Under the pieces are notes generated by a model, which was not told the origin of the DNA, did not search any database, and worked only from the letters and a program-made list of their open reading frames with translations. Shown piece after piece: positions 1 through 64,000 of a stretch of DNA of 64,000 nt (the stretch's first letter is position 1; every line of letters starts with the position of its first letter). The stretch lies in NCBI RefSeq assembly GCF_013085255.1, contig NZ_JABFCX010000002.1, positions 1,106,501 through 1,170,500 of the forward strand, written 5' to 3'. The DNA comes from Parvularcula mediterranea (lineage in GTDB: Bacteria; Pseudomonadota; Alphaproteobacteria; Caulobacterales; Parvularculaceae). Position numbers and translations under genes: made by a program.

Positions 1-1322
1 TCGTAGAGCTGGGCGAAGACCCGGCCGAATTCTTCGAAGACCCGGGCAAGGAGCCTCAGGCCAAAGGCGGAGACCATCAGCGTCCCCGATGCCATCCATC
101 CGAGGACGGAGCGCATGGAATGGATGAAGGTCTCGAGCGGGATCGCGATGAAGGTGAGGGCGAAGGGCAGGATGAAGCCCATGCCCATCTGCGCCGCCGT
201 GGTGATCCACAGGAAGGCGACTTCCTGGGTCTCGTCGCCACGAAGCACGGCCGAGGTCGCAAGCTCGTCCTGAAGGAGCAGTTCCCGCATATAGGCGAGG
301 CCAGCCTCCACACAGGCGAGGGACAGGAGGAGCGTGAAACTGACCACCGCAAGGCGGTGCCTGACCTTGTCGGGCAGGGAGGCGATCACCGGGAAGAGCG
401 AGGTGATCCTGAGGCATTCCATGAGGAAAAGGCCCATCGACAGCTCGACAAGGATGATGACGAGGGCAGCGATATCGGCGGTCTTGAAGCTGCCGATATA
501 GGTGTTGCCGCCGACCATTTCGGACATGGGCCGGGCGATGAGGTGGAAGTTCACCACCGCGCCGCCTGTTGCGACGATAAGCACGAGGCCTGCGATAAAG
601 AACTGGACCAGGGCCGATGACTGGAGCGCCATCGCCGCCTGATCGGTATCCTTATGAATATCCTCGAACTTCTTCATCGAGGCATCCACGGACGCAGCCC
701 GCTCGTTGAGGCTCTCGACCCGGCCCTTGACGTCGCCGAGGAGCTTCACACTCTCCCGCCAAGCAGGGGCCATGTCGTGGAGATGCTTGTGCCGCTGTCG
801 GCAATCCTCGCGGTAAGCCTTGTTGGCCTCCTCGCCGGCCTTCTTGAAGGAGCCGTGGATCGATTCGAGGACCTGCCGCAGAACCGGCTCCGCCTTGTCG
901 GGCACAGCCGCGACGGCTTCCACCGCGTCGGCCCAGCCGGGAGGCGATGGCGGGTTGGAGGCAGACTTGGCGTAGTCTTCATCAAGGCGCGTGGCATGGC
1001 CTGCCAGTTCCTGATGAAGGGTTGGATAGTCGCCAAGGTCACGGCGGACCTTGTCGGAGAAGCGCTCATACTCTCGCTCCACGAGGCGGGCAGCGGCATC
1101 GCGGCCAGCGGCGAGAAGGACTTCGCGGTTCCGGGCGACCAGCCTTGTCCTGACACGGATCAAACTGCGTGAGGCAAAGCGTAGTCCTGCGCCGATGGCA
1201 GACGAGCTTTCGCTCAGAACGCTCTTGATGGGCACTCTTGCGAGATAGAGCGCCACGATGGCGCCTGTGATGATTGCAGCGGTGCCGGCAAAGCTGTCGG
1301 CGAAAAAAGTAGCGTCGGACAA
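1..1322 (-). CDS. Multi-pass membrane protein with central coiled coil (partial, C-terminus off window)
   Basis: I translated an uninterrupted frame from a TTG at 1322 to the left edge, at least 440 residues. A strong Shine-Dalgarno (GGGAGGGG, 6 nt away) supports TTG; an in-frame ATG at 1349 is the alternative but has a weak site. One hydrophobic helix at about residues 8-28 is followed by about 200 charged, helical residues, probably a coiled coil, and then five hydrophobic segments to the edge. No catalytic motif is recognisable and I cannot name the family. The architecture (N-terminal anchor, long cytoplasmic or periplasmic coiled coil, polytopic C-terminus) suggests a scaffold or signalling membrane protein, which is inference only. 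It is divergent from the CTERM gene at 1561. Confidence 0.75.
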   Translation of the reverse strand, partial: MSDATFFADSFAGTAAIITGAIVALYLARVPIKSVLSESSSAIGAGLRFASRSLIRVRTRLVARNREVLLAAGRDAAARLVEREYERFSDKVRRDLGDYPTLHQELAGHATRLDEDYAKSASNPPSPPGWADAVEAVAAVPDKAEPVLRQVLESIHGSFKKAGEEANKAYREDCRQRHKHLHDMAPAWRESVKLLGDVKGRVESLNERAASVDASMKKFEDIHKDTDQAAMALQSSALVQFFIAGLVLIVATGGAVVNFHLIARPMSEMVGGNTYIGSFKTADIAALVIILVELSMGLFLMECLRITSLFPVIASLPDKVRHRLAVVSFTLLLSLACVEAGLAYMRELLLQDELATSAVLRGDETQEVAFLWITTAAQMGMGFILPFALTFIAIPLETFIHSMRSVLGWMASGTLMVSAFGLRLLARVFEEFGRVFAQLY

Positions 1323-1560
1323 GGGTAGCCCCTCCCGTTTAAAAACCATCGCCCACCGCAGGCGCGCAAAGGTCCGCACGCTGCCCATCGATCAGGGTGC
1401 TCACGGAAAAGGTCTGCATGCAGGCGAGTTCGCGGCGAAAGTGAGGCAAGCACCTGAGCGCCAGGCGTAGTCTAGTGTTGCAGCGCACAAGTATTCACTG
1501 CGTAACGCTCTTGATAGAGTGCGCGACAGCTGGTGGATTGTTCAGAAAGGGGAGAGGTTC

Positions 1561-2244
1561 ATGAAAAGGATAATCGGCGCGCTTGCCGCGATTTCTATGC
1601 TGTCCGTAGCTCCAGCTTATGCTGCAGTTTCCAGCACTTGTGGGGGCTCCAGTTGTACGCTGACCGAGCTGATTTCCGGCGAAACGATTACCATCGACGG
1701 TGTAACATTCAGCATCTCGGATTTCTTCGACACAAGCTCAGTGGCCCTCGATACCGACGTGATTACGGTCACCGGATCGTCTGAACCGGGGAAGGCGTCT
1801 TTGAAGTTCGAGGCAACACCGGCCCTCACCGTTATGGGTGATCTCGACTTTCTCGGTGCTGATTTCACGCTCGGCGCTGTGGTCGACATGATGTCGCCGG
1901 CGACGATCACAGGAGCATCCCTTGAGGCTGGTGCCGATGATCTTGCCATTTCAGGGCCCGGAGTTTCGTCGGCATTGTTCGACGTCGATGGCAGTTTCCT
2001 CGAGGTGTTTGACGATTCCGATTTTGGTGAGCTTCTCAGCAGTGCCACCGCGCTGGGCGGGGTCAGCATGATTTCGGCTCTCGGCAGCATCGGCCTCTTC
2101 GGTCTCGACTCATCATCAACGGCGAGCCTGACGGGCTTCACCTTCGCGCTGGACCTCGACGGGGTCCCGGAAATTCCGGTGCCCGCGGCGCTGCCTTTGT
2201 TCCTGGCAGGCCTCGCAATCATCCGCAGGCGGCGTACTACCTGA
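1561..2244 (+). CDS. VPLPA/PEP-CTERM-like sorted exported protein
   Basis: 227 residues starting at an ATG behind AAAGGGGAGAGG. A Sec signal peptide (MKRIIGALAAISMLSVAPAYA) is visible, followed by a Ser/Thr/Asp-rich, beta-looking body with four Cys near the N-terminus (STCGGSSC). The C-terminus carries the tripartite sorting signal: the motif IPVPAALPLF, a hydrophobic helix and RRRRTT. Known biology: VPLPA-CTERM and PEP-CTERM tails are processed by exosortases and the proteins go to the envelope or extracellular matrix. The body has no recognised domain. This is one of six such proteins in the window and lacks the adjacent-paralogue arrangement of those at 24-26.6 kb. Confidence 0.8.
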   Translation: MKRIIGALAAISMLSVAPAYAAVSSTCGGSSCTLTELISGETITIDGVTFSISDFFDTSSVALDTDVITVTGSSEPGKASLKFEATPALTVMGDLDFLGADFTLGAVVDMMSPATITGASLEAGADDLAISGPGVSSALFDVDGSFLEVFDDSDFGELLSSATALGGVSMISALGSIGLFGLDSSSTASLTGFTFALDLDGVPEIPVPAALPLFLAGLAIIRRRRTT

Positions 2245-2257
2245 GCATACGCTCAGG
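2240..2257 (+). terminator. Stem-loop at the end of the VPLPA-CTERM gene
   Basis: CCTGAGC-ATAC-GCTCAGG is a perfect 7-bp stem with a 4-nt loop that includes the TGA stop of the upstream gene. There is no proper T-run after it, so it may be a weak terminator or an mRNA-end stabiliser. Confidence 0.35.
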
Positions 2258-2289
2258 CGCCTGCCTTAATTCATCTGTGTACATAGGGA

Positions 2290-2308
2290 CCCGTGGAGCC
2301 TCCACGGG
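2290..2308 (+). promoter_or_regulatory. Hairpin just upstream of the tail-collar gene ribosome binding site
   Basis: CCCGTGGA-GCC-TCCACGGG forms a perfect 8-bp stem with a 3-nt loop. It ends four bases before the GAGGAGGAG ribosome binding site used by the ATG at 2328. Position suggests an effect on mRNA stability or translation; there is no T-run, so it is not a canonical terminator. Confidence 0.35.
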
Positions 2309-2327
2309 CATGAGGAGGAGTGAACCC

Positions 2328-2924
2328 ATGAAACATTTCTGGAAGAAGACTGCGGCGACGGCGGCAGGGCTGTTCGCCCTGGCTGGCGGACAAGCGGCGG
2401 CACAGGAGTTCTACCTCGGCCAGATTATCTGGGGCGGCTGGAACTTCTGCCCCCGCGGCACGGCGACTGCCAATGGAGCGCTTCTTTCCATCTCGCAGAA
2501 CCAGGCGCTCTTCTCGCTGCTCGGGACCCAGTATGGCGGGGATGGCCGGACGACGTTCGGCCTCCCTGACCTGCAGGGCCGCATGGCCATGGGGCAGGGC
2601 AACGGCGCTGGCCTCACACCGCGGAGAGAGGGCGAGGAAGGCGGCTCGGAAACAGAGACGCTGACCGAGGCGCAGATACCTTCGCACGACCATGATCTGA
2701 AAGCGACGACGGCCCTTGGGAATACCAACAACCCCAATGGCGCGGCCCAGGCCAATGGCCGGACGGCACGGGTCTATTCGACGAGCGCACAGCCTTTGAA
2801 CACGACGATGAACGGCGAGTCCGTGGCTGATGCAGGCGGCTCCCAGTCCCACAACAATCTGCCGCCCTACACGGTCGTGAGAGCCTGTATTGTCACGGTG
2901 GGGACCTTCCCGTCCCGCAACTAG
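2328..2924 (+). CDS. Exported phage tail-collar-domain protein (microcystin-dependent-protein-like)
   Basis: 198 residues from the ATG at 2328, which follows a strong GAGGAGGAG site. A signal peptide (residues 1-25, ending GQAAAQ) precedes a collar domain: FYLGQIIWGGWNFCPRGTA, LSISQNQALFSLLGTQYGG, DGRTTFGLPDLQGRMA and the late NNLPPYTVVRACI strand. These blocks are the hallmark of the tail-collar/MdpB family. The signal peptide and the absence of any other phage gene argue for a secreted or cell-surface protein rather than a virion part. The family's cellular role is poorly known. Two Cys (FCPRG and VRACI) could form a disulfide after export. Confidence 0.85.
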   Translation: MKHFWKKTAATAAGLFALAGGQAAAQEFYLGQIIWGGWNFCPRGTATANGALLSISQNQALFSLLGTQYGGDGRTTFGLPDLQGRMAMGQGNGAGLTPRREGEEGGSETETLTEAQIPSHDHDLKATTALGNTNNPNGAAQANGRTARVYSTSAQPLNTTMNGESVADAGGSQSHNNLPPYTVVRACIVTVGTFPSRN

Positions 2925-2967
2925 GGACCGTCCGGTCTTCCCTCTCTGCCACGAGCCGCGCTAAGCT

Positions 2968-3999
2968 GTGCTCGTGGCAAAATTGACTGATATCGACGTC
3001 CGCTCTCGGCAGATCTTCAAGGAGCTGGTCGAGACCTATCTCGAAACCGGTGAGCCCGTGGGCTCCCGGACCCTTTCCCGGCGCGATGGGGTTGATGTCT
3101 CGCCCGCCACGATCCGCAATGTGATGGCGGACCTTTCCGAGCTCGGCCTTCTCGATGCGCCGCACACCTCCGCAGGCAGGATGCCGACAGAGCGGGGGCT
3201 GCGGCTGTTCGTTGACGGGATGCTGGAGGTTGGCCAGCCGACGCCTGAAGAGCGCGCGGTCCTCGACCAGCGTGCAGGCGCGGGCGATGCCGAGGCCATG
3301 CTCGACAGCGCGGCGGGGATGCTCTCGGGCCTCACCCGCATGGCCAGCGTGGTTATGGCGTCGAAGAGCGAGCGGCCGATCAAGCATCTCGAATTCGTCC
3401 GGCTTGATGACCGCCGTGCGCTCGCCGTTATCGTTGATGAGGGCGGTGACGTGGAGAACCGCCTCCTCGACCTGCCACCGGGGCTACCCGCGACGTCGCT
3501 GATCGAGGCGGCCAACTATCTTAACGCCCAGCTGACGGGCCGCACCTTGCGCGAGGCCCAGCGGCTGGTGAATGCGGACATTGAAGCCCGCAAGACGGCG
3601 CTCGATGATCTGACGACGGAGCTTGTGAAGCGCGGCATCGCAGAGTTCAGCCAGGCTGGAGGCCGACAGCTTATTGTCCGGGGGCAGAGCAACCTCCTGG
3701 CGGGTGCGCAGGACGACCTTGCCCGGGTGCAGCAGCTCTTTGACGAGCTGGAGCGGAAAGAAGGTCTTCTGGATCTCCTCGAGGCGGCGCGGGATGGCGA
3801 AGGCGTTCGCATCTTCATTGGGGCCGAGAATCGTCTGTTCTCCCTCTCGGGTAGCTCGGTGGTGGCAGCGCCTTACAGGGACCGGGACCGCAACATTGTC
3901 GGCGTTCTCGGTGTCGTGGGTCCGACGCGCCTCAATTATGGCCGGGTCATTCCGCTAGTCGATTACACAGCAGAGCTCGTCACGCGCATGATGCGCTGA
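2968..3999 (+). CDS. hrcA: Heat-inducible transcription repressor HrcA
   Basis: 343 residues from GTG 2968 (GTG 2974 is also possible; no good ribosome binding site for either). The N-terminal winged helix shows the family pattern: SRQIFKELVETYLETGEPVGSRTLSRR, then SPATIRNVMADLSELGLL and PHTSAGRMPTERGLR. The C-terminal GAF-like region ends with FSLSGSSVVAAPYRDRDRNIVGVLGVVGPTRLNY. Known role: HrcA represses chaperone operons by binding the CIRCE repeat, with GroEL controlling its activity. I saw no CIRCE element (TTAGCACTC-N9-GAGTGCTAA) in this window, so its targets are probably elsewhere, for example groESL. grpE, often adjacent in relatives, is 14 kb away. Confidence 0.95.
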   Translation: MLVAKLTDIDVRSRQIFKELVETYLETGEPVGSRTLSRRDGVDVSPATIRNVMADLSELGLLDAPHTSAGRMPTERGLRLFVDGMLEVGQPTPEERAVLDQRAGAGDAEAMLDSAAGMLSGLTRMASVVMASKSERPIKHLEFVRLDDRRALAVIVDEGGDVENRLLDLPPGLPATSLIEAANYLNAQLTGRTLREAQRLVNADIEARKTALDDLTTELVKRGIAEFSQAGGRQLIVRGQSNLLAGAQDDLARVQQLFDELERKEGLLDLLEAARDGEGVRIFIGAENRLFSLSGSSVVAAPYRDRDRNIVGVLGVVGPTRLNYGRVIPLVDYTAELVTRMMR

Positions 4000-4057
4000 G
4001 GTCCAGACCTTGCGGGGTGTCCTCCTGGCTCCAACATGGCCCTGCGGGAGGAACGTC

Positions 4058-5122
4058 ATGATCAGAACAGCCATTGCCGGGGCAGCGCTTCTCGCGGCCT
4101 GCGCCACGGCCCCCGAAGAGCGCATCGATTTCTCAGGCGTGCAGGACGACCTCGCGGGCGAACCGACCAAGGTCCTGGTGCTGGGCACGGTCCACATCAA
4201 TCAGCAGCCTGCCGAAGCCTTTGACCTCGCCAACCTCTCGCTGGTCCTTGAGAAGCTCGAAGCGTTCGAGCCCGACATCATCGCGATCGAGAATGTGGAC
4301 GGTGAGGACTGCTTCGTGATGCGCGCTTTCGGCAATGTCTATCCGGGCGTTGCCGACCGCTACTGCCCTGATCCACAGCCGGCGCTCGCCTCTCTTGGCA
4401 TGACGCAGCCGGAAGCGACCATGGCGCTCTGGACGCTGCTCGACGAAGTGGGCGACGACCCGGCCCCTGCCCAGCGGCGACGGCTCGCTGCGCTCTTCTG
4501 GGCCACGGGCAATCCCTATTCCTCCGTGGTCCAATGGTATGGACTAGATGAAGCTGAGCGCAGGACTGGGGATGGCATCGACGAAAGCCTCCTTGAGCTG
4601 ATTGAGAAGCGAAGTCAGAGCCGAAACGAGAGCAATGCCATCGCCGCTGTGCTCGCCGACCGTGCAGGTCTCCAGCAAGTCCATCCGATGGATGACCATA
4701 CCGCCGACCGCGTCATTATCCGTTCAAAGACGAACCCCTACAAGATCCTCGGCGAAGAGGTCTGGGGCAAGTATGCGCCTGCAGGCCGGGCGTTCTACGA
4801 GGAGACCCTGAAGCTCATCGGTACGCAAGAAGGTGTGGTCGAGGCCTACAGGCGGCTGAACTCCCTCGAAGCCCAGAAGATGACGATCGCTGGTGACTTT
4901 GGCGCTGCCGCCGCCCATAGCGAGGAGACCCGGACCTATGTCGCCTGGTGGCAGGCGCGGGGGCTGCGCATGGCGGCCAACGTCGTGGAGGCTGCAGGCA
5001 CGGAGCCGGGCGCCAGGGTGCTGGTCATCGTGGGCGCCTCGCACAAGGCCTATTTCGATGCCTACCTCGACCAGATGCAGGATATGGAAATCCTGTCCGT
5101 AGACGACGTTCTGGCAGACTAG
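4058..5122 (+). CDS. DUF5694-like lipoprotein
   Basis: 354 residues from ATG 4058, 6 nt after GGGAGGAA. The N-terminus is a lipoprotein signal (ALLAAC lipobox, Cys at about residue 13). The body contains KVLVLGTVHIN, FEPDIIAIENVDGEDC and, near the end, VLVIVGASHKAYFDAYL. This G-T-x-H, paired acidic residue and G-x-x-H layout resembles the TraB/Tiki-like fold of DUF5694 proteins. A hydrolase role is inference. The stop codon overlaps that of the convergent protease gene (CTAG at 5119-5122), so no terminator separates them. Confidence 0.7.
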   Translation: MIRTAIAGAALLAACATAPEERIDFSGVQDDLAGEPTKVLVLGTVHINQQPAEAFDLANLSLVLEKLEAFEPDIIAIENVDGEDCFVMRAFGNVYPGVADRYCPDPQPALASLGMTQPEATMALWTLLDEVGDDPAPAQRRRLAALFWATGNPYSSVVQWYGLDEAERRTGDGIDESLLELIEKRSQSRNESNAIAAVLADRAGLQQVHPMDDHTADRVIIRSKTNPYKILGEEVWGKYAPAGRAFYEETLKLIGTQEGVVEAYRRLNSLEAQKMTIAGDFGAAAAHSEETRTYVAWWQARGLRMAANVVEAAGTEPGARVLVIVGASHKAYFDAYLDQMQDMEILSVDDVLAD

Positions 5123-5634
5123 TTCGTGTAGAGAATGAGCTTGTCGCGGGTGGTCTCGCGACGCTCGAACCGGTTGAGACCGTTGACCCCGAAGAGGCTC
5201 GTGGAGAGCTTGTCATCGGGAAGCACGACAACGGCAAGATCGCGCAGGATCAGCTCGTCGATTTCGAGGGCCGGAAGGGTCGCAGGCGCGCCGAGCACTT
5301 CGCCATTCGCCGTCTGGAAGGGGATCCGGTAGTCGCGCTCGCTCGGCTGGATTCCTGCCTTGCGCGCGTCACTCTCGCGGAGCGTCACGATGCTGGCGCC
5401 AGTGTCGACCATCATCCGGGTCGGGCGGCCATTGATCCGGCCGTCAAGCATGAAGTGCCCATCACGCCGTGCACTGATGATGATCTCTGACGGTGCGCCA
5501 TCCATCATCTCGACCCGCAGGGGCTCAGGCTCGCGCAGGGGATTGTACCGGCCATCATCATCGAAGCCGCGCAGCCCGAAGAACAGGACCACCACGGCAA
5601 GGGTGCCGACCGCGATGAAACCATTGTTCTGCAA
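5119..5634 (-). CDS. Membrane-anchored retropepsin-like aspartic protease (clan AA)
   Basis: 171 residues. One N-terminal hydrophobic segment (FIAVGTLAVVVLFFGL) anchors or exports it. The retropepsin core follows: GRINGRPTRMMVDTGASIVTLRES with the catalytic DTGAS, and the late strand SLFGVNGLNRFE, which corresponds to the usual SLLGMxFLxR block. This matches the alphaproteobacterial TIGR02281-type aspartic protease family; such proteins are thought to act as single-DTG dimers. Physiological substrates are unknown. The gene is convergent with the DUF5694-like gene and divergent from DUF423 (77 bp between starts). Confidence 0.85.
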   Translation of the reverse strand: MQNNGFIAVGTLAVVVLFFGLRGFDDDGRYNPLREPEPLRVEMMDGAPSEIIISARRDGHFMLDGRINGRPTRMMVDTGASIVTLRESDARKAGIQPSERDYRIPFQTANGEVLGAPATLPALEIDELILRDLAVVVLPDDKLSTSLFGVNGLNRFERRETTRDKLILYTN

Positions 5635-5711
5635 ACCGTACTCCTTCGGTGGGTGATCCTGACCTTCCTTTCAGATAGGATGCTTCCGTGCAACGCGCGA
5701 GACCCAGATAG

Positions 5712-6098
5712 ATGAAGCTTACGGCATGTGCCGCCATTCTCGGCTTTTCCGCGGTCGCTCTCGGCGCGTTTGGAGCGCACGGTCTTGAAAACCGCCTGTC
5801 TGCCGAAGCGCAGGGCTGGTGGGAGACAGCGAGCTTCTACCTTTTGGTTCACGCGGCCCTCGGCGCGGCGATGGCGGGGCAGGGGCGCCGGTGGCGGTGG
5901 GCGGTCGTTCTGTTGCTTGGTGGAGCGGCGCTCTTCGCTGCCACCCTCTATGCCATGGCGCTCGGCGCCCCGCGCGTGCTGGGCGCAGTGACGCCGCTTG
6001 GAGGGCTGGGGATGCTGGCAGGCTGGGCGCTGTTCGCACTGCAGGCCCTGCGTGGTCATGGGGCAGGGCTCAAGCCCGGCGGCAAGCGCCTGCGCTAG
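5712..6098 (+). CDS. DUF423 family membrane protein
   Basis: 128 residues with four hydrophobic segments and the family start AAILGFSAVALGAFGAHGLENRLS, in which the GAFGAHGL block is diagnostic. Inner-membrane protein of unknown function. The upstream region is short, and the stop overlaps the stop of dapB in a shared CTAG at 6095-6098. Confidence 0.85.
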   Translation: MKLTACAAILGFSAVALGAFGAHGLENRLSAEAQGWWETASFYLLVHAALGAAMAGQGRRWRWAVVLLLGGAALFAATLYAMALGAPRVLGAVTPLGGLGMLAGWALFALQALRGHGAGLKPGGKRLR

Positions 6099-6790
6099 CG
6101 GGAGAGCCCGAGGACGTCGTCCATGCCGTAGAGGCCAGCGGGCTTGCCGATCACCCACTCGGCAGCCTTGATCGCGCCGCTGGCGAAGGTTTCGCGGCTG
6201 AGGGCCATGTGGCCGAGGCTGATGGTTTCGCCGTCAGCATAGAAGCCGACCTCGTGTTCACCGAAGACGCCCCCGCCGCGCCTGACGGCAAAGCCGATCT
6301 CCTCCGCCTTGCGGGCTTCGTCACGGCCGTGCCGGCCGAAATGCGCAGCTTCCGACAGGGCCGTTCCGCGTGCGCGGGCAGCAGCCTCGCCCAAGAGAAG
6401 CGCCGTGCCCGATGGGCTGTCTTTTTTATGCCGGTGGTGGGTCTCGAGGATCTCGATATCGAAGCCTTCGAGGCTCTTCGCTGCCGTGGCGACAAGGTGC
6501 TTCAGGACAGTGATCCCGAGAGACATATTGCCGGACTGGACGATAGCAATGTCAGCTGCCGTAGCCTTGATCTCCGCCTGCTGAGCATCCTCGATCCCCG
6601 TCGTGCCGGTGACGAAGGGGATGCCGTTCTCCCGGCAGAAGGCGAGCGCTTTCACGCAGCCTTCAGGGGATGAGAAGTCCACGACGACATCGATCTTCGA
6701 AGCATCCGCAAACGGATAATCCTTGGCCGGGTGAAGAGCCTTGATGGCTTCACCCATGCGCCCGCCGCCGCCGACAAGGCCGAGCTTCAT
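6095..6790 (-). CDS. dapB: 4-hydroxy-tetrahydrodipicolinate reductase
   Basis: 231 residues. Catalyses NAD(P)H-dependent reduction in lysine and meso-diaminopimelate synthesis. Visible: nucleotide loop GLVGGGGRMGEAI, DVVVDFSSPEGC, GTTG, the active-site block EILETHHRHKKDSPSGTAL (catalytic HH and Lys) and FGRHG. It is shorter than the usual 240-270 residues: only about 15 residues lie between the glycine loop and DVVVDF, so the strands that normally read the cofactor's adenosine ribose are missing or compact. The start at 6790 overlaps the stop of the upstream gene (ATGA), implying translational coupling. dnaK-dnaJ-dapB linkage is usual in alphaproteobacteria. dapF, which acts later in the pathway, is at 38.5 kb. 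Confidence 0.93.
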   Translation of the reverse strand: MKLGLVGGGGRMGEAIKALHPAKDYPFADASKIDVVVDFSSPEGCVKALAFCRENGIPFVTGTTGIEDAQQAEIKATAADIAIVQSGNMSLGITVLKHLVATAAKSLEGFDIEILETHHRHKKDSPSGTALLLGEAAARARGTALSEAAHFGRHGRDEARKAEEIGFAVRRGGGVFGEHEVGFYADGETISLGHMALSRETFASGAIKAAEWVIGKPAGLYGMDDVLGLSR

Positions 6791-7545
6791 GACGACACCG
6801 CAGCGAGGATCGCCTTGCAGTCCGTTGCTTCTGCCATGGCGGCCTGGGTCGCAAACCGCGCAGCCACGGGGCGGCCAGAGCCTTCCCATTCACCGAGGGA
6901 GATGTTCCCCTCATCGCCTAGAATGATGATCGTGGTCTGGAATCCGCGGGAGCGGAAAGCGGGCAAGCCGCAGAGAGTCAGGGCTTCGACGCCTTCCTCG
7001 CGGCGGCGCTCGGCGGTCATGGTGCTGACGTTTCTGGCGAAGGCTTTGCCGTCCGGCGTTGTGTCCACGGAGAAGTCGTAACTGTTGCCGTCATCCGAGC
7101 CGCACCGGCGCGAGAAAAGGATGCCTTCGGGTTTCGGATCGACCGGTTTGCGTTGGTAGAAGGCCGTGTAGTTCTGATAGACATCAGCCGTATCGTCATT
7201 GCACGTCTCATCGTTGAACGTGCCCGGCAGGGCGTTCGCAATGGCGCGGCCAACATCGTCGAGGGGCATGGTGTCCGGCATGGTCAGCGCGTCCCTGGCC
7301 TCAGCCTCGGCTTCCGCCCCCGCCATCTCGTCCGCGACGTCCGCAACCTTGCCATTGATCAGCTCATCAAGGCGGGCCTCGATGGCAGCCATCTCCGCCT
7401 CCTGCTCAGGCGTGATGGCTCCGCCGTTCTTGGCGATCTCCATCGAGATTTCGACGAGCCGCTCCTGACACTCCTCGAGCGTCATCTCGGAGACAGGCTT
7501 CAGAAGCAGCGCCGCCAGAGCAGCAGCCAGCAGGAGCTTGAACAT
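6787..7545 (-). CDS. Secreted or membrane-anchored protein of unknown function between dnaJ and dapB
   Basis: 252 residues from the ATG at 7545 (GGGAAG 5 nt upstream; a GTG at 7551 is less likely). The N-terminus MFKLLLAAALAALLLKPVSE is a short hydrophobic signal or anchor. A Glu/Ala-rich helical stretch (EQEAEMAAIEARLDELINGKVADVADEM) probably forms a coiled coil. The C-terminal half has four Cys (CNDDT, RRCGSDDG, LTLCGLP, TDCKA) that could form disulfides in the periplasm. I do not recognise the family. The stop overlaps dapB by ATGA, so the two are co-translated, but no link to lysine synthesis is apparent. Confidence 0.75.
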   Translation of the reverse strand: MFKLLLAAALAALLLKPVSEMTLEECQERLVEISMEIAKNGGAITPEQEAEMAAIEARLDELINGKVADVADEMAGAEAEAEARDALTMPDTMPLDDVGRAIANALPGTFNDETCNDDTADVYQNYTAFYQRKPVDPKPEGILFSRRCGSDDGNSYDFSVDTTPDGKAFARNVSTMTAERRREEGVEALTLCGLPAFRSRGFQTTIIILGDEGNISLGEWEGSGRPVAARFATQAAMAEATDCKAILAAVSS

Positions 7546-7616
7546 GGGCACTTCCCTCTTCCCTCGGGTTCCGGATGAGAGACTAGAGCCTCAGGGCTCA
7601 GGGCCAAGCCTTTTCG

Positions 7617-8780
7617 TTAGCCGTCGGTCCCGTTGAGCTTGTCCCAGAAGTCCTTGGCCTTGCCCAGGAAGTCGTTCGACTTCGGGCAATCCTCGCCATC
7701 ACCTTCCGCGCAGAACTCCTTGAGGAGCTCCTTCTGGCGGGCGGTGAGGTTGGTCGGGGTCTCGACGCGCAGCTCGACAAACATGTCGCCCCGGGTCTTG
7801 CGCCTCAGCTGCGTCATGCCGGAGCTCCGTAGGCGGAACTTCGTGCCGGTCTGGCTGCCTTCGGGGATCTTGATCTTGACCCGGCCGCCTTCGATGGTCG
7901 GCACTTCAACTTCGCCGCCGAGGGCCGCTGTCGCCATCGGAACGTGCACGTCGCAATAAAGGTCTGGCCCGTCGCGCTCGAAAAGCTCGTGGTCCGTCAC
8001 GGAGACAAAGAGGTAGAGATCGCCAAAGGGTCCGCCCCTGAGGCCAGCTTCGCCTTCACCCGTCAGACGGATGCGGGTGCCATCCTCGACGCCTGCAGGG
8101 ACATCGACCTGAAGTGTCCGGGTCTTCCGTACACGGCCCTGGCCGCCGCAATTGTCGCAAGGGTCGGAGATGACCTCTCCCTGGCCCTGACAGGTGGGGC
8201 AGGTGCGCTCGACCGTGAAGAAGCCTTGCTGTGCACGAACGCGCCCAGCGCCGCCGCAAGTGCCGCAGGCTTTGGGCTGCGTACCCGGCTTGGCACCTGA
8301 TCCTTCGCAGACGTCGCAAGCCTCGGACGAGGGGATCGTGACTTCTTTCTCGATGCCACCAAACGCCTCGGCAAGGGAGATCTCGAGGTCGTATTTGAGG
8401 TCGGCTCCTCTTTGTGCGGAGGTACGCTGGCGCCCACGGGCCTGTCCGCCGCCGCCCATGAAGTCGCCGAAAATGTCTTCGAAGATGTCGGAGAAGGCCC
8501 CTGCGCCGCCGCCGAAGCCGCCGCCCATGCCTCCCCCAGCATTGCCCATGCCGCCGTTCTGGAACGCGGCGTGACCAAAGCGGTCATAGGCTGCCTTCTT
8601 CTGCTCGTCGGAGAGAACCTCGTAGGCCTCGCCGATTTCCTTGAACTTCTTCTCGGCTTCTTCATCCCCCGGATTGCGGTCGGGATGGTACTTCATGGCG
8701 AGCTTGCGGAAGGCCGACTTGATAGCCGCCGGATCCGCGCTCTTTTCCACGCCGAGAAGGTCGTAATAGTCTTGTGCCAT
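7617..8780 (-). CDS. dnaJ: Chaperone protein DnaJ
   Basis: 387 residues. The J domain has HPD at residues 32-34; a Gly/Phe-rich linker ([19 protein letters not shown]) follows. The zinc domain has all four CxxCxGxG motifs ([32 protein letters not shown]), and the substrate-binding C-terminal domains follow. DnaJ delivers substrates to DnaK and stimulates its ATPase. It starts 3 nt after the stop of the small lipoprotein gene, so it is co-transcribed with that gene rather than directly with dnaK, from which a terminator separates it. Confidence 0.97.
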
Positions 8781-8783
8781 TGC

Positions 8784-9137
8784 TCACTCGCTGCCCACCG
8801 ATATGACATCGGATTGTGGGTGGCTCTCGTCTAGAGAGAAAAAGATTCCGCCATCGACGATCAGCCGTCGCGAACTTGTCCAGTTTAGGCTTTTGGCCTC
8901 GCCGTCGAAGACGGCTATCCGGTCATCAGGGGTCAATGCCGCCCCGGCTTCATCGACCAGGATCCAAGTCGCGTAGCCCGTCGTCGCGCCACAATTGACG
9001 ATGTCGATCGCCGCAGAGAAGGCGCCATCCGGCGACGTCACTGCTGGTTTGATGTCGTGGCCACACTCGCCAAAAAGCGAAGTACCATCGCACGCTCCCA
9101 GAAGAAGAGCAGAAATCAAGATGCTGCGTTTCGGCAT
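8784..9137 (-). CDS. Small lipoprotein inserted between dnaK and dnaJ
   Basis: 117 residues with lipobox LLLGAC (Cys at about residue 16), so it is predicted to be an acylated envelope protein. The body contains ECGHDIKPAVTSPDGAFSAAIDIVNCGATTGYATWILV: two Cys spaced as a probable disulfide and a small beta-rich fold. No known family is recognised. The stop lies 3 nt before the dnaJ start, so the lipoprotein leads the dnaJ unit. Confidence 0.75.
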   Translation of the reverse strand: MPKRSILISALLLGACDGTSLFGECGHDIKPAVTSPDGAFSAAIDIVNCGATTGYATWILVDEAGAALTPDDRIAVFDGEAKSLNWTSSRRLIVDGGIFFSLDESHPQSDVISVGSE

Positions 9138-9188
9138 GGCTCACTCGCTCGGCTGACGCCGCCACCTCAGAACCGGGACCCATCTATG

Positions 9189-9211
9189 AGAAAAGCCGGC
9201 TAGGCCGGCCC
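9189..9211 (-). terminator. Rho-independent terminator of dnaK
   Basis: Read on the minus strand: GCCGGC-CTA-GCCGGC followed by TTTTCT, about 55 nt after the dnaK stop. A second GC-rich hairpin (AGCGCC/GGCGCT) lies between it and the stop. Confidence 0.75.
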
Positions 9212-9264
9212 CGAGGGTCCCGGGCAGCGCCGGGGGCGCTGTCCGGGATGACGGACGGGCCGTC

Positions 9265-11187
9265 TTACTTCTTCTCGTCGCCGTCGACTTCTTCGAAGTC
9301 GGCATCGACGATTTCGGCGTCCTGGGCGGCTTCTTCGGCGGCAGCGGCTGCTGCTGCGTCCTGTTCCGCCTGGGCGTTGCCTTCGCCGTAGATGGCTTCG
9401 CCGAGCTTCATGGAAGCGGTGGCGAGGGCCTGGGTCTTCTCGTTGACCTCATCGGCGGTGACATCATCGTTCGCGAGCGAGGTGCGGACATCGGCGATCG
9501 CGTCCTCGATGGCTTTCTTCTCGGCGTCGCCGATCTTGTCGCCATGCTCCTTGAGGGAGCTTTCGGTCGAGTGCGCGAGGCTTTCGGCCTGGTTCTTGGC
9601 TTCGACGAGCTCGCGGCGGGCCTTGTCGGCGTCGGCGTTCGCTTCGGCGTCCTTGACCATCTGCTCGATGTCGCTGTCCGAGAGACCACCCGAGGCCTGG
9701 ATGCGGATCGACTGTTCCTTGCCGGTCGCCTTGTCCTTCGCCGAGACGTTGACGAGGCCGTTGGCGTCGATGTCGAAGGTCACTTCGATCTGCGGAACAC
9801 CGCGCGGTGCCGGCGGGATCGAGGTGAGGTCGAACTGGCCAAGCAGCTTGTTGTCAGCAGCCATCTCGCGCTCGCCCTGGGCAACGCGGATGGTCACGGC
9901 AGCCTGATTGTCCTCGGCCGTCGAGAAGACTTGGGACTTCTTGGTCGGGATCGTCGTGTTGCGGTCGATGAGGCGGGTGAAGACACCGCCAAGGGTCTCG
10001 ATACCAAGCGACAGCGGCGTCACGTCGAGGAGGAGGACGTCCTTGACGTCACCCTGCAGGACACCGGCCTGAATGGCTGCGCCGCGAGCGACGACTTCGT
10101 CAGGGTTCACGCCCTGGTGGGGCTCCTTGCCGAAGAAGTTCTTCACGGTCTCCTGGACCTTCGGCATCCGGGTCATGCCGCCGACGAGGACGACTTCACC
10201 AATGTCCGAAGCCTGAAGGCCAGCGTCTTTGAGCGCAGCCTTCATCGGGTCGATGGTGCGCTTGACGAGGTCTTCGACAAGGCTCTCGAACTTGGCGCGG
10301 GTCAGCTTGACGTTGAGGTGCTTCGGACCGGTTGCGTCAGCGGTGATGTACGGAAGGTTCACTTCGTACTGCGAGGCAGACGAGAGCTCTTTCTTGGCCT
10401 TCTCGGCCTCTTCCTTGAGGCGCTGGAGAGCGAGCTTGTCCGAGCGCAGGTCGATGCCTTGGTCCTTTTTGAACTCGTCCGCGAGGTAGTCGACAATGCG
10501 AAGGTCGAAGTCTTCGCCGCCGAGGAAGGTGTCACCATTGGTCGACTTCACTTCGAACACACCGTCGCCGATCTCGAGGATCGAGACGTCGAACGTACCG
10601 CCGCCAAGGTCGTAGACCGCGATCGTCTTGTTGTCCGACTTGTCGAGGCCATAGGCGAGCGCAGCCGCCGTCGGCTCGTTGATGATGCGCAGGACTTCGA
10701 GGCCCGCGATCTTGCCGGCGTCTTTAGTGGCCTGGCGCTGGGCGTCGTTGAAGTAGGCCGGAACCGTGATGACAGCTTGCGTCACTTCTTCGCCGAGATA
10801 GCGCTCGGCGGTCTCTTTCATCTTGGTGAGGACGAAGGCTGACACTTGGCTAGGCGCGTACTTCTCACCCTTGGCTTCGACCCACGCATCGCCATTGTCG
10901 CCATTGACGATAGCGTAGGGAACCATGCCCTGGTCCTTCTTGACCGTCGGGTCGTCGAAGGTGCGGCCGATGAGGCGCTTGATGGCAAAGAAGGTGTTTT
11001 CCGGGTTCGTGACTGCCTGACGAACAGCAGGCTGGCCGATCAGGCGCTCACCTTCGTCAGTGAAGGCGACAACCGACGGGGTCGTGCGAAGGCCTTCAGC
11101 GTTTTCAATGACTTTGCTTTCGCCGCCTTCCATGACAGCGACGCATGAGTTGGTCGTACCGAGGTCGATACCAATGACTTTTGCCAT
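9265..11187 (-). CDS. dnaK: Chaperone protein DnaK (Hsp70)
   Basis: 640 residues from the ATG at 11187 (AAGGAG upstream); the frame stays open further upstream but the family start [14 protein letters not shown] fixes the site. ATPase domain: DLGTTNSC, the phosphate-2 loop [14 protein letters not shown] and [10 protein letters not shown]. Substrate-binding domain and helical lid follow, ending with a typical acidic tail (EEVDGDEKK). ATP-driven folding of nascent and stressed proteins with DnaJ and GrpE. A heat-shock promoter is expected upstream, but I could not identify one convincingly. Confidence 0.98.
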
Positions 11188-11393
11188 GGTCCGTGTGTCT
11201 CCTTGAAGCGGACCGTCATTGCCGGAGCCTGCCCTGAGGCCTCCGGTCGGCGCGGTCCCTGTTGGACAAATATGTGCGTGCGGGATCGGCGTTCTGCCGC
11301 CCGCAGCAGGCCATGTGGTAAAGAATGGCCGCCGATGCAACGGGTCTGACGCCCCTTTGAGGAAATCTTCTTGGGGTTCCCGTCAGGGCGCGC

Positions 11394-12245
11394 TCAAGGG
11401 AGGAAGTCGGCGAAGAAATCCGCTGCGTTTTCCTGGTCCTGAAAGCCAAAAATGTGGGCCGCTTCTACCGTGTCGGAGAAGTCGAGCCCGCCTTGCGTGA
11501 CGGTCGGGTTTTCGTAGCCCACGCCGTTCCACGCCTCGCCCTGCTCCTTCGCCATTTGCCAGATGCCGCCCACGCGCTCGCTTGCGAGGGGGAAGGACCA
11601 GAGACTGGCGTCCTGCGTGTTGTAGTTGGGTGTCCCGTTGCCGGGGCCATTGCCATCCGCGATCTTGCGGTAGTCGGTCATCGCTTTCACGGCTGAGAGC
11701 TTTTCTTCCGTCGTCACGCTTTCGTTCCAGTCGCTGTGTTGGACGACGTGGACGTCGTCCTTGAGCAGCAGTGTGCCCGATGTTCGTACAGCCATGAGCA
11801 TGTCATGGGTGAAGTCCGACTGACCGCCCTCCATCACCCAGACCTCCCCGCCCGCCTCCAGCGTCTCTGAGACCCGATCGGCCACGTCCTCGAGGGCGAT
11901 CTCGCGATTGTTGTGCGCGTCCCGCCAGTTCGGGCCGAAGGCTTCGGCAAAAAGATCCTTGCCCGGAACATATTCGCCGCCTTGCGTGCCGTAGGTGCCG
12001 GCGACCGCGATGTAAGAGACGCACCTGAAGTCATCGGTTCCGAGGAAGGTCGCCACGGCAGCCGCGGAATGGAGGTCGTCGACATCTGTCTTGATGTCGA
12101 AATGCGCGAGGAAGAGGTCTATGGACGGATCGAACTGGCCGATCATCGCCGCGCCGGCACAGCTGTCCGCCTCTGGCCGGTCGCTTTCCGCACATGCCGT
12201 GAGAATGAGCCCTAGTGTCGAACCGAACGTCAGAAGTCTCAGCAT
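11394..12245 (-). CDS. Lipoprotein with nucleoside-hydrolase-like motif
   Basis: 283 residues from the ATG at 12245 (GGGAAG upstream). Lipobox LILTAC. The stretch LFLAHFDIKTDVDDLHSAAAV resembles the Asp-rich DxDxxxDD calcium and ribose site of inosine-uridine nucleoside hydrolases, and later blocks (EVWVMEGGQSDFT, VHVVQHSDWNE) fit a Rossmann-like enzyme. Assignment to that superfamily is inference from one motif; an envelope glycosidase or nucleosidase role would follow. The stop is 207 bp before the dnaK start. Confidence 0.65.
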   Translation of the reverse strand: MLRLLTFGSTLGLILTACAESDRPEADSCAGAAMIGQFDPSIDLFLAHFDIKTDVDDLHSAAAVATFLGTDDFRCVSYIAVAGTYGTQGGEYVPGKDLFAEAFGPNWRDAHNNREIALEDVADRVSETLEAGGEVWVMEGGQSDFTHDMLMAVRTSGTLLLKDDVHVVQHSDWNESVTTEEKLSAVKAMTDYRKIADGNGPGNGTPNYNTQDASLWSFPLASERVGGIWQMAKEQGEAWNGVGYENPTVTQGGLDFSDTVEAAHIFGFQDQENAADFFADFLP

Positions 12246-12337
12246 GGTCCCATCTTCCCATAGGCAGAGAGACACTTGGCGCCCTCGGCCCCATCGGCGT
12301 CAACGTCCCCGTGCAGCTGAACGGTTGTAAGGTAGAC

Positions 12338-12366
12338 TTGACAGGCGCGGATGTAACGCTTACCTG
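12338..12366 (+). promoter_or_regulatory. Candidate sigma-70 promoter for the hydrolase-XRE operon
   Basis: TTGACA at 12338-12343 is a perfect -35 box; 17 bp later TACCTG (12361-12366) is a poor -10. The -10 overlaps the palindrome at 12363-12381, the arrangement expected for a repressed promoter. Confidence 0.4.
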
Positions 12367-12381
12367 ACACATACTGTCAGG
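12363..12381 (+). promoter_or_regulatory. Palindromic operator-like site overlapping the ribosome binding site
   Basis: CCTGACA-CATAC-TGTCAGG is a perfect 7-bp inverted repeat with a 5-nt centre. Its right arm runs into the AGGAGGA ribosome binding site of the gene at 12392. It could be a repressor operator, most simply for the XRE regulator encoded last in the same operon, or an RNA hairpin that hides the ribosome binding site. Confidence 0.5.
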
Positions 12382-12391
12382 AGGACTTTAC

Positions 12392-13279
12392 ATGCGAGCC
12401 TTGAAATCAGCCGTAGCCGCGATGGCGCTGAGCGCGCCGCTGGCCTTTATCGGCGTTGCGTCCGCGCAAGAGGGCCCCCAATGGACCGAGCGGATCGGGG
12501 TGGAGATCGAAGGGGAGGGCGCTGACCGCGTGTTCATCCCCGGGCTGACGTCCTCGCCCAAGGTCTTCACCAAGACCACCCGGGGACTCTCGGGTGAGCT
12601 TCACATGGTGACCGTGCAGGGCTTCGCCGGGACCGAGGCACCTGACGACCTCTCAGAGTTTATCGGCCCGGTTGCCAAGGCGATGGCCGACTATCTCGAA
12701 ACTGAGGGCATCGAGGACGCCAGCCTCATCGGCCACTCCATGGGCGGTATCGTCGCGATGCTTGCTGCGGAACAATCGGACAGGATCAGCCGTGTGCTGA
12801 TTGTCGACAGCGTGCCATTCCTGCCCGGTCTCTTCACCCCAGGGGTTACAGGCGAGCAGGCAGCGCTGATGCGCCCTATCCTCCGTCAGCAGATGAAGCG
12901 CATGACCAAAGAGGCGTGGATGCAAACCGTTCGCCAGGGCCTGCCCCGTCAAGCCATCAGCGACGAGGCGCGGGCAGCGATCCTGAAGGTCTCGGAGGAA
13001 AGTGACTTCGAAGCAGCCAAGGCGGCCTTTGTCGAACTGATGACCACAGACTATTCCGAAACCTTCGCGAAGGTTGATGTGCCCGTTACTGTCCTTGTCC
13101 CCTTCGATCCCTCTGTTGGCTTCAGTCGCGAGGCCGTGCTCTCACGCTATCAGGATCAGTATAAGGACGTTCCAAATGTTGAGCTGCGGGTGATCGAGAA
13201 CAGCCGCCACTTTGTCATGATGGACCAGCCCGAGGCATTCCGTGCCGAACTCGAACGCTTTTTGTCTAAGGAGGACTGA
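12392..13279 (+). CDS. Secreted alpha/beta hydrolase
   Basis: 295 residues; the signal peptide runs to about residue 25 (FIGVASAQ). Nucleophile elbow IGHSMGGIVAMLA (Ser at about residue 115) and the late catalytic His in NSRHFVMMDQPE identify an alpha/beta hydrolase; a GLTSSP block near residue 50 is in the oxyanion region. Substrate unknown; exported, so likely acts on esters or peptides outside the cytoplasm. First gene of a four-gene unit with 3-nt spacing or TGATG overlaps to two small membrane proteins and an XRE regulator. Confidence 0.88.
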   Translation: MRALKSAVAAMALSAPLAFIGVASAQEGPQWTERIGVEIEGEGADRVFIPGLTSSPKVFTKTTRGLSGELHMVTVQGFAGTEAPDDLSEFIGPVAKAMADYLETEGIEDASLIGHSMGGIVAMLAAEQSDRISRVLIVDSVPFLPGLFTPGVTGEQAALMRPILRQQMKRMTKEAWMQTVRQGLPRQAISDEARAAILKVSEESDFEAAKAAFVELMTTDYSETFAKVDVPVTVLVPFDPSVGFSREAVLSRYQDQYKDVPNVELRVIENSRHFVMMDQPEAFRAELERFLSKED

Positions 13280-13282
13280 GCC

Positions 13283-13474
13283 ATGCCTGCCAAACGTTAT
13301 CCCTTCTATGCCATTCTCGCGCTTGTTGCACTGACGCCCTGTGTGCTGACGGTTTACTTCCTGACCGATGGCCAGCGCGGTTCGATCGAGGGGTTGATCA
13401 TCGCCGCTGTCGCAATCATCGTTCCGGCCATCAGCGCAGTGCTTACCGGCAAGAACCGTTCGAGGGGGGAGTGA
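13283..13474 (+). CDS. Small two-helix membrane protein
   Basis: 63 residues with two hydrophobic helices (FYAILALVALTPCVLTVYFL and GLIIAAVAIIVPAISAVL) and a basic tail. Starts 3 nt after the hydrolase stop; its TGA shares one base with the next ATG (TGATG), so it is translationally coupled. No family recognised. Confidence 0.7.
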   Translation: MPAKRYPFYAILALVALTPCVLTVYFLTDGQRGSIEGLIIAAVAIIVPAISAVLTGKNRSRGE

Positions 13475-13860
13475 TGAACCCCTTCAACTCGAAGCGCTAC
13501 ATGGCCGAGTTCATCCCGGCCATGGGGCTCTACATGGCAGCGATCCTCGGGCGCGGTTTCGCCGATCTCGATGCGATGGCCCCGGCCCTCAAATACCCGC
13601 TTCTTTTCGCACCGGTTCTCGCGTCGATTATCGTCACAATCGTTATCTTGCGGGCGGTGTTCACAATGGATGAGGTTCAGCGGCGGATCATCACTGAGGC
13701 ATGCCTCGTATCCATGGTAATCGTCGGTATGGGGAGCTTCAGCTACGCTCTAGTCAATGGTGACCTTGGGCTGCCTGATCTTTCCCTGATCTGGGTCTGG
13801 CCTGCGCTGATCGCCGTCGCAGGCATCGCCCAGTGCGTCCTGACCCTGCGCATGCGCTGA
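13474..13860 (+). CDS. Four-helix membrane protein co-encoded with an XRE regulator
   Basis: 128 residues with about four transmembrane helices and the loop FTMDEVQRRIITEA between helices 2 and 3. That loop and the pairing with a tiny Cro-like regulator resemble small membrane proteins found beside YozG-like XRE regulators. The TGATG overlaps at both ends show a tight operon. Function unknown; a signal- or stress-sensing unit is possible. Confidence 0.75.
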   Translation: MNPFNSKRYMAEFIPAMGLYMAAILGRGFADLDAMAPALKYPLLFAPVLASIIVTIVILRAVFTMDEVQRRIITEACLVSMVIVGMGSFSYALVNGDLGLPDLSLIWVWPALIAVAGIAQCVLTLRMR

Positions 13861-14057
13861 TGAAGAACCGTATCAAGGAGCTTCGGGAGGCTGAGGGCTG
13901 GAGCCAGGGGGCGCTCGGCGAGAAGGTCGGCGTTTCCCGCCAGGCCATCAACGCCGTGGAGCGCGGGAAGCATATCCCCACGCTCCAGCTGGCGTTCAAG
14001 TTCGCAAAAACCTTCGGCCTGCGGATCGAAGAGATCTTTGTTCCGCAGGAGAACTGA
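13860..14057 (+). CDS. Small XRE-family (Cro/CI-type) transcriptional regulator
   Basis: 65 residues, almost entirely a helix-turn-helix: RIKELREAEGWSQGALGEKV, GVSRQAINAVERGKHIPTL, ending FGLRIEEIFVPQEN. This is the YozG-like class of stand-alone HTH proteins. The ATG overlaps the preceding TGA, which selects this start. It probably binds the inverted repeat before the operon's first gene (inference). The stop abuts the stop of the convergent peptidase gene within TGATCA. Confidence 0.9.
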   Translation: MKNRIKELREAEGWSQGALGEKVGVSRQAINAVERGKHIPTLQLAFKFAKTFGLRIEEIFVPQEN

Positions 14058-16016
14058 TCAACGGCAGCGCGAGAGGAAGCCGTCCATCTCGCGCAGCATG
14101 GTGATCCGGTTCGTGCCCACATTGAGGTAGTGCGAGCCTTTGGGCAGGGTCACGAGCTTAGTGTCCTTGCCTGCCCGCTTGAGGGCGCGGTGCATGTCTT
14201 CGGAATGATCAGGGCGCACGACGCGATCTTCTTCACTCATGATAATCAGTGTGGGGATCTTGATGTCATCAGCCCGGCGTGCTGGCGAGTTCTCCGCCAG
14301 CATCTTCCGGTCACCCCACAGCCTGCCGATATGCCGCGTGCCGTAGGTCCCGCCGACATAGTCCTTCCCATCCTTCAGGATCTTGGGGAGGTCGGTCACG
14401 GCGTTGATCGCCACAGCGCAGCGGTAGAGGTCAGGCGTTTTCACCGCACCCATGAGGGCTGCATAGCCGCCATAGGACGCGCCGATGATCGAGGTCTTGC
14501 CTGCGTCGGCCATGCCTTCACCGATCAGCCACTTCGCGCCATCGGTGATGTCGTCCTGCATCGCCTGGCCCCATTGGCGGTCGCCAGCGCTCTTGAATTC
14601 CTCACCGTACCCTGACGATCCGCGGAAGTTCATCTGCATCACGCCGAAGCCCTGGTGCGCAAGGAACTGCGCGAGCCAGTCGAAGCCGTAGAAATCCCGC
14701 GCCGTCGGCCCGCCATGGGGAAGGAGGGCGAACGGAAGATTCTTCGCTTCCTCGAGGCTGCCCATGCCCGGAGGCAGGGTCACGAAGGCCTGGATGTCGA
14801 GGCCATCGCGCGCCTTGTAGCTGGTGACGATCACCTCGCCGAGGGTCGCGTCGTCGAGCGCAGGATACTGGCTCGGCAGCTCGGACATCATGCCGGTCGC
14901 ATACTCGAACGCCAGGTAGCGCCCCGGCTCGACCCCTGATGACTGATAGAGAAGCGCGTGGGAGCCTGAGAGGTTGTAGCCTGCGAAGCCGACGCCTTCC
15001 TGACCGATGGCCTGCTCGATGGCTGCGACGGTTTTCTTGGGTTTGGAGTCACTGAACCAGTGGATGACCCTCGTGTCCTCGCCGTAGATTGCGCCGATGG
15101 CTTTCCCGGTCTTCGGGTCCTGCCTGATCCCGAAAACGTCAGAGACCGGATGGCTGAAGAGCTTCTCCACAAAGCTGTCCGACGGAATATCGAAGAGATA
15201 GAGTGCGCTCGTTGCCCCCTCATGCGCGGAGGTCACATAGGCCTTGGACGGATCATTCGGGAAGCCGACGATCCTGAAGTCCGGCGCGCCTTCCTTGAGG
15301 CGGTGGGAGTATTCCTTCCACTTGCCGTCGGGCATGACGAAGGCAAGGCGAAGCTCGCTTTCGTTCCTGAGGCCGTAGCTGCCCCTGATCTTACCGGTAA
15401 GGTCAGCATAGAAATCAATCGAGCTGTAGATCCCGCGCTGGACGACATCCGGCTCGCGCATCGCGTCGATCTCGACCTCGTAGGCTGCGGTGTATTCGCC
15501 TCCCATAGGACGATAGCCGACGAGCACGTGCTCGGGGTCACTTGGCAGGATGGAGATGATGTTGTCCTGGATCTGGGGAGGGGCGGCACCGCGCTTGTAG
15601 GCACGGCCCATGAGGTAGGTGAGCTCGGTATCGGGCGTCGGGCTGAGGCCGAAGAGACGGGTCTCGACGGTAGGGGTGCCGTAGCGTTTGCCCGGGACGC
15701 GGGCGGCCATGACGAGACGGTCGTCGCGCTTCCAGAAGAACCTCCTGATCTTCAGGTCTTCCTGATCGCGGATGAACGTGAGGTAGCGGAAGCCTCCCTC
15801 CACCGTGAAAACGCCAAGCCCGCTGCCCTCAGCCGTGTTGACGAGGGCTGCGTAGTTCTTGCCGTCAGGGGAGATTTCAATATCGCTGAAGAGCGGCAGC
15901 GTGCCGAACGCGACCGCCGGGTCTTCTAGGGGCGCAGCAGCGACCGATGCTGCTGCAAGAAGGGAGAGGATCACTGAATATACTCCGTAGAACGATAATT
16001 GATGGATTAGCGGCAT
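14058..16016 (-). CDS. S9 family (prolyl oligopeptidase-type) peptidase, copy 1
   Basis: 652 residues with an N-terminal signal peptide (ILSLLAAASVAAAPLE). A beta-propeller-like N-terminal half is followed by the alpha/beta hydrolase domain: nucleophile block SIIGASYGGYAALMGA, acid in SEEDRVVRPDHS and His in LPKGSHYLNVG. Acts on short peptides or acylated peptides in the periplasm. The ATG at 16016 overlaps the upstream paralogue's end by 10 bp; a GTG at 15974 with GGAG upstream is a credible alternative start. Confidence 0.93.
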   Translation of the reverse strand: MPLIHQLSFYGVYSVILSLLAAASVAAAPLEDPAVAFGTLPLFSDIEISPDGKNYAALVNTAEGSGLGVFTVEGGFRYLTFIRDQEDLKIRRFFWKRDDRLVMAARVPGKRYGTPTVETRLFGLSPTPDTELTYLMGRAYKRGAAPPQIQDNIISILPSDPEHVLVGYRPMGGEYTAAYEVEIDAMREPDVVQRGIYSSIDFYADLTGKIRGSYGLRNESELRLAFVMPDGKWKEYSHRLKEGAPDFRIVGFPNDPSKAYVTSAHEGATSALYLFDIPSDSFVEKLFSHPVSDVFGIRQDPKTGKAIGAIYGEDTRVIHWFSDSKPKKTVAAIEQAIGQEGVGFAGYNLSGSHALLYQSSGVEPGRYLAFEYATGMMSELPSQYPALDDATLGEVIVTSYKARDGLDIQAFVTLPPGMGSLEEAKNLPFALLPHGGPTARDFYGFDWLAQFLAHQGFGVMQMNFRGSSGYGEEFKSAGDRQWGQAMQDDITDGAKWLIGEGMADAGKTSIIGASYGGYAALMGAVKTPDLYRCAVAINAVTDLPKILKDGKDYVGGTYGTRHIGRLWGDRKMLAENSPARRADDIKIPTLIIMSEEDRVVRPDHSEDMHRALKRAGKDTKLVTLPKGSHYLNVGTNRITMLREMDGFLSRCR

Positions 16017-17938
16017 GTGCGGAGGAACTGCGCGGTTCCTCTCAGCAGTTGCTCTCGGTTGTTCCCCACATCGAGGTAATGGCTGCCCCGCCTAAGGGAG
16101 ATCGCGTCCACAGGCTTCCCCGCCTTCTGGAGCGCTTTGAGCATCAGCTCATGCTGCTCGGGAGGGACGATGTCGTCATATTCGGATGTCGCGAGAAGCA
16201 CCGGGATGGTAATCTTGTCGGCGTGACGAAGGGGTGAGTTCTCGCGCAGCATCTCGCGATCGGACCAGAGGCTACCGATATAGGCCGACCGGCGCTTGCC
16301 GCCTGGTTGCCCCCGCGCCCACGAGAGGAGGCGGGGAAGGTCCGTCACGCCATTGATCGACACGGCGCAGCGATAGAGATCAGGGGTCTTCACCGCGCCC
16401 ATGAGCGCCGCGTAGCCGCCATAGGACGCTCCGATAACGGAGATTTTCTCCTCGTCAGCCATCCCTGTGCCGATCAGCCATTTCACGCCGTCTTCGATGT
16501 CGTCCTGCATCGCCTGACCCCATTGGCGATCGCCAGCATTGCGGAAGTTCGTGCCGTATCCAGCTGAGCCCCTGAAGTTCATCTGGAAGACACCGAAGCC
16601 CAGCTCCGCAAAGAACTGCGCCATCCAGTCGAACTCGCCATAGTCGCGCGCCTTCGGTCCGCCGTGAGGAAGAACGATGAAGGGCAGCCCGTTCGCATCC
16701 TCGAGTTCGACATAGGCAGGAAGCGTCACATAGGCTTGGATCTCGAGCCCATCCCGCGCTTTGTACGTCTGCGAATGAACCTTGCCGATGAAGCGGCCAT
16801 CAAGCTCTGGGTATTGGCTTGGCAATTCGGTGAAGTGGCGCTTGTCAAAATCGAAGACCACGACCCTAGGGGGCTCGCGGTCCTTGTGGCTGACATAGAC
16901 CCCGACGCTCCCGGTTTCGTTCACGCCGAGCAGCTCGACCCGCTTGGCACCCAGGCCTTTCCGGAGGGCTTCGGCAAAGGCCGCATACTTGGTGTCCCGA
17001 AGCCACTCGGTCCTGATGTTCTCATCCGCAACGGTCACCCCGATCGCACGGCCATCGAAAGGGCGAACGACGATATCGACGATGTCAGATGTCGGATCAT
17101 TGAAAAGCGAAGGGCCGAACGAGCGCTCGTCGATCTGGTAGGCGTAGAGGGACTCGGTGTCTGTCTCGTGGTCCGAAGCGATATAGACCGTGTTCGGATC
17201 GTCAGGGAAGCCGAGGATCCTGAAGGTGGTGTCGAGGTTGTTGAGCGGCGCGGTAAAGTTGGCCCAGCTGCCGTCAGTCTCCCGCAGGTGCGCAACAAAT
17301 CGTCCGCTTGCGCCATATCGCCCTCGCGCCCTGATGGCGCCTGTGGGGTCAGTGAACCAGACGTCGGTATCCTTGCGAGCCCGCTCGACCTGAATATGGC
17401 CACCGGTCTGGTCGATGGCGACCTTGTAGACGCCAAGCCCGCCGCCGATGGATGGTCTGTACTGCACGAGAACGTGCCGCGGATCGTCTGGGAGCAGCGA
17501 GATGATCTCGTCCTGGACGACGACTTGCTTGTTGCGCGTGCCGGGCTCGAAGAGCGGGAGCTTCTCCGCAGTCACGGGGTTCACGCTGAGAAGGTGGCGC
17601 GCCTCCCCGATCATGATCCTTCGCGAGGAGGACCTGATTTCGAACCGTCCGAAGGAGACGAGAAGGCGATCCTCGGCCTTCCATGCGAACCTCCGGACGC
17701 GGAAATCGCCTTCGTCCTTCAGGAAGAAGCTGAAGCCGCCATCGCCGTCGAGCTGGTAGATGCCGAGGCCGCTATAGTTGCGGTCGTTGACGAAGGCCGC
17801 GAACTGATCGCCGCTCGGCGCAAGCGACACGCCTGAAAGGTAAGGGCGCCGACCATAGGCCTGCGCCGCATCAAAGTTCTGGTTGGTCGCGGCACTCAGC
17901 GCTGCCGCAACGAAAATGGCCAGCATGCCCCTGCTCAC
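16007..17938 (-). CDS. S9 family (prolyl oligopeptidase-type) peptidase, copy 2
   Basis: About 643 residues from a GTG at 17938, preceded by GGAAGG at 7 nt; an ATG at 17959 lacks a ribosome binding site. Signal peptide MLAIFVAAALSAATNQ. Catalytic blocks mirror the downstream copy: SVIGASYGGYAALMGAVKTPD, SEYDDIVPPEQ and LRRGSHYLDVGNNR. The two genes are tandem paralogues transcribed together, diverged mainly in the propeller half, which suggests different substrates. Confidence 0.92.
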   Translation of the reverse strand: MSRGMLAIFVAAALSAATNQNFDAAQAYGRRPYLSGVSLAPSGDQFAAFVNDRNYSGLGIYQLDGDGGFSFFLKDEGDFRVRRFAWKAEDRLLVSFGRFEIRSSSRRIMIGEARHLLSVNPVTAEKLPLFEPGTRNKQVVVQDEIISLLPDDPRHVLVQYRPSIGGGLGVYKVAIDQTGGHIQVERARKDTDVWFTDPTGAIRARGRYGASGRFVAHLRETDGSWANFTAPLNNLDTTFRILGFPDDPNTVYIASDHETDTESLYAYQIDERSFGPSLFNDPTSDIVDIVVRPFDGRAIGVTVADENIRTEWLRDTKYAAFAEALRKGLGAKRVELLGVNETGSVGVYVSHKDREPPRVVVFDFDKRHFTELPSQYPELDGRFIGKVHSQTYKARDGLEIQAYVTLPAYVELEDANGLPFIVLPHGGPKARDYGEFDWMAQFFAELGFGVFQMNFRGSAGYGTNFRNAGDRQWGQAMQDDIEDGVKWLIGTGMADEEKISVIGASYGGYAALMGAVKTPDLYRCAVSINGVTDLPRLLSWARGQPGGKRRSAYIGSLWSDREMLRENSPLRHADKITIPVLLATSEYDDIVPPEQHELMLKALQKAGKPVDAISLRRGSHYLDVGNNREQLLRGTAQFLRTCR

Positions 17939-18002
17939 CTGTCTGCCTTCCAGGATCATGGGGGCAGAAAGGTCGCAGGATCAAGCCATTGGCTGCGAAA
18001 AG

Positions 18003-18650
18003 TTAATCTTCGCTCGGAGCTTGCGGGGCCGCGCCTGCACCGGTGGAGACCGTCACCATGGCCGCGCGGATGACCCGGTCGCCGATGACGAAGCCTGGGG
18101 CAGCGACGTCGACCACATGGTCCTTAGGCTCGCCATTGCCCGGTACCTGCGCGATGGCCTGGTGCACGTTTGGGTCGAACTTCTCCCCGGCGGGTTCGAT
18201 GCGCTTGATGCCGTTGCGCTCGAAGACGGTGATCAGTTCCTTCTCCGTCATCTTCATGCCGTTGATGAGACCCTTGAAGCCTTCAGGGTCCATCTTGGAG
18301 GGATCCTCCGGCGCAAGCTCGAGCGCGCGGGCGAAGTTGTCGGCGACAGAGAGAAGGTCCCGGGCGAAGTTCGTGATGCCGTACTTGGCCGCTTCCTGCT
18401 TTTCGCGGTCGGCGCGGCGGCGCGTGTTCTCAAGCTCGGCTGCGAGGCGGAGAGCGCGGTCTTTCTCCTGCTCGACTTCCTTCTGCAGCTCGGCGATCCG
18501 GGCTTCTGCGATCTCCTTGACCTTGCCGCCGTCGAGGGCTGCGTCGGTCAGGTGATCAGGGATGTCGAAGTCAGCCTGCTCGCTCGCGCCTTGGGTTTCA
18601 GGCTCGTCAGCGGGTTTGTCGTTCGGGGCGTGGCCGTTGGTGTCGCTCAT
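18003..18650 (-). CDS. grpE: Nucleotide exchange factor GrpE
   Basis: 215 residues from the ATG at 18650. Acidic, disordered N-terminus, a long coiled coil (ARIAELQKEVEQEKDRALRLAAELENTRRRADREK), then the beta domain with GEKFDPNVHQAIAQVPG and PGFVIGDRVIRAAMVTV, the GrpE signature. It releases ADP from DnaK. Encoded alone, about 7 kb from dnaK, divergent from cutA by 81 bp. Confidence 0.96.
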   Translation of the reverse strand: MSDTNGHAPNDKPADEPETQGASEQADFDIPDHLTDAALDGGKVKEIAEARIAELQKEVEQEKDRALRLAAELENTRRRADREKQEAAKYGITNFARDLLSVADNFARALELAPEDPSKMDPEGFKGLINGMKMTEKELITVFERNGIKRIEPAGEKFDPNVHQAIAQVPGNGEPKDHVVDVAAPGFVIGDRVIRAAMVTVSTGAGAAPQAPSED

Positions 18651-18731
18651 CAGCGTCCATCCATTCTGGTGATTGTTCGAAGAGCCGGGCATGTATCTCT
18701 CCGGAGGCATGTGTTCAAGCGGAGGAACGCC

Positions 18732-19043
18732 ATGACCGTCATCATTGTGACCACCACCGTGGGGTCGGAAGAGGACGCTGAAGCCCTGGCCAGCGCCCTG
18801 GTGGAAGCGCGGCTCGCGGCTTGCGTCCAGATGAGCGACATCAAGAGCTGCTATCGTTGGGAAGAGCTGAAGTGCGAGCGGGAGGTGCGGCTTGAGCTCA
18901 AGACCGCACCCGACCGCAAGGACGTGCTGCTGGACGAGCTCTCGGCGCGGCACCCCTATGACGAGCCGGAAATCCTCGTGACCGAGGCCGCAGCATCAGG
19001 CGGCTATGCGGACTGGGTCAAAAAAGAGACCCGGCCAAGCTGA
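18732..19043 (+). CDS. cutA: Divalent-cation tolerance protein CutA
   Basis: 103 residues from an ATG after GGAGGAACGCC. Family features: VTTTVGSEEDAEALASALVEARLAACVQ, the SCYRWE block and the HPYDEPEIL motif. Trimeric ferredoxin-like protein linked to metal tolerance. The last codons lie inside a hairpin that also serves as the terminator for the convergent gene. Confidence 0.95.
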   Translation: MTVIIVTTTVGSEEDAEALASALVEARLAACVQMSDIKSCYRWEELKCEREVRLELKTAPDRKDVLLDELSARHPYDEPEILVTEAAASGGYADWVKKETRPS

Positions 19044-19052
19044 CCGGGTCTC
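19020..19052 (-). terminator. Terminator of the DUF2141 gene, embedded in the cutA 3' end
   Basis: GAGACCCGG and CCGGGTCTC form a 9-bp stem with a 9-nt loop containing the cutA stop codon; on the minus strand TTTTTT follows. Confidence 0.75.
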
Positions 19053-19073
19053 CTTCCGAAAGGGAAAGGCTGG

Positions 19074-19592
19074 TTAGCCTTTCAGGGTAATGCGGGTTTC
19101 CATATCTTCGCCAAGCTCGATCATGGCATTGGCGAAGGTCGGGCGGCCTTCAACGTCACCGGAAAAGCCATAGGGTTCGCTCGGGCGCATGTTCTTCATG
19201 GTCAGCTCGCCATTGCCGTCCGTATCCTGAAAGACAGCGACTGCGTAGGTGCCCGGCGTGACGTCTTCGATCATGACGTCCTTCCGCTCGGCATCACCTT
19301 CGACGACCTTGGTGAAGTTGCCAGCGTTCTTGGCGAAGTCCTCGCGGCTCTGGAGCGCGATATAGACCTTGCCTGCATCGGCATCGATATTGTCGATGGT
19401 CATCGAAATCGTGACCGGAAGCTCGGCTTCCGCTTCGGTCATGGTCGCGATTTCGGCGGTCTCGACGTCCATCTCAGGGCGATCCGTCGAGCTCTCGACC
19501 GGCTCCGCATAGTCGGCCGGCATCTCGGAGCTTTCCTGGCTGCATGCTGCTGCAACAAGGGCGAGGGCGCTGGTGGCGATGAGCATCTTCAT
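19074..19592 (-). CDS. DUF2141 family lipoprotein
   Basis: 172 residues. Lipobox LVAAAC; then a linker rich in Glu, Ala and Thr; then the DUF2141 domain: GKVYIALQSREDF, VTPGTYAVAVFQDTDGNGELT and SEPYGFSGD. DUF2141 proteins are small exported beta-sandwich proteins of unknown function. The linker suggests the domain is held away from the membrane. Confidence 0.85.
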   Translation of the reverse strand: MKMLIATSALALVAAACSQESSEMPADYAEPVESSTDRPEMDVETAEIATMTEAEAELPVTISMTIDNIDADAGKVYIALQSREDFAKNAGNFTKVVEGDAERKDVMIEDVTPGTYAVAVFQDTDGNGELTMKNMRPSEPYGFSGDVEGRPTFANAMIELGEDMETRITLKG

Positions 19593-19731
19593 GGTCTCTT
19601 CTCCTTCGTAATGCGTCGTTCACGGAGCTAACGCGGGAGGAGAGGAGATCGTGCGGCGTGCTACGAGCCTTTAAGAAAAACCGCGCCCGATAGGCGCAGG
19701 CGCGGCATTGTGATGGTTCCGGATCAATCCC

Positions 19732-20988
19732 CTAAAGCGGCTGCATCAGCGCCGGGAGCTTGCCGAGGTCAGCGCCTGAGGCGCGCATGAAGAACCTCCG
19801 TGCGGGATCGATACGCTGGACGATGCCCAGGCCCACGCCCCTCAGGTGCTTGAGGGGTCCGAAATTGTTCGAGAACAGACGATTGAGTGTGTCGGTGCCG
19901 AAGGCAAGGCTTGCGCTGTCGAACCGGCGCCAGCTGTCATAGCCGGCCAGCACCGTACCGTGGCCGATGTCGAGGCCCGCCTGGCGCGCTTCGTCGACCG
20001 TCTCGCACAGCGCGGCAATGTCCTTGACGCCGAGGTTGAAGCCCTGTCCCGCAATCGGGTGGATGCCGTGGGCCGCGTCACCTGCCAGCACGAAACGGTC
20101 GGCCGTCAACTTCGGCGCGTAGAGGAAGGAGAGGGGAAAGCTCTGCCGCTCGCCCGCGAGTTCCAAGGCTCCGAGATGATCGCCAATGCGTTCTCTGGCG
20201 GCCTCCAGGAAGGCTGTATCATCCATCGCGAGGAAGCTCTTCACCGAGGCATTCCGCTCCGTCCAGACGATCGAGGAATGGTTGTTCCGCATCGGGAGGA
20301 TTGCGAACGGGCCATCAGGGTAGAAGACCTCATGGGCAACGCCGCCATGGGGCTCTTCATGTTTCACGTTGAAGATGATCGCCGTCTGGTCGTAGCCCCA
20401 TTTGACCGTCTCCAGTTTCATGCGTGCACGGAGGGGTGAGAACTTCCCGTCGCAGGCTGCGAGGAGCTTTGTCTCAATGGTCGTGCCGTCGGAGAGGCTC
20501 ACCTTACCGTGCCCCATGCCGGGGCCGGCATCATAGTCCACCACCGAAGCGCCATAGAAACCCTCGACAGCCGATCCCTCGAGTGCCTCAGCACAGACTG
20601 CGAGAAGGTCGGCGTTCTCGACAATGTAGCCAAGCGCTTCTTCGCCCTCAGTTTCGTCAGTTCCGAGAAGCGTGACGGGGAAATGGAGCTGTCCGCCGAA
20701 GAGGCCGCCTTTTGAGAAGCGGCCCCGCGGCTCGCCGTTCGACACCATGATGTCGGTGATCGGCTCTGCCTTCGGCGCAAGGTCCTCCCAGAGGCCGAGC
20801 CGCTTGAAGAGCCTGACCGAAGCGTAGGCGAGCGCGACCGTCCGGCCGTCCCTGATCGGCGTGCTCGGCAGGCCCCGGTCGATGAGAGCGACCTTGAAGC
20901 CCAGATGATCAAGTGCGAGCGCGAGAAGCCTGCCGGTCATGCCAGCACCGACGACGGCGGTGTCGAAAGTTTGCGTCATGGGAAGCAT
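19732..20988 (-). CDS. ubiH: UbiH/UbiF/COQ6-family FAD-dependent hydroxylase
   Basis: 418 residues (ATG 20979 is an equally good start). FAD-binding FDTAVVGAGMTGRLLALAL at the N-terminus, DGRTVALAYASVRLF, and the family C-terminal block DRFVLAGDAAHGIHPIAGQGFNLGVKD. Probably hydroxylates the ubiquinone ring, a reaction requiring O2. The exact ring position (UbiH, UbiF or UbiL) cannot be told from sequence alone. Its place near ftsK, lolA and xth follows alphaproteobacterial order. Confidence 0.88.
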   Translation of the reverse strand: MLPMTQTFDTAVVGAGMTGRLLALALDHLGFKVALIDRGLPSTPIRDGRTVALAYASVRLFKRLGLWEDLAPKAEPITDIMVSNGEPRGRFSKGGLFGGQLHFPVTLLGTDETEGEEALGYIVENADLLAVCAEALEGSAVEGFYGASVVDYDAGPGMGHGKVSLSDGTTIETKLLAACDGKFSPLRARMKLETVKWGYDQTAIIFNVKHEEPHGGVAHEVFYPDGPFAILPMRNNHSSIVWTERNASVKSFLAMDDTAFLEAARERIGDHLGALELAGERQSFPLSFLYAPKLTADRFVLAGDAAHGIHPIAGQGFNLGVKDIAALCETVDEARQAGLDIGHGTVLAGYDSWRRFDSASLAFGTDTLNRLFSNNFGPLKHLRGVGLGIVQRIDPARRFFMRASGADLGKLPALMQPL

Positions 20989-21040
20989 CTAGGCGGCAGA
21001 AGCCCCGCTCGCAAAGCGGCGCGTTGCCCTCTCGGCAAAG

Positions 21041-21069
21041 AAAAAGGGCTCACCCGGCAGGTGAGCCCT
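21041..21069 (-). terminator. Terminator of VPLPA-CTERM gene 21105-21752
   Basis: AGGGCTCACC and GGTGAGCCCT form a perfect 10-bp stem with a 5-nt loop; TTTTT follows on the minus strand. Confidence 0.85.
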
Positions 21070-21104
21070 CAAATCTTGATCCAGCCCTGGAGAAGGGCGG
21101 TTCG

Positions 21105-21752
21105 TTAGGCCTTCTTGCGACGGCGGGCGATGAGGCCGAGTGCCGGAGCAAAGAGAAGGGCCGCAGCCGGGATCGGAACTTCCGTCGAGCTGATGGCGCC
21201 AAGAGCGTTGATGTCAGCGCCGACGAACGTGCCGGAGCGTTGACCTTCGTTCGGATCATCGATCAGCTTCACGAAGAAGAACTTGGTCGAGAGCGGAATG
21301 CTGTTGGCGTTGAGAAATGCGTCGATGTCGACGCCGCGCGTGCCGCCGGTCACTTTGCCAACCTCAAGGAAGGTGATCCCGTCGGTGGAAATCTCGACAA
21401 AAGTGTCCTCAACGTCCGAGCCAATCTCGAAAACGTAAAGGTCATCAGAGCTGTCGCCCGATGCAATCACAGCGTTGTCGGTGAACTGGAGAACAATTTC
21501 ACCGCCACGGCCGAGCGAGACGTAGTTGTTGCCATTGGTTGTGCTGGGCGCATCGGGACGTCCAACAGCGTTTTGCGGGTCCTGCGTGCCGGCCGCCGTT
21601 GCAGCAGGGTCACCTGGCGTGAAGCTGACAACAGCGTCGGCAAACGCCGCGTCGCCATCATCGAACGTGATGCCGTCAAAGACGAGCGGTGCTGCATTGG
21701 CGGCGCCAAAAGCAGCTGCGATTGCCGCGGATGCGGCAAGAAGTCGTTTCAT
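21105..21752 (-). CDS. VPLPA/PEP-CTERM-like sorted exported protein
   Basis: 215 residues from the ATG at 21752 (GAGGGGGA upstream). Signal peptide MKRLLAASAAIAAAFGAANA; a beta-rich body with GGEIVLQFTDNAVIASGDSS and VEDTFVEISTDGITFLEVGKV resembles discoidin/F5-8C-type or surface-binding folds seen in other CTERM proteins. C-terminal tail VPIPAAALLF, helix, ARRRKKA. Located between ubiH and ftsK, which are usually near neighbours. Confidence 0.85.
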   Translation of the reverse strand: MKRLLAASAAIAAAFGAANAAPLVFDGITFDDGDAAFADAVVSFTPGDPAATAAGTQDPQNAVGRPDAPSTTNGNNYVSLGRGGEIVLQFTDNAVIASGDSSDDLYVFEIGSDVEDTFVEISTDGITFLEVGKVTGGTRGVDIDAFLNANSIPLSTKFFFVKLIDDPNEGQRSGTFVGADINALGAISSTEVPIPAAALLFAPALGLIARRRKKA

Positions 21753-21809
21753 GGGATCCCCCTCACTCACTTAACTCTTGACGAATTACACGAACTTGCG
21801 ATCATTTCA

Positions 21810-21818
21810 ATTGTACCA
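21810..21818 (-). promoter_or_regulatory. Candidate extended -10 promoter for the CTERM gene
   Basis: TGGTACAAT on the minus strand matches the extended -10 pattern TGnTATAAT with one mismatch, about 58 bp before the start at 21752. No clear -35 box. Confidence 0.3.
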
Positions 21819-21932
21819 ATCGGCCAAGCGTAGATCTTTTGCTGCCGCAACAGATCGTTAAGGCTTAAGGGAGGCTTAACCCCGCAGGGGCTTCATTCGG
21901 CGCGACCTGAAGCTACCTGATCGCCAGAGCCC

Positions 21933-24329
21933 GTGCCCCGCCGCAAGACCTCCCGCAAGCCTGACCCCAAAGAGCAGCTCAAGGCCGCTATCCGCCTGTC
22001 CGTGGCGCGTTCGGGCGGTGCTTCGCTCGTGCTGGCGGCTGTTTTCTCGCTTCTCGCGATCGCGAGCTTCTCGATCAGCGATCCGAGCCTTTCGAACGCA
22101 ACGGCCCGAGAAGTGGTGTCGAATGTCGGCGGCGGCCTCGGCGCGGTCATTTCCGATGCCCTTCTTCAGGGCTTTGGCGGCGCGGCGATCCCGGCGCTCC
22201 TTGTTCTTCTTCTCTGGGGCGTTGATGCGGTCCTTTACGGCACACCGCTCCGAACGCCTCTTTCGGCATGGCTGAAGGCTGGCGCCCTGCCGCTCGGCGT
22301 CCTGCTGTTTGGCGGCTGCCTTGCTGCCTGGCCCCGCCCGCTCGACTGGCCCTTCGTGGTCAGCCTTGGCGGGCTTGCAGGCGATGGCGCCCTGTCGGTT
22401 CTTCAAGGCGGCTTTTCAGCTGTCTCGCTTCCCTTCGCCCGGATGATCGCCGCTGGTCTCCTCGGCGCCGCGGGCACCGCGCTTCTCGCCTTCGCAGGCG
22501 GCGTGCGCATCGCCCACGCCATCGCCGCATGGGACGCCATCGTCTTCAGCTACGACACGGCCGCTGAATGGGTCGAAGGCCAATACCGCCGTTTCTTTGT
22601 CCGCGAGGTCGAGGAAGAGGAGGGCGAGAGCCTGCCTGAGCCTGGCCCGATGACCGCGCTCGACGAAGAGGCGGAGGAAGAAGCTCCGGAAGCGGAAGAG
22701 ATCTCCGACATCCCCGAAGCGATCAAACCTGCGCCCAAGTCCAAAGAGCCGCGCATCAAGCGCGAGGTCCGCAAGGTGCCTCCGAAGAAGCGCCCGCATC
22801 TCAGGAAGCCAGGCGACGCCTACGAGTTCCCCGGCGTGCAGCTTCTCAAGGCGCCGAATGCCAAGGACCGCAAGGTCCTCGCCGATGCCGACCTTGAAGA
22901 ACGCGCGCGGATGCTTGAGCGCGTCCTCGCCGACTTCAAAATCGGCGGCGAGATCATCGGTGTGCGTCCTGGCCCTGTGGTCACGCTCTACGAACTCGAG
23001 CCGGCAGCAGGCGTGAAGTCCTCGCGCGTGATCGGCCTTGCTGACGATATCGCCCGGTCGATGTCCGCCGTCGCCTGCCGCGTGGCCGTCGTGCCGGGGC
23101 GCAATGCCATCGGCATCGAGCTGCCGAACGACGACCGCGAGATGGTCTACTTCCGCGAAATGCTGGTCACGGAGGAATTCGAAAGCGGCAAGGCCCTGAC
23201 CCTCGCCCTCGGAAAGGATATTGGCGGCACGCCGCAATATGCCGACCTCTCCAAGATGCCTCACCTCCTGATCGCCGGTACGACCGGCTCGGGTAAGTCG
23301 GTGGGCATCAACACCATGATCCTGTCGCTCCTTTATCGTCTGCCTCCTGAGGAGTGCAAGATGATCATGGTCGACCCGAAGATGCTGGAGCTCTCGGTCT
23401 ACGAAGGGATCCCACATCTTCTCGCTCCAGTCGTCACGGACCCTCGCAAGGCTGTGGTCGCTCTCAAATGGACCGTCCGCGAGATGGAAGAGCGCTACAA
23501 GCGCATGTCGAAGGTCGGTGTCAGGAACATTCACGGCTTCAACGACAAGGTCGCCGAGGCTGCCAGCACGGGCGAGCCGCTGACCCGGAAGGTGCATTCA
23601 GGCTACGACGCCGAGACGGGCGAGCCGACCTACGAGGAGGAGATCCTCGACGAAGACAAGATGCCCTATATCGTCGTGGTGATCGACGAGGTCGCAGACC
23701 TGATGATGGTCGCGGGCAAGGATATTGAAGCGATGGTCCAGCGCCTCGCCCAGATGGCGCGGGCCGCAGGCATCCACCTCATCATGGCTACCCAGCGGCC
23801 GTCCGTGGACGTCATTACCGGTACGATCAAAGCTAACTTCCCGACCCGCGTCTCCTTCCAGGTCACCTCGAAGATCGACTCGCGCACGATCCTCGGTGAG
23901 CAGGGTGCGGAGCAACTGCTCGGCCAGGGCGACATGCTCTATATGGCGGGCGGGGGCAGGATCACCCGCGTCCACGGCGCCTTCGTGGCCGATGGCGAGG
24001 TCGAGAAGATCGTCGATCACCTCAAATCGCAGGGCAAGCCTGATTACATTCAGGAAGTCACCGAAGGCGACGAGGATGACGACGCAGTCGCCAGCCAGCT
24101 CGGCCTCGACCTTGGTGGCAACACCGGCTCCGGCGATGCGCTCTTTGATCAGGCCGTGGCGATTGTCGTCCGTGACCGGAAGGCTTCGACCAGTTACCTC
24201 CAGCGCCGCCTGCAGATCGGCTACAACCGCGCAGCGACCCTGATCGAAAAGCTCGAAGACGAGGGGATCATCAGCCAGGCCAACCATGCTGGCAAGCGTG
24301 AAATCCTGATCGGCGAGGACGCCGCATAG
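21933..24329 (+). CDS. ftsK: DNA translocase FtsK
   Basis: 798 residues from a GTG. Four N-terminal transmembrane helices (about residues 25-205), an acidic and proline-containing linker, then the motor domain with Walker [17 protein letters not shown], Walker [16 protein letters not shown], and the C-terminal winged-helix gamma domain ([28 protein letters not shown]). It pumps chromosome termini and aids dimer resolution at the septum. The linker is short, as in alphaproteobacterial FtsK. Confidence 0.97.
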
Positions 24330-24361
24330 AAAAACGGCCCCGCCGAGGCGAGGCCGTTTCC
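24330..24361 (-). terminator. Bidirectional terminator between ftsK and a CTERM gene
   Basis: AAACGGCC and GGCCGTTT pair around an inner CGCC/GGCG stem. On the minus strand TTTTT follows; the plus-strand T-run is only three bases. Confidence 0.8.
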
Positions 24362-24381
24362 GATACGTCTTGGTACAAAGC

Positions 24382-25050
24382 TTATGCTTGGCGGCGCTTC
24401 CGAAGGCCGAGGCCAGCGAGGCCGGTCACGAGAAGCAGGCCAGCAGCCGGAACAGGAACCGCAGAGATGCGGGTCGCAAGACCGGTGCCGAGCTCAAGCT
24501 GGGTCGAGCCTTCGCCTTCACTGAAAACGAGGAAGCTGCTGAGGCCGGAGAAGGATTGGAATTCCTGCTCGAGCGAGAACATCCCGCTCAGGTCAAGCGC
24601 GAGGCCATCCGTGCAGCAGCCAGCCCAACGGAAGCCGTAGGAGAAGGTGTTGCCGGACACCGAAGCCGATTCCGAGCCATCGTCAGAGACGGCGACCGAA
24701 GCCGAGCCCGAGAGCATCTCGATGGTCTGTGCGGCGTTGCCGCGCGTGCTGTCGCTGATGCCGTCGAAGACCATGAACAGGGCAGGACCCGTGCTGGAGT
24801 CGACGATGAACATCATGACGCCGTCTGCGACCGGAACAGGCAGGCCCGGGCGGCCGTTATAGCTGGCGTTGCTGAGGTTGTAGTTGCCCGCCGTGGTGCG
24901 GGTGGTGCCGTCGTAGCTTTGGATGGTCGCGACCGTCGTGAAGACGTTCGAGCCAGCCGAAGTCTCTTGTTCGACGATGTAGGTGCCAGCCTGGGCCATG
25001 CCGAAAGCGGCTGCGGCTGCGGCGAGGCCGCTGAGTAGTTTGTTAAGCAT
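24382..25050 (-). CDS. VPLPA/PEP-CTERM-like protein with GCCTDG motif, paralogue A
   Basis: 222 residues. Signal peptide ending GMAQA, body opening GTYIVEQETSAGS, central WAGCCTDGLALDL, and tail VPVPAAGLLLVTGLAGL plus RKRRQA. It shares the opening (xxIVEQE), the vicinal-Cys GCCTDG block and the tail with the gene at 25915-26631, so the two are paralogues separated by an unrelated CTERM gene. Function unknown; exported surface protein. Confidence 0.85.
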   Translation of the reverse strand: MLNKLLSGLAAAAAAFGMAQAGTYIVEQETSAGSNVFTTVATIQSYDGTTRTTAGNYNLSNASYNGRPGLPVPVADGVMMFIVDSSTGPALFMVFDGISDSTRGNAAQTIEMLSGSASVAVSDDGSESASVSGNTFSYGFRWAGCCTDGLALDLSGMFSLEQEFQSFSGLSSFLVFSEGEGSTQLELGTGLATRISAVPVPAAGLLLVTGLAGLGLRKRRQA

Positions 25051-25183
25051 GGGTCTTTCCCCCGAAAGCGTGATCCGTCGTCAAGATTATCACGGAATCG
25101 TTAGAAATGAAACGAGAACGTTTACATTTATAACGGGAGGAAAGCGGGCCCTCTCGCGTTGCGAAAAGGCCCATTGTGTTTGA

Positions 25184-25825
25184 TCAGGCCTTCCGGCGAC
25201 GGCGCAGTGCCATGCCGCCAAGACCGGTGAGAAGAAGAAGCCCTGCCGCAGGAACTGGAACAGGATCCACGATCGCGGAGGTCGCTCCGAGGGTGATGTT
25301 GTCGAAGGCCACACGGTTCGCAACGCCGCCAAAGTCGACGGAAAGCGCGGTCCCGACGAATGACACACCGTAGTTGCGGAAGGTGTTGAACGGCCCCGAA
25401 CCGCCTGGGTCACCCGGACCGGTCGGGGTCGGGTCAAGGTCAATGCTCGCCAGGACGTTCCCGGTTCCGTTCAGGCCGTCATAGACCGTCACCGAGCCGG
25501 AGCTGTTCGTGGTGTAGAAGAACGAGAAGCCGGTGCTGAAGCCGTTAGCGACGTTCATGGTCGCTGCCCCGCCGGATAAGAAGTAGATCACAGTGTCGGC
25601 GCTTGCCTCATTGGCGAAGTTACCGGTTCCCCCCGCATCAGCGTCGATGAGGCCAAGGGCATTCGAGAACGAGATCCCGTAATTGGCGCCCGCTCCGCCA
25701 TTGTAGAAATTGCCGACGAGTTCGTTGTTGCCCAGACCCTCGAAATCGAGAACCGTCGTTGCCGCAAGGGCCGGTGCGGACAATGCCGCCGCTGCGCAGG
25801 CAGCCATAGTCGTGATAGTACGCAT
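25184..25825 (-). CDS. VPLPA/PEP-CTERM-like protein with choice-of-anchor-type body
   Basis: 213 residues from the ATG at 25825 (GAGGGAG upstream). Signal peptide ending APALA; body opens TTVLDFEGLGNNELVGNFYNG and includes FSFFYTTNSSGSVTVYDGLNGTG and NRVAFDNITLG. This Gly/Asn-rich beta-sandwich pattern (DFE start, AFDNI end) is common in PEP-CTERM surface proteins. Tail VPVPAAGLLLLTGLGGM plus RRRRKA. Confidence 0.85.
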   Translation of the reverse strand: MRTITTMAACAAAALSAPALAATTVLDFEGLGNNELVGNFYNGGAGANYGISFSNALGLIDADAGGTGNFANEASADTVIYFLSGGAATMNVANGFSTGFSFFYTTNSSGSVTVYDGLNGTGNVLASIDLDPTPTGPGDPGGSGPFNTFRNYGVSFVGTALSVDFGGVANRVAFDNITLGATSAIVDPVPVPAAGLLLLTGLGGMALRRRRKA

Positions 25826-25876
25826 AAGGAATTCTCCCTCTTTTGGATCGTTGCGGTAAGCTTTATTGATGGGTCC

Positions 25877-25906
25877 GCCTGATCGTCTGTTCTCAGACAA
25901 TCAGGC
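25877..25906. other. Intergenic stem-loop between two CTERM genes
   Basis: GCCTGAT.GTCTG and CAGAC.ATCAGGC form 12 pairs with one mismatch and a TTCT loop. No T-run on either strand, so it may be an RNA processing or stability element between the cotranscribed minus-strand genes. Confidence 0.4.
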
Positions 25907-25914
25907 GTTTGAGG

Positions 25915-26631
25915 TCAGGCCTTGCGGCGACGACGCGCTGCCATGCCGGCGAGTCCGGTAACCAGAAGGAGGCCTGCTGCCGGGGTCGGCACTTCGCTGT
26001 TGATCGTCCTGATCCGGGCGCGGCGGCCCTCTTCGAGGATGAGGTCGGTGTCGACGCCATTACCACGCACGATCCACTGGCTGAGGCGGCTGAAGCTGTC
26101 GAACCCGCCAGTCATGACAAACTCGCCGTCAAGCTCGCCAATCACGTAGCCGTCGGTGCAGCAGCCGAACCACTGGTGGTCGATGGAGAAATCGTAGGTA
26201 CCTTCCGTGTAGAAATCATTGCCCGGATCGTCGTCACGAACCATGAGGCCGGCGCCATTGGGATCATCAGCGAGGTTCCAGAACGTGTCGGCGTTGCCGC
26301 CAGAGCCGTCGTTCACGGCATCCAACACGAAGAAGAAGGCGAGACCTTCAGAGGTGTCCACGAGGAACATCTGGGCCTGGCCGGACTGGGCGGCGGGAAG
26401 GCCGTTCAGCTCGCCATTGTAGCTGTAACGGTTCGGCGTGTGGAAGGAGTAGGCTTCGGCGGCGGTCATGCCGGAAGCGTCATAGCTGTCGAGATAGCCG
26501 AGCATTTTGAAGTCGCCGGCGCCGGCAGTCTTTTCCTGCTCGACGATGAAGGTGGCGGCGCTGGCCGATGCTGCTGCCATGGCGGCGGCGGTGAGGGCCG
26601 CTGCTGCGCCCTTGAGGAAGTTGTTGCCCAC
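25915..26631 (-). CDS. VPLPA/PEP-CTERM-like protein with GCCTDG motif, paralogue B
   Basis: 238 residues. Signal peptide ending ASASA, opening ATFIVEQEKTAG, central QWFGCCTDGYVIGEL, then a late VPTPAAGLLLVTGLAGM tail plus RRRRKA. Paralogous to the gene at 24382-25050. The GCCTDG block sits after a long Asp/Asn-rich segment (DDPNGAGLMVRDDDPGND) that could bind calcium. First gene of a three-gene minus-strand run. Confidence 0.85.
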   Translation of the reverse strand: MGNNFLKGAAAALTAAAMAAASASAATFIVEQEKTAGAGDFKMLGYLDSYDASGMTAAEAYSFHTPNRYSYNGELNGLPAAQSGQAQMFLVDTSEGLAFFFVLDAVNDGSGGNADTFWNLADDPNGAGLMVRDDDPGNDFYTEGTYDFSIDHQWFGCCTDGYVIGELDGEFVMTGGFDSFSRLSQWIVRGNGVDTDLILEEGRRARIRTINSEVPTPAAGLLLVTGLAGMAARRRRKA

Positions 26632-26718
26632 GGTGGTTGTCCCTTTGTTGCGGCATGAACGAGGGGACAGCCTTGGTCTTCGCCAGCCCCGCGTTAGGGA
26701 CTTGCAAAGGATATTCCA

Positions 26719-27771
26719 TCACTCCCTGTTAACCACCCGGCGCTCGTGCTCGAGGAGCCAGCGCTTCCGCCAGACCCCTCCTGCATAGCCTGAAATCTTG
26801 CCGTCAGCCGCGATGACCCTGTGACAGGGGACGATGATGGCGAGGCGGTTCGAGGCATTGGCCCGGGCCACGGCGCGCATGGCGGAGGGCTTCCCGATGC
26901 GCTCCGCGAGGGTTCGGTAGCTGATGGTTCCTCCGGGAGGGATCCCGGTGAGCGCCCGGTGGACGCCGCCGGTGAAGACAGTGCCGTAGGGGATGACCGG
27001 GGTTTCGAAGGAAAGCTTGTCCCCTGAAAAGAAAGCGGAAAGCTCTGCCTCGATCGTGGCGAGGGACGCCTTTGGCGCAAGGCTGACTTGGGCTCCGGCC
27101 TGCGTCTCGACCGAGGCAATCTCTTGAGGCAGCTCCTTCCGGTCGGCGAATTCGAGGAGCCAGAGCGCTTTGTCATCGCCGATCGCCACCATCGGCCCGA
27201 GGGGCGTCTGGATGGCGGTGGCCCCGAGGCTCGATGCCTTATTGAGAGCAGACGGTGCCCGGCCAAGAAGCTTCGCGAACGCGGCCCTGAAACCGCTTGG
27301 GCTCTCGAAGCCCGCCGCGAGCTGTGCGTCTATGACCTTTGCGCCGGCGGCTTTCTCCTTCGCGGCCGCACCAATCCGGGACAGGCGTGCCAATTCGAGA
27401 AAGGTCTTGCCCACCGAACGCTTGAACGCGCGCCTGACGGTGGAGGGGTCATGGCCGAGGGCTGCGATGTCGGCCTCGCTCCAAACCTTCGCAGGCTCGT
27501 CGCTCAGCGCCTTGAGGAGCGAGGCCACGAGCGGATCGCGCCCATTCTCCAAGGGGCGGCAGCGCCTGCAGGGCCGGAACCCCGCTTCCATGCAGGCCTC
27601 CGCTGAGCCGAAGAAGCGAAGGTTTTCAGGCTTGGGCCTCCGCGCGGGGCAGGAGAAGCGACAGAAGATGCCTGTGCTCGTGACGGCGGCGAACGCCTCG
27701 CCATCAAAATTCGGATCGCGCCGGTCGAAGGCTTCGAAAAGCTCGGCTTGGGAGGCGGGAAGGCTGTCCAT
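26719..27771 (-). CDS. ada: Ada: methylphosphotriester/O6-methylguanine repair protein and activator
   Basis: 350 residues. N-terminal zinc domain with the methyl-acceptor Cys at 37 (GIFCRFSCPARRPKPENLRFF and FRPCRRCRP), an AraC-type HTH (about 90-180), and the methyltransferase domain with the acceptor block IVPCHRVIAADG. Methylated N-terminal Cys turns Ada into an activator of the adaptive response. No alkB or alkA lies beside it. It sits within the ftsK-lolA interval. Confidence 0.95.
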   Translation of the reverse strand: MDSLPASQAELFEAFDRRDPNFDGEAFAAVTSTGIFCRFSCPARRPKPENLRFFGSAEACMEAGFRPCRRCRPLENGRDPLVASLLKALSDEPAKVWSEADIAALGHDPSTVRRAFKRSVGKTFLELARLSRIGAAAKEKAAGAKVIDAQLAAGFESPSGFRAAFAKLLGRAPSALNKASSLGATAIQTPLGPMVAIGDDKALWLLEFADRKELPQEIASVETQAGAQVSLAPKASLATIEAELSAFFSGDKLSFETPVIPYGTVFTGGVHRALTGIPPGGTISYRTLAERIGKPSAMRAVARANASNRLAIIVPCHRVIAADGKISGYAGGVWRKRWLLEHERRVVNRE

Positions 27772-27948
27772 GCCTGGCCCCTAACACGCCTCGTTACAGC
27801 GGGCCGCCACGGATCGGGCGTCAAAGCAGTTCCATTCAGAAAGAACTGTTGCAAATCAGCCAGTATCCGGGAGATTTCCGGATCGACACTTCGCGGCCAA
27901 CGCCCCCGCGTCTAAGCCGCGAGGGTCAAGAAAGTCAGGGTTCTTTTC

Positions 27949-28599
27949 GTGTCCGTATCGCACCTCGTCCTGGCAGCCATAACAGCTGCCACAGTCTCCG
28001 CCGCGCCGCTCTCCTCTCAGGATGACGGACCCGCCAGCGATGCCGAGGTCAGCGAAGGCCGCAGCCACAGCCTTCTGGAGGCTGCTGCCGAGGGGCTCGA
28101 ATCGATCAGCTCGATGGAAGCTCAGTTCACCCAATACGCACCGTCGGGCGAAATCTCGAAGGGCCGCTTCTATCTCTCGCGTCCCGGCAAGCTTCGCTTT
28201 GAATATGAAGAGCCGAACCCGATGCTGATCGTGGCGGTTGGCGGTATGGTCTATGTCCATGACGCTGAGCTCAAGACCACGGACAGCTATCCTGTGGGTC
28301 AGACGCCGCTCAGGTTCCTCCTTTCCAAGGAACTCGACCTCGAAGCGGCTCAGGTTCTCTCCGTCCGTGAAGACCGTCACGGCATCAAGATCGTGCTCGC
28401 GGCTCGTGACGAGGAATTGCGCGGCAGGCTCGCTCTGCTCTTTGAGCCAGAGAATATGCAGCTGGCGGGCTGGTCCTTCATCGATCCCGGTGGTCAGATG
28501 ACCGCGGTGAATCTCGAAGGCGTCGAGGAAAAGCGCAGGCTTCCCAACCGCTTGTTCCGGGTCCCCGAATCCGAAGGACTGTTTCTTTCGGACAACTAG
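27949..28599 (+). CDS. lolA: Outer-membrane lipoprotein carrier LolA
   Basis: 216 residues from a GTG. Signal peptide (LVLAAITAATVSAAP). Family features: LESISSMEAQFTQYAPSGEISKGRFYLSRPGKLRFEYEEPNP and DPGGQMTAVNLEGVEEKRRLPNRLFRV. Ferries lipoproteins from LolCDE to the outer membrane, fitting the many lipoproteins in this window. Located between ftsK and xth as usual in alphaproteobacteria. Confidence 0.93.
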   Translation: MSVSHLVLAAITAATVSAAPLSSQDDGPASDAEVSEGRSHSLLEAAAEGLESISSMEAQFTQYAPSGEISKGRFYLSRPGKLRFEYEEPNPMLIVAVGGMVYVHDAELKTTDSYPVGQTPLRFLLSKELDLEAAQVLSVREDRHGIKIVLAARDEELRGRLALLFEPENMQLAGWSFIDPGGQMTAVNLEGVEEKRRLPNRLFRVPESEGLFLSDN

Positions 28600-28663
28600 C
28601 TCTTTGAGTGTGTTGTTATCCTACCACAGTCAAATTTTACCGCGGTGTAACTATCCAGAAAAG

Positions 28664-28799
28664 AGTTCCAGCGTTACCGTAAAAGCACGGTTCCGGTGAA
28701 CTCTGCCCCCCCGAACTGGAACCGTACGGGCCGCGCTGGCCCGGAAGACGCCCTAGACCGCGCCCGCTTCCCGTCCGAAGGAAGCGGGCGCTTTCTTTT
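28664..28799 (+). ncRNA. Candidate structured small RNA or long 3' UTR after lolA
   Basis: No open frame spans this stretch. CCAGCG (28668-28673) pairs with CGCTGG (28734-28739). Inside, an 11-bp helix pairs 28687-28697 with 28715-28725 with one G-U, around a C-rich loop (GAACTCTGCCCCCCCGA). A strong terminator follows at 28760. This could be an independent sRNA or the 3' end of the lolA transcript. I compared it by eye with SRP RNA, 6S and tmRNA and saw no defining motif. Confidence 0.4.
28760..28799 (+). terminator. Strong rho-independent terminator
   Basis: A perfect 12-bp stem (GCGCCCGCTTCC with its complement), an 8-nt loop CGTCCGAA and TTTCTTTT. It ends the lolA transcript or the candidate RNA. 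Confidence 0.9.
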
Positions 28800-28817
28800 C
28801 CAAGGCGGAGTGATCCC

Positions 28818-29450
28818 TTGAACCCTGAGAACGAAGAAGACCTGCCCGAGGTCGATCCTGAGCTGTTTGGTGAGCTGGAGCGGGAGATCCCCTTGCTCTT
28901 CGGCGTGCGCCGCCTGTCCGAAGGGCTGACCCAGTTCAGCTGGTTCGCGCATCTGGGCGAGCCGCCCACGGACAAGGTGCGCCGGACGGCCGAAGCCTAT
29001 GTCGACGCGCTTGGCTTCCCTGAAGCCGACCTCGCCATCTTGCCAACGCCCGAAGATGCTGCGGATGCGGCTGAGACCAATGACTGGGCGAGCCCTGCGT
29101 GGGAAGCCGAAGAGCTGGCGCGGGCTGACCTGACGGCCCGAGCGCTCGAAGTCCTGTCCGAAGACGCCCTCGAGATCGCCGTGCGCCTTATCACCTCCAA
29201 GGCTGGCGAGTCCGCCAAGGAGGCGATGGAGGAAGAGAGCGCCATTTGGGAGATCGGCGACGAGGCAGTGAAAAACCTCGCAGTCGGCGCTGCCGTGCAG
29301 GCTTCGGTCAACGCGGCGCTGGCGCTGCTCGTGGCGGAGATCGATCCGGAGATGGAGCTTGAGGAGCACCTCTTCACCCGTAAGCTCAAGCTCTTCGAGC
29401 TTGGTCGTTGGCCCGTGGCCGTGGTCGGTCAGTCCTTCTCGCTTTTTTAG
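28818..29450 (+). CDS. Acidic cytoplasmic protein of unknown function
   Basis: 210 residues from a TTG with GGCGGAG 7 nt upstream. Very acidic and Ala/Glu-rich, mostly helical, with no signal peptide or transmembrane segment. Helical segments such as LTARALEVLSEDALEIAVRLITSKAGESAKEAMEEE are visible; no family recognised. The stop overlaps that of the TauE exporter gene (TTAG at 29447-29450). Confidence 0.7.
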   Translation: MNPENEEDLPEVDPELFGELEREIPLLFGVRRLSEGLTQFSWFAHLGEPPTDKVRRTAEAYVDALGFPEADLAILPTPEDAADAAETNDWASPAWEAEELARADLTARALEVLSEDALEIAVRLITSKAGESAKEAMEEESAIWEIGDEAVKNLAVGAAVQASVNAALALLVAEIDPEMELEEHLFTRKLKLFELGRWPVAVVGQSFSLF

Positions 29451-30196
29451 TCTGAGACGGCGAGGAAGATCAGCCAGACGGCGAGCGCCGTCAGGAGCCA
29501 CTTCAATGCCTTGCGGAAGAGGGCTTCATCGATGCGTTTCAGGAAGCGGGTGCCCATGAAGGTACCCGCGAACCCTGCGACGAGTGCCGCTGCCATCAGG
29601 CCGAGCCAGGCCCCATAATCAAAGCCGCTGATCCCGAAGATCAGGACCTTTCCGCCATGCTGGAGGGTCATGCAGGCCCCTGCCGTCGCGATGAGCGCCA
29701 GGCGCGAGAACTGCGGGATCTTGGCAAGGATCGCCGTGATGAACGGCCCTGAAGCCCCGACGAACAGCGTCAGGAACATCGAAAGCCCTCCCGCAAGCGC
29801 ATAGAACGGCGCGCCGAGCGGCAGCGAAACCTTCGGCCCCCACTGGGTGAAGAGGATGAAGGCCGCAATCGCGAGCCTCAGGATCTGGGGCGGCAGACCA
29901 AACACGACCTGCGCGCCGATCAGTCCGCCGACCAGTGCACCAGCTGCAAACCAGCCGATGATCCGCCACTCCACATGCGGAAGAAGAAGCCCCGACCGGC
30001 CCGCATTGCTGCCCACCATGACCACCGCATGGACGGGAATGACGGCCGCGGGAGGGAGAAGGGCGCTCATCGTTCCGATAAGAAGGAGCCCTCCGCCAAT
30101 CGACAGCGCCGCCGTGATCGCCGAGCCAATGAAGCTGACCAGCATGATCGCGAAGAACGCCCAGAGCGGCAGGGCCTCGGGAAGAAACGCATCCAT
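29447..30196 (-). CDS. TauE/SafE family (TSUP) sulfite/sulfonate exporter-like permease
   Basis: 249 residues with about eight transmembrane helices and the two TSUP half-repeats: IGSAITAALSIGGGLLLIGTMSALLPP with HAVVMVGSNAGR near the N-terminus, and LTLFVGASGPFITAIL in the second half. The family exports small sulfur-containing or organic anions. Substrate cannot be assigned, since no sulfur-metabolism gene is nearby. Confidence 0.88.
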   Translation of the reverse strand: MDAFLPEALPLWAFFAIMLVSFIGSAITAALSIGGGLLLIGTMSALLPPAAVIPVHAVVMVGSNAGRSGLLLPHVEWRIIGWFAAGALVGGLIGAQVVFGLPPQILRLAIAAFILFTQWGPKVSLPLGAPFYALAGGLSMFLTLFVGASGPFITAILAKIPQFSRLALIATAGACMTLQHGGKVLIFGISGFDYGAWLGLMAAALVAGFAGTFMGTRFLKRIDEALFRKALKWLLTALAVWLIFLAVSD

Positions 30197-30331
30197 AACC
30201 GCCCGCTAGACCTGCCCAGCCCAGTCGTCAAAAGGCTTCGCGGGCAACCGTAAGAAGAAGGTGGCGCGCCTAGGCACCCCGGAAATCCCATGCTAAGGGT
30301 TCGGTAAGGTTTCTTAACTGGGGCGTGGGCC

Positions 30332-31492
30332 ATGATGGACCTGTTCGGGCAGATGATTGGCGTTTTCGACTCAGCCGCGGGGGTGGCTGTGCTTGGGATG
30401 GCGATGCTCGCCTTCCTTGGACTCTTCATCTTTGTTTTCTGGGACAGCCTGAATTCGCCGCGTCGCGACGAGGTCAGGACCAACAGCCTGCAAACCTCAC
30501 CGCCGCCGCTTCTGGATCCTGAAATCGTTGGTCGCAGCAGCCAGTCCGGCTGGCGCGCAGGCGGCACGCCGATCATTCGTAATTCGGTGCTGGTGGGCAT
30601 CGGCGCTCTGTTCGTCGTCGCCGGTTTCATCGCAGCCGGCACGCTCGCCGATGAGAACGCAACCCGCACCACCGTGAAGGCTGGCCTCGCCCGCCCGCAC
30701 CAGGCCGTCCTCCTCCAGCCGCAGCCGCAAGTGCGCACGGTCAGGACGTCTCTCGCGGCACCGGCTGAGCGGGCGTCGAGCCATGTCAGCCTTTGCGAGC
30801 CGTCGGGCTCCTTCGCTGACCGGGCCATCGAGACCTGCGCCAATGGCGCTTCGGTGCGTTTCGATCTCCTACGCTTCAGCCACGGCGACCGCTATGTTGT
30901 CCGCCCGGCCTGGAACAACGCCGCAGCGACCTTCGTCAAATCCGACAGCCACGCTGTGCCCTTCACCTTCACCGATGCGGTGAGCTTCGCAGCCCCTGAG
31001 ACCGTTGAGGCGCCGCGCTATGACGGCTTCCTGGTCATCGGCGTCGGTGACGGCGAGAAGGCCGCCCGCCGCGAGGAGGCTCTGCGCGACTTTGCCATTG
31101 CCAAGCTTTCGGGCGGCGACCGCTCCGAGTGCACGAGCAGCGAGCGCGTCTTCTCCGTCTCTGCCGATTTCGATGCGGCCCGCGTCGCGGAGCTCAATGC
31201 TCTCCGCCTGCGGATCGCCTCGCTTGAGAGACAAGCCCGCCGCGACCAGAAGGCCAGGAGCGAGCTTGCCACGGCGCGTGAAGAGCTTGCGCGCCTCCAG
31301 CTCTTCGTTGTCGACAACCCGGCACCGATCGTCATCGGCATCACGGCTGACCCCAACTCTTCCGACGCGGTGGCTGATATGCTCGCCGCCTCACGTGAGT
31401 TCGTCCGTATCCACCGCCGCGATCTTCAGATCGACAATCCGGGCCCCGTGGGCACCATGCGCGCCTGCGCCAGGGGCGAGGGAACGCTTTGA
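30332..31492 (+). CDS. Membrane protein with periplasmic or cytoplasmic coiled-coil domain
   Basis: 386 residues; the tandem ATGATG start leaves one residue uncertain. Transmembrane helices at about 15-38 and 85-103, then a Pro/Gln-rich linker, a Cys-containing beta region (SLCEPSGSF, IETCANG), a segment opening DGFLVIGVGDGEKAARREEALRDFAIAKL, a coiled coil (RIASLERQARRDQKARSELATAREELARLQ) and an alpha/beta end with VIGITADPNSSDAVADML. The DGFLVIGVGDGE block resembles nothing I can name. The stop overlaps the following TTG (TTGA), so it is coupled to the GST gene. Confidence 0.7.
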   Translation: MMDLFGQMIGVFDSAAGVAVLGMAMLAFLGLFIFVFWDSLNSPRRDEVRTNSLQTSPPPLLDPEIVGRSSQSGWRAGGTPIIRNSVLVGIGALFVVAGFIAAGTLADENATRTTVKAGLARPHQAVLLQPQPQVRTVRTSLAAPAERASSHVSLCEPSGSFADRAIETCANGASVRFDLLRFSHGDRYVVRPAWNNAAATFVKSDSHAVPFTFTDAVSFAAPETVEAPRYDGFLVIGVGDGEKAARREEALRDFAIAKLSGGDRSECTSSERVFSVSADFDAARVAELNALRLRIASLERQARRDQKARSELATAREELARLQLFVVDNPAPIVIGITADPNSSDAVADMLAASREFVRIHRRDLQIDNPGPVGTMRACARGEGTL

Positions 31493-32130
31493 CCAAGGCG
31501 ACCCTCTACGGGTCCCTTACGTCACCCTATGTCCGCCTCTGCCGCCTCGTGCGTGAGCGCTGCGGCGCGGAAGCTGACGTCGCCTTCGAGACCGCCAACC
31601 CGTTTGACGACCACTATCGCTCCGTGAACCCGCTGGCCCGTGTTCCGGCGCTCATCATGGCGGACGGGCTTGGCCTCTACGAAACGCCGCTGATCTGCCG
31701 GACGCTGATGGATATTGGCGGCAAGGACTTGCGCTCAGTGGACCCGGCTCAGCGCCTTCGCGAAGAGGCGATGGTCGGTGTGCTGATGGGCTTTCTGGAG
31801 CTCGGCGTCGCCTACTTTCTCGAAACAAGACGTCCTGAGGCGGAGCGTTCTTCGGACTGGCAGGAACGCCGCATGGCGGGCCTCGTCGCCGCTCTTGAAG
31901 AGATCGGCACCCGGCTCGCCACACCGCTGCCCGAGCAAGGCTACGGAGCGCTCGCTCTGGTCTCCACCCTCGATTGGGCCGAGTTCCGGCTCGCGTCATT
32001 TCTCGACTGGAAAGCCATCGCGCCCCGTGCGGCTGCTCTCTGCGATCAATTGAACAAGGTCCCCGATATTGCGGCGACCCACCCCTCGAATGCTGACGGC
32101 AGTCCGATGCCGGGCATTCGCAAGGCCTGA
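31489..32130 (+). CDS. Glutathione S-transferase family protein
   Basis: 213 residues from a TTG that overlaps the upstream stop. Thioredoxin-like N-terminal domain: ATLYGSLTSPYVRLCRLV (the SPYVR block binds glutathione's thiol), NPLARVPALIMADG with the cis-Pro, and ETPLIC in the gamma-glutamyl site. The C-terminal helical domain contains VSTLDWAEFRL. Detoxification or a maturation role; exact substrate unknown. Confidence 0.88.
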   Translation: MTKATLYGSLTSPYVRLCRLVRERCGAEADVAFETANPFDDHYRSVNPLARVPALIMADGLGLYETPLICRTLMDIGGKDLRSVDPAQRLREEAMVGVLMGFLELGVAYFLETRRPEAERSSDWQERRMAGLVAALEEIGTRLATPLPEQGYGALALVSTLDWAEFRLASFLDWKAIAPRAAALCDQLNKVPDIAATHPSNADGSPMPGIRKA

Positions 32131-32150
32131 CCCTCGGCCAGAAAGTCCCC

Positions 32151-32951
32151 ATGCGTATCGTTACCTGGAATATCAATTCCGTCCGCCTCCGCATCGATTC
32201 CGTTATCCGCTTCTTAGAAGAAGAGCAGCCGGACGTCCTGTGCCTTCAGGAGACCAAGTGCCTGAACGACCAGTTCCCGGCCAAAGCCTTTGCCAAGGCT
32301 GGCTATGAGCACATGGCCGTCAATGGGCAGAAGGCCTATCACGGCGTCGCCACGGTCGCGCGGGTGCCGCTCACGGATCATCAGCCGATTGAGTTCTGCG
32401 GCATGGGCGATGCGCGCCATATCGCCGTGACCCTGCCGGGCGGGGCAAGGCTTCACAATTTCTACGTTCCTGCGGGCGGCGATGAGCCGGACCCGGAGAA
32501 GAACCCTAAGTTCGCCCACAAGCTCGCCTTCATGGAGGAAATGACAAAGCTCTTCTCCAAGAAGAAGAAAGAGCCGCGGATCATTGTCGGGGACCTGAAT
32601 ATCGCGCCTGGAGAGCACGACGTCTGGTCCCACAAGCAGCTCCTGAAGGTGGTCAGCCATACACCCGTCGAAACCGACGCCATGAAAGCCCTGATCAAGA
32701 AGGGCGGCTTCACCGACGTAGCGCGGGAGCTGACCACGGAGGACGAGAAGCTTTACAGCTGGTGGTCCTATCGGGCGAAGGACTGGGCCGCATCGGACCG
32801 GGGACGCAGGCTCGACCATATCTGGGTGTCCGAGCCCCTGCGCGAAGCAGCGCTCGCCAAGGGGCCACAGGCCCTGAAGATCCACCGCGATGTCCGGGGA
32901 TGGGAGAAACCCTCCGACCACGCGCCGGTCAGCCTCGACATCGACCTCTAG
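32151..32951 (+). CDS. xth: Exodeoxyribonuclease III
   Basis: 266 residues. Exonuclease-endonuclease-phosphatase fold: MRIVTWNINSVRLR, DVLCLQETKC with the metal-binding Glu, IIVGDLNIAPGEHDV, WWSYRAKDWAASDRGRRLDHIWVS and the final SDHAPVSLDIDL (catalytic His). AP endonuclease and 3'-5' exonuclease in base excision repair. Confidence 0.97.
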   Translation: MRIVTWNINSVRLRIDSVIRFLEEEQPDVLCLQETKCLNDQFPAKAFAKAGYEHMAVNGQKAYHGVATVARVPLTDHQPIEFCGMGDARHIAVTLPGGARLHNFYVPAGGDEPDPEKNPKFAHKLAFMEEMTKLFSKKKKEPRIIVGDLNIAPGEHDVWSHKQLLKVVSHTPVETDAMKALIKKGGFTDVARELTTEDEKLYSWWSYRAKDWAASDRGRRLDHIWVSEPLREAALAKGPQALKIHRDVRGWEKPSDHAPVSLDIDL

Positions 32952-32965
32952 GGCGCGCGGCGTAC

Positions 32966-33000
32966 GAAAAAGCCCCGCGCGGCAGGTGCCGGCGGGGCTT
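32966..33000 (-). terminator. Bidirectional terminator between xth and the MarR gene
   Basis: AGCCCCGC and GCGGGGCT form an 8-bp stem extended by GGC/GCC pairing; TTTTT follows on the minus strand, suiting the MarR gene. Confidence 0.8.
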
Positions 33001-33027
33001 CGAAGCTTATGCTGTTAGGCGAGAAGC

Positions 33028-33666
33028 TTACTTCTTCTTGGCGGCCTTACGACGGGTCGTCTTCTTGGCAGCTTTCTTGGCAGGGGCCTTCTTAGCCGGA
33101 GCCTTTTTCTTGGCTGGTGCCTTCTTCTTGGCAGGAGCCTTCTTCTTCGCAGCTGCCTTCTTCTTAGCCGGGGCCTTCTTCTTGGCCGGGGCTTTCTTCT
33201 TGGCAGCGCGCTTCGGAGCCATGGCTTCAGCTTCGATCTTGTCGAGAGCTTCAGCGTAGGACTTCAGGGCTTTCATGAATGCAGCCTGCTGGGCTTTCGG
33301 CAGGAGGCCGAGAGCAGCGGTTTCAGCTTTCATGACCTTCGATTCGTGGCTCGAGAGGACTTTCTTGCCAGCGGCGGTCAGCTTGACCGAGTTCGCGCGG
33401 GCGTCATCCTTCGTGCGCTGACGAGCGACGTAGCCTTTGGAGATCAGGCGGGCGATCATGTCAGCAAGGGTCGAGCGGTCGATGCCGGTGCGGCGAACGA
33501 GGTCGGTCTGCGAGAGGCCTTCCTTTTCGCTGATGGCGTTCAGGACCGTGAACTGACGAGCGGTGAGGCCGCCAGAGCCAACCTCTTTCTTGTAGAGATC
33601 GTCTGCATATTGTTGGGCCCGGCGGAGGAGGTGGCCAGGGCTTTGTTCGAGCGCGTATTTCGCCAT
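33028..33666 (-). CDS. MarR-family regulator with histone H1-like Lys/Ala/Pro tail
   Basis: 212 residues. The MarR winged helix occupies about residues 1-148 (LTARQFTVLNAISEKEGLSQTDLVRRTGIDRSTLADMIARLISKGYVARQRTKDDARAN). Residues 149-212 are a low-complexity tail: six KKKA[PA]A hexads followed by KKAPAKKAAKK and a basic end. Such tails bind DNA non-specifically in histone H1 and bacterial H1-like proteins. The fusion suggests a regulator that also coats or compacts DNA (inference). The tail is encoded by imperfect 18-bp repeats, so its length may vary between strains. Confidence 0.9.
   Translation of the reverse strand: MAKYALEQSPGHLLRRAQQYADDLYKKEVGSGGLTARQFTVLNAISEKEGLSQTDLVRRTGIDRSTLADMIARLISKGYVARQRTKDDARANSVKLTAAGKKVLSSHESKVMKAETAALGLLPKAQQAAFMKALKSYAEALDKIEAEAMAPKRAAKKKAPAKKKAPAKKKAAAKKKAPAKKKAPAKKKAPAKKAPAKKAAKKTTRRKAAKKK
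33038..33220 (-). repeat. Imperfect 18-bp coding repeats for the KKKAPA tail
   Basis: About six copies of an 18-bp unit encode Lys-Lys-Lys-Ala-Pro-Ala in the MarR gene. Codons vary (aag/aaa, gcc/gca/gct), so selection on protein sequence, not recent DNA slippage alone, maintains them. Confidence 0.75.
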
Positions 33667-33775
33667 GATGTCACTTCTCTTTGACGTCTTTGGCGCGGGA
33701 ACACCGCGCCGGGTTCAAGGGTTAGGGGCGGCAGCCCCACTATTGTTCCGCTAAAGAACGTCGCGTGCTGATCGC

Positions 33776-33795
33776 CTTGACATAGGCACTTGACA
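33776..33795 (+). promoter_or_regulatory. Direct CTTGACA repeats upstream of the NUDIX gene
   Basis: Two copies of CTTGACA lie 13 bp apart in the 240-bp gap between the divergent MarR and NUDIX genes. Either could be a -35 box, or both a regulator site. No convincing -10 box seen. Confidence 0.3.
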
Positions 33796-33908
33796 CGTTG
33801 TCCTTAACGAACATTTGCCAATTTGATCACTTCGCACACGGAAGCAACCCTTTTTGGCCTCGAAACGATAGGAACGCGGAGAATCTCTGCAGCTGGAGAC
33901 CGGAAGAG

Positions 33909-34448
33909 ATGACGAATACCGATGATTCGCACCCCTCCTTTCAGAAGGAAGTGCCCGATGGAGATGACCGCGAACGGAAGGTCTGCACGCGGTGCGGTTT
34001 CATCGATTACCAGAACCCGAAGATCGTCTGTGGATCTGTTGCGACGTCCCCGGACGGCCGAATTCTCCTTTGTAAACGGGCCATTGAGCCAAGGAAGGGC
34101 TTCTGGACGCTGCCTGCCGGATACATGGAGCTCGGCGAAAGCGTGGAGGACGGAGCACGTCGCGAGGCGCGGGAAGAGGCGCTTGCCGAGCTCAAGCTCG
34201 ACCGCATCCTGGCGGTCTATTCCATCCCGCGGATCGGCCAAGTTCAAATTATGTTTAGGGCGGAGCTTCTGAACCCCGAGGGGGTCGGTGCGGGTCCTGA
34301 AAGCGAAGATGTCAAACTTGTGACGTGGGAGGACATTCCCTGGACGGAGCTGGCCTTCCCGACGGTCTACTGGGCGCTCCGTCACCACCGGGAAGTCATG
34401 GGGCAGGAGGTCTTCCCGCCCTTCTCAAACCCCGCTGACGGGGTCTGA
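33909..34448 (+). CDS. NUDIX hydrolase
   Basis: 179 residues from the ATG at 33909; an upstream TTG frame extension looks spurious. A short CxxC zinc-knuckle-like start (KVCTRCGFIDYQNPKIVCGSV) precedes the domain. The Nudix box is complete: GYMELGESVEDGARREAREEALAEL. Probably hydrolyses a nucleoside diphosphate derivative, perhaps ADP-ribose- or NADH-like given the zinc start, which recalls NudC (inference). Confidence 0.9.
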   Translation: MTNTDDSHPSFQKEVPDGDDRERKVCTRCGFIDYQNPKIVCGSVATSPDGRILLCKRAIEPRKGFWTLPAGYMELGESVEDGARREAREEALAELKLDRILAVYSIPRIGQVQIMFRAELLNPEGVGAGPESEDVKLVTWEDIPWTELAFPTVYWALRHHREVMGQEVFPPFSNPADGV

Positions 34449-34451
34449 CGA

Positions 34452-35156
34452 TCAGCCTTCGGCGTTCTCGTCCGAGGGCGTCTTTTCGCCTTCGTCCTTG
34501 ATATGCTTCATCAAAAGCGGCGCGTTAGCAGCGATGAAGACGAAATAGGCGATGGTGAAACCAAAACCCTTGATGCCCAGCCACCACGCCTCGCCAGCGC
34601 AGTCCTCGCCGACAACGCAGCCTGAAGTCAGAGTGCGCCAGAGGATCTCATTGGCGAGGGCCATGGCGGCGTTGAACCAGACGAATCGCCAGGTGAGGGT
34701 CTTCCACGCCTCATCAGGCATCTCGAAGGCGCCGTCGAACAGGATCTTGAGGAAGTTCTTCCCCGCCAGCTGCCCGCCAGCCAGCGCTGCTGCTGTGATC
34801 GCGTAGACGATCGTGGGCTTGATGTAGAAGAACCGCTTGTCCTGGAAAACAAAGGTCAGGATGCCGAGGCCGATCACAAGAACGCCTGTCACCGCGAGAA
34901 GCGGCACCACCCTCTTCGTGCGGATCACCGAGAAGGCGAACGCTGCAAGAAACGCAGGGATGAAGAGCGCGAGGCCCACATAGAGCCTGCCATCATCGGC
35001 GCTGAAGAGGTCCGAACCGAACAGATTGTCGAGGAGGGGTCCCAACCGTCCGTGCAGCACATAGCCGGCGATGAGCGCGAAAATCGGCCCGAACTCGACC
35101 GCCATTTTCTCATTGCCCTCGAGTTTGACGGGACCAGTACCGGGCGCTTGTTCCAT
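34452..35156 (-). CDS. ispZ: Inner-membrane septation protein IspZ/YciB
   Basis: 234 residues, five to six transmembrane helices. Family features: MAVEFGPIFALIAGYVLHG, FFYIKPTIVYAITAAAL, GKNFLKILFDGAFEMPDEAWKTLTWRFVWFNAAMALANEILWRT. The WKTLTWRFVWF block is diagnostic. Linked to septation and envelope integrity. It follows ftsY by 20 bp, the usual alphaproteobacterial pair, and ends 3 bp from the convergent NUDIX stop. Confidence 0.93.
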   Translation of the reverse strand: MEQAPGTGPVKLEGNEKMAVEFGPIFALIAGYVLHGRLGPLLDNLFGSDLFSADDGRLYVGLALFIPAFLAAFAFSVIRTKRVVPLLAVTGVLVIGLGILTFVFQDKRFFYIKPTIVYAITAAALAGGQLAGKNFLKILFDGAFEMPDEAWKTLTWRFVWFNAAMALANEILWRTLTSGCVVGEDCAGEAWWLGIKGFGFTIAYFVFIAANAPLLMKHIKDEGEKTPSDENAEG

Positions 35157-35176
35157 GATGTTCCTTTGGCTGATCG

Positions 35177-36409
35177 TCAGACTTCGGCGGTCAGGGCCTT
35201 TGCGAAGTCCTGAGCCTTGAAGGGCCTGAGGTCCTCGATGCCCTCACCGATGCCGATATAGTGGATAGGCAAGGCGAATTTGTCACCGAGTGCAACAAGG
35301 ATGCCGCCTCTGGCCGTGCCGTCGAGCTTGGTCATGACCAGGCCCGTGACGCCTGCGATTTCTGTGAAGGCCTGGGCCTGGCTGATGGCGTTCTGGCCGA
35401 CCGTCGCATCGAGGACCAGAAGCGTGTCGTGGGGCGCATCGGGCGCCAGCTTGCGGATCACACGGACGATCTTGCCAAGCTCATCCATCAGCTCCGAGCG
35501 GTTCTGGAGTCGGCCTGCCGTATCGATGAGGACTACGTCGCGCTTTTCTTCGCGGGCCTGCTCTATGGCCTCATAGGCGAGGCCGGCAGCATCGGCGCCG
35601 TGGGCCTTGGTGACGACCGGCACGCCTGCGCGCTCGCCCCAGACGGCCAGCTGCTCGATCGCCGCGGCGCGGAACGTATCTCCTGCGGCGAGGAGCACGG
35701 AGTGTCCGTCTGCCACATATTTGCTGGCGAGCTTGCCGATCGTCGTCGTCTTGCCCGCTCCATTGACGCCGACGACGAGCACAATGTGCGGGGCGTGACC
35801 CGGGTTGATGGTGAGCGGCTTCTCCAGCGGCTCCAGCGTTTCGGAGACGACATCGGCGAGGATGGTCTTCACCTCCTCATCGGTGACGTCCTGCCCGACC
35901 CGCTCCTTCCGTAGGCGGTCGATCACCCGCTCGGTGGGTCCGAGGCCAAGGTCTGCGGAGATGAGAAGGTCTTCAAATTCCTCCAGCGTCTCTTCGTCGA
36001 GTTTGCGCTTGGTGAAGATGTCGGTCACGCCCGAGGCGAGCTTCGATGACGTGCGGCTGAGGCCCTCCGTCAGCCTGCCGAAGAAGCCCTTCTTCTTTGG
36101 CGCCGGCTCCTGCTCTGCCGGCGCTTCAGGCTTTTTTGGCGGAGTGTCCTCGGTCTCATCGGCCAGGCCGCCTTCTTCTTCCTTCACCTCATGAAGGAAG
36201 GTGGCTTCGCCAGCTTCCGTGTCCTCTTCGACGGTGGCAGAGTGGACTTCCCGCTCGGCGCCCCGGCCCAAGTCTGGCGAGAGGTCCTCGGCAACCTGCG
36301 GCGAGGTCTCGTCTGGGCGCGAGGTCTCCTCGACCTTGGGCTCCTGGGGGTCGTGCTCCTTCTTCCGGCCGAACAGCCGGGACATGAAGCCTTTCTTCTC
36401 TTCCGCCAT
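35177..36409 (-). CDS. ftsY: Signal recognition particle receptor FtsY
   Basis: 410 residues. An acidic, disordered N-terminus with a basic start (MSRLFGRKK) for membrane contact, then the NG domain: VVGVNGAGKTTTIGKLA (G1), DTFRAAAIEQL, VLIDTAGRLQNRSEL, TKLDGTARGG. GTPase that docks ribosome-SRP complexes at SecYEG. Start chosen at MAEEKKGFMSRLFG. Confidence 0.97.
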   Translation of the reverse strand: MAEEKKGFMSRLFGRKKEHDPQEPKVEETSRPDETSPQVAEDLSPDLGRGAEREVHSATVEEDTEAGEATFLHEVKEEEGGLADETEDTPPKKPEAPAEQEPAPKKKGFFGRLTEGLSRTSSKLASGVTDIFTKRKLDEETLEEFEDLLISADLGLGPTERVIDRLRKERVGQDVTDEEVKTILADVVSETLEPLEKPLTINPGHAPHIVLVVGVNGAGKTTTIGKLASKYVADGHSVLLAAGDTFRAAAIEQLAVWGERAGVPVVTKAHGADAAGLAYEAIEQAREEKRDVVLIDTAGRLQNRSELMDELGKIVRVIRKLAPDAPHDTLLVLDATVGQNAISQAQAFTEIAGVTGLVMTKLDGTARGGILVALGDKFALPIHYIGIGEGIEDLRPFKAQDFAKALTAEV

Positions 36410-36531
36410 GAGGCGCTCCTTGAATACGCTGTGCCTGATATAGGCGCGCCGCCGATGGGGTGCATCGGCGGCAAGAGTTCCGGCGGCTTCCCTATCGGGG
36501 CGCGCCGCTGAGTCAAACAGGGACGCTGCGG

Positions 36532-37161
36532 TCAGACTGTCTTCATGGCGTCGCTTATGAGCGTCGACCCGCTGGCGATCTCGAACGTTTTTCCTTTGAT
36601 GGAGGCATCCTCGGTGGCGGCGGTGAGTACGCGCGCAACGTCCGCCCTTGCGATCTCCTCGCCTTCGACGTGACCTGCGAGCTCAATCATCCCCTTGCCC
36701 TGGTCATCGGTGAGGGCGACGGGGCGGACGATGGCGAACTCCATGCCTGCATCGCGGAGGTACACATCGGCGGCGTGCTTCGCCTCGAGGTAGCACGCCA
36801 TGCCGTCGGGAGCCTGCTCCGGCGTGTCGGCGCCTTTCGAGCTCAGCATGACGAAGCGTTTGATCTTGGCCTCGGCAGCCTTGTCGATCAGCGCCTTGGC
36901 GCCATCGCGGTCGATCTTGCGGGTCATTTCCTCATCGGTATCGCCGCCTGAGCCAGCCGCGAAGATCACCGCGTCCACGTCCGCAGCGACGTCTCCGGGG
37001 AGGTCAGAAAGGTCGGCGAGGCGGGTCTCCGTGCCTTCGGGAAGGACGGAGGTGTCCGAGCTTTCGCGCACCATGGCGACGGGCTCATGGCCCTGTTCCT
37101 TGAGGTCACGGACGAGAAGGCGGCCGGTTTTGCCGGTGGCGCCGGCGACGAGAACACGCAT
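36532..37161 (-). CDS. NAD(P)-binding NmrA/YtfG-like protein
   Basis: 209 residues. N-terminal MRVLVAGATGKTGRLLVRDL is a Rossmann nucleotide loop; VIFAAGSGGDTDEEM and FVMLSSKGAD follow. The layout resembles atypical short-chain proteins such as YhfK or YtfG, quinone reductase-like or redox sensors. No Tyr-x-x-x-Lys active site with classic SDR spacing is obvious, so catalysis is uncertain. Confidence 0.85.
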   Translation of the reverse strand: MRVLVAGATGKTGRLLVRDLKEQGHEPVAMVRESSDTSVLPEGTETRLADLSDLPGDVAADVDAVIFAAGSGGDTDEEMTRKIDRDGAKALIDKAAEAKIKRFVMLSSKGADTPEQAPDGMACYLEAKHAADVYLRDAGMEFAIVRPVALTDDQGKGMIELAGHVEGEEIARADVARVLTAATEDASIKGKTFEIASGSTLISDAMKTV

Positions 37162-37223
37162 GTCGGGTCTCCAAATAGCTTGGAGAGGAAACGGGCGCGG
37201 GACGTCTGGAGTTCCTGAGCGGG

Positions 37224-38441
37224 CTAACCCGCCGCGGCCGTGAGGTGGCGGCCTTCGCGTGAGAGGAGGCAGGCGCTTATTCTGTCGCCTGCCTTCAGGG
37301 GCGCGCCCTCGGCGAAATGCACGTCGGTGAAGTCCGCGAGCCGTCCCCGCGGTCTTCCGTTCTTTGTCTCCTCGATCAGCACGGTGCCTTGGGTGTTGGT
37401 GCGTGCTTCGAGATGGCGGTTGAGCGAAGCCTCCGCCACCTCGCGCAGGCGCGCGGCGCGCTCCTTGATCAGGGCACGGTCATGCTGGGGCATTTTGGCG
37501 GCTGGGGTGCCGGTGCGCGGGCTGAAGGGGAAGACGTGCACGTAGGAAAGGCCGCACTCCTCAACGAGGGAGAGGCAGCCCCCGAACATCTCCTCCGTCT
37601 CCGTCGGAAAGCCCGCGATAAGGTCCGCGCCGAAAGCCATCTCCGGACGGGCTTCTTTCAGGCGCGCGCAAAGCTCAATCGCATCGGCCCGGCTATGGCG
37701 GCGTTTCATCCGCTTGAGGATCATGTCGTGGCCATGCTGCAGAGAAAGATGCGCATAAGGAGCAATCCGGTCCACTTCCGTCATGAGGCGGAAGAGCCGG
37801 TCATCGATCTCCGCCCCGTCGATGGAGGAGAGCCTGATCCAGACATCGCTTGGCAGCGCTGCGTCGAGCGCCTCGACCAGATGGCCAAGCGACAGCCCCT
37901 CGCCGAGGTCTGGCCCCCATGAGGTGAGGTCCACCCCTGTCAGCACGACCTCCTTCGCGCCGCGGTTCACCAGCGCCTTCGCTTCGAGCACCGCGTCTTC
38001 GATCGGGAGCGACCGCGCATCGCCCCGGCCGAAGGGGATGATGCAGAATGTGCACCGGTGGTCGCAGCCATTCTGCACGGCCAGCGGCGCACGCACATCG
38101 ATCCGGCGCGGCGCGCGGGCGGCATCTCCGGGCAGCGACCATGAAGAGGGGGCGAGCTTTTGCTCGTTCGGGATGAGCCTCGTCACCTCGGGCATGGCTT
38201 CGAAAGCCTCTGTCTCGAGATCAGCGGCGCAGCCTGTCACCACGACCTCACGTCCGGGGTTCTCCCGGGCGGCGCGCCTGATCGCCTGACGGCTCTGGCG
38301 GACGGCTTCATTGGTAACCGCGCAGGTGTTGACGATCACCGGGGCCTGCCCCCCGCTCTCGGCGAGCGCCGCCATCGTCTCGGTCTCCGAGGCGTTGAGG
38401 CGGCAGCCGAGATTGACCGTGATCGCGCGTTCCTTGCTCAT
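37224..38441 (-). CDS. mtaB: tRNA t6A37 methylthiotransferase MtaB
   Basis: 405 residues from ATG 38441 (ATG 38450 and TTG 38456 are also in frame). UPF0004 domain with NLGCRLNASET, VNTCAVT and VTGCAA, then the radical-SAM CxxxCxxC block CDHRCTFCIIPFGRG, and YVHVFPFSPRTGTPA. Adds the 2-methylthio group to t6A37 of tRNA. Operon order dapF-mtaB-(NADP protein)-ftsY-ispZ is conserved in alphaproteobacteria apart from the added NADP-binding gene. Confidence 0.94.
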   Translation of the reverse strand: MSKERAITVNLGCRLNASETETMAALAESGGQAPVIVNTCAVTNEAVRQSRQAIRRAARENPGREVVVTGCAADLETEAFEAMPEVTRLIPNEQKLAPSSWSLPGDAARAPRRIDVRAPLAVQNGCDHRCTFCIIPFGRGDARSLPIEDAVLEAKALVNRGAKEVVLTGVDLTSWGPDLGEGLSLGHLVEALDAALPSDVWIRLSSIDGAEIDDRLFRLMTEVDRIAPYAHLSLQHGHDMILKRMKRRHSRADAIELCARLKEARPEMAFGADLIAGFPTETEEMFGGCLSLVEECGLSYVHVFPFSPRTGTPAAKMPQHDRALIKERAARLREVAEASLNRHLEARTNTQGTVLIEETKNGRPRGRLADFTDVHFAEGAPLKAGDRISACLLSREGRHLTAAAG

Positions 38442-38484
38442 CGCGCCCATCTGCAATCTGGCGCGCCGTCCCGCAAGTGAACCC

Positions 38485-39327
38485 TTAGAAGCGCCCCTCG
38501 CGATGAAGGCACGTGGGGCCAGCCATCAGGACATGACCCGTCTCCTCATCCCATCGGATGCGCAGGCGGCCTCCATCGGCCACCACGTCCGCCTCGCGCC
38601 CTGTCAGACCGAGCCGGTGCGCATTGACCAGCGCCGCGCAGGCCGCCGTCCCGCAGGCTGCCGTGATGCCGACCCCGCGCTCATAGGTCCTGAGCCGGAT
38701 CACCCCGTCCTTCACCGAGGCCGCCGAGACATTCACCCGGTCGGGAAAGAAGGGATGGCTCTCAATCTCGGGCCCGAAGCTTTCGAGGAGGGCGCTCTCC
38801 GCATCGTCGACGAAGAACGTCGCATGCGGATTGCCCATGCTGGCACCAGCAGGGCTGGGAAGGCCGAACCTGGCCCTGAGCGCAGGATCGAAGGGCAGGC
38901 TCGAGGTATCGTCGCAAGGCTCCGCGAGAGGGATTTCGTCCCAATCAACACGGGGGCTGCCCATATCGACCTCGACAAGGCTGTCCTGAAGCGATGCGCG
39001 CAGATCTCCTGAGGGGCTGCCGAAAGCCAGCGCCTCGCCGCCCTCTTCGCCAAAGAGAATCTTGGCCACGCAGCGGGCAGCATTCCCGCAGGCCCCGGCG
39101 GCGGTGCCGTCGGCGTTCCAGATCGACATGAAGGGCCGCTCGCGACGCTCCTCGAGCACGATGATCTGGTCGCAGCCAAATGGGCCGTCGCGGTCACCGA
39201 GGTATTGTGCAGCCTCAGCGGTCATACGCCCGCCCTCGCGGAGGTCGGTAATGACGAAGTCATTCCCCGCCCCATCCATGATGAAGTAGGGCTGGCCTTC
39301 GAGGGTCTTGAGCTCAGGATGAGTCAT
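38485..39327 (-). CDS. dapF: Diaminopimelate epimerase
   Basis: 280 residues from the ATG at 39327, which overlaps the upstream stop (ATGA). Both catalytic Cys blocks are present: GTAAGACGNAARCVAKIL and YERGVGITAACGTAACAAL. Converts LL- to meso-diaminopimelate. It is translationally coupled to the glycosyltransferase gene, an unusual partner. Confidence 0.96.
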   Translation of the reverse strand: MTHPELKTLEGQPYFIMDGAGNDFVITDLREGGRMTAEAAQYLGDRDGPFGCDQIIVLEERRERPFMSIWNADGTAAGACGNAARCVAKILFGEEGGEALAFGSPSGDLRASLQDSLVEVDMGSPRVDWDEIPLAEPCDDTSSLPFDPALRARFGLPSPAGASMGNPHATFFVDDAESALLESFGPEIESHPFFPDRVNVSAASVKDGVIRLRTYERGVGITAACGTAACAALVNAHRLGLTGREADVVADGGRLRIRWDEETGHVLMAGPTCLHREGRF

Positions 39328-41426
39328 AGTCCCGGCACTTGGGACGCGGAGGACATGGCGGCAAGGGTACCTATGGCTGCGACGGCTGCTTCGAACGGCA
39401 GGGGAGCCCTGTTCCTGACGAGGAAGCTCGCCGCAAGCGCGACCATGAGGGCCCCGAGGACAGGTGACATGCCGGGGGCGAGGAGAAATCCCGCGCACAC
39501 AACGGATGCGACCGCGCTGATCCGCCACCCGGGCATGCCGCGGAGAAAGACGCTGATGGCGAGGGGCGTGAGGCTCAAGGGGAGGCTCGCCGTGATCAGT
39601 TCAGGTCCCACGGCTCCGCCTCTCCCCGGCAGGCCAAAGAGGAGCGCGCCGAGCGCCATGGCGATGAGCGCCGGGAACAGCGCCACGAGATAGAAGGAGA
39701 GCATGTGCCGGTCGATCATCGCCTTGGGCGCGATGAAGAACAGGGGCGAAGCGAAGGCCAAGGCGACAAGACCGAAGTCCGGCACCGTCAGAGCACAGAG
39801 GAGAAGCGCAACACCAAGCGCGGGAACAGAGACGGGCCTCCGCGCTGTCTCGACCCGCTGCGCCGTCACGAAGAACAGAAGGACGGCGAGGACCGGCAGA
39901 CCCCATCCTGCGAAGACGGCGACGCCGACCGCGGGGTGCGCAAGAAGGGGGATAAACCCCTCCGCCCACGGACGCCTGTAGAAGAAGGCAAAGCATCCAA
40001 TCAAGCCGAGGATGCCCGTCGCAATGCCGAGGAGATGGCTCCCATCCGCCTCTGCTCTCAAGGCAAAGATCACCTCACCGGTGAATGCAGCGATCAGCGC
40101 CATCAGCGCGAAGGCGCTCACAATGATCCGCTCACGCATATTCTGATCCGCTGTCAGGAGCGTGACCTGCCGAATGGTCCGTCTTCTCCCAATGGTGAGG
40201 CCTGACCACGAAATCGTAGAGAGCCTTGTACCCCGCCACGGACTGCAGCCCCAATAGAAAGGAAGGTGGAGGGCTGTCGCGGTGAGGTCGAGCCATCCCC
40301 TGTTGAGGGGCGCGATGAGCAGGAACCAGATATGCGCCGCCGTGCCTCCCACAAACAGCATGAGGCAGGCCTGCCCCAGCCACCCCTGGAACACAGGATC
40401 CAAAAAGGCAGCACCGGTCAGAAGCCAGATCGTGAAGAATGCCCATGTGATGGGATTGATCACGGAGCTGATGAAAACGGCACCAAGTGCGAAATGGTTC
40501 ACCACATGACGCTGCCAGCTCGCGGGCTCCCGCAGGTGCACCACCCAGGTCTGGAGGTAGCCCTTGAGCCAGCGCGAGCGCTGCTTGATCCAGCTCCCTG
40601 GCGTGTCGGTCGCCTCCTCGAACGTCGTGCTGTCCACCGTCCCTATACGGAAGCCTGCTGCATCAAGGCGCATGCCAAGGTCTGCGTCTTCGGTGACGTT
40701 GAAGGCGTCCCAGCCATTGGTCGCCTCCAGCGCCTCGCGGCGGATGAAATTGCTCGTGCCGCCAAGGGGCAGCGGCAGTCCCAGTCGCGCGAGACCTGGC
40801 AGGAACCAATCGAACTGAAGGGCGTACTCAAGAGCGAAGAGGCGGGTGATGATCCCGTCGTCGCGATTGTAGTAATTGAGGCGAGCCTGAACGCACCCCA
40901 AGCGCTCCCCGCCCTGATCGAATGCCGAAGCGATTTTCAGCAGCTGATCTGAAGACGGACGATCCTCAGCATCGTAAACGCCGATAATGTCCCCGCGACA
41001 CCGCAAGAGGCCGTGATTAAGGGCATTGGGCTTGGTCTGCACGAGGCCCTTCGGAACTTTCTCGACGCGGATGAAATGCGGTAGCGAACCAATGCCTTGC
41101 TCGGTGGTATCGTCCGCCTCTTCGATCAAAAGGATCACTTCGAGAAGGCCGCGCGGGTAGTCGATCATCGCAATCGACCGAACGAGGTTCCCGACGCTCA
41201 AGGGCTCATCGTAGAGAGGGCAGAGGAGCGTGATCGCCGGAAGCTCCGCGGGCAGACGATGAGAAGGCTGGCGCCTCGGCCGCAGGATCATCATGCCGAT
41301 CGATGCGGTACGCAGCGCAAGGAACCCGAACGCGGCGCCAAGGTGTAAAAGCACTGCTGCTTGCGCGAGGCTTACCCAATCGGTGACAGCCCAAAGAGGG
41401 AGGGCGAGGGCCACAGCGAGCGCCAA
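39324..41426 (-). CDS. Membrane-embedded family 2 glycosyltransferase (cellulose-synthase-like)
   Basis: About 700 residues. Two N-terminal helices, a cytoplasmic GT2 domain with VYDAEDRPS (DxD region), TEDADLGMRLD and the QRSRWLKGYLQ (QxxRW) signature, then about ten transmembrane helices. These motifs mark processive or repeat-unit polysaccharide synthases. The TTG at 41426 has no ribosome binding site; the frame is open to a CTG at 41492 that overlaps the upstream gene's stop as CTGA, a possible non-standard start. It lies downstream of a small membrane protein and an outer-membrane candidate, suggesting a small exopolysaccharide operon. Confidence 0.88.
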   Translation of the reverse strand: MALAVALALPLWAVTDWVSLAQAAVLLHLGAAFGFLALRTASIGMMILRPRRQPSHRLPAELPAITLLCPLYDEPLSVGNLVRSIAMIDYPRGLLEVILLIEEADDTTEQGIGSLPHFIRVEKVPKGLVQTKPNALNHGLLRCRGDIIGVYDAEDRPSSDQLLKIASAFDQGGERLGCVQARLNYYNRDDGIITRLFALEYALQFDWFLPGLARLGLPLPLGGTSNFIRREALEATNGWDAFNVTEDADLGMRLDAAGFRIGTVDSTTFEEATDTPGSWIKQRSRWLKGYLQTWVVHLREPASWQRHVVNHFALGAVFISSVINPITWAFFTIWLLTGAAFLDPVFQGWLGQACLMLFVGGTAAHIWFLLIAPLNRGWLDLTATALHLPFYWGCSPWRGTRLSTISWSGLTIGRRRTIRQVTLLTADQNMRERIIVSAFALMALIAAFTGEVIFALRAEADGSHLLGIATGILGLIGCFAFFYRRPWAEGFIPLLAHPAVGVAVFAGWGLPVLAVLLFFVTAQRVETARRPVSVPALGVALLLCALTVPDFGLVALAFASPLFFIAPKAMIDRHMLSFYLVALFPALIAMALGALLFGLPGRGGAVGPELITASLPLSLTPLAISVFLRGMPGWRISAVASVVCAGFLLAPGMSPVLGALMVALAASFLVRNRAPLPFEAAVAAIGTLAAMSSASQVPGL

Positions 41427-41488
41427 CCGGCCCTGAAGAGGAGAGAAGCGTCTTGCTGCCCCGTAGGAAAGCCGCCCTTGAGAGGACG

Positions 41489-41665
41489 TCAGAACAGCCG
41501 CCTCATACGCACCGCTGCGATCCCGCCGATGGGAAGGGCGACAAGAAGAATGCTGAACCAGGGAAGGTCAGTGTCAAGAGCGATGCCTGAGGGGAGGGCG
41601 GCGGTGGCGGCCCCGACTGCGACGAACATCACGAGGAAAACAAGCCGAAAAATAGAGGGTTTCAT
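41489..41665 (-). CDS. 58-residue membrane protein in the polysaccharide operon
   Basis: A short open frame I translated by hand: MKPSIFRLVFLVMFVAVGAA, an ATAALPSG turn, an IALDTDLPWFS loop, then a second helix (ILLVALPIGGIAAV) and a basic end (RMRRLF). GGAG lies upstream, and the ATG overlaps the preceding stop (ATGA), so it is coupled to the outer-membrane protein gene. Two helices fit a small accessory subunit of a synthase complex. No family recognised. Confidence 0.75.
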   Translation of the reverse strand: MKPSIFRLVFLVMFVAVGAATAALPSGIALDTDLPWFSILLVALPIGGIAAVRMRRLF

Positions 41666-42420
41666 ATACGTCTCCAGATGGAAAAAAATGCTGCAGTGCC
41701 AGTATCAAGGTTTCGTCCGTAAACGTCTTGCCGCGCTCCGATCTGGAGCGACCAATCCTCGCGAAGAGGCGCGACGTAGGAGAAGGCGACCTGTCCAAGG
41801 TCATAATCGGTGCCGCCGCTGCCAGTGCTTTTGAGGCTAACCGTGTTGAAGCTCTGGAGGAGCACCATTCCTGCGCGGCCCTTGAGACCTGTGGTCACGT
41901 TGTGGCGGACCTGGTCGGCGTCATCGCCGAAGCTCTCACGGTACTGAATATCTGTCTCGGCGAAGACATGCTCGCTGCCCACGCCCGCTATCCCGCCTAT
42001 GCCGATAGCTGCGTCCTGACCCATGACCCTCTGGCCGCGGGCGAACTTGCTGGTCCCGAAGATCGTGGTGAGCCGACCTGCCAGGGCCACTCTCCCCCGC
42101 CGGGGCGCATGGAAGAGGGCGAAGAGCTCGGCCTCGCTGACCCCCGTGCTGTCATTGAGGTAGCCGGGCCCCGCGGCTTCCTGCCATGCGCTGGCCAGCT
42201 GCCCGCCAATGCTGAGGTCATCGCCGAACTGGCGGACACGGTAGGTGCGGAGGACCACCTGCTGGAAGCTGCGGGCTTCGGCGCGCGCTGAGAAGGCTTC
42301 AAGCGAGTCGATCGCCAGCCACCGCTCATCGCCAAGTCGCCAGGCTTCAGCGCAAGCGCCCTTTGTTAGCGCAAACAGAAAAGCCACGGCGAATACAGAG
42401 AGTTTTACGCAAAAACGCAC
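41662..42420 (-). CDS. Secreted beta-barrel-like outer-membrane protein candidate
   Basis: 252 residues. Signal peptide ending KGACAEA, then alternating short strands rich in Gly and aromatics (LSIGGQLASAWQEAAG, VALAGRLTTIFG, GIGGIAGVGSEHVFAET, YDLGQVAFSYVAPLREDWSLQIGARQDVYG) and a C-terminal FFSIWRRI. The pattern suggests a small outer-membrane barrel. In context with a GT2 synthase it could help export or anchor polysaccharide (inference). Confidence 0.7.
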   Translation of the reverse strand: MRFCVKLSVFAVAFLFALTKGACAEAWRLGDERWLAIDSLEAFSARAEARSFQQVVLRTYRVRQFGDDLSIGGQLASAWQEAAGPGYLNDSTGVSEAELFALFHAPRRGRVALAGRLTTIFGTSKFARGQRVMGQDAAIGIGGIAGVGSEHVFAETDIQYRESFGDDADQVRHNVTTGLKGRAGMVLLQSFNTVSLKSTGSGGTDYDLGQVAFSYVAPLREDWSLQIGARQDVYGRNLDTGTAAFFSIWRRI

Positions 42421-42442
42421 GTAATCTGCCCAATATTGCCCG

Positions 42443-42454
42443 CTAAGGCCTTAG
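42443..42454 (-). promoter_or_regulatory. Palindrome upstream of the polysaccharide operon
   Basis: CTAAGGCCTTAG, a perfect 12-bp palindrome 22 bp before the first gene of the operon, with a CAATATTG palindrome 4 bp closer to the gene. A possible operator; no promoter boxes identified. Confidence 0.35.
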
Positions 42455-42525
42455 GCAGACAGTATCTTTTATTCGCCGTACTTAAGGTTGAATGTCAGTC
42501 GTGCCGCGCGCGTTCGGCGAGTGAC

Positions 42526-43026
42526 CTAGCTGCAAGCCTGCTCGACACGCTCAAGAGCCTTGGAAATGCCGAGGAGCGAGAAGGTGTAGTTGGTCGCCGT
42601 CGAGCGGGCCGACGTGGCGGAGACACGCATCTCGCGCCCGCGGCGCATGGCGTCGACGAGGCGCTGTTCCTGACGTGCGCTATCGATGAAGCCCTCGCGC
42701 TCGGCGCTGAACATCTCCCAACGGTCAGAACCAACCCGGACCATCGGCTCGGAACCATTCTGGAGCTGGTAGCCTGCCATGAAGCTCGGCTGGTTGGACG
42801 CTGCGCCCGACTTCCAGCTCGAGACGGAGAAGAAGACATCGCCGTGGTTGGCAGAGACCGGGGATGTGTCCTTAGGCTCCGTCACAGCGTAGCAGATGCG
42901 GTCGCCCTCGGCCGTGTCATAGGTGAAGACCATCCAGTCCTGGTAGGTCGCGACCTGCTGCGGCTCCTGCGCCTGAGCGGCGGCGGTCATGGAGAGGGCG
43001 GCAATGGTGGCAGCGATCACACGCAT
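42526..43026 (-). CDS. ialB: Invasion-associated locus B (IalB) family protein
   Basis: 166 residues with signal peptide ending AAAQAQ. Family pattern: YQDWMVFTYDTAEGDRICYAVTEPKDTSP, FFSVSSWK, and FSLLGISKALERVEQAC at the end, with two conserved Cys. IalB proteins are periplasmic or outer-membrane proteins widespread in free-living alphaproteobacteria and named for their role in Bartonella entry. Confidence 0.9.
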   Translation of the reverse strand: MRVIAATIAALSMTAAAQAQEPQQVATYQDWMVFTYDTAEGDRICYAVTEPKDTSPVSANHGDVFFSVSSWKSGAASNQPSFMAGYQLQNGSEPMVRVGSDRWEMFSAEREGFIDSARQEQRLVDAMRRGREMRVSATSARSTATNYTFSLLGISKALERVEQACS

Positions 43027-43106
43027 GGAGGGTCCTCGGATCTTTGGCTTCGTCTTCCCTATAGGACGAACTCCCCGGCTAACGAAAGCCGGGTCTGCCG
43101 TGATCG

Positions 43107-43739
43107 TTACGTAAGCTGGAGCCTGATCGCCGCAGCCGACAGGAACGGGCAGATGGCAATGGCCTGAAGGCTGTAGGCCGCGAGGATCAGGAACGGGACG
43201 AGCCCGCCCGTCCCGGCCTGTGGCCCGAAGACCAGCGCCGGGATGATGAGTGGCATGGCGCAGAAGACGAGAAGCGGTGCGCCGCGCCTCTGGCCGGAGG
43301 AAAGGGCGCTCACGACCCCTGCGGTGAAGACGAGACCGGGGCTTGCGAGGATCAGCGCGAGGATGCCTGCCAAGGAGGCTTCATAGGCGAGGAGCAGGAT
43401 CGGTGCTGCGACGAGCAGCGGGATCAGGAGAAAGACCCACGCGACCCCGAGCTTCACCAGCATCACTTCGGCAAGGCTCGACCGTGACAGGATGAACTGC
43501 TCGAACGCGCCTGACGTCAGGTCATCTTCGAAGAGACCTTCGACGCCCAGGAACACCGACACTCCCAGGATCAGCCAGAGAAGCCCGGGCCCGGCTTCGG
43601 CCAGCAGCTCGCGCTCATTGCCAATGGCGAGGGGCGCAAGGCCGCCAAGGATTAAGAACAGCCCGGCCCCGACGGCCCAGCCGCCTTGGCGCGCGCGCAG
43701 CGCGGCTTCGCGCAGGAAGAGGGCCATGCGCGGGCTCAT
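43107..43739 (-). CDS. ccmB: Heme exporter permease CcmB
   Basis: 210 residues, six transmembrane helices. Characteristic ANAC of the family: LFLREAALRARQGGWA near the N-terminus, FEDDLTSGAFEQFILSRSSLAEVMLVKL and SPGLVFTAGVVSAL. With CcmA it forms the ABC module that releases holo-CcmE in cytochrome c maturation. Overlaps ccmA by ATGA. No ccmC, ccmD or ccmE follows; ialB is next. Confidence 0.93.
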   Translation of the reverse strand: MSPRMALFLREAALRARQGGWAVGAGLFLILGGLAPLAIGNERELLAEAGPGLLWLILGVSVFLGVEGLFEDDLTSGAFEQFILSRSSLAEVMLVKLGVAWVFLLIPLLVAAPILLLAYEASLAGILALILASPGLVFTAGVVSALSSGQRRGAPLLVFCAMPLIIPALVFGPQAGTGGLVPFLILAAYSLQAIAICPFLSAAAIRLQLT

Positions 43740-44350
43740 GCGGCCTCCACGCGGAGGGTTCTGGCGCCTGGGATGTCTTCCTCGTCGTGGAGCGCGATCA
43801 GGACAACGCCGCCCCGCGAGCGGTGCGCTTCGATCAGGGTCCGGACGATCGAGCGGCCTTCCTCGTCGAGGCCGGAGAAGGGCTCATCGAGAAGCCACAG
43901 CGCCCGCTTGTCGATCAGCAACCTGAGAAGCGACAGCCGCCGCCTCTGCCCCGTCGACAGCGCTCCCACACGCTCCTCCGCCTGCGGGACAAGGCCCAGC
44001 TGCAAGAGCGCGTCCTCGGCATCGCCTCCGTAAAAGCCGCTCTCGAACTGCGCGGTCTCCTCCACCGTCAGGCGCGGATTGTGCCCGCCATCGGGGGTGA
44101 CGAGGTGGATCTCTTCTGACCGCATGAAGGCTGGATCGAGAACCTGCACCCCGCGGGTGAAGTAGATCTCCCCCTCATGCCGCGCGAGCCCTGCAACGGC
44201 GCGCAGGAGAGAGGTCTTGCCCGAGCCATTCGTGCCCCGGACCATCACCGCGCTCCCCGGCGCCATATGCATGCTGACGCCCGCAAGGACAGGCCGCCCC
44301 GCACGGGAGACCTCCACGTCCTTGAGAGAAAGCGCCATCTCGAAAGCCAT
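43736..44350 (-). CDS. ccmA: Heme exporter ATP-binding protein CcmA
   Basis: 204 residues. Walker A VRGTNGSGKTSLLRAVAGL, ABC signature ALSTGQRRRLSLLRLLIDKR and Walker B ALWLLDEPFSGLDEEG. Cytochrome c maturation. In many alphaproteobacteria ccmA is divergent from acnA; here a foreign-looking gene lies between them. Confidence 0.95.
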   Translation of the reverse strand: MAFEMALSLKDVEVSRAGRPVLAGVSMHMAPGSAVMVRGTNGSGKTSLLRAVAGLARHEGEIYFTRGVQVLDPAFMRSEEIHLVTPDGGHNPRLTVEETAQFESGFYGGDAEDALLQLGLVPQAEERVGALSTGQRRRLSLLRLLIDKRALWLLDEPFSGLDEEGRSIVRTLIEAHRSRGGVVLIALHDEEDIPGARTLRVEAA

Positions 44351-44487
44351 CCCCTCCCATGCCCCGCACCGGGAGGAGGGGGCAAGGCCACCCGCAGAAG
44401 CAGAGAGTTCGAAAAAGGGTGCACGCCGAACTGGCGTTCAGAACGCGCTTCGCTAGGCTCTTCAATCGGGTCAGAGCAGAATACGAA

Positions 44488-46392
44488 ATGTCTTACGAAA
44501 AGCAGTCGGGTAGATCTAAGAAACGAACCTATTGGGTAGTGTTGGTTCACGGCACGGGAGATAGCGCCTACCTGACGGACGATCGCCGTCGCTGGTGGCA
44601 ATCAGACAGCTCTTTCAACCAGGAACTCCGGTACCAATTCGAGCGTGTCGGGAAGCGCCTTTGCGAAGAGGCGAAAGTCGATGCGGAGGAGACGCTCCCG
44701 GATATCCGCATTCTGCCTTTCCGGTGGAACGGAGCCAATAACCAGACGAAGCGATTACTGGCCGCGCTCAATCTCAAGAGGCATCTGGAGCTCCTGACCC
44801 CGGAAAAGGAAGAGCGGTCAGGTGAGATGCTCAGAGCTCTTTCCGGTCGACAGCCCGCACAAAAGGGCACGGGCCTCGGCGGGCAGTGGAGCGATTTTTT
44901 CCCCAAGGAAACGATCGGCCCAGACGATAAGGTCTTCGTCGTCGCTCACAGTCATGGCGGGAACGTCGCCATGGAAGCACTTCTTTTCGCGGCCGCTCAA
45001 AGCGGGAGCGGCTCTCAAGGCGGCTTCCGCGATCAACGCGAAAATGAAAAGGACCGGTCAACGCTCGAACACATCGACCGTTGGATTACTGTCGGAACTC
45101 CGTTTCTGCGCTTGGCGCCTGGCGGTCTCAGGCCTAAAATTTTGCGAGCAGCGGCTTGGATCGGCGATTACTTTGGGAGGATTCTCGCTGGAGTTCTCTT
45201 GGTCTCTGCTCTGGTTCTGGGGACTGGTTTTTCAGATCCGGTTGGAAGCCTTGCGTCAATCATGTGGGACGATGCGGATGCTACGGTTTCGATGGAGGCC
45301 TCCACCGGTGAGGCAGAGAGCAGCTTTCTAGGACTTTTCGGCAGCGACTTCAGTGCGCTGAATGCGCTTCGTGTCCTGGTTGCCATCTTTGTCACTGGAA
45401 TGGCTTTGCGGTGGGTCATCAGGGCTCTATTTTGGCTTTTTCGTCAACTTAAGTTGAAAAAAGCTCAGGAAGAGATCGCCGCTGAGCTTCAAGAGGAGGT
45501 TCGTAGAAAGCCTAGATACAAAAGAGAACAAAAAAACGCTTATCAACTAAAAAGCTGGCTCAAATTCCACCAACTCTTCGGCAGCAAATTGATTGCTCTT
45601 TACAGCCGTCAGGACGAAGCGATCGCTGCGCTGGTCCGGCTTGATCAGAACAAGACGCCTCTCGGGCGCCAAACCGCAGAACGGCTCGGGGCGAGCTTCG
45701 TAAGCAAGTTTGTGGAGCCGGTCGTCACTGCAGCGGTAATCGTTGGAGGTGTCTATCTTCTCGAACCGGGTTCCCAAATGCCAGTCGTGTTTCTTTCGGC
45801 AGCCTTGGCGGCGTGGATAGTCCTCCCCCTGTTTCTGCGAGGACCGGTTCGAAAATTCGGCTCATCCTTTTTTCGTTGTGTGCACCGCTTATTCTGGGGC
45901 GTGCTCCGCGCAAGGGGATTGGGGATCGATGGCTCCTACGGAAGGATTGAGAACGCCGCTGCGTCGCCTAATCGTTTCCGCGAGAACGGCGACCCGCCCT
46001 CGGGCTACGCCCACCTAGCGGACTTGCGGGGAGAGGGCCTCCCGCACGAAATCGAGGCCGACGTTTACGCGGAGACCGTGCGACCGCCCTATCAAGATAA
46101 ATGGTCAGAGGGTAAACTCGTGGAAGCATCGGAAACTGTCACGACCGATGCTGGTTTCATCGATTTTCTAATCAAGAGGACTGGTCGTAAGCCGCTTATC
46201 CACAATGGTTATTTTCGAAGCAGACGGTTCACGGAGCAGCTTGCCTATGAAATCCTCCACGAGTTCGATGCCACAAAACGTGCAAAGGATCGTGCAGTGG
46301 AGACCGATAAGCTCCGCGGGCAATCGAAACAGATCTCTCAGAGTTTCGAGGGCGGAACAGCCGAGCGTGTCATGAAACGGAGATCTGCCTGA
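44488..46392 (+). CDS. Membrane-bound alpha/beta hydrolase-like protein, AT-richer than its neighbours
   Basis: 634 residues from ATG 44488; an earlier in-frame ATG at 44359 would add a basic, non-conserved lead. The start [14 protein letters not shown] and the elbow [16 protein letters not shown] (Ser at about residue 151) mark an alpha/beta hydrolase; [12 protein letters not shown] follows as in lipases. Three to four hydrophobic segments then interrupt the chain, with a charged coiled coil ([20 protein letters not shown]). [17 protein letters not shown] may hold the acid residue. Codon use is richer in AAA/AAG/AT-ending codons than its neighbours, suggesting transfer into the ccm-acnA gap. 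Possible roles: lipase, phospholipase or an unknown defence or interbacterial factor. Confidence 0.75.
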
Positions 46393-46538
46393 GCGCTGTC
46401 AGGTTCCCACTTCCGTTCGGGTACGACCAATTGCTGAGAGCTTTGCCCGATGCCGCGTTGCAACAGAGGCGATCCCGGACCATAAGCGGCTCAAGAACAA
46501 CGCAAAACTTGCGAACCATTCTCAAGAAGGAGCCGCGC

Positions 46539-49208
<2,670 letters not shown>

Positions 49209-49230
49209 GCGGGCTTTCCTCCGGGAACGG

Positions 49231-49261
49231 AAAAAGGCGGCCTGCCGAGGCCGCCTTTTTT
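49231..49261 (+). terminator. Terminator of acnA
   Basis: AAGGCGGCC and GGCCGCCTT form a 9-bp stem, with A5 before and T7 after: usable on both strands, ending acnA. Confidence 0.92.
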
Positions 49262-49291
49262 GTGCCCAGTCTCCAGACTGGATCCGGCAAA

Positions 49292-49324
49292 CAAAAAAAG
49301 GGCGCTCCGGTTGTCCAGAGCGCC
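49292..49324 (-). terminator. Terminator of the VPLPA-CTERM gene 49356-50015
   Basis: GGGCGCTC and GAGCGCCC form an 8-bp stem; TTTTTTT follows on the minus strand. Confidence 0.85.
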
Positions 49325-49355
49325 CCTCTCGTGTCAGCGATGATCAGTGTCGAGA

Positions 49356-50015
49356 TCAGGCCTTGCGGCGACGCATGGCGGCGATACCGCCAAGGCCTGC
49401 AAGCATCAGCGAGAGCGCACCCGGAACCGGCACGACAACTTCGTCGAGGGCCGAGGCGGCGATTTTCTTCAGCTTGAAATAGTCGTGCCTGCCATCAGCG
49501 TGGATCGCGATCGTCGAGGCCACATAGCCGAGAAGCTGGGTCTGGTTCACGCGAACCGGAACTTCGTCAGCAACACGGCTGAGATCGACGTAGCCGGCCT
49601 GGCTCGTCCAGACGTCGAAGTCGGTGCGCCGATCGCCTTCCCAGCCAAACAGGACGCTGTCCCAGCGCACGGCCTTGATGTCGCCGGTGGCGCGGTCGCG
49701 GGCCTGGAAGATCAGCGCTTCGTTGCGTCCGCGGCCATCGACGGCGTGCTGCGGGCTGTTCTCGCCGCGATCGATGCCGAGGCCGCTGCTCCAGCGGACA
49801 AGGCCGGAGCTGATCGGCGTGAAGGCGCCATAGCGCTCGGTCGATGCGTAGACATAGAGGTCGATGACGTCGCCTAGATTGTTGGTGACGTTGCCGACAT
49901 AGCCGCCGCTGCCGCCGGACCAGAGGTGGAAGCTTCCGGAATGGAACGTCGCTGCCGATGCTGCCGACATGACGCAGAGTGCGGCCGAAGCGGCCGCCGC
50001 GAGAAATTTACGCAT
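49356..50015 (-). CDS. VPLPA/PEP-CTERM-like sorted exported protein
   Basis: 219 residues from ATG 50015 (GGGGGAA upstream). Signal peptide ending MSAASA, a beta-rich body (FHSGSFHLWSGGSGGYVGNV, GAFTPISSGLVRWSSGLG) and tail VPVPGALSLMLAGLGGI plus RRRKA. The tail has Gly in place of the usual third-position Ala. Sixth CTERM-type protein in the window, unrelated in body to the others. Confidence 0.85.
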   Translation of the reverse strand: MRKFLAAAASAALCVMSAASAATFHSGSFHLWSGGSGGYVGNVTNNLGDVIDLYVYASTERYGAFTPISSGLVRWSSGLGIDRGENSPQHAVDGRGRNEALIFQARDRATGDIKAVRWDSVLFGWEGDRRTDFDVWTSQAGYVDLSRVADEVPVRVNQTQLLGYVASTIAIHADGRHDYFKLKKIAASALDEVVVPVPGALSLMLAGLGGIAAMRRRKA

Positions 50016-50153
50016 GAGGATTCCCCCAAAGAATCGAGTGTGCTGCACCGCAATAGATCACGGGTCCGTGATCATCAATCTTGTATTTTAATGTTTTGAT
50101 TAAACCGCGGGTTGCGCCTTGCCTCATGGGCGGTGAGGCGCCAGCTACCCATC

Positions 50154-50474
50154 ATGGCTAGACCCGTTACCGTGACCCTCGACCACGATAAGTCCCCAGA
50201 AGAGCTGAAGGAGCGCATCGACGCGAACCTCGATGAGCTGACATCAGGGCTGGCGGGGAAGATGGCGCTGAAGGTCGATCGCCGCTGGGAGGGGGAGATC
50301 CTCCACTTCTCGGCCAAGGCCATGTTCCAGAAGGTCACCGGTACGATCGAGCTTTTCCCGCAGCACGTGCGGATCACCGTGGTGCTTCCCGATATGCTTG
50401 CCGGGATGGCGGAAAAGGTGACCAAGCAGCTTCAGAATAAGGGCGCCCTGATCCTCGAAGACAAAAGCGGCTAG
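50154..50474 (+). CDS. Polyhydroxyalkanoic-acid-system family protein
   Basis: 106 residues from the ATG at 50154. Small, charged protein matching the PHA-system family: VTLDHDKSPEELKERIDANLDELTS, WEGEILHFSAKAMFQKVTGTIELFPQHVRITVVLPDML and a C-terminal AEKVTKQLQNKGALIL. Family members are linked to PHA granules or their regulation. No phaC is in view. Confidence 0.8.
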   Translation: MARPVTVTLDHDKSPEELKERIDANLDELTSGLAGKMALKVDRRWEGEILHFSAKAMFQKVTGTIELFPQHVRITVVLPDMLAGMAEKVTKQLQNKGALILEDKSG

Positions 50475-50579
50475 GCCTGAAACGCCAAGAAATTGATCTT
50501 TCGGGTTTACCAAACCGAAAAAGACATTAACGGCGCGAAACCCATCTGCTAGCGTCTCCCGCAGGTCTGGGAGATCCAC

Positions 50580-50951
50580 ATGGGCAGTCTTTTCATTATC
50601 ATCGCGCGTGCGCTTATCGTTGCGCCGTTCCTCGTCACCGCAGCCATGGCAGGGCTCGACTATTCGTCGGCTGCTTCGGCCTTTGCTGACCAGTATCCGC
50701 AGCTGGGCTCGGCTTATCCGATCATCCTCGGCGTGCAGGTCATTCTCGGCCTCGTCATGATCCTTGGGCTGCCGTTCCACCGGGTGCTGGCTGCCATCCT
50801 CGCTGTGGTCGTCGTGATCCTGGCCACGATCCGTGCGCCGTTCTGGAATTACCCCGCAGCCGAAGAGATCCAGATGCTGAACATCTTCGTCGGCGCGATG
50901 GCGCAGGCCGGTGGCCTCCTGCTCGTCGCGGTCATGCCGAAGGGCAACTGA
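50580..50951 (+). CDS. DoxX-family membrane protein
   Basis: 123 residues, four transmembrane helices. DoxX-type pattern: LIVAPFLVTAAMAGLDYSS near the start, VQVILGLVMILGLPFHRVLAAILAVVVV and APFWNYPA. Function in the family is mostly unknown; sometimes tied to redox or thiosulfate:quinone chemistry. Confidence 0.8.
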   Translation: MGSLFIIIARALIVAPFLVTAAMAGLDYSSAASAFADQYPQLGSAYPIILGVQVILGLVMILGLPFHRVLAAILAVVVVILATIRAPFWNYPAAEEIQMLNIFVGAMAQAGGLLLVAVMPKGN

Positions 50952-50990
50952 TCACCGCTGCGCTCCTCTGGGAGCGACGGGGCATCATGA

Positions 50991-51020
50991 GGGCCGGGCG
51001 GCAAAGCTCCGGCCCTTTCT
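50991..51020 (+). terminator. Terminator of the DoxX gene
   Basis: GGGCCGG and CCGGCCC (7 bp) followed by TTTCTCTT. Confidence 0.75.
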
Positions 51021-51044
51021 CTTGCGCGGGGGGGCAGGCGCTGA

Positions 51045-51075
51045 AAAAGAAAACCCCGGCACGCTGGCCGGGGCT
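51045..51075 (-). terminator. Terminator of secreted-paralogue gene 51112-51798
   Basis: CCCCGGC and GCCGGGG form a 7-bp stem; TTTTCTTTTT follows on the minus strand. Confidence 0.85.
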
Positions 51076-51111
51076 TCTCGCTGTCAGGACGACAGAAGGT
51101 CGGTGACCAGA

Positions 51112-51798
51112 TCAGTAGGCGCTGAAGTTCACGCGGCCATACTCCATCGAGACCTTGATCAGGTCGGAGAACGACGCCTCGTCGGCGAACTCTTCATGGC
51201 TGCCGCGGGTCTGGTTCAGCTTGGCTGCCAGTTCCGCATCGCGCGCCTTCACCTCAATGCGGGTCATGCCCTTGTCGAGGATGTAGGGGTCCTGCTTCAC
51301 CTCGAGAGACACGCCAAAGCTGTTGGCGCCTGACGCGTAGGGGGCGACCATGTCGCGATAGCTCGCGAACTCGGCGCGGAAGAGGTCGAAGTTCGAGCTG
51401 ACGTTGCCGTAGTCCGTATTGCCGACGATCAGCGCGGTGTCAGCCAGCGCCGCTGAACCTTGCGCGGTGAAGGCCTTGTAGAGCGACGTGGAATTATAGG
51501 TGTTGAGCTTCTGAAGCGGAACGGATGCGGCGCCCTCGACGATGCTGCCCATGATGAGGAAGTCGCCGACGCCGTTCTTGTCGACATCCACAAGGGTCAT
51601 CGCCCAGCCCCAGCCGGTGCTGTCGCGACCGACAGTCACCGCAACGGCGCCATCGGGAGAGTACTGGGTGTCGGTGACCTGAAGGCCCTTGGACTGCATC
51701 AGCGCCGCGACCTGCTGCGGGGTCATGCCGGCCTGCGCCGTCGCCGCCAGGCCGAAGGCGAGCGCACTTGCTGCACCGAGTTTCCAAATGTTTTTCAT
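51112..51798 (-). CDS. Secreted protein of unknown function, tandem paralogue 1
   Basis: 228 residues from ATG 51798 (GGGAGGGC upstream). Signal peptide ending AATAQAG. Opens MTPQQVAALMQSKGLQVTDTQ, carries VDVDKNGVGDFLIMGS, and ends VSLEVKQDPYILDKGMTRIEVKARD then NQTRGSHEEF. VDVDxNGxGDF resembles calcium-binding FG-GAP or EF-like loops. No family named. Confidence 0.8.
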   Translation of the reverse strand: MKNIWKLGAASALAFGLAATAQAGMTPQQVAALMQSKGLQVTDTQYSPDGAVAVTVGRDSTGWGWAMTLVDVDKNGVGDFLIMGSIVEGAASVPLQKLNTYNSTSLYKAFTAQGSAALADTALIVGNTDYGNVSSNFDLFRAEFASYRDMVAPYASGANSFGVSLEVKQDPYILDKGMTRIEVKARDAELAAKLNQTRGSHEEFADEASFSDLIKVSMEYGRVNFSAY

Positions 51799-51934
51799 GT
51801 CTTGCCCTCCCAGCGGACGCCACCTTGAAGCCCTGCCGCGTGTGTCTCCGAGAGAACGAACGCGGCCCATGGCGCCCACCTTTGCTTAACCCACGGAGCC
51901 CGGCAAGAAGAGAATGCCGAGCCCTTTCCCTTGA

Positions 51935-52615
51935 TCACCGAGGCAGGCGGAGTTTCTTCGAGAGACGCTTCGCGACCGAGGCCATCTCTTGAACGCGCTC
52001 GTCGCGGATGCTGTCTACCGAGCCACGGGTCATGTTGAGAGCCCTGGCGAGGGCCGCATCGCGAGCCTTCACTTCAACCCGTGTCATCCCCCGGTCGAGG
52101 CGGTAGGGGTCGCTTTTTACATCCATCGACACGCTGACGTTGCTGGCATCGGCGCTTCCCCGGATGGCCCAATCGAATTCGCCGAACCTGGCCACGAAGA
52201 ACTCAAAGTTCGCCGTCACGTTGGCGACGCTGGCCCCGCCGATCTGGACATCTGTGTCGTGAAGGACAGGCGTGCCGTCCAGATTGCTCGCCGTGAACCA
52301 GCCCGACGCATTCCAGTCCATGAAGAAGTCAGCCCCGGGGGTGGCCGAAGGCGCGTACACGGCGGAGAAGAACTGAAGCAGCTCCGCATCGCCGTCATTG
52401 TCGACATCGACAATCGTGACCCCATAAAGGCTGCTTCCCTTTGACCAGATGGTCGCCCTGATCATCCGATCGGCCGAGACGTCGGTATCCTCGAGCGCGA
52501 AGCCCTTCGACGTCATGATTTCTGCGACCTGCGCGTCGGTGACACCCGCATTTGCGAGGCCGCCAAGCGCCGGAAGAGCTGCAAGCAACACAATTGCTTT
52601 CTTCATAGATTTCAT
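51935..52615 (-). CDS. Secreted protein of unknown function, tandem paralogue 2
   Basis: 226 residues from ATG 52615. Signal peptide ending LANAG, then VTDAQVAEIMTSKGFALEDTD, VDVDNDGDAELLQFFSAV, VSMDVKSDPYRLDRGMTRVEVKARD and NMTRGSVDSIRDE. It shares these blocks with the gene 136 bp downstream, so they are tandem duplicates with conserved N- and C-terminal parts and a diverged middle. Confidence 0.8.
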   Translation of the reverse strand: MKSMKKAIVLLAALPALGGLANAGVTDAQVAEIMTSKGFALEDTDVSADRMIRATIWSKGSSLYGVTIVDVDNDGDAELLQFFSAVYAPSATPGADFFMDWNASGWFTASNLDGTPVLHDTDVQIGGASVANVTANFEFFVARFGEFDWAIRGSADASNVSVSMDVKSDPYRLDRGMTRVEVKARDAALARALNMTRGSVDSIRDERVQEMASVAKRLSKKLRLPR

Positions 52616-52811
52616 AACCCTGCCCGTGTCCCTGAAGCTGCCCCGGCAAAAACAGAGTTGAGCGTAGCCTGGCGCCTCGAGCAAGCCAAAGACGTCGCGA
52701 GGCTTCCGCGGGCGAGGCTGGAGAGAGGCGTTGCCAAGGCTTCACGCGCTTTGCGCGACCGCGCTCCGAAACCGCATGGACGCGGGAAGCGCCGGGGCTT
52801 ATGGGGCGGCT

Positions 52812-54614
52812 ATGACCGACCTTTCCCGTATCCGGAACTTCTCCATCGTGGCGCATATCGACCACGGCAAATCGACCCTTGCTGACCGCCTCATCCAGGT
52901 GACGGGCGGCCTCACCGAGCGTGAGATGCAGGAGCAGGTGCTCGACAATATGGAGCTCGAGCGGGAGCGCGGGATCACGATCAAGGCGCAGACCGTCAGG
53001 CTCACCTACACGGCCAACGACGGGAACGAGTACATCCTCAACCTGATCGACACGCCCGGCCACGTGGACTTTGCCTATGAGGTGAACCGTTCGCTCGCGG
53101 CTGTCGAAGGCTCGCTCTTGGTCGTCGATGCCTCCCAGGGCGTCGAGGCGCAGACCCTCGCCAATGTCTATCAGGCGATCGAGGTCGATCACGAAATCGT
53201 CCCCGTCCTGAACAAAGTGGACCTCCCTGCGGCAGAGCCTGACCGGGTGCGTGAGCAGATTGAAGAGGTGATTGGCCTCGACGCTTCCGACGCGGTGGAA
53301 ATCTCAGCCAAGACCGGCCTCGGCGTGCCTGACGTTCTTGAGGCCATCGTCAACCGCCTGCCAGCGCCGAAGGGCGACCCCGATGCGCCGCTCAAGGCCA
53401 TGCTGGTGGATAGCTGGTACGACCTCTACCTCGGCGTTGTGGTCCTTGTGCGGATCATCGACGGGAAGATGAAAAAGAACCAGAAGATCCGTATGATGAA
53501 GGCTGGCGCCACGTACCAGCTCGATCAGGTCGGTGTCTTCACGCCTAAGAAAGTCGAAGTCGATGAGCTTGGCCCGGGCGAGCTTGGCTACTTCACGGCT
53601 TCGATCAAAGAAGTCGCGGATACGGCTGTCGGCGACACCATCACCGATGACAAGAAGCCTGCCACCGAGGCGCTTGCAGGCTTCAAGCCGAACCAGCCCG
53701 TGGTCTTCTGTGGCCTCTTCCCGGTGGACAGTGCGGACTTCGAAGACCTGCGCGACGCCATCGCCAAGCTTCGCCTCAATGATGCGAGCTTTGAGTATGA
53801 GATGGAGACGTCCGCGGCTCTCGGCTTTGGTTTCCGCTGCGGTTTCCTCGGTCTCCTGCACCTCGAGATCGTCCGTGAGCGGCTTGAGCGTGAGTTCAAT
53901 ATCGATCTCATCACGACGGCACCTTCGGTGGTCTACCACATGTACAAGACCGACGGTGAGATGGAGGAGCTCCACAACCCGGCCGACATGCCTGACCCCG
54001 TGCATATCGACCATCTCGAAGAGCCGTGGATCAAGGCGACGATCCTCGTGCCCGACGAGTATCTTGGCGGTGTCCTCAAGCTCTGCGAAGACCGCCGCGG
54101 CATCCAGCAGGACCTGACCTATGCAGGCTCCCGCGCGATGGTCGTGTACGAACTACCGCTCAACGAAGTCGTCTTCGATTTCTACGACCGGCTGAAGTCG
54201 ATAACCAAGGGCTATGCCAGCTTCGACTACCAGATCATCGGCTACCGGGCTGATGAGCTTGTCCGTATGCAGATCCTCGTGAACGAAGAACCTGTCGACG
54301 CCCTTGCCGTGATCGTCCACCGTTCAAAGGCTGAAGCGCGCGGGCGGGCCATGTGCGAGAAGCTCAAGGATCTCATCCCGCGCCACCTCTTCAAGATCCC
54401 GATCCAAGCAGCTCTCGGCGGCCGGGTCATCGCGCGGGAAACCATCGGCGCCATGCGCAAGGACGTCACCGCGAAATGCTATGGCGGCGATGCCACGCGG
54501 AAGCGGAAGCTCCTTGAAAAGCAGAAGGCCGGTAAGAAGAAGATGCGCCAATTCGGCCGCGTCGAGATCCCTCAGGAAGCCTTTATCAAGGCCCTCAAGA
54601 TGGACGACGCCTAG
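52812..54614 (+). CDS. lepA: Translation elongation factor 4 (LepA)
   Basis: 600 residues from the ATG at 52812, matching [28 protein letters not shown]. GTPase blocks [24 protein letters not shown] and NKVDLPAA; the C-terminal domain ends [19 protein letters not shown]. It remodels or back-translocates stalled ribosomes. The stop overlaps the LOV gene's stop in CTAG. Confidence 0.97.
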
Positions 54615-56011
54615 GCGTCGTCTTCTTCCGCCGCGGTAAAGCTCAGCCGCACGGTGAAGCTGTCCGCGGTTTCTTCGATGGCGGCGTCGTCCCAGTCCGA
54701 AGCCCTGACGAAGGTCTTAACGAGGCCCACGCCAAATCGGCTCGCCTCGGGCAGGCTCGCATCCTCCGCCCACGTCATACGCAGCTCGCCATCCTGCTGG
54801 TGCCAGAAAAGGGAGACCTTGCGCTTCTTCGAAAGCGCTCCGCGTTCGGCAGAGAGTGCCGCGAGTTCGTAGATGATGATGGCGGCGTTGACGCCTTGTT
54901 TCCCGTCCAGTCTGGCGCTGTCGCCATCACGCGCGATCAGTGTCTCGTCAGGATCGAAGGACTGCAGAACCGCTGCAGCGATGTCGCCCATCTCCGCAGT
55001 GGTGTCCGACATGGAATAGACAAGGGCGTGGGCTGATGAAAGCGCCTGGAACTGGTAAAGGAGCCGACGCCTCAGCCCCTCGGCCGTGCCGTCCTCGGCT
55101 TCTGCTCCCCGGACCAGCACCTGCGCCATGCCGAAAAGGTTCCGTGTACGGTGATCAAGCTCCGCCAGCAGGCGTTCGCGTTCCTGGGTCAGTTCGACCT
55201 GCTTGGTCACGTCGCGCTGAACGGCCAGCCAGCTGTGCGGCTCGCCATCGGTTCCCCTGACAGGAGATACGGACCATTCGATCCAGAACGGGTCCCCGTT
55301 CTTGCGGTAGTTCACGGTCCGCGTGTTCGAGTGGCCGACGCCGCGTTCAAGGCTGTCCTTCAGGCGGTCCAGCGCTTCGCGGTCGGTTTCGGGGCCCTGA
55401 AGGAAGCGCGGCGAGCGGCCAACGACCTCATCATTGGTGTACCCCGTCATCCGTTCGAACCCGCGACTGGCCCACAGGATCTTCGGCCCGGGCTCTTCAA
55501 GCGGTTCATACTCGGTGAGGAGAAGGCTGTCCGTCGCCTGATCGAGAGCATATTCGAGGAGCTGCGAGCGGTCAGATTGATCCGCACCGAGATAAAACGC
55601 GCGGCTGTTGCTCTTCTCTTTCTCAACCACTTCCCATTGCGAGCCGAAGAAGTGGGTCAGCTCTCCCTGGTCATTGTAGACGGGGCTGATGTGCAGGGCG
55701 TTGCGGAAGGGGGTCCCGTCCTTGCGGTAGTTGAGGAGCTCGAAATAGCCGAACTCCCGCTTCTCCACGGTCTCGCGGATCTGGGCGACGAGAGACCGGT
55801 CGGTCTCCTCGCCCTGAAGGAAGCGGCAGTTCCGGCCAATGACCTCTTCCGCGCTGTAGCCAGTCAGCTGCAGGAAAGCGGGGTTGGCGAAGACGATCGG
55901 ATTGTCCTCAGCGCGCGCGTCGGTCACGGTCATGGCCATGCGCGTTTGCGCAATCATCGTCTTGACCAGCCCCTCGGGCAGGCCCGCCAATGCGTCGTTC
56001 ATCTCTGTCAT
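54611..56011 (-). CDS. LOV photoreceptor with second LOV-like PAS and degenerate HWE kinase module
   Basis: 466 residues. PAS1 (about 10-130) is a true LOV domain: GRNCRFLQG with the flavin-adduct Cys at 62, plus [13 protein letters not shown] and a late FFGSQ. PAS2 (about 150-270) is LOV-like, but its Cys is replaced by Pro201 (GRSPRFLQG), so it cannot form an adduct. The C-terminus is HWE/HisKA_2-type: phosphoacceptor-like His287 ([14 protein letters not shown]) and MTWAED. The N-box reads YELAAL where HELATN is expected, so His and the Mg-ATP-binding Asn are lost. Predicted blue-light sensor with weak or no kinase activity. Confidence 0.9.
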
Positions 56012-56093
56012 GGAACTCTCATGCCTGACAGAATGTCGCAGGTCGAGTTCATTTCCATAACAGATGTGTGTTTGTCCCGCTAAAGCAGGGGCT

Positions 56094-56105
56094 TAACAAT
56101 TGTTA
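56094..56105 (-). promoter_or_regulatory. Palindrome upstream of the LOV gene
   Basis: TAACAATTGTTA, a perfect 12-bp palindrome 83 bp before the LOV start and 30 bp after the upstream zntB-like stop. Possible operator. Confidence 0.35.
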
Positions 56106-56134
56106 GAACTTGCAACATTGCCTGAAGTCCGGCC

Positions 56135-57148
56135 TCAGAACCAATCCCGCGCCTTGAAGAATATGCCCGCAACGACCCCGATGAAGGTGCAGACCGCGAC
56201 CACATAGGTGAAGGCGAGGGGGTTCTCGGTCCCCGGAAGGCCGCCGACATTGATCCCCAGAAGCCCGGTGAGGAAGCCGAGCGGTAGGAAGATCGCCGAG
56301 ACCACCGACAGGACCATCATGTTGTTGTTCATCTTCTCCGAGCGTGCCGCCGCCATCTGATCGACGATGACCCGCGCCCGGTCGATGGTGATGCCGAGCT
56401 CCTCGACCACCCTCTCGGCGCGGTCGGCCTCCTCCTGCAGGGAATCATTCTCGTCCTGGGAGATGAGGGCATGGTCACGCCCGTTCAGCTTGGCGATCGC
56501 GTCCTTCATGGGCCCGAGGTAGCGCAGATAAATCGCCGCATCGTGCCGCATGGATGAGATCTCATCGCGCAGGGCGTCGTTCTGGCCTTCCGTGAGCGCG
56601 CGGGCTTCGAGCCCGTCCAGGCTGTCGGCTAGCCCATCGACCACCGGGTCGATAAGGTCCATCAGCTTGCGGATGATCTCGACAAGGAGCTGAGCCGGGC
56701 GTTCATGGCCTTCGCCCTCGCGGTAGGCGTCGCGGAGATGGTTCACCGCGATGCTGCGGCGCTTCCTGATGGTGATCAGGCGACCGGGTTCGAGCCAGCA
56801 CCTGAGCGACAGCATGTCTTCGGGATTGGCGCCGTCATTGAGGTTCACGCCGCGCAGGTTGATCAGGATCCCCTTGCCGAGGAAGCTCGTCCGCGGCCGC
56901 GTCTCGGCAGCGAGGAGCGCCCGTGCGACCTGCTCCGAGAGACCCAGGCCCTGGGTAACGAGCTCTTCGGCTTCATCGAGGTTGAGGTGCAGCCAAAGAT
57001 AGCCGCCCCGGGGCACCCGGGCGTTCCTCGGATCAGGGAGGATGCTCGCGACACCCTCTGCATCGACGCTGAACGCCTCGACGACGCTACCCATCGGCAG
57101 CACGGGCGGTTGCGTCTCGTCTGGGGAACTCTGATACTCGTCTGACAA
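56135..57148 (-). CDS. zntB: CorA-superfamily zinc/magnesium transporter (ZntB-like)
   Basis: 337 residues from a TTG with GGAG 8 nt upstream. Long helical cytoplasmic domain and two C-terminal transmembrane helices separated by the signature GLLGINVGGLPGTENP, which has the GINVGG form typical of ZntB. Moves Zn2+ or another divalent cation. Divergent from the GMC gene with only 23 bp between start codons. Confidence 0.88.
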   Translation of the reverse strand: MSDEYQSSPDETQPPVLPMGSVVEAFSVDAEGVASILPDPRNARVPRGGYLWLHLNLDEAEELVTQGLGLSEQVARALLAAETRPRTSFLGKGILINLRGVNLNDGANPEDMLSLRCWLEPGRLITIRKRRSIAVNHLRDAYREGEGHERPAQLLVEIIRKLMDLIDPVVDGLADSLDGLEARALTEGQNDALRDEISSMRHDAAIYLRYLGPMKDAIAKLNGRDHALISQDENDSLQEEADRAERVVEELGITIDRARVIVDQMAAARSEKMNNNMMVLSVVSAIFLPLGFLTGLLGINVGGLPGTENPLAFTYVVAVCTFIGVVAGIFFKARDWF

Positions 57149-57171
57149 AAGAATTCTCCGGGAGTGAGGCG

Positions 57172-58776
57172 ATGGAAGACGCAGACTACGTCATCGTCGG
57201 CGGCGGGTCGGCAGGGGCCGTGCTGGCCAACAGGCTGAGCGCGGACGGGAAATACAAGGTCGTCCTTCTAGAGGGTGGCCCCAAGGATAAAAACCCCGCG
57301 ATACATATACCCTTCGGCCTGACCGTCATCACACACATGAAGAAGATCATCACGGGGTTCGAGACTGTGCCGCAACCCTTCGTGGACGGACGGACCATGT
57401 ACCAGCCGCGGGGGACGACGCTCGGTGGATCGAGCTCTGTCAACGCGATGTGCTATATCAGGGGCGACAGCTCGGATTATGACGAGTGGGCCGAGATGGG
57501 AGCTGTGGGCTGGGGCTGGGATGAGGTGCTTCCCTATTTCAGGAAGGCTGAGGACAATAGCCGCGGCGCTGACGATTGGCACGGTGAGGGTGGTCCGCTC
57601 GGTGTCTCGGATCTTCGCCATGTCAGTTCACTGACCGATGATTACGTAGAGGCCGGCGGAGAAATCCAGATCCCTTATACGGACGACTTCAATGGCCCCG
57701 ACCGAGAAGGGCTTGGCGTCTATCAGGTCACCCAGCGGGGCGGCCAGCGTTGCTCAACGGCCAAGGGCTACCTCACGGATGAGGTGAAGGCGCGCCAGAA
57801 CCTCAAGATCGAGACTGGCGCGAAGGTGCTACGCATCTTGATGGACGAGGGCCGGGCGACAGGCGTCGAGTACCGCGTGGGATCAGACGTCCGTACCCAG
57901 AAGGCACGCGCCGAAGTCCTTCTCTGTGCTGGTACTTTCGGTACGCCCCACCTCCTCATGCTGTCAGGTATCGGCCCTGCTGTCTCGCTGAAAGAGGCAG
58001 GGGTCACGCCCGTCCTCGACATGCCGGGTGTGGGACAGAACCTTCAGGACCATCTCGACGCGCATCTTACCTACCGGATCGAGACCCATGCGGGGTATGC
58101 GAACAGTTTCCGTTTCTTCGCGCGCATGGCGCCTGAGCCGCTGAAATACGCGACGAAGCGCGAGGGTGTCCTTTCCTCCAATATCGCTGAAGGCGGCGGC
58201 TTCGTGAAATCCTCGCCTGACGCGGAGAAGCCGGACCTTCAGTTCCACTTCATCCCCTCGATCCTTGTGGATCACGGAAGGAAGAAGGAGTGGGGCCACG
58301 GCTTCACCTTCCATGTCTGTCTTCTGTACCCTGATAGTCGCGGCGAGGTGTCTCTCCGCTCCGCGGACCCCGACGAGGCGCCGCTGATCGATCCGCGCTA
58401 TCTCTCCGACCCGAGGGACCTGCCACGCATGCGCGCGGGCTACAGGCTCTGCCAACGGATTGCCGATGCGCCGAGCCTTAAGAAGCACGCGCCGCACCCC
58501 CGCGAGGCGCAGACAGGGGCCGAGACGGACGAAGAGATCGATGCTCTCGTCAGGCAGACAGCGGAGACCGTCTATCACCCGATCGGCACCTGTCGTATGG
58601 GTACGGACGATGAGGCTGTTGTGACGCCAGCGCTGAAAGTGCGCGGCGTCGATGGCCTGCGCGTCGTCGATGCGTCCGTGATGCCAAGAATCATCGGCGG
58701 AAACACCAATGCCCCCACGGTCATGATCGCGGAGAAGGCGGCGGACATGATCCTCGCCGACGCCCGTGGCGCTTAG
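57172..58776 (+). CDS. GMC-family oxidoreductase (choline-dehydrogenase-like)
   Basis: 534 residues. FAD loop DYVIVGGGSAGAVLANRLS, GMC signature 1 TTLGGSSSVNAMCYIRG, signature 2-like GTFGTPHLLMLSGIGP, and the C-terminal catalytic His/Asn pair (TVYHPIGTCRMG, IIGGNTNAPTVMIAEKAAD). Oxidises an alcohol, possibly choline-like, to an aldehyde. No betB or betaine transporter beside it, so choline is not assured. Followed by the rhodopsin after 68 bp on the same strand. Confidence 0.92.
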   Translation: MEDADYVIVGGGSAGAVLANRLSADGKYKVVLLEGGPKDKNPAIHIPFGLTVITHMKKIITGFETVPQPFVDGRTMYQPRGTTLGGSSSVNAMCYIRGDSSDYDEWAEMGAVGWGWDEVLPYFRKAEDNSRGADDWHGEGGPLGVSDLRHVSSLTDDYVEAGGEIQIPYTDDFNGPDREGLGVYQVTQRGGQRCSTAKGYLTDEVKARQNLKIETGAKVLRILMDEGRATGVEYRVGSDVRTQKARAEVLLCAGTFGTPHLLMLSGIGPAVSLKEAGVTPVLDMPGVGQNLQDHLDAHLTYRIETHAGYANSFRFFARMAPEPLKYATKREGVLSSNIAEGGGFVKSSPDAEKPDLQFHFIPSILVDHGRKKEWGHGFTFHVCLLYPDSRGEVSLRSADPDEAPLIDPRYLSDPRDLPRMRAGYRLCQRIADAPSLKKHAPHPREAQTGAETDEEIDALVRQTAETVYHPIGTCRMGTDDEAVVTPALKVRGVDGLRVVDASVMPRIIGGNTNAPTVMIAEKAADMILADARGA

Positions 58777-58844
58777 GACGTCCCGCAAGGGGAACCCTCT
58801 GCCCCCTCCCGTGTCAGGGACTCGCCTTTGAAGGAGAGCCCTGC

Positions 58845-59708
58845 ATGGAAGCCGTCCACGCCAATATCGAGAACTTCACGTCCCTGACGGATGTCCAGTA
58901 CCAGCTCGCGCTCGTCGCGCTGATGATTGGCTATGGCGCGCACTTCGCCTTTGCGCCGTTCTTCCTGGGCAACGCCATCCACTTGAGGCCCCAGTACCGC
59001 ATCGTGCCGATGATCTCGGCCGTGGTGATGATCGCCGCTGGGCTCAGCCTCTTCCGGGAGTTCTCGACGCTCAAGGAAGCCTACGTCTTCACCGGCACCC
59101 TCTGGCTCCCGGCGGCGGATACGATGCACTCCAACGCCTTCCGTTACGCCAACTGGATGATCACGATCCCGCTGCTCCTCGTGCAGCTTCTCCTCGCCAT
59201 GGGGATCAGGCGCGATGAGTTCATGGGCACCTTTGCCAAGCTCGTCATCGCGGCGGAGCTGATGATCATCACGGGACTGATCGGTCAGTTCTACGAGCAC
59301 GCGAATGTCGGCATGATGCTGCTCTGGGGCGCGATCAGTACCCTTCCGTTCGTGTACCTCGTGATCGCCGTGAAGGGCGTCCTCGACAAGGGCGCAGCGC
59401 GGGCACCGGAAGACCTCAAGCCATGGTCGGGCAAAATCTTCCTCTATTTCCTCTTCTTCTGGGGCCTCTACGCCGTCGCCTACATGGTTCCTGCGTTCGC
59501 TGACGAAGGCGGCGGGGTCGTGGTGCGCCAGTGGATGTATACAGTGGCCGACGTCTTCTCTAAGCTCGTCTACGGCGTTATCCTGACCCGCTACGTCCTG
59601 CGCCTCAGCGCATCGGAGGGCCATGAGCCTGCGCTGGCCAGCCTCCTGCCCGGCGAAGAGACGCTGGCCCGCCGGGAGGATCCTGAGCCTGAGAAGTCAG
59701 ACGACTGA
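58845..59708 (+). CDS. NTQ-type microbial rhodopsin, predicted light-driven chloride pump
   Basis: 287 residues from ATG 58845 with AAGGAGAG upstream. Seven hydrophobic helices. Helix C reads RYANWMITIPLLLVQ: Asn103, Thr107 and Gln114 stand where proton pumps have Asp, Thr and Glu, the NTQ motif of chloride pumps. Helix G has DVFSK: the retinal-linking Lys240, with Asp236 four residues before it. Arg100 is kept. KR2-type sodium pumps would have Asp at 107. No retinal-synthesis gene is nearby. An acidic 30-residue C-terminal tail follows helix G. Confidence 0.95.
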   Translation: MEAVHANIENFTSLTDVQYQLALVALMIGYGAHFAFAPFFLGNAIHLRPQYRIVPMISAVVMIAAGLSLFREFSTLKEAYVFTGTLWLPAADTMHSNAFRYANWMITIPLLLVQLLLAMGIRRDEFMGTFAKLVIAAELMIITGLIGQFYEHANVGMMLLWGAISTLPFVYLVIAVKGVLDKGAARAPEDLKPWSGKIFLYFLFFWGLYAVAYMVPAFADEGGGVVVRQWMYTVADVFSKLVYGVILTRYVLRLSASEGHEPALASLLPGEETLARREDPEPEKSDD

Positions 59709-60488
59709 TCAGCCTGTTTCTTGGGTCTTCCGCACCACGCGGAGGACCCGGCTTTTCGGGATGAAGGGGAGGAGCGCGTAGGTGATCCTGCGCGCGAACG
59801 GCACCCCTGCGATGACGTTGAGCTTGCCTGCCATCATCGCACTATAGCCTGCCTTCGCGACACTCGCTGCGGAGGCTGTCTCCTTGAAGAGCTCCGTGCC
59901 TTCGAGGCCCGCTTCGCTGGCAAAGCCCGTCTCCGTCGCACCGGGCATGAGCGCCGTCACGGTGACCTTTGTCTTACGAAGCTCTTCATGCAGAGCATTG
60001 GAGAGAGACGTCACGAAGGCCTTCGTGGCGAAATAGGTGGCCTGCAAGGGCCCTGGGATGAGCGCAGCCGTCGACGAGACGTTCAGTACCCGGCCTTTAT
60101 TGCGCGCAACCATATGCGGGATGAAGAACCGGCAGAGCTCGGAGAGAGCGATGACATTGACCTCGATCATGTCCCGGTCCGCTTCCCAGTCCCGTTCGAT
60201 GAACGCGCCCTGACCGCCAAAGCCTGCATTGTTGATCAGCACCTCGATCTCGATGCCCTCGGCCTGCACGCGGTCGTGGATTCTCTTCGCGGCGCCCACG
60301 GAGGAGAGGTCCTCGGCGATGACGAGGACGGAGATGCCGTGCTGTGATTCAAGCTCGCTCTTCAGCTCCTCTAGCTTGCCGACCGACCGGGCGACGATGA
60401 CGAGGTTGCCTTTGCGCCTGGCGTGGATGCGCGCCAGCTCGAGGCCAATGCCGCTCGATGCGCCGGTGATAAGGGCGGTTCCGGTCAT
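59709..60488 (-). CDS. Short-chain dehydrogenase/reductase
   Basis: 259 residues from ATG 60488 (AAGGAG upstream). NAD(P) loop ALITGASSGIGLELAR, NNAGFGG, catalytic Ser in VLNVSSTAALIPG and YFATK (YxxxK). The length and the C-terminal FIPKSRVLRVVRK suggest a DltE/YqjQ-like SDR acting on ketones or aldehydes. The stop abuts the rhodopsin stop in TGATCA. Confidence 0.9.
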   Translation of the reverse strand: MTGTALITGASSGIGLELARIHARRKGNLVIVARSVGKLEELKSELESQHGISVLVIAEDLSSVGAAKRIHDRVQAEGIEIEVLINNAGFGGQGAFIERDWEADRDMIEVNVIALSELCRFFIPHMVARNKGRVLNVSSTAALIPGPLQATYFATKAFVTSLSNALHEELRKTKVTVTALMPGATETGFASEAGLEGTELFKETASAASVAKAGYSAMMAGKLNVIAGVPFARRITYALLPFIPKSRVLRVVRKTQETG

Positions 60489-60514
60489 GGGACTCTCCTT
60501 TTTCTGAAGGACGC

Positions 60515-61186
60515 CTAGCCTGCTCCGCCCGGCCCTGCAGCCGCGATGGACAGTGCAAAGAGGCACTGCGCCCCGAAATAGAGCGGGGTGATGATGAGAT
60601 TGTTCCGAGGCTCCCGCACAACAAACCGATCCCGCGCCACGAAGAGGTCGGAGACAGCGAACATCAGAGCTGCTGCGACGATCCAGATGGGAAGTGCACG
60701 GTCCGCTACATGAAATGCGCTCGCGACCATCGTGCCGATGACAGGTGCGTAGAGCATCACGGAAAGCTCGTGTTCTCCGGGAAACCTGAAATGCGCCCAC
60801 AGCCAGACGCCCGTTACGAGTGCGAACGTGATCACGGCTCCGACGACCGTCAAAGGCGAGAGGTCGTAAATGGGAAACCAGATGAAGCCGCAAATGTATG
60901 CGACGTGTGCCAGCCCGAAGGCCAGCATCCCTGCCTTGAGGGCCAGCGACTTATCCCTCGGAAGCAGCAGAAGGTCGCCAAGCGCGGAAAGAATAAGCCC
61001 TGCAAAAATGAAGCGCCCATAGGGCTCGCCGAATGGCCCAATCATCCCGGCCTGAATGATGAAGAATGCAGCTGCCATCGGCTTGAAAAGCCACTGCTCC
61101 CGGCGCTTCCCGCGGTACTCGGCCCAGACCAGTCCCACCGCGAAGGTCATGCACACAAGGCTCGGCCAGATCATCTCGAAACCCAT
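60515..61186 (-). CDS. YhhN-family membrane protein (lysoplasmalogenase-like)
   Basis: 223 residues, about eight transmembrane helices. Start ATG 61186 with GGGGAG upstream. Family blocks: KPMAAAFFIIQAG, FAGLILSALGDLLLLPR and VSDLFVARDRFV. YhhN/TMEM86 proteins include lysoplasmalogenases; activity in bacteria is mostly untested. Confidence 0.88.
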   Translation of the reverse strand: MGFEMIWPSLVCMTFAVGLVWAEYRGKRREQWLFKPMAAAFFIIQAGMIGPFGEPYGRFIFAGLILSALGDLLLLPRDKSLALKAGMLAFGLAHVAYICGFIWFPIYDLSPLTVVGAVITFALVTGVWLWAHFRFPGEHELSVMLYAPVIGTMVASAFHVADRALPIWIVAAALMFAVSDLFVARDRFVVREPRNNLIITPLYFGAQCLFALSIAAAGPGGAG

Positions 61187-61361
61187 CGTGAGCGCTCCCC
61201 CTTCTGATACCCGCCACTTCTCCACCCGGACGCATTGCATCCGCGAATAACGAGTGCTAGCCGCGCCGCGATGCGCGGAGGTCTTCCGCTGCAACCCATT
61301 CCGACGCCGCTTTTCGCACCCTACCGGATCAGCGGCCACCCGTGACGGAGAATGATAACGA

Positions 61362-61907
61362 ATGGCCGACTCACGGTCCGAAATCGCTGAACGTTACGCC
61401 AGCGCCTTCTTCGAGCTCGCCCGCGATGAGGGGAAGCTTGAGAAAGCTGAAGCCGACCTCGACGCTTTGCGCAGCGCCTATAATGATAGCGACGACCTTC
61501 GCCGCCTCGTGCAGAGCCCGGCTTTCTCCGCTGACGCCAAGAAAGAGGGCATGAAGGCTCTTCTGGACGGCAAGGCCGATGCGCTGACCTCGAACTTCAT
61601 CCAGCTGGTCGCCGCCAAGGGTCGCCTGACCCTGCTCACCACGATCATCACCGATTTCAAACGCATCGCGGCGGAAGCCCGCGGCGAAGTCGCGGCGGAA
61701 GTGGTCTCGGCCCACCCGCTGAGCGATGACCAGCTCAACGACCTCAAGGCGCAGATCCGCGCCTCCGTCGGCAAGGACGTCACCCTCGATGCCCGCACCG
61801 ACCCCGACCTCCTCGGTGGCCTGATCGTCAAGATCGGCAGCCGCATGATCGATTCATCACTCAAGACCAAACTGGCGCGGATGCGCGCCCGACTGAAAGA
61901 GGCGTAA
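61362..61907 (+). CDS. atpH: ATP synthase F1 subunit delta
   Basis: 181 residues. Typical start: [28 protein letters not shown]; late [29 protein letters not shown]. Links F1 to the peripheral stalk. First gene of the F1 operon, 4 bp before atpA. Confidence 0.97.
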
Positions 61908-61911
61908 GCGA

Positions 61912-63444
61912 ATGGAACTCAACGCGTCCGAAATCAGCTCTATCCTGAAGAGCCAGATCAAGGACTTCGGCAAGGACGCCGAGGTCTCCGAGATCGGTCA
62001 GGTTCTGTCTGTCGGCGACGGCATCGCCCGCGTCTACGGCCTCGACAATGTCCGCGCAGGCGAGATGGTCGAGTTCGAAGGCGGCGTGAAAGGCATGGCG
62101 CTGAACCTCGAAGAAGATAATGTCGGTGTCGTTATCTTCGGCAACGACCAGGGCATCGCCGAGGGCCAGACGGTCAAGCGGACCGAAGCCATTGTGGACG
62201 TCCCCGTCGGCAAGGGCCTCCTTGGCCGCGTCGTCGACCCGCTCGGCAATCCGCTGGACGGCAAGGGCCCCATCGAAGCCACCGAGCGTCGCCTCGTCGA
62301 TGTGAAGGCCCCGGGCATCCTGCCGCGTAAATCGGTGCACGAACCGGTGCAGACGGGCATCAAGGCCATCGACGCCATGATCCCGGTTGGCCGTGGCCAG
62401 CGCGAGCTCGTCATTGGCGACCGCCAGACCGGCAAGACCGCCATCTGTGTCGACGCCATGCTCAACCAGAAAGAGCCGAACGCTGCGGCTTCGGACGATT
62501 CAGGCAAGCTCTTCTGCATCTACGTCGCCATCGGCCAGAAGCGTTCGACCGTCGCCCAGATCGTCAAGACGCTCCAGGACAATGGCGCCCTCGACTACAC
62601 GATCGTCGTCGCTGCGACCGCGTCGGATCCGGCACCACTCCAGTTCCTCGCGCCGTTCGCCGGCACCGCGATGGGTGAGTATTTCCGCGACAATGGCATG
62701 CACGCCGTGATCGTCCACGACGACCTCTCAAAGCAGGCCGTCGCCTACCGTCAGATGTCGCTCCTCCTCCGCCGCCCGCCGGGCCGCGAAGCGTTCCCGG
62801 GTGACGTCTTCTACCTTCACTCCCGCCTCCTCGAGCGCGCGGCGAAGCTCAACGAAGACCACGGTTCCGGTTCGCTGACGGCCCTGCCGATCATTGAAAC
62901 CCAGGCCAACGACGTCTCGGCCTACATCCCGACCAACGTGATCTCGATCACCGACGGCCAGATCTTCCTCGAGACGGACCTCTTCTTCCAGGGCATCCGT
63001 CCCGCTGTGAACGTCGGCCTCTCGGTCAGCCGCGTCGGCTCGGCCGCCCAGATCAAGGCGATGAAGCAGGTTGCCGGTAAGATTAAGGGTGAGCTTGCTC
63101 AGTACCGTGAGCTTGCAGCCTTCGCCCAGTTCGGCTCGGACCTCGACGCCGCAACCCAAGCGACGCTCAACCGCGGTGCACGCCTGACCGAGCTCCTCAA
63201 GCAGCCGCAATACTCACCGCTGCAGGTCGAAGAGCAGGTCGTCGTGATCTTCGCCGGTACCCGCGGCTATCTCGACCGGATCGAGACCGCGAAAGTCGGT
63301 GAGTTCGAAGAAGAGTTCCTCCGCCACATGCACAGCCAGCACGCGGACATCCTCACGACCATCCGCACCGAGAAGAAAGTCTCCGACGATACCGACAAGA
63401 AACTGACGGATATCCTCGAAGCCTTCACCAAGTCGTTCGCGTAA
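61912..63444 (+). CDS. atpA: ATP synthase F1 subunit alpha
   Basis: 510 residues. Walker [34 protein letters not shown], and the conserved Arg in [16 protein letters not shown]. Followed not by atpG but, 9 bp on, by a lipoprotein gene. Confidence 0.98.
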
Positions 63445-63453
63445 GGACTTTCC

Positions 63454-64000
63454 ATGACCGGCGCTGGGATCTCGGGAGTGCTTTTTGCGGCGAGTCTTGT
63501 ACTCGTCTCTGCCTGCGCTTCCGTCCAGCCGCCCGTCAGTGACGAGACCTGCGAGCCTTGCGTGACGATAGCGACAGGGCCCGAAGCTGAGTTCGACTTC
63601 TACAGCCAAATCCTGACGATTTTAAACAGGCTCTACCTCGACGGGAAACAGCCTTATGTTTCGCTCACGCGTGATTTTGGTCAGCGAGATGGTGCACGGT
63701 TCGTTGTCGCGCCCGCTTTTGACCCTGTTATCATGGTTACACTCCAGAACATGAGTGAACCTCAACTCGAGCCAAAGGGTTCGCGTCGAGAATTTGCCGA
63801 GCTCAGGGTTGTCCGTGGTCGGAGCAGTCGGGAGCTTCTATCAGCTATCGATGGCGTGACTAAGAGCGAAGTGTTTGTAGAGGTTTGGGCTGAGGAGCTC
63901 TCACGAGCTGATTCTCAGCGGCTCTTGGATGAGGCGGCGCTTGCCGATGTCGAGTGGGGCTCGTCCGAATATGCTTGCGAAGATGGTATCACGATCTTCG
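63454..64000 (+). CDS. Lipoprotein of unknown function directly after atpA (partial, C-terminus off window)
   Basis: I translated an open frame of 182 codons to the edge from ATG 63454 (AAGGAC upstream). Lipobox LVSAC (Cys at about residue 21), then a Cys pair (CEPC) and a beta-looking body. Its codons are more AT-ending than those of atpA. In alphaproteobacteria atpG normally follows atpA, so this is an insertion in the operon. No family recognised. Confidence 0.7.
   Translation, partial: MTGAGISGVLFAASLVLVSACASVQPPVSDETCEPCVTIATGPEAEFDFYSQILTILNRLYLDGKQPYVSLTRDFGQRDGARFVVAPAFDPVIMVTLQNMSEPQLEPKGSRREFAELRVVRGRSSRELLSAIDGVTKSEVFVEVWAEELSRADSQRLLDEAALADVEWGSSEYACEDGITIF

Follow-up and report, generated by a model that had tools for sequence, protein, structure and literature searches.

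A predicted light-driven chloride pump of the NTQ rhodopsin type in Parvularcula, with alanine at the BR Pro186 position

The window, a 64,000-nucleotide stretch of Parvularcula mediterranea DNA, contains a gene whose rhodopsin product is very probably (about 0.9 in our estimate) an inward chloride pump driven by light, of the bacterial NTQ type (ClR). The chloride-pump interpretation, put forward in an earlier note on the same DNA, is supported by the sequence motif, the active site, the nearest solved structures, the predicted fold, the trees and a congeneric NTQ protein that pumps. Chloride binding, the direction of transport and transport itself would follow those of characterised relatives, to which the protein is connected by its residues, its fold match and its kinship. 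Since PoClR, from the same genus, is already known as a chloride pump (text of PMC5118547), the window protein adds to a known kind. It brings a divergent member to a small family of NTQ chloride pumps and is ordinary in kind; what sets it apart is a natural Pro-to-Ala change in the retinal pocket, a candidate colour switch in chloride pumps that lends itself to direct testing.

The gene and its active site

The gene is a complete frame with an ATG start, encoding 287 amino acids followed by a stop codon (Table 1), and its product matches the Pfam family Bac_rhodopsin (E 3e-32). A purine-rich, ribosome-binding-like sequence, AAGGAGAG, lies a short distance 5' of the ATG. A promoter scan for the gene returned 0 where shuffles expect 0.9, and is hence uninformative. 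The GC content of the gene (0.622) is close to that of the whole window (0.623), and among nine genes it ranks first in third-position GC (0.858), with CorA and atpA near it (0.83-0.84) and the YhhN value excluded; recent transfer as judged by base composition was dropped, because these values give no clear signal. An antisense open frame of 283 amino acids (58773-59624, minus strand) overlaps the gene and is probably a shadow of the rhodopsin frame produced by GC-rich codon use.

The product is a type-1 rhodopsin with R100, N103, T107, Q114, D236 and K240. These positions were read from an alignment of 21 rhodopsins, comprising nine NTQ rows (the window protein, NTQa of the genomes G002 and G006, the proteins of P. 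maris, Nonlabens marinus (NmClR), Fulvimarina pelagi and the genome G032, and two identical NTQb rows), five NDQ, six DTE and one DTL. The Asn-Thr-Gln motif at BR positions 85, 89 and 96 corresponds to N103, T107 and Q114, which the earlier note had numbered correctly and which share columns with NmClR Asn98, Thr102 and Gln109. The retinal lysine (K240) and the Arg-Asp pair (R100, D236) are present; Asp236 and Lys240, also rightly numbered before, occupy the columns of NmClR Asp231 and Lys235 (NmClR numbering from the text of PMC4999514). Further residues placed by the alignment are Ser96, Asn97, Leu111, Gln148, Gly162, Trp206, Gln229, Thr233 and Ser239. Agreement with the NmClR residues given in the text of PMC4999514 extends over R100, S96, N97, N103, T107, Q114, Q148, Q229, T233, D236, S239 and K240.

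Table 1. Features of the rhodopsin gene and its adjoining genes (positions in the window)
Feature	Coordinates	Strand	Evidence
NTQ rhodopsin, predicted inward chloride pump	58845..59708	+	Pfam, sequence-structure match, alignment, trees, fold
Helix C stretch R100-Q114 (Arg100, Asn103, Thr107, Leu111 = PR position 105, Gln114)	59142..59186	+	alignment to NmClR, KR2, XR and others
Gly162, BR Trp138 position, glycine linked to carotenoid binding	59328..59330	+	alignment
Ala210, BR Pro186 / KR2 Pro219 position	59472..59474	+	structure-match alignments, 21-row alignment
Helix G Asp236-Val-Phe-Ser239-Lys240: counter-ion, Ser of A/TS colour switch, retinal lysine	59550..59564	+	alignment
GMC oxidoreductase, choline dehydrogenase-like; neighbour, probably outside the system	57172..58776	+	profile scores, synteny
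SDR oxidoreductase, 259 aa from ATG; convergent neighbour	59709..60488	-	profile match, synteny

The motif also separates the protein from proton and sodium pumps, as the earlier note had stated: DTE rows carry Asp at the position of residue 103 and Glu at that of 114, and NDQ rows carry Asp at that of 107. In place of the helix C carboxylates of DTE proton pumps (PR/XR) the window protein has N103 and Q114, and in place of the middle Asp of NDQ sodium pumps it has T107.

According to the text of PMC4999514, the NmClR equivalents of Asn103 and Thr107 hold chloride beside the Schiff base, and most mutants of these two residues lost pumping or kept less than half of the activity, with the exception of T102N. 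The same source reports impairment in S91E, N92A and Q143E. These extracellular-entrance residues of NmClR are represented here by Ser96, Asn97 and Gln148, which occur in the NDQ rows too and so have no power to separate the NTQ from the NDQ type. NmClR has a second chloride site on the cytoplasmic side, A44-P45-K46, which reads R48-P49-Q50 in the window protein, with Pro alone kept, and NmClR A50 is replaced by V54. Since the NmClR mutants P45A and K46A pump nonetheless (text of PMC4999514), this site is dispensable for pumping there and is not a defining feature. Among the nine NTQ rows, only the window protein has His95 (Phe in all eight others) and Phe99 (Tyr in all eight others), both near the entrance and Arg100.

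In the proposed mechanism, all-trans retinal on Lys240 would form a protonated Schiff base, and Asn103 and Thr107 would hold a chloride next to it. Light would isomerise the retinal, upon which the chloride would pass the Schiff base to the Gln114 side and exit to the cytoplasm, while fresh chloride would enter from outside via the Ser96/Asn97/Gln148 region and then the Arg100-Asp236 region.

Fold, relationships and distribution

By sequence, the N. marinus chloride pump supplies the nearest solved structures (6ab9, 5fjg and 5b2n; E 4.2e-49 to 5.9e-49), followed by ErNaR (1.5e-42) and then by xanthorhodopsin and KR2 entries. AlphaFold2, given a four-row alignment (the window protein, the P. 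maris and F. pelagi NTQ proteins and the P. maris NDQ protein), produced a seven-helix model of the window protein with mean pLDDT 82.3 and pTM 0.80. A Foldseek search of this model against the PDB placed the N. marinus NTQ pump at ranks 1-15 (TMq 0.87 and rmsd 1.6 at rank 1; rank 10 is a mutant) and ErNaR at rank 16; being one protein, ranks 1-15 count as a single witness.

Two trees were built, one from all 21 rows and one from a reduced set without two long-branched rows, and 200 bootstrap trees were used. The eight alphaproteobacterial NTQ rows, including F. pelagi, form one group (support 91/100 with 21 rows, 94/95 with the reduced set), inside which F. pelagi pairs with G032 (100/97 and 99/98). 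The Parvularcula NTQ rows also group together, with moderate support (88/90 and 85/84), and the order inside this group is not settled by the trees. Of the placement anticipated by the earlier note, the grouping with the Fulvimarina NTQ protein and the separation from DTE and NDQ rows were borne out; a single clade with NM-R3 was neither supported nor rejected, NmClR joining the alphaproteobacterial NTQ rows in 54% of the 200 bootstraps (21 rows) or 27% (reduced set), with a p-AU of 0.254 for the forced clade (reduced set).

The NTQ and NDQ rows stand together against DTE (81/83 with 21 rows, 100/100 with the reduced set) and differ at one of three motif positions, which lends something to the idea that the NTQ motif misleads here and that protons or sodium are pumped outward. 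We consider this extremely unlikely, as residues 103, 107 and 114 all lack a carboxylate, NmClR T102D abolishes chloride pumping (text of PMC4999514) and the congeneric PoClR is anion dependent (text of PMC5118547).

The window protein is 37% identical to NmClR, 49% to the F. pelagi NTQ protein and 44% to that of G032; its top match among the genomes searched is about 60% identical, and the Ala-bearing NTQ copy of G006 is 60% identical over 255 residues. In a scan of ten genomes of the genus, five had a match at E<=0.001 and four (G000, G002, G005 and G006) an NTQ rhodopsin, the match in G009 being due to DTE proteins; G002 and G006 have two NTQ rhodopsins each. At order level, 5 of 299 genomes had a match at E<=1e-45, these being the same four together with G032. 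The own genome was the sole match in a class sample (1/385 genomes at E<=1e-45) and in a phylum sample (1/398 at E<=1e-30), both samples being judged thin because the text of PMC4831467 lists NTQ rhodopsins in Citromicrobium and Fulvimarina. No virus-borne relatives appeared in one scan of viral contigs.

Genomic neighbourhood and retinal supply

The neighbours are as the earlier note had described them: the GMC oxidoreductase gene ends at 58776, 68 bp upstream on the same strand, the stop codon of the convergent SDR gene starts at the next base after the rhodopsin gene (59709), and none of the five neighbour proteins scanned (LOV kinase, CorA, GMC, SDR and YhhN) is a carotenoid enzyme, the carotenoid and blh genes lying elsewhere. 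The shared strand and the 68-bp gap would suit a functional operon, for example one coupling osmolyte oxidation to chloride uptake, which would be compatible with the pump reading. Such an operon is nevertheless unlikely. The GMC protein scores below both NCBIfam choline dehydrogenase cut-offs (600.3 vs 605 and 493.4 vs 732.1). Besides the own genome, five genomes of the genus have a GMC match (G003, G004, G005, G006 and G007). Two of them, G003 and P. maris (G005), keep the order lepA, LOV kinase, CorA, GMC, atpH, atpA, with YhhN added between GMC and atpH in G003, and a 2.5-kb piece of G007 carries GMC, YhhN and atpH; none of these three syntenic GMC loci yielded a match to the rhodopsin or the SDR. 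The G004 match lies outside this neighbourhood, and no other queried window gene was found near it. Conversely, testing seven further rhodopsin loci (L003, L004, L020-L023 and L039, where L003 = L022, of P. maris) gave no GMC match. Because three relatives have GMC in this position and no rhodopsin with it, the two are probably not functionally tied, and the linkage as a functional unit was set aside as probably incidental.

Gene order suggests that, in the lineage of the window, the rhodopsin and SDR genes probably entered the space separating GMC from YhhN, although they may instead have been lost in the others. A relative of the SDR occurs in G007 (63%), on a contig stretch in which none of eight other queried window genes was found. 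The P. maris NTQ gene lies elsewhere than the GMC...atpH region. NTQa is next to a gene weakly matched by lepA in G006 and about 3 kb away from such a gene in G002; from its start sequence, we take this gene to encode a typA/bipA-like GTPase. That one genus has its NTQ genes in several unrelated locations fits movement of the gene.

Further rhodopsin loci of the genus were noted. In P. maris, the NTQ and NDQ genes are about 1 kb apart on one strand (L003:6001-8691). A 13.1-kb stretch with NTQb (L021:21-13162 and L024:1-13142) is 98.7% identical between G002 and G006, with identical NTQb proteins, and looks like either a recently transferred rhodopsin island or assembly cross-contamination; matching pieces of the NTQa region in the same two genomes are mostly 78-86% identical.

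The LOV kinase of the window, at 54611-56011 on the minus strand, is an HWE-type histidine kinase. Of its two LOV-like PAS domains, one contains GRNCRFLQG, with a cysteine at the flavin-adduct position, and the second GRSPRFLQG, which lacks it. G003 and P. maris have this kinase in the same position, with no rhodopsin there.

Predicted crtY, crtI, crtB and blh genes at other sites of the genome can supply retinal. The own genome has a second rhodopsin, of the DTE type, on contig C2, and a Brp/Blh-family gene lies directly upstream of it on the same strand (BCD E 2.0e-34; NCBIfam Brp/Blh score above cut-off). Contig C1 carries a carotenoid cluster encoding lycopene cyclase (crtY), a CrtI-family desaturase (crtI), phytoene synthase (crtB), a CrtW-like protein, a possible CrtZ and a polyprenyl synthetase. 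The crtY, crtI and crtB genes were assigned by Pfam, with crtI above and crtB below the NCBIfam cut-off; the CrtW-like protein has an NCBIfam E of 2.4e-57, yet is under the cut-off. A fatty-acid-hydroxylase-family protein of the cluster, with a Pfam match alone and no NCBIfam match, may be CrtZ. In the rhodopsin, the glycine linked to carotenoid binding (Gly162) is found in 20 of the 21 aligned rows and is hence permissive only. One fold-search entry, 9jow, is titled as NM-R3 with bound myxol.

Ala210 and comparison with known pumps

At the BR Pro186 position, with no gaps in the alignment around it, the 21 rows have Pro in 15, Thr in two (the G002 and G006 NDQ proteins) and Ala in four. The Ala bearers are all of this genus and make up four of the nine NTQ rows (the window protein, G002 NTQa, P. 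maris NTQ and G006 NTQa), while Pro is kept in NmClR, F. pelagi, G032 and the two identical NTQb rows. The history of Ala requires two changes on the reduced-set tree, and a single Ala clade withstands the AU test (p-AU 0.397). Ser239, the serine of the A/TS switch, tunes toward the blue and is identical in NmClR; the NTQ rhodopsin of G032 (L028:1492-2334), from another family of the same order, has Thr, not Ser, at this switch.

The text of PMC7979833 gives Pro at the BR Pro186 position in 98.7% of 3022 candidate genes. Sodium pumps without this proline are described in the text of PMC6491443 and PMC8514524, namely PoNaR (Thr) and JsNaR (Gly), and the same sources report that KR2 P219A absorbs at 536 nm compared with 525 nm for the wild type, a red shift of 11 nm. 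No mention of Ala at this position in an NTQ pump was found in the literature searched (text of PMC7979833, PMC8514524 and PMC6491443, outside figures and supplements). The G006 and G002 NDQ rhodopsins (L015 and L016) carry Thr there, as PoNaR does; with Thr in NDQ and Ala in NTQ proteins, the proline has been replaced in both types within the genus.

By analogy with KR2 and NpHR mutants, Ala210 probably moves the absorption some 10 nm toward the red and leaves the protein still able to transport. Loss of the proline might instead have left a retinal-binding protein that pumps poorly or has a sensory role: the change is a rare one in the retinal pocket, and in PoXeR the P179T mutation leaves roughly a quarter of the activity (text of PMC6491443 and PMC8514524). 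This is very unlikely, because Pro-to-Thr replacement leaves transport intact in KR2 and NpHR (same sources), the transport residues of the window protein are in place, the five scanned neighbour proteins include no transducer, and the nearby LOV kinase has a light-sensing domain of its own and keeps its place in two relatives without the rhodopsin. Extending the chloride-pump reading, Parvularcula could, with the odds somewhat against it, contain a naturally red-shifted NTQ lineage (near-universal Pro to Ala), possibly equipped with a carotenoid antenna from its own crtW-like cluster, in which the DTE and NTQ rhodopsins harvest different colours.

The closest system by genus is that of P. oceani, which carries NTQ, NDQ and DTL rhodopsins according to the text of PMC5118547. 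Its PoClR, expressed in E. coli, gave a light-induced pH rise that CCCP made faster; the response was alike in NaCl and in CsCl, and Na2SO4 abolished it (same source). The likeness of PoClR to the window protein lies in the genus and the NTQ motif, its equivalent not being fixed among the sequences compared. G006 resembles P. oceani but carries four rhodopsins (two NTQ, one NDQ and one DTL) compared with the three of the P. oceani paper; its DTL gene and Thr-bearing NDQ gene suggest that it may be P. oceani.

Among more distant systems, the F. pelagi NTQ protein (FR, L004) shares the motif and the alphaproteobacterial tree group at 49% identity, but has Pro at the BR186 position, and no other queried window gene was found around its locus. 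The N. marinus pump (ClR, NM-R3 or NmHR; 5g28, 5ztl, 6ab9 and 9jow) is alike in the NTQ motif, the Schiff-base chloride-site residues and the fold, and differs in its lower identity (37%), its Pro at the BR186 position and its other second cytoplasmic chloride site. The NDQ sodium pumps KR2 and ErNaR, of the adjacent group, share a similar fold and the Asn and Gln of the motif, with Asp at the middle position where the window protein has Thr. In JsNaR (Gly) and PoNaR (Thr) the same proline is naturally replaced (text of PMC6491443 and PMC8514524), but those are NDQ sodium pumps, whereas the window protein is an NTQ rhodopsin with Ala instead.
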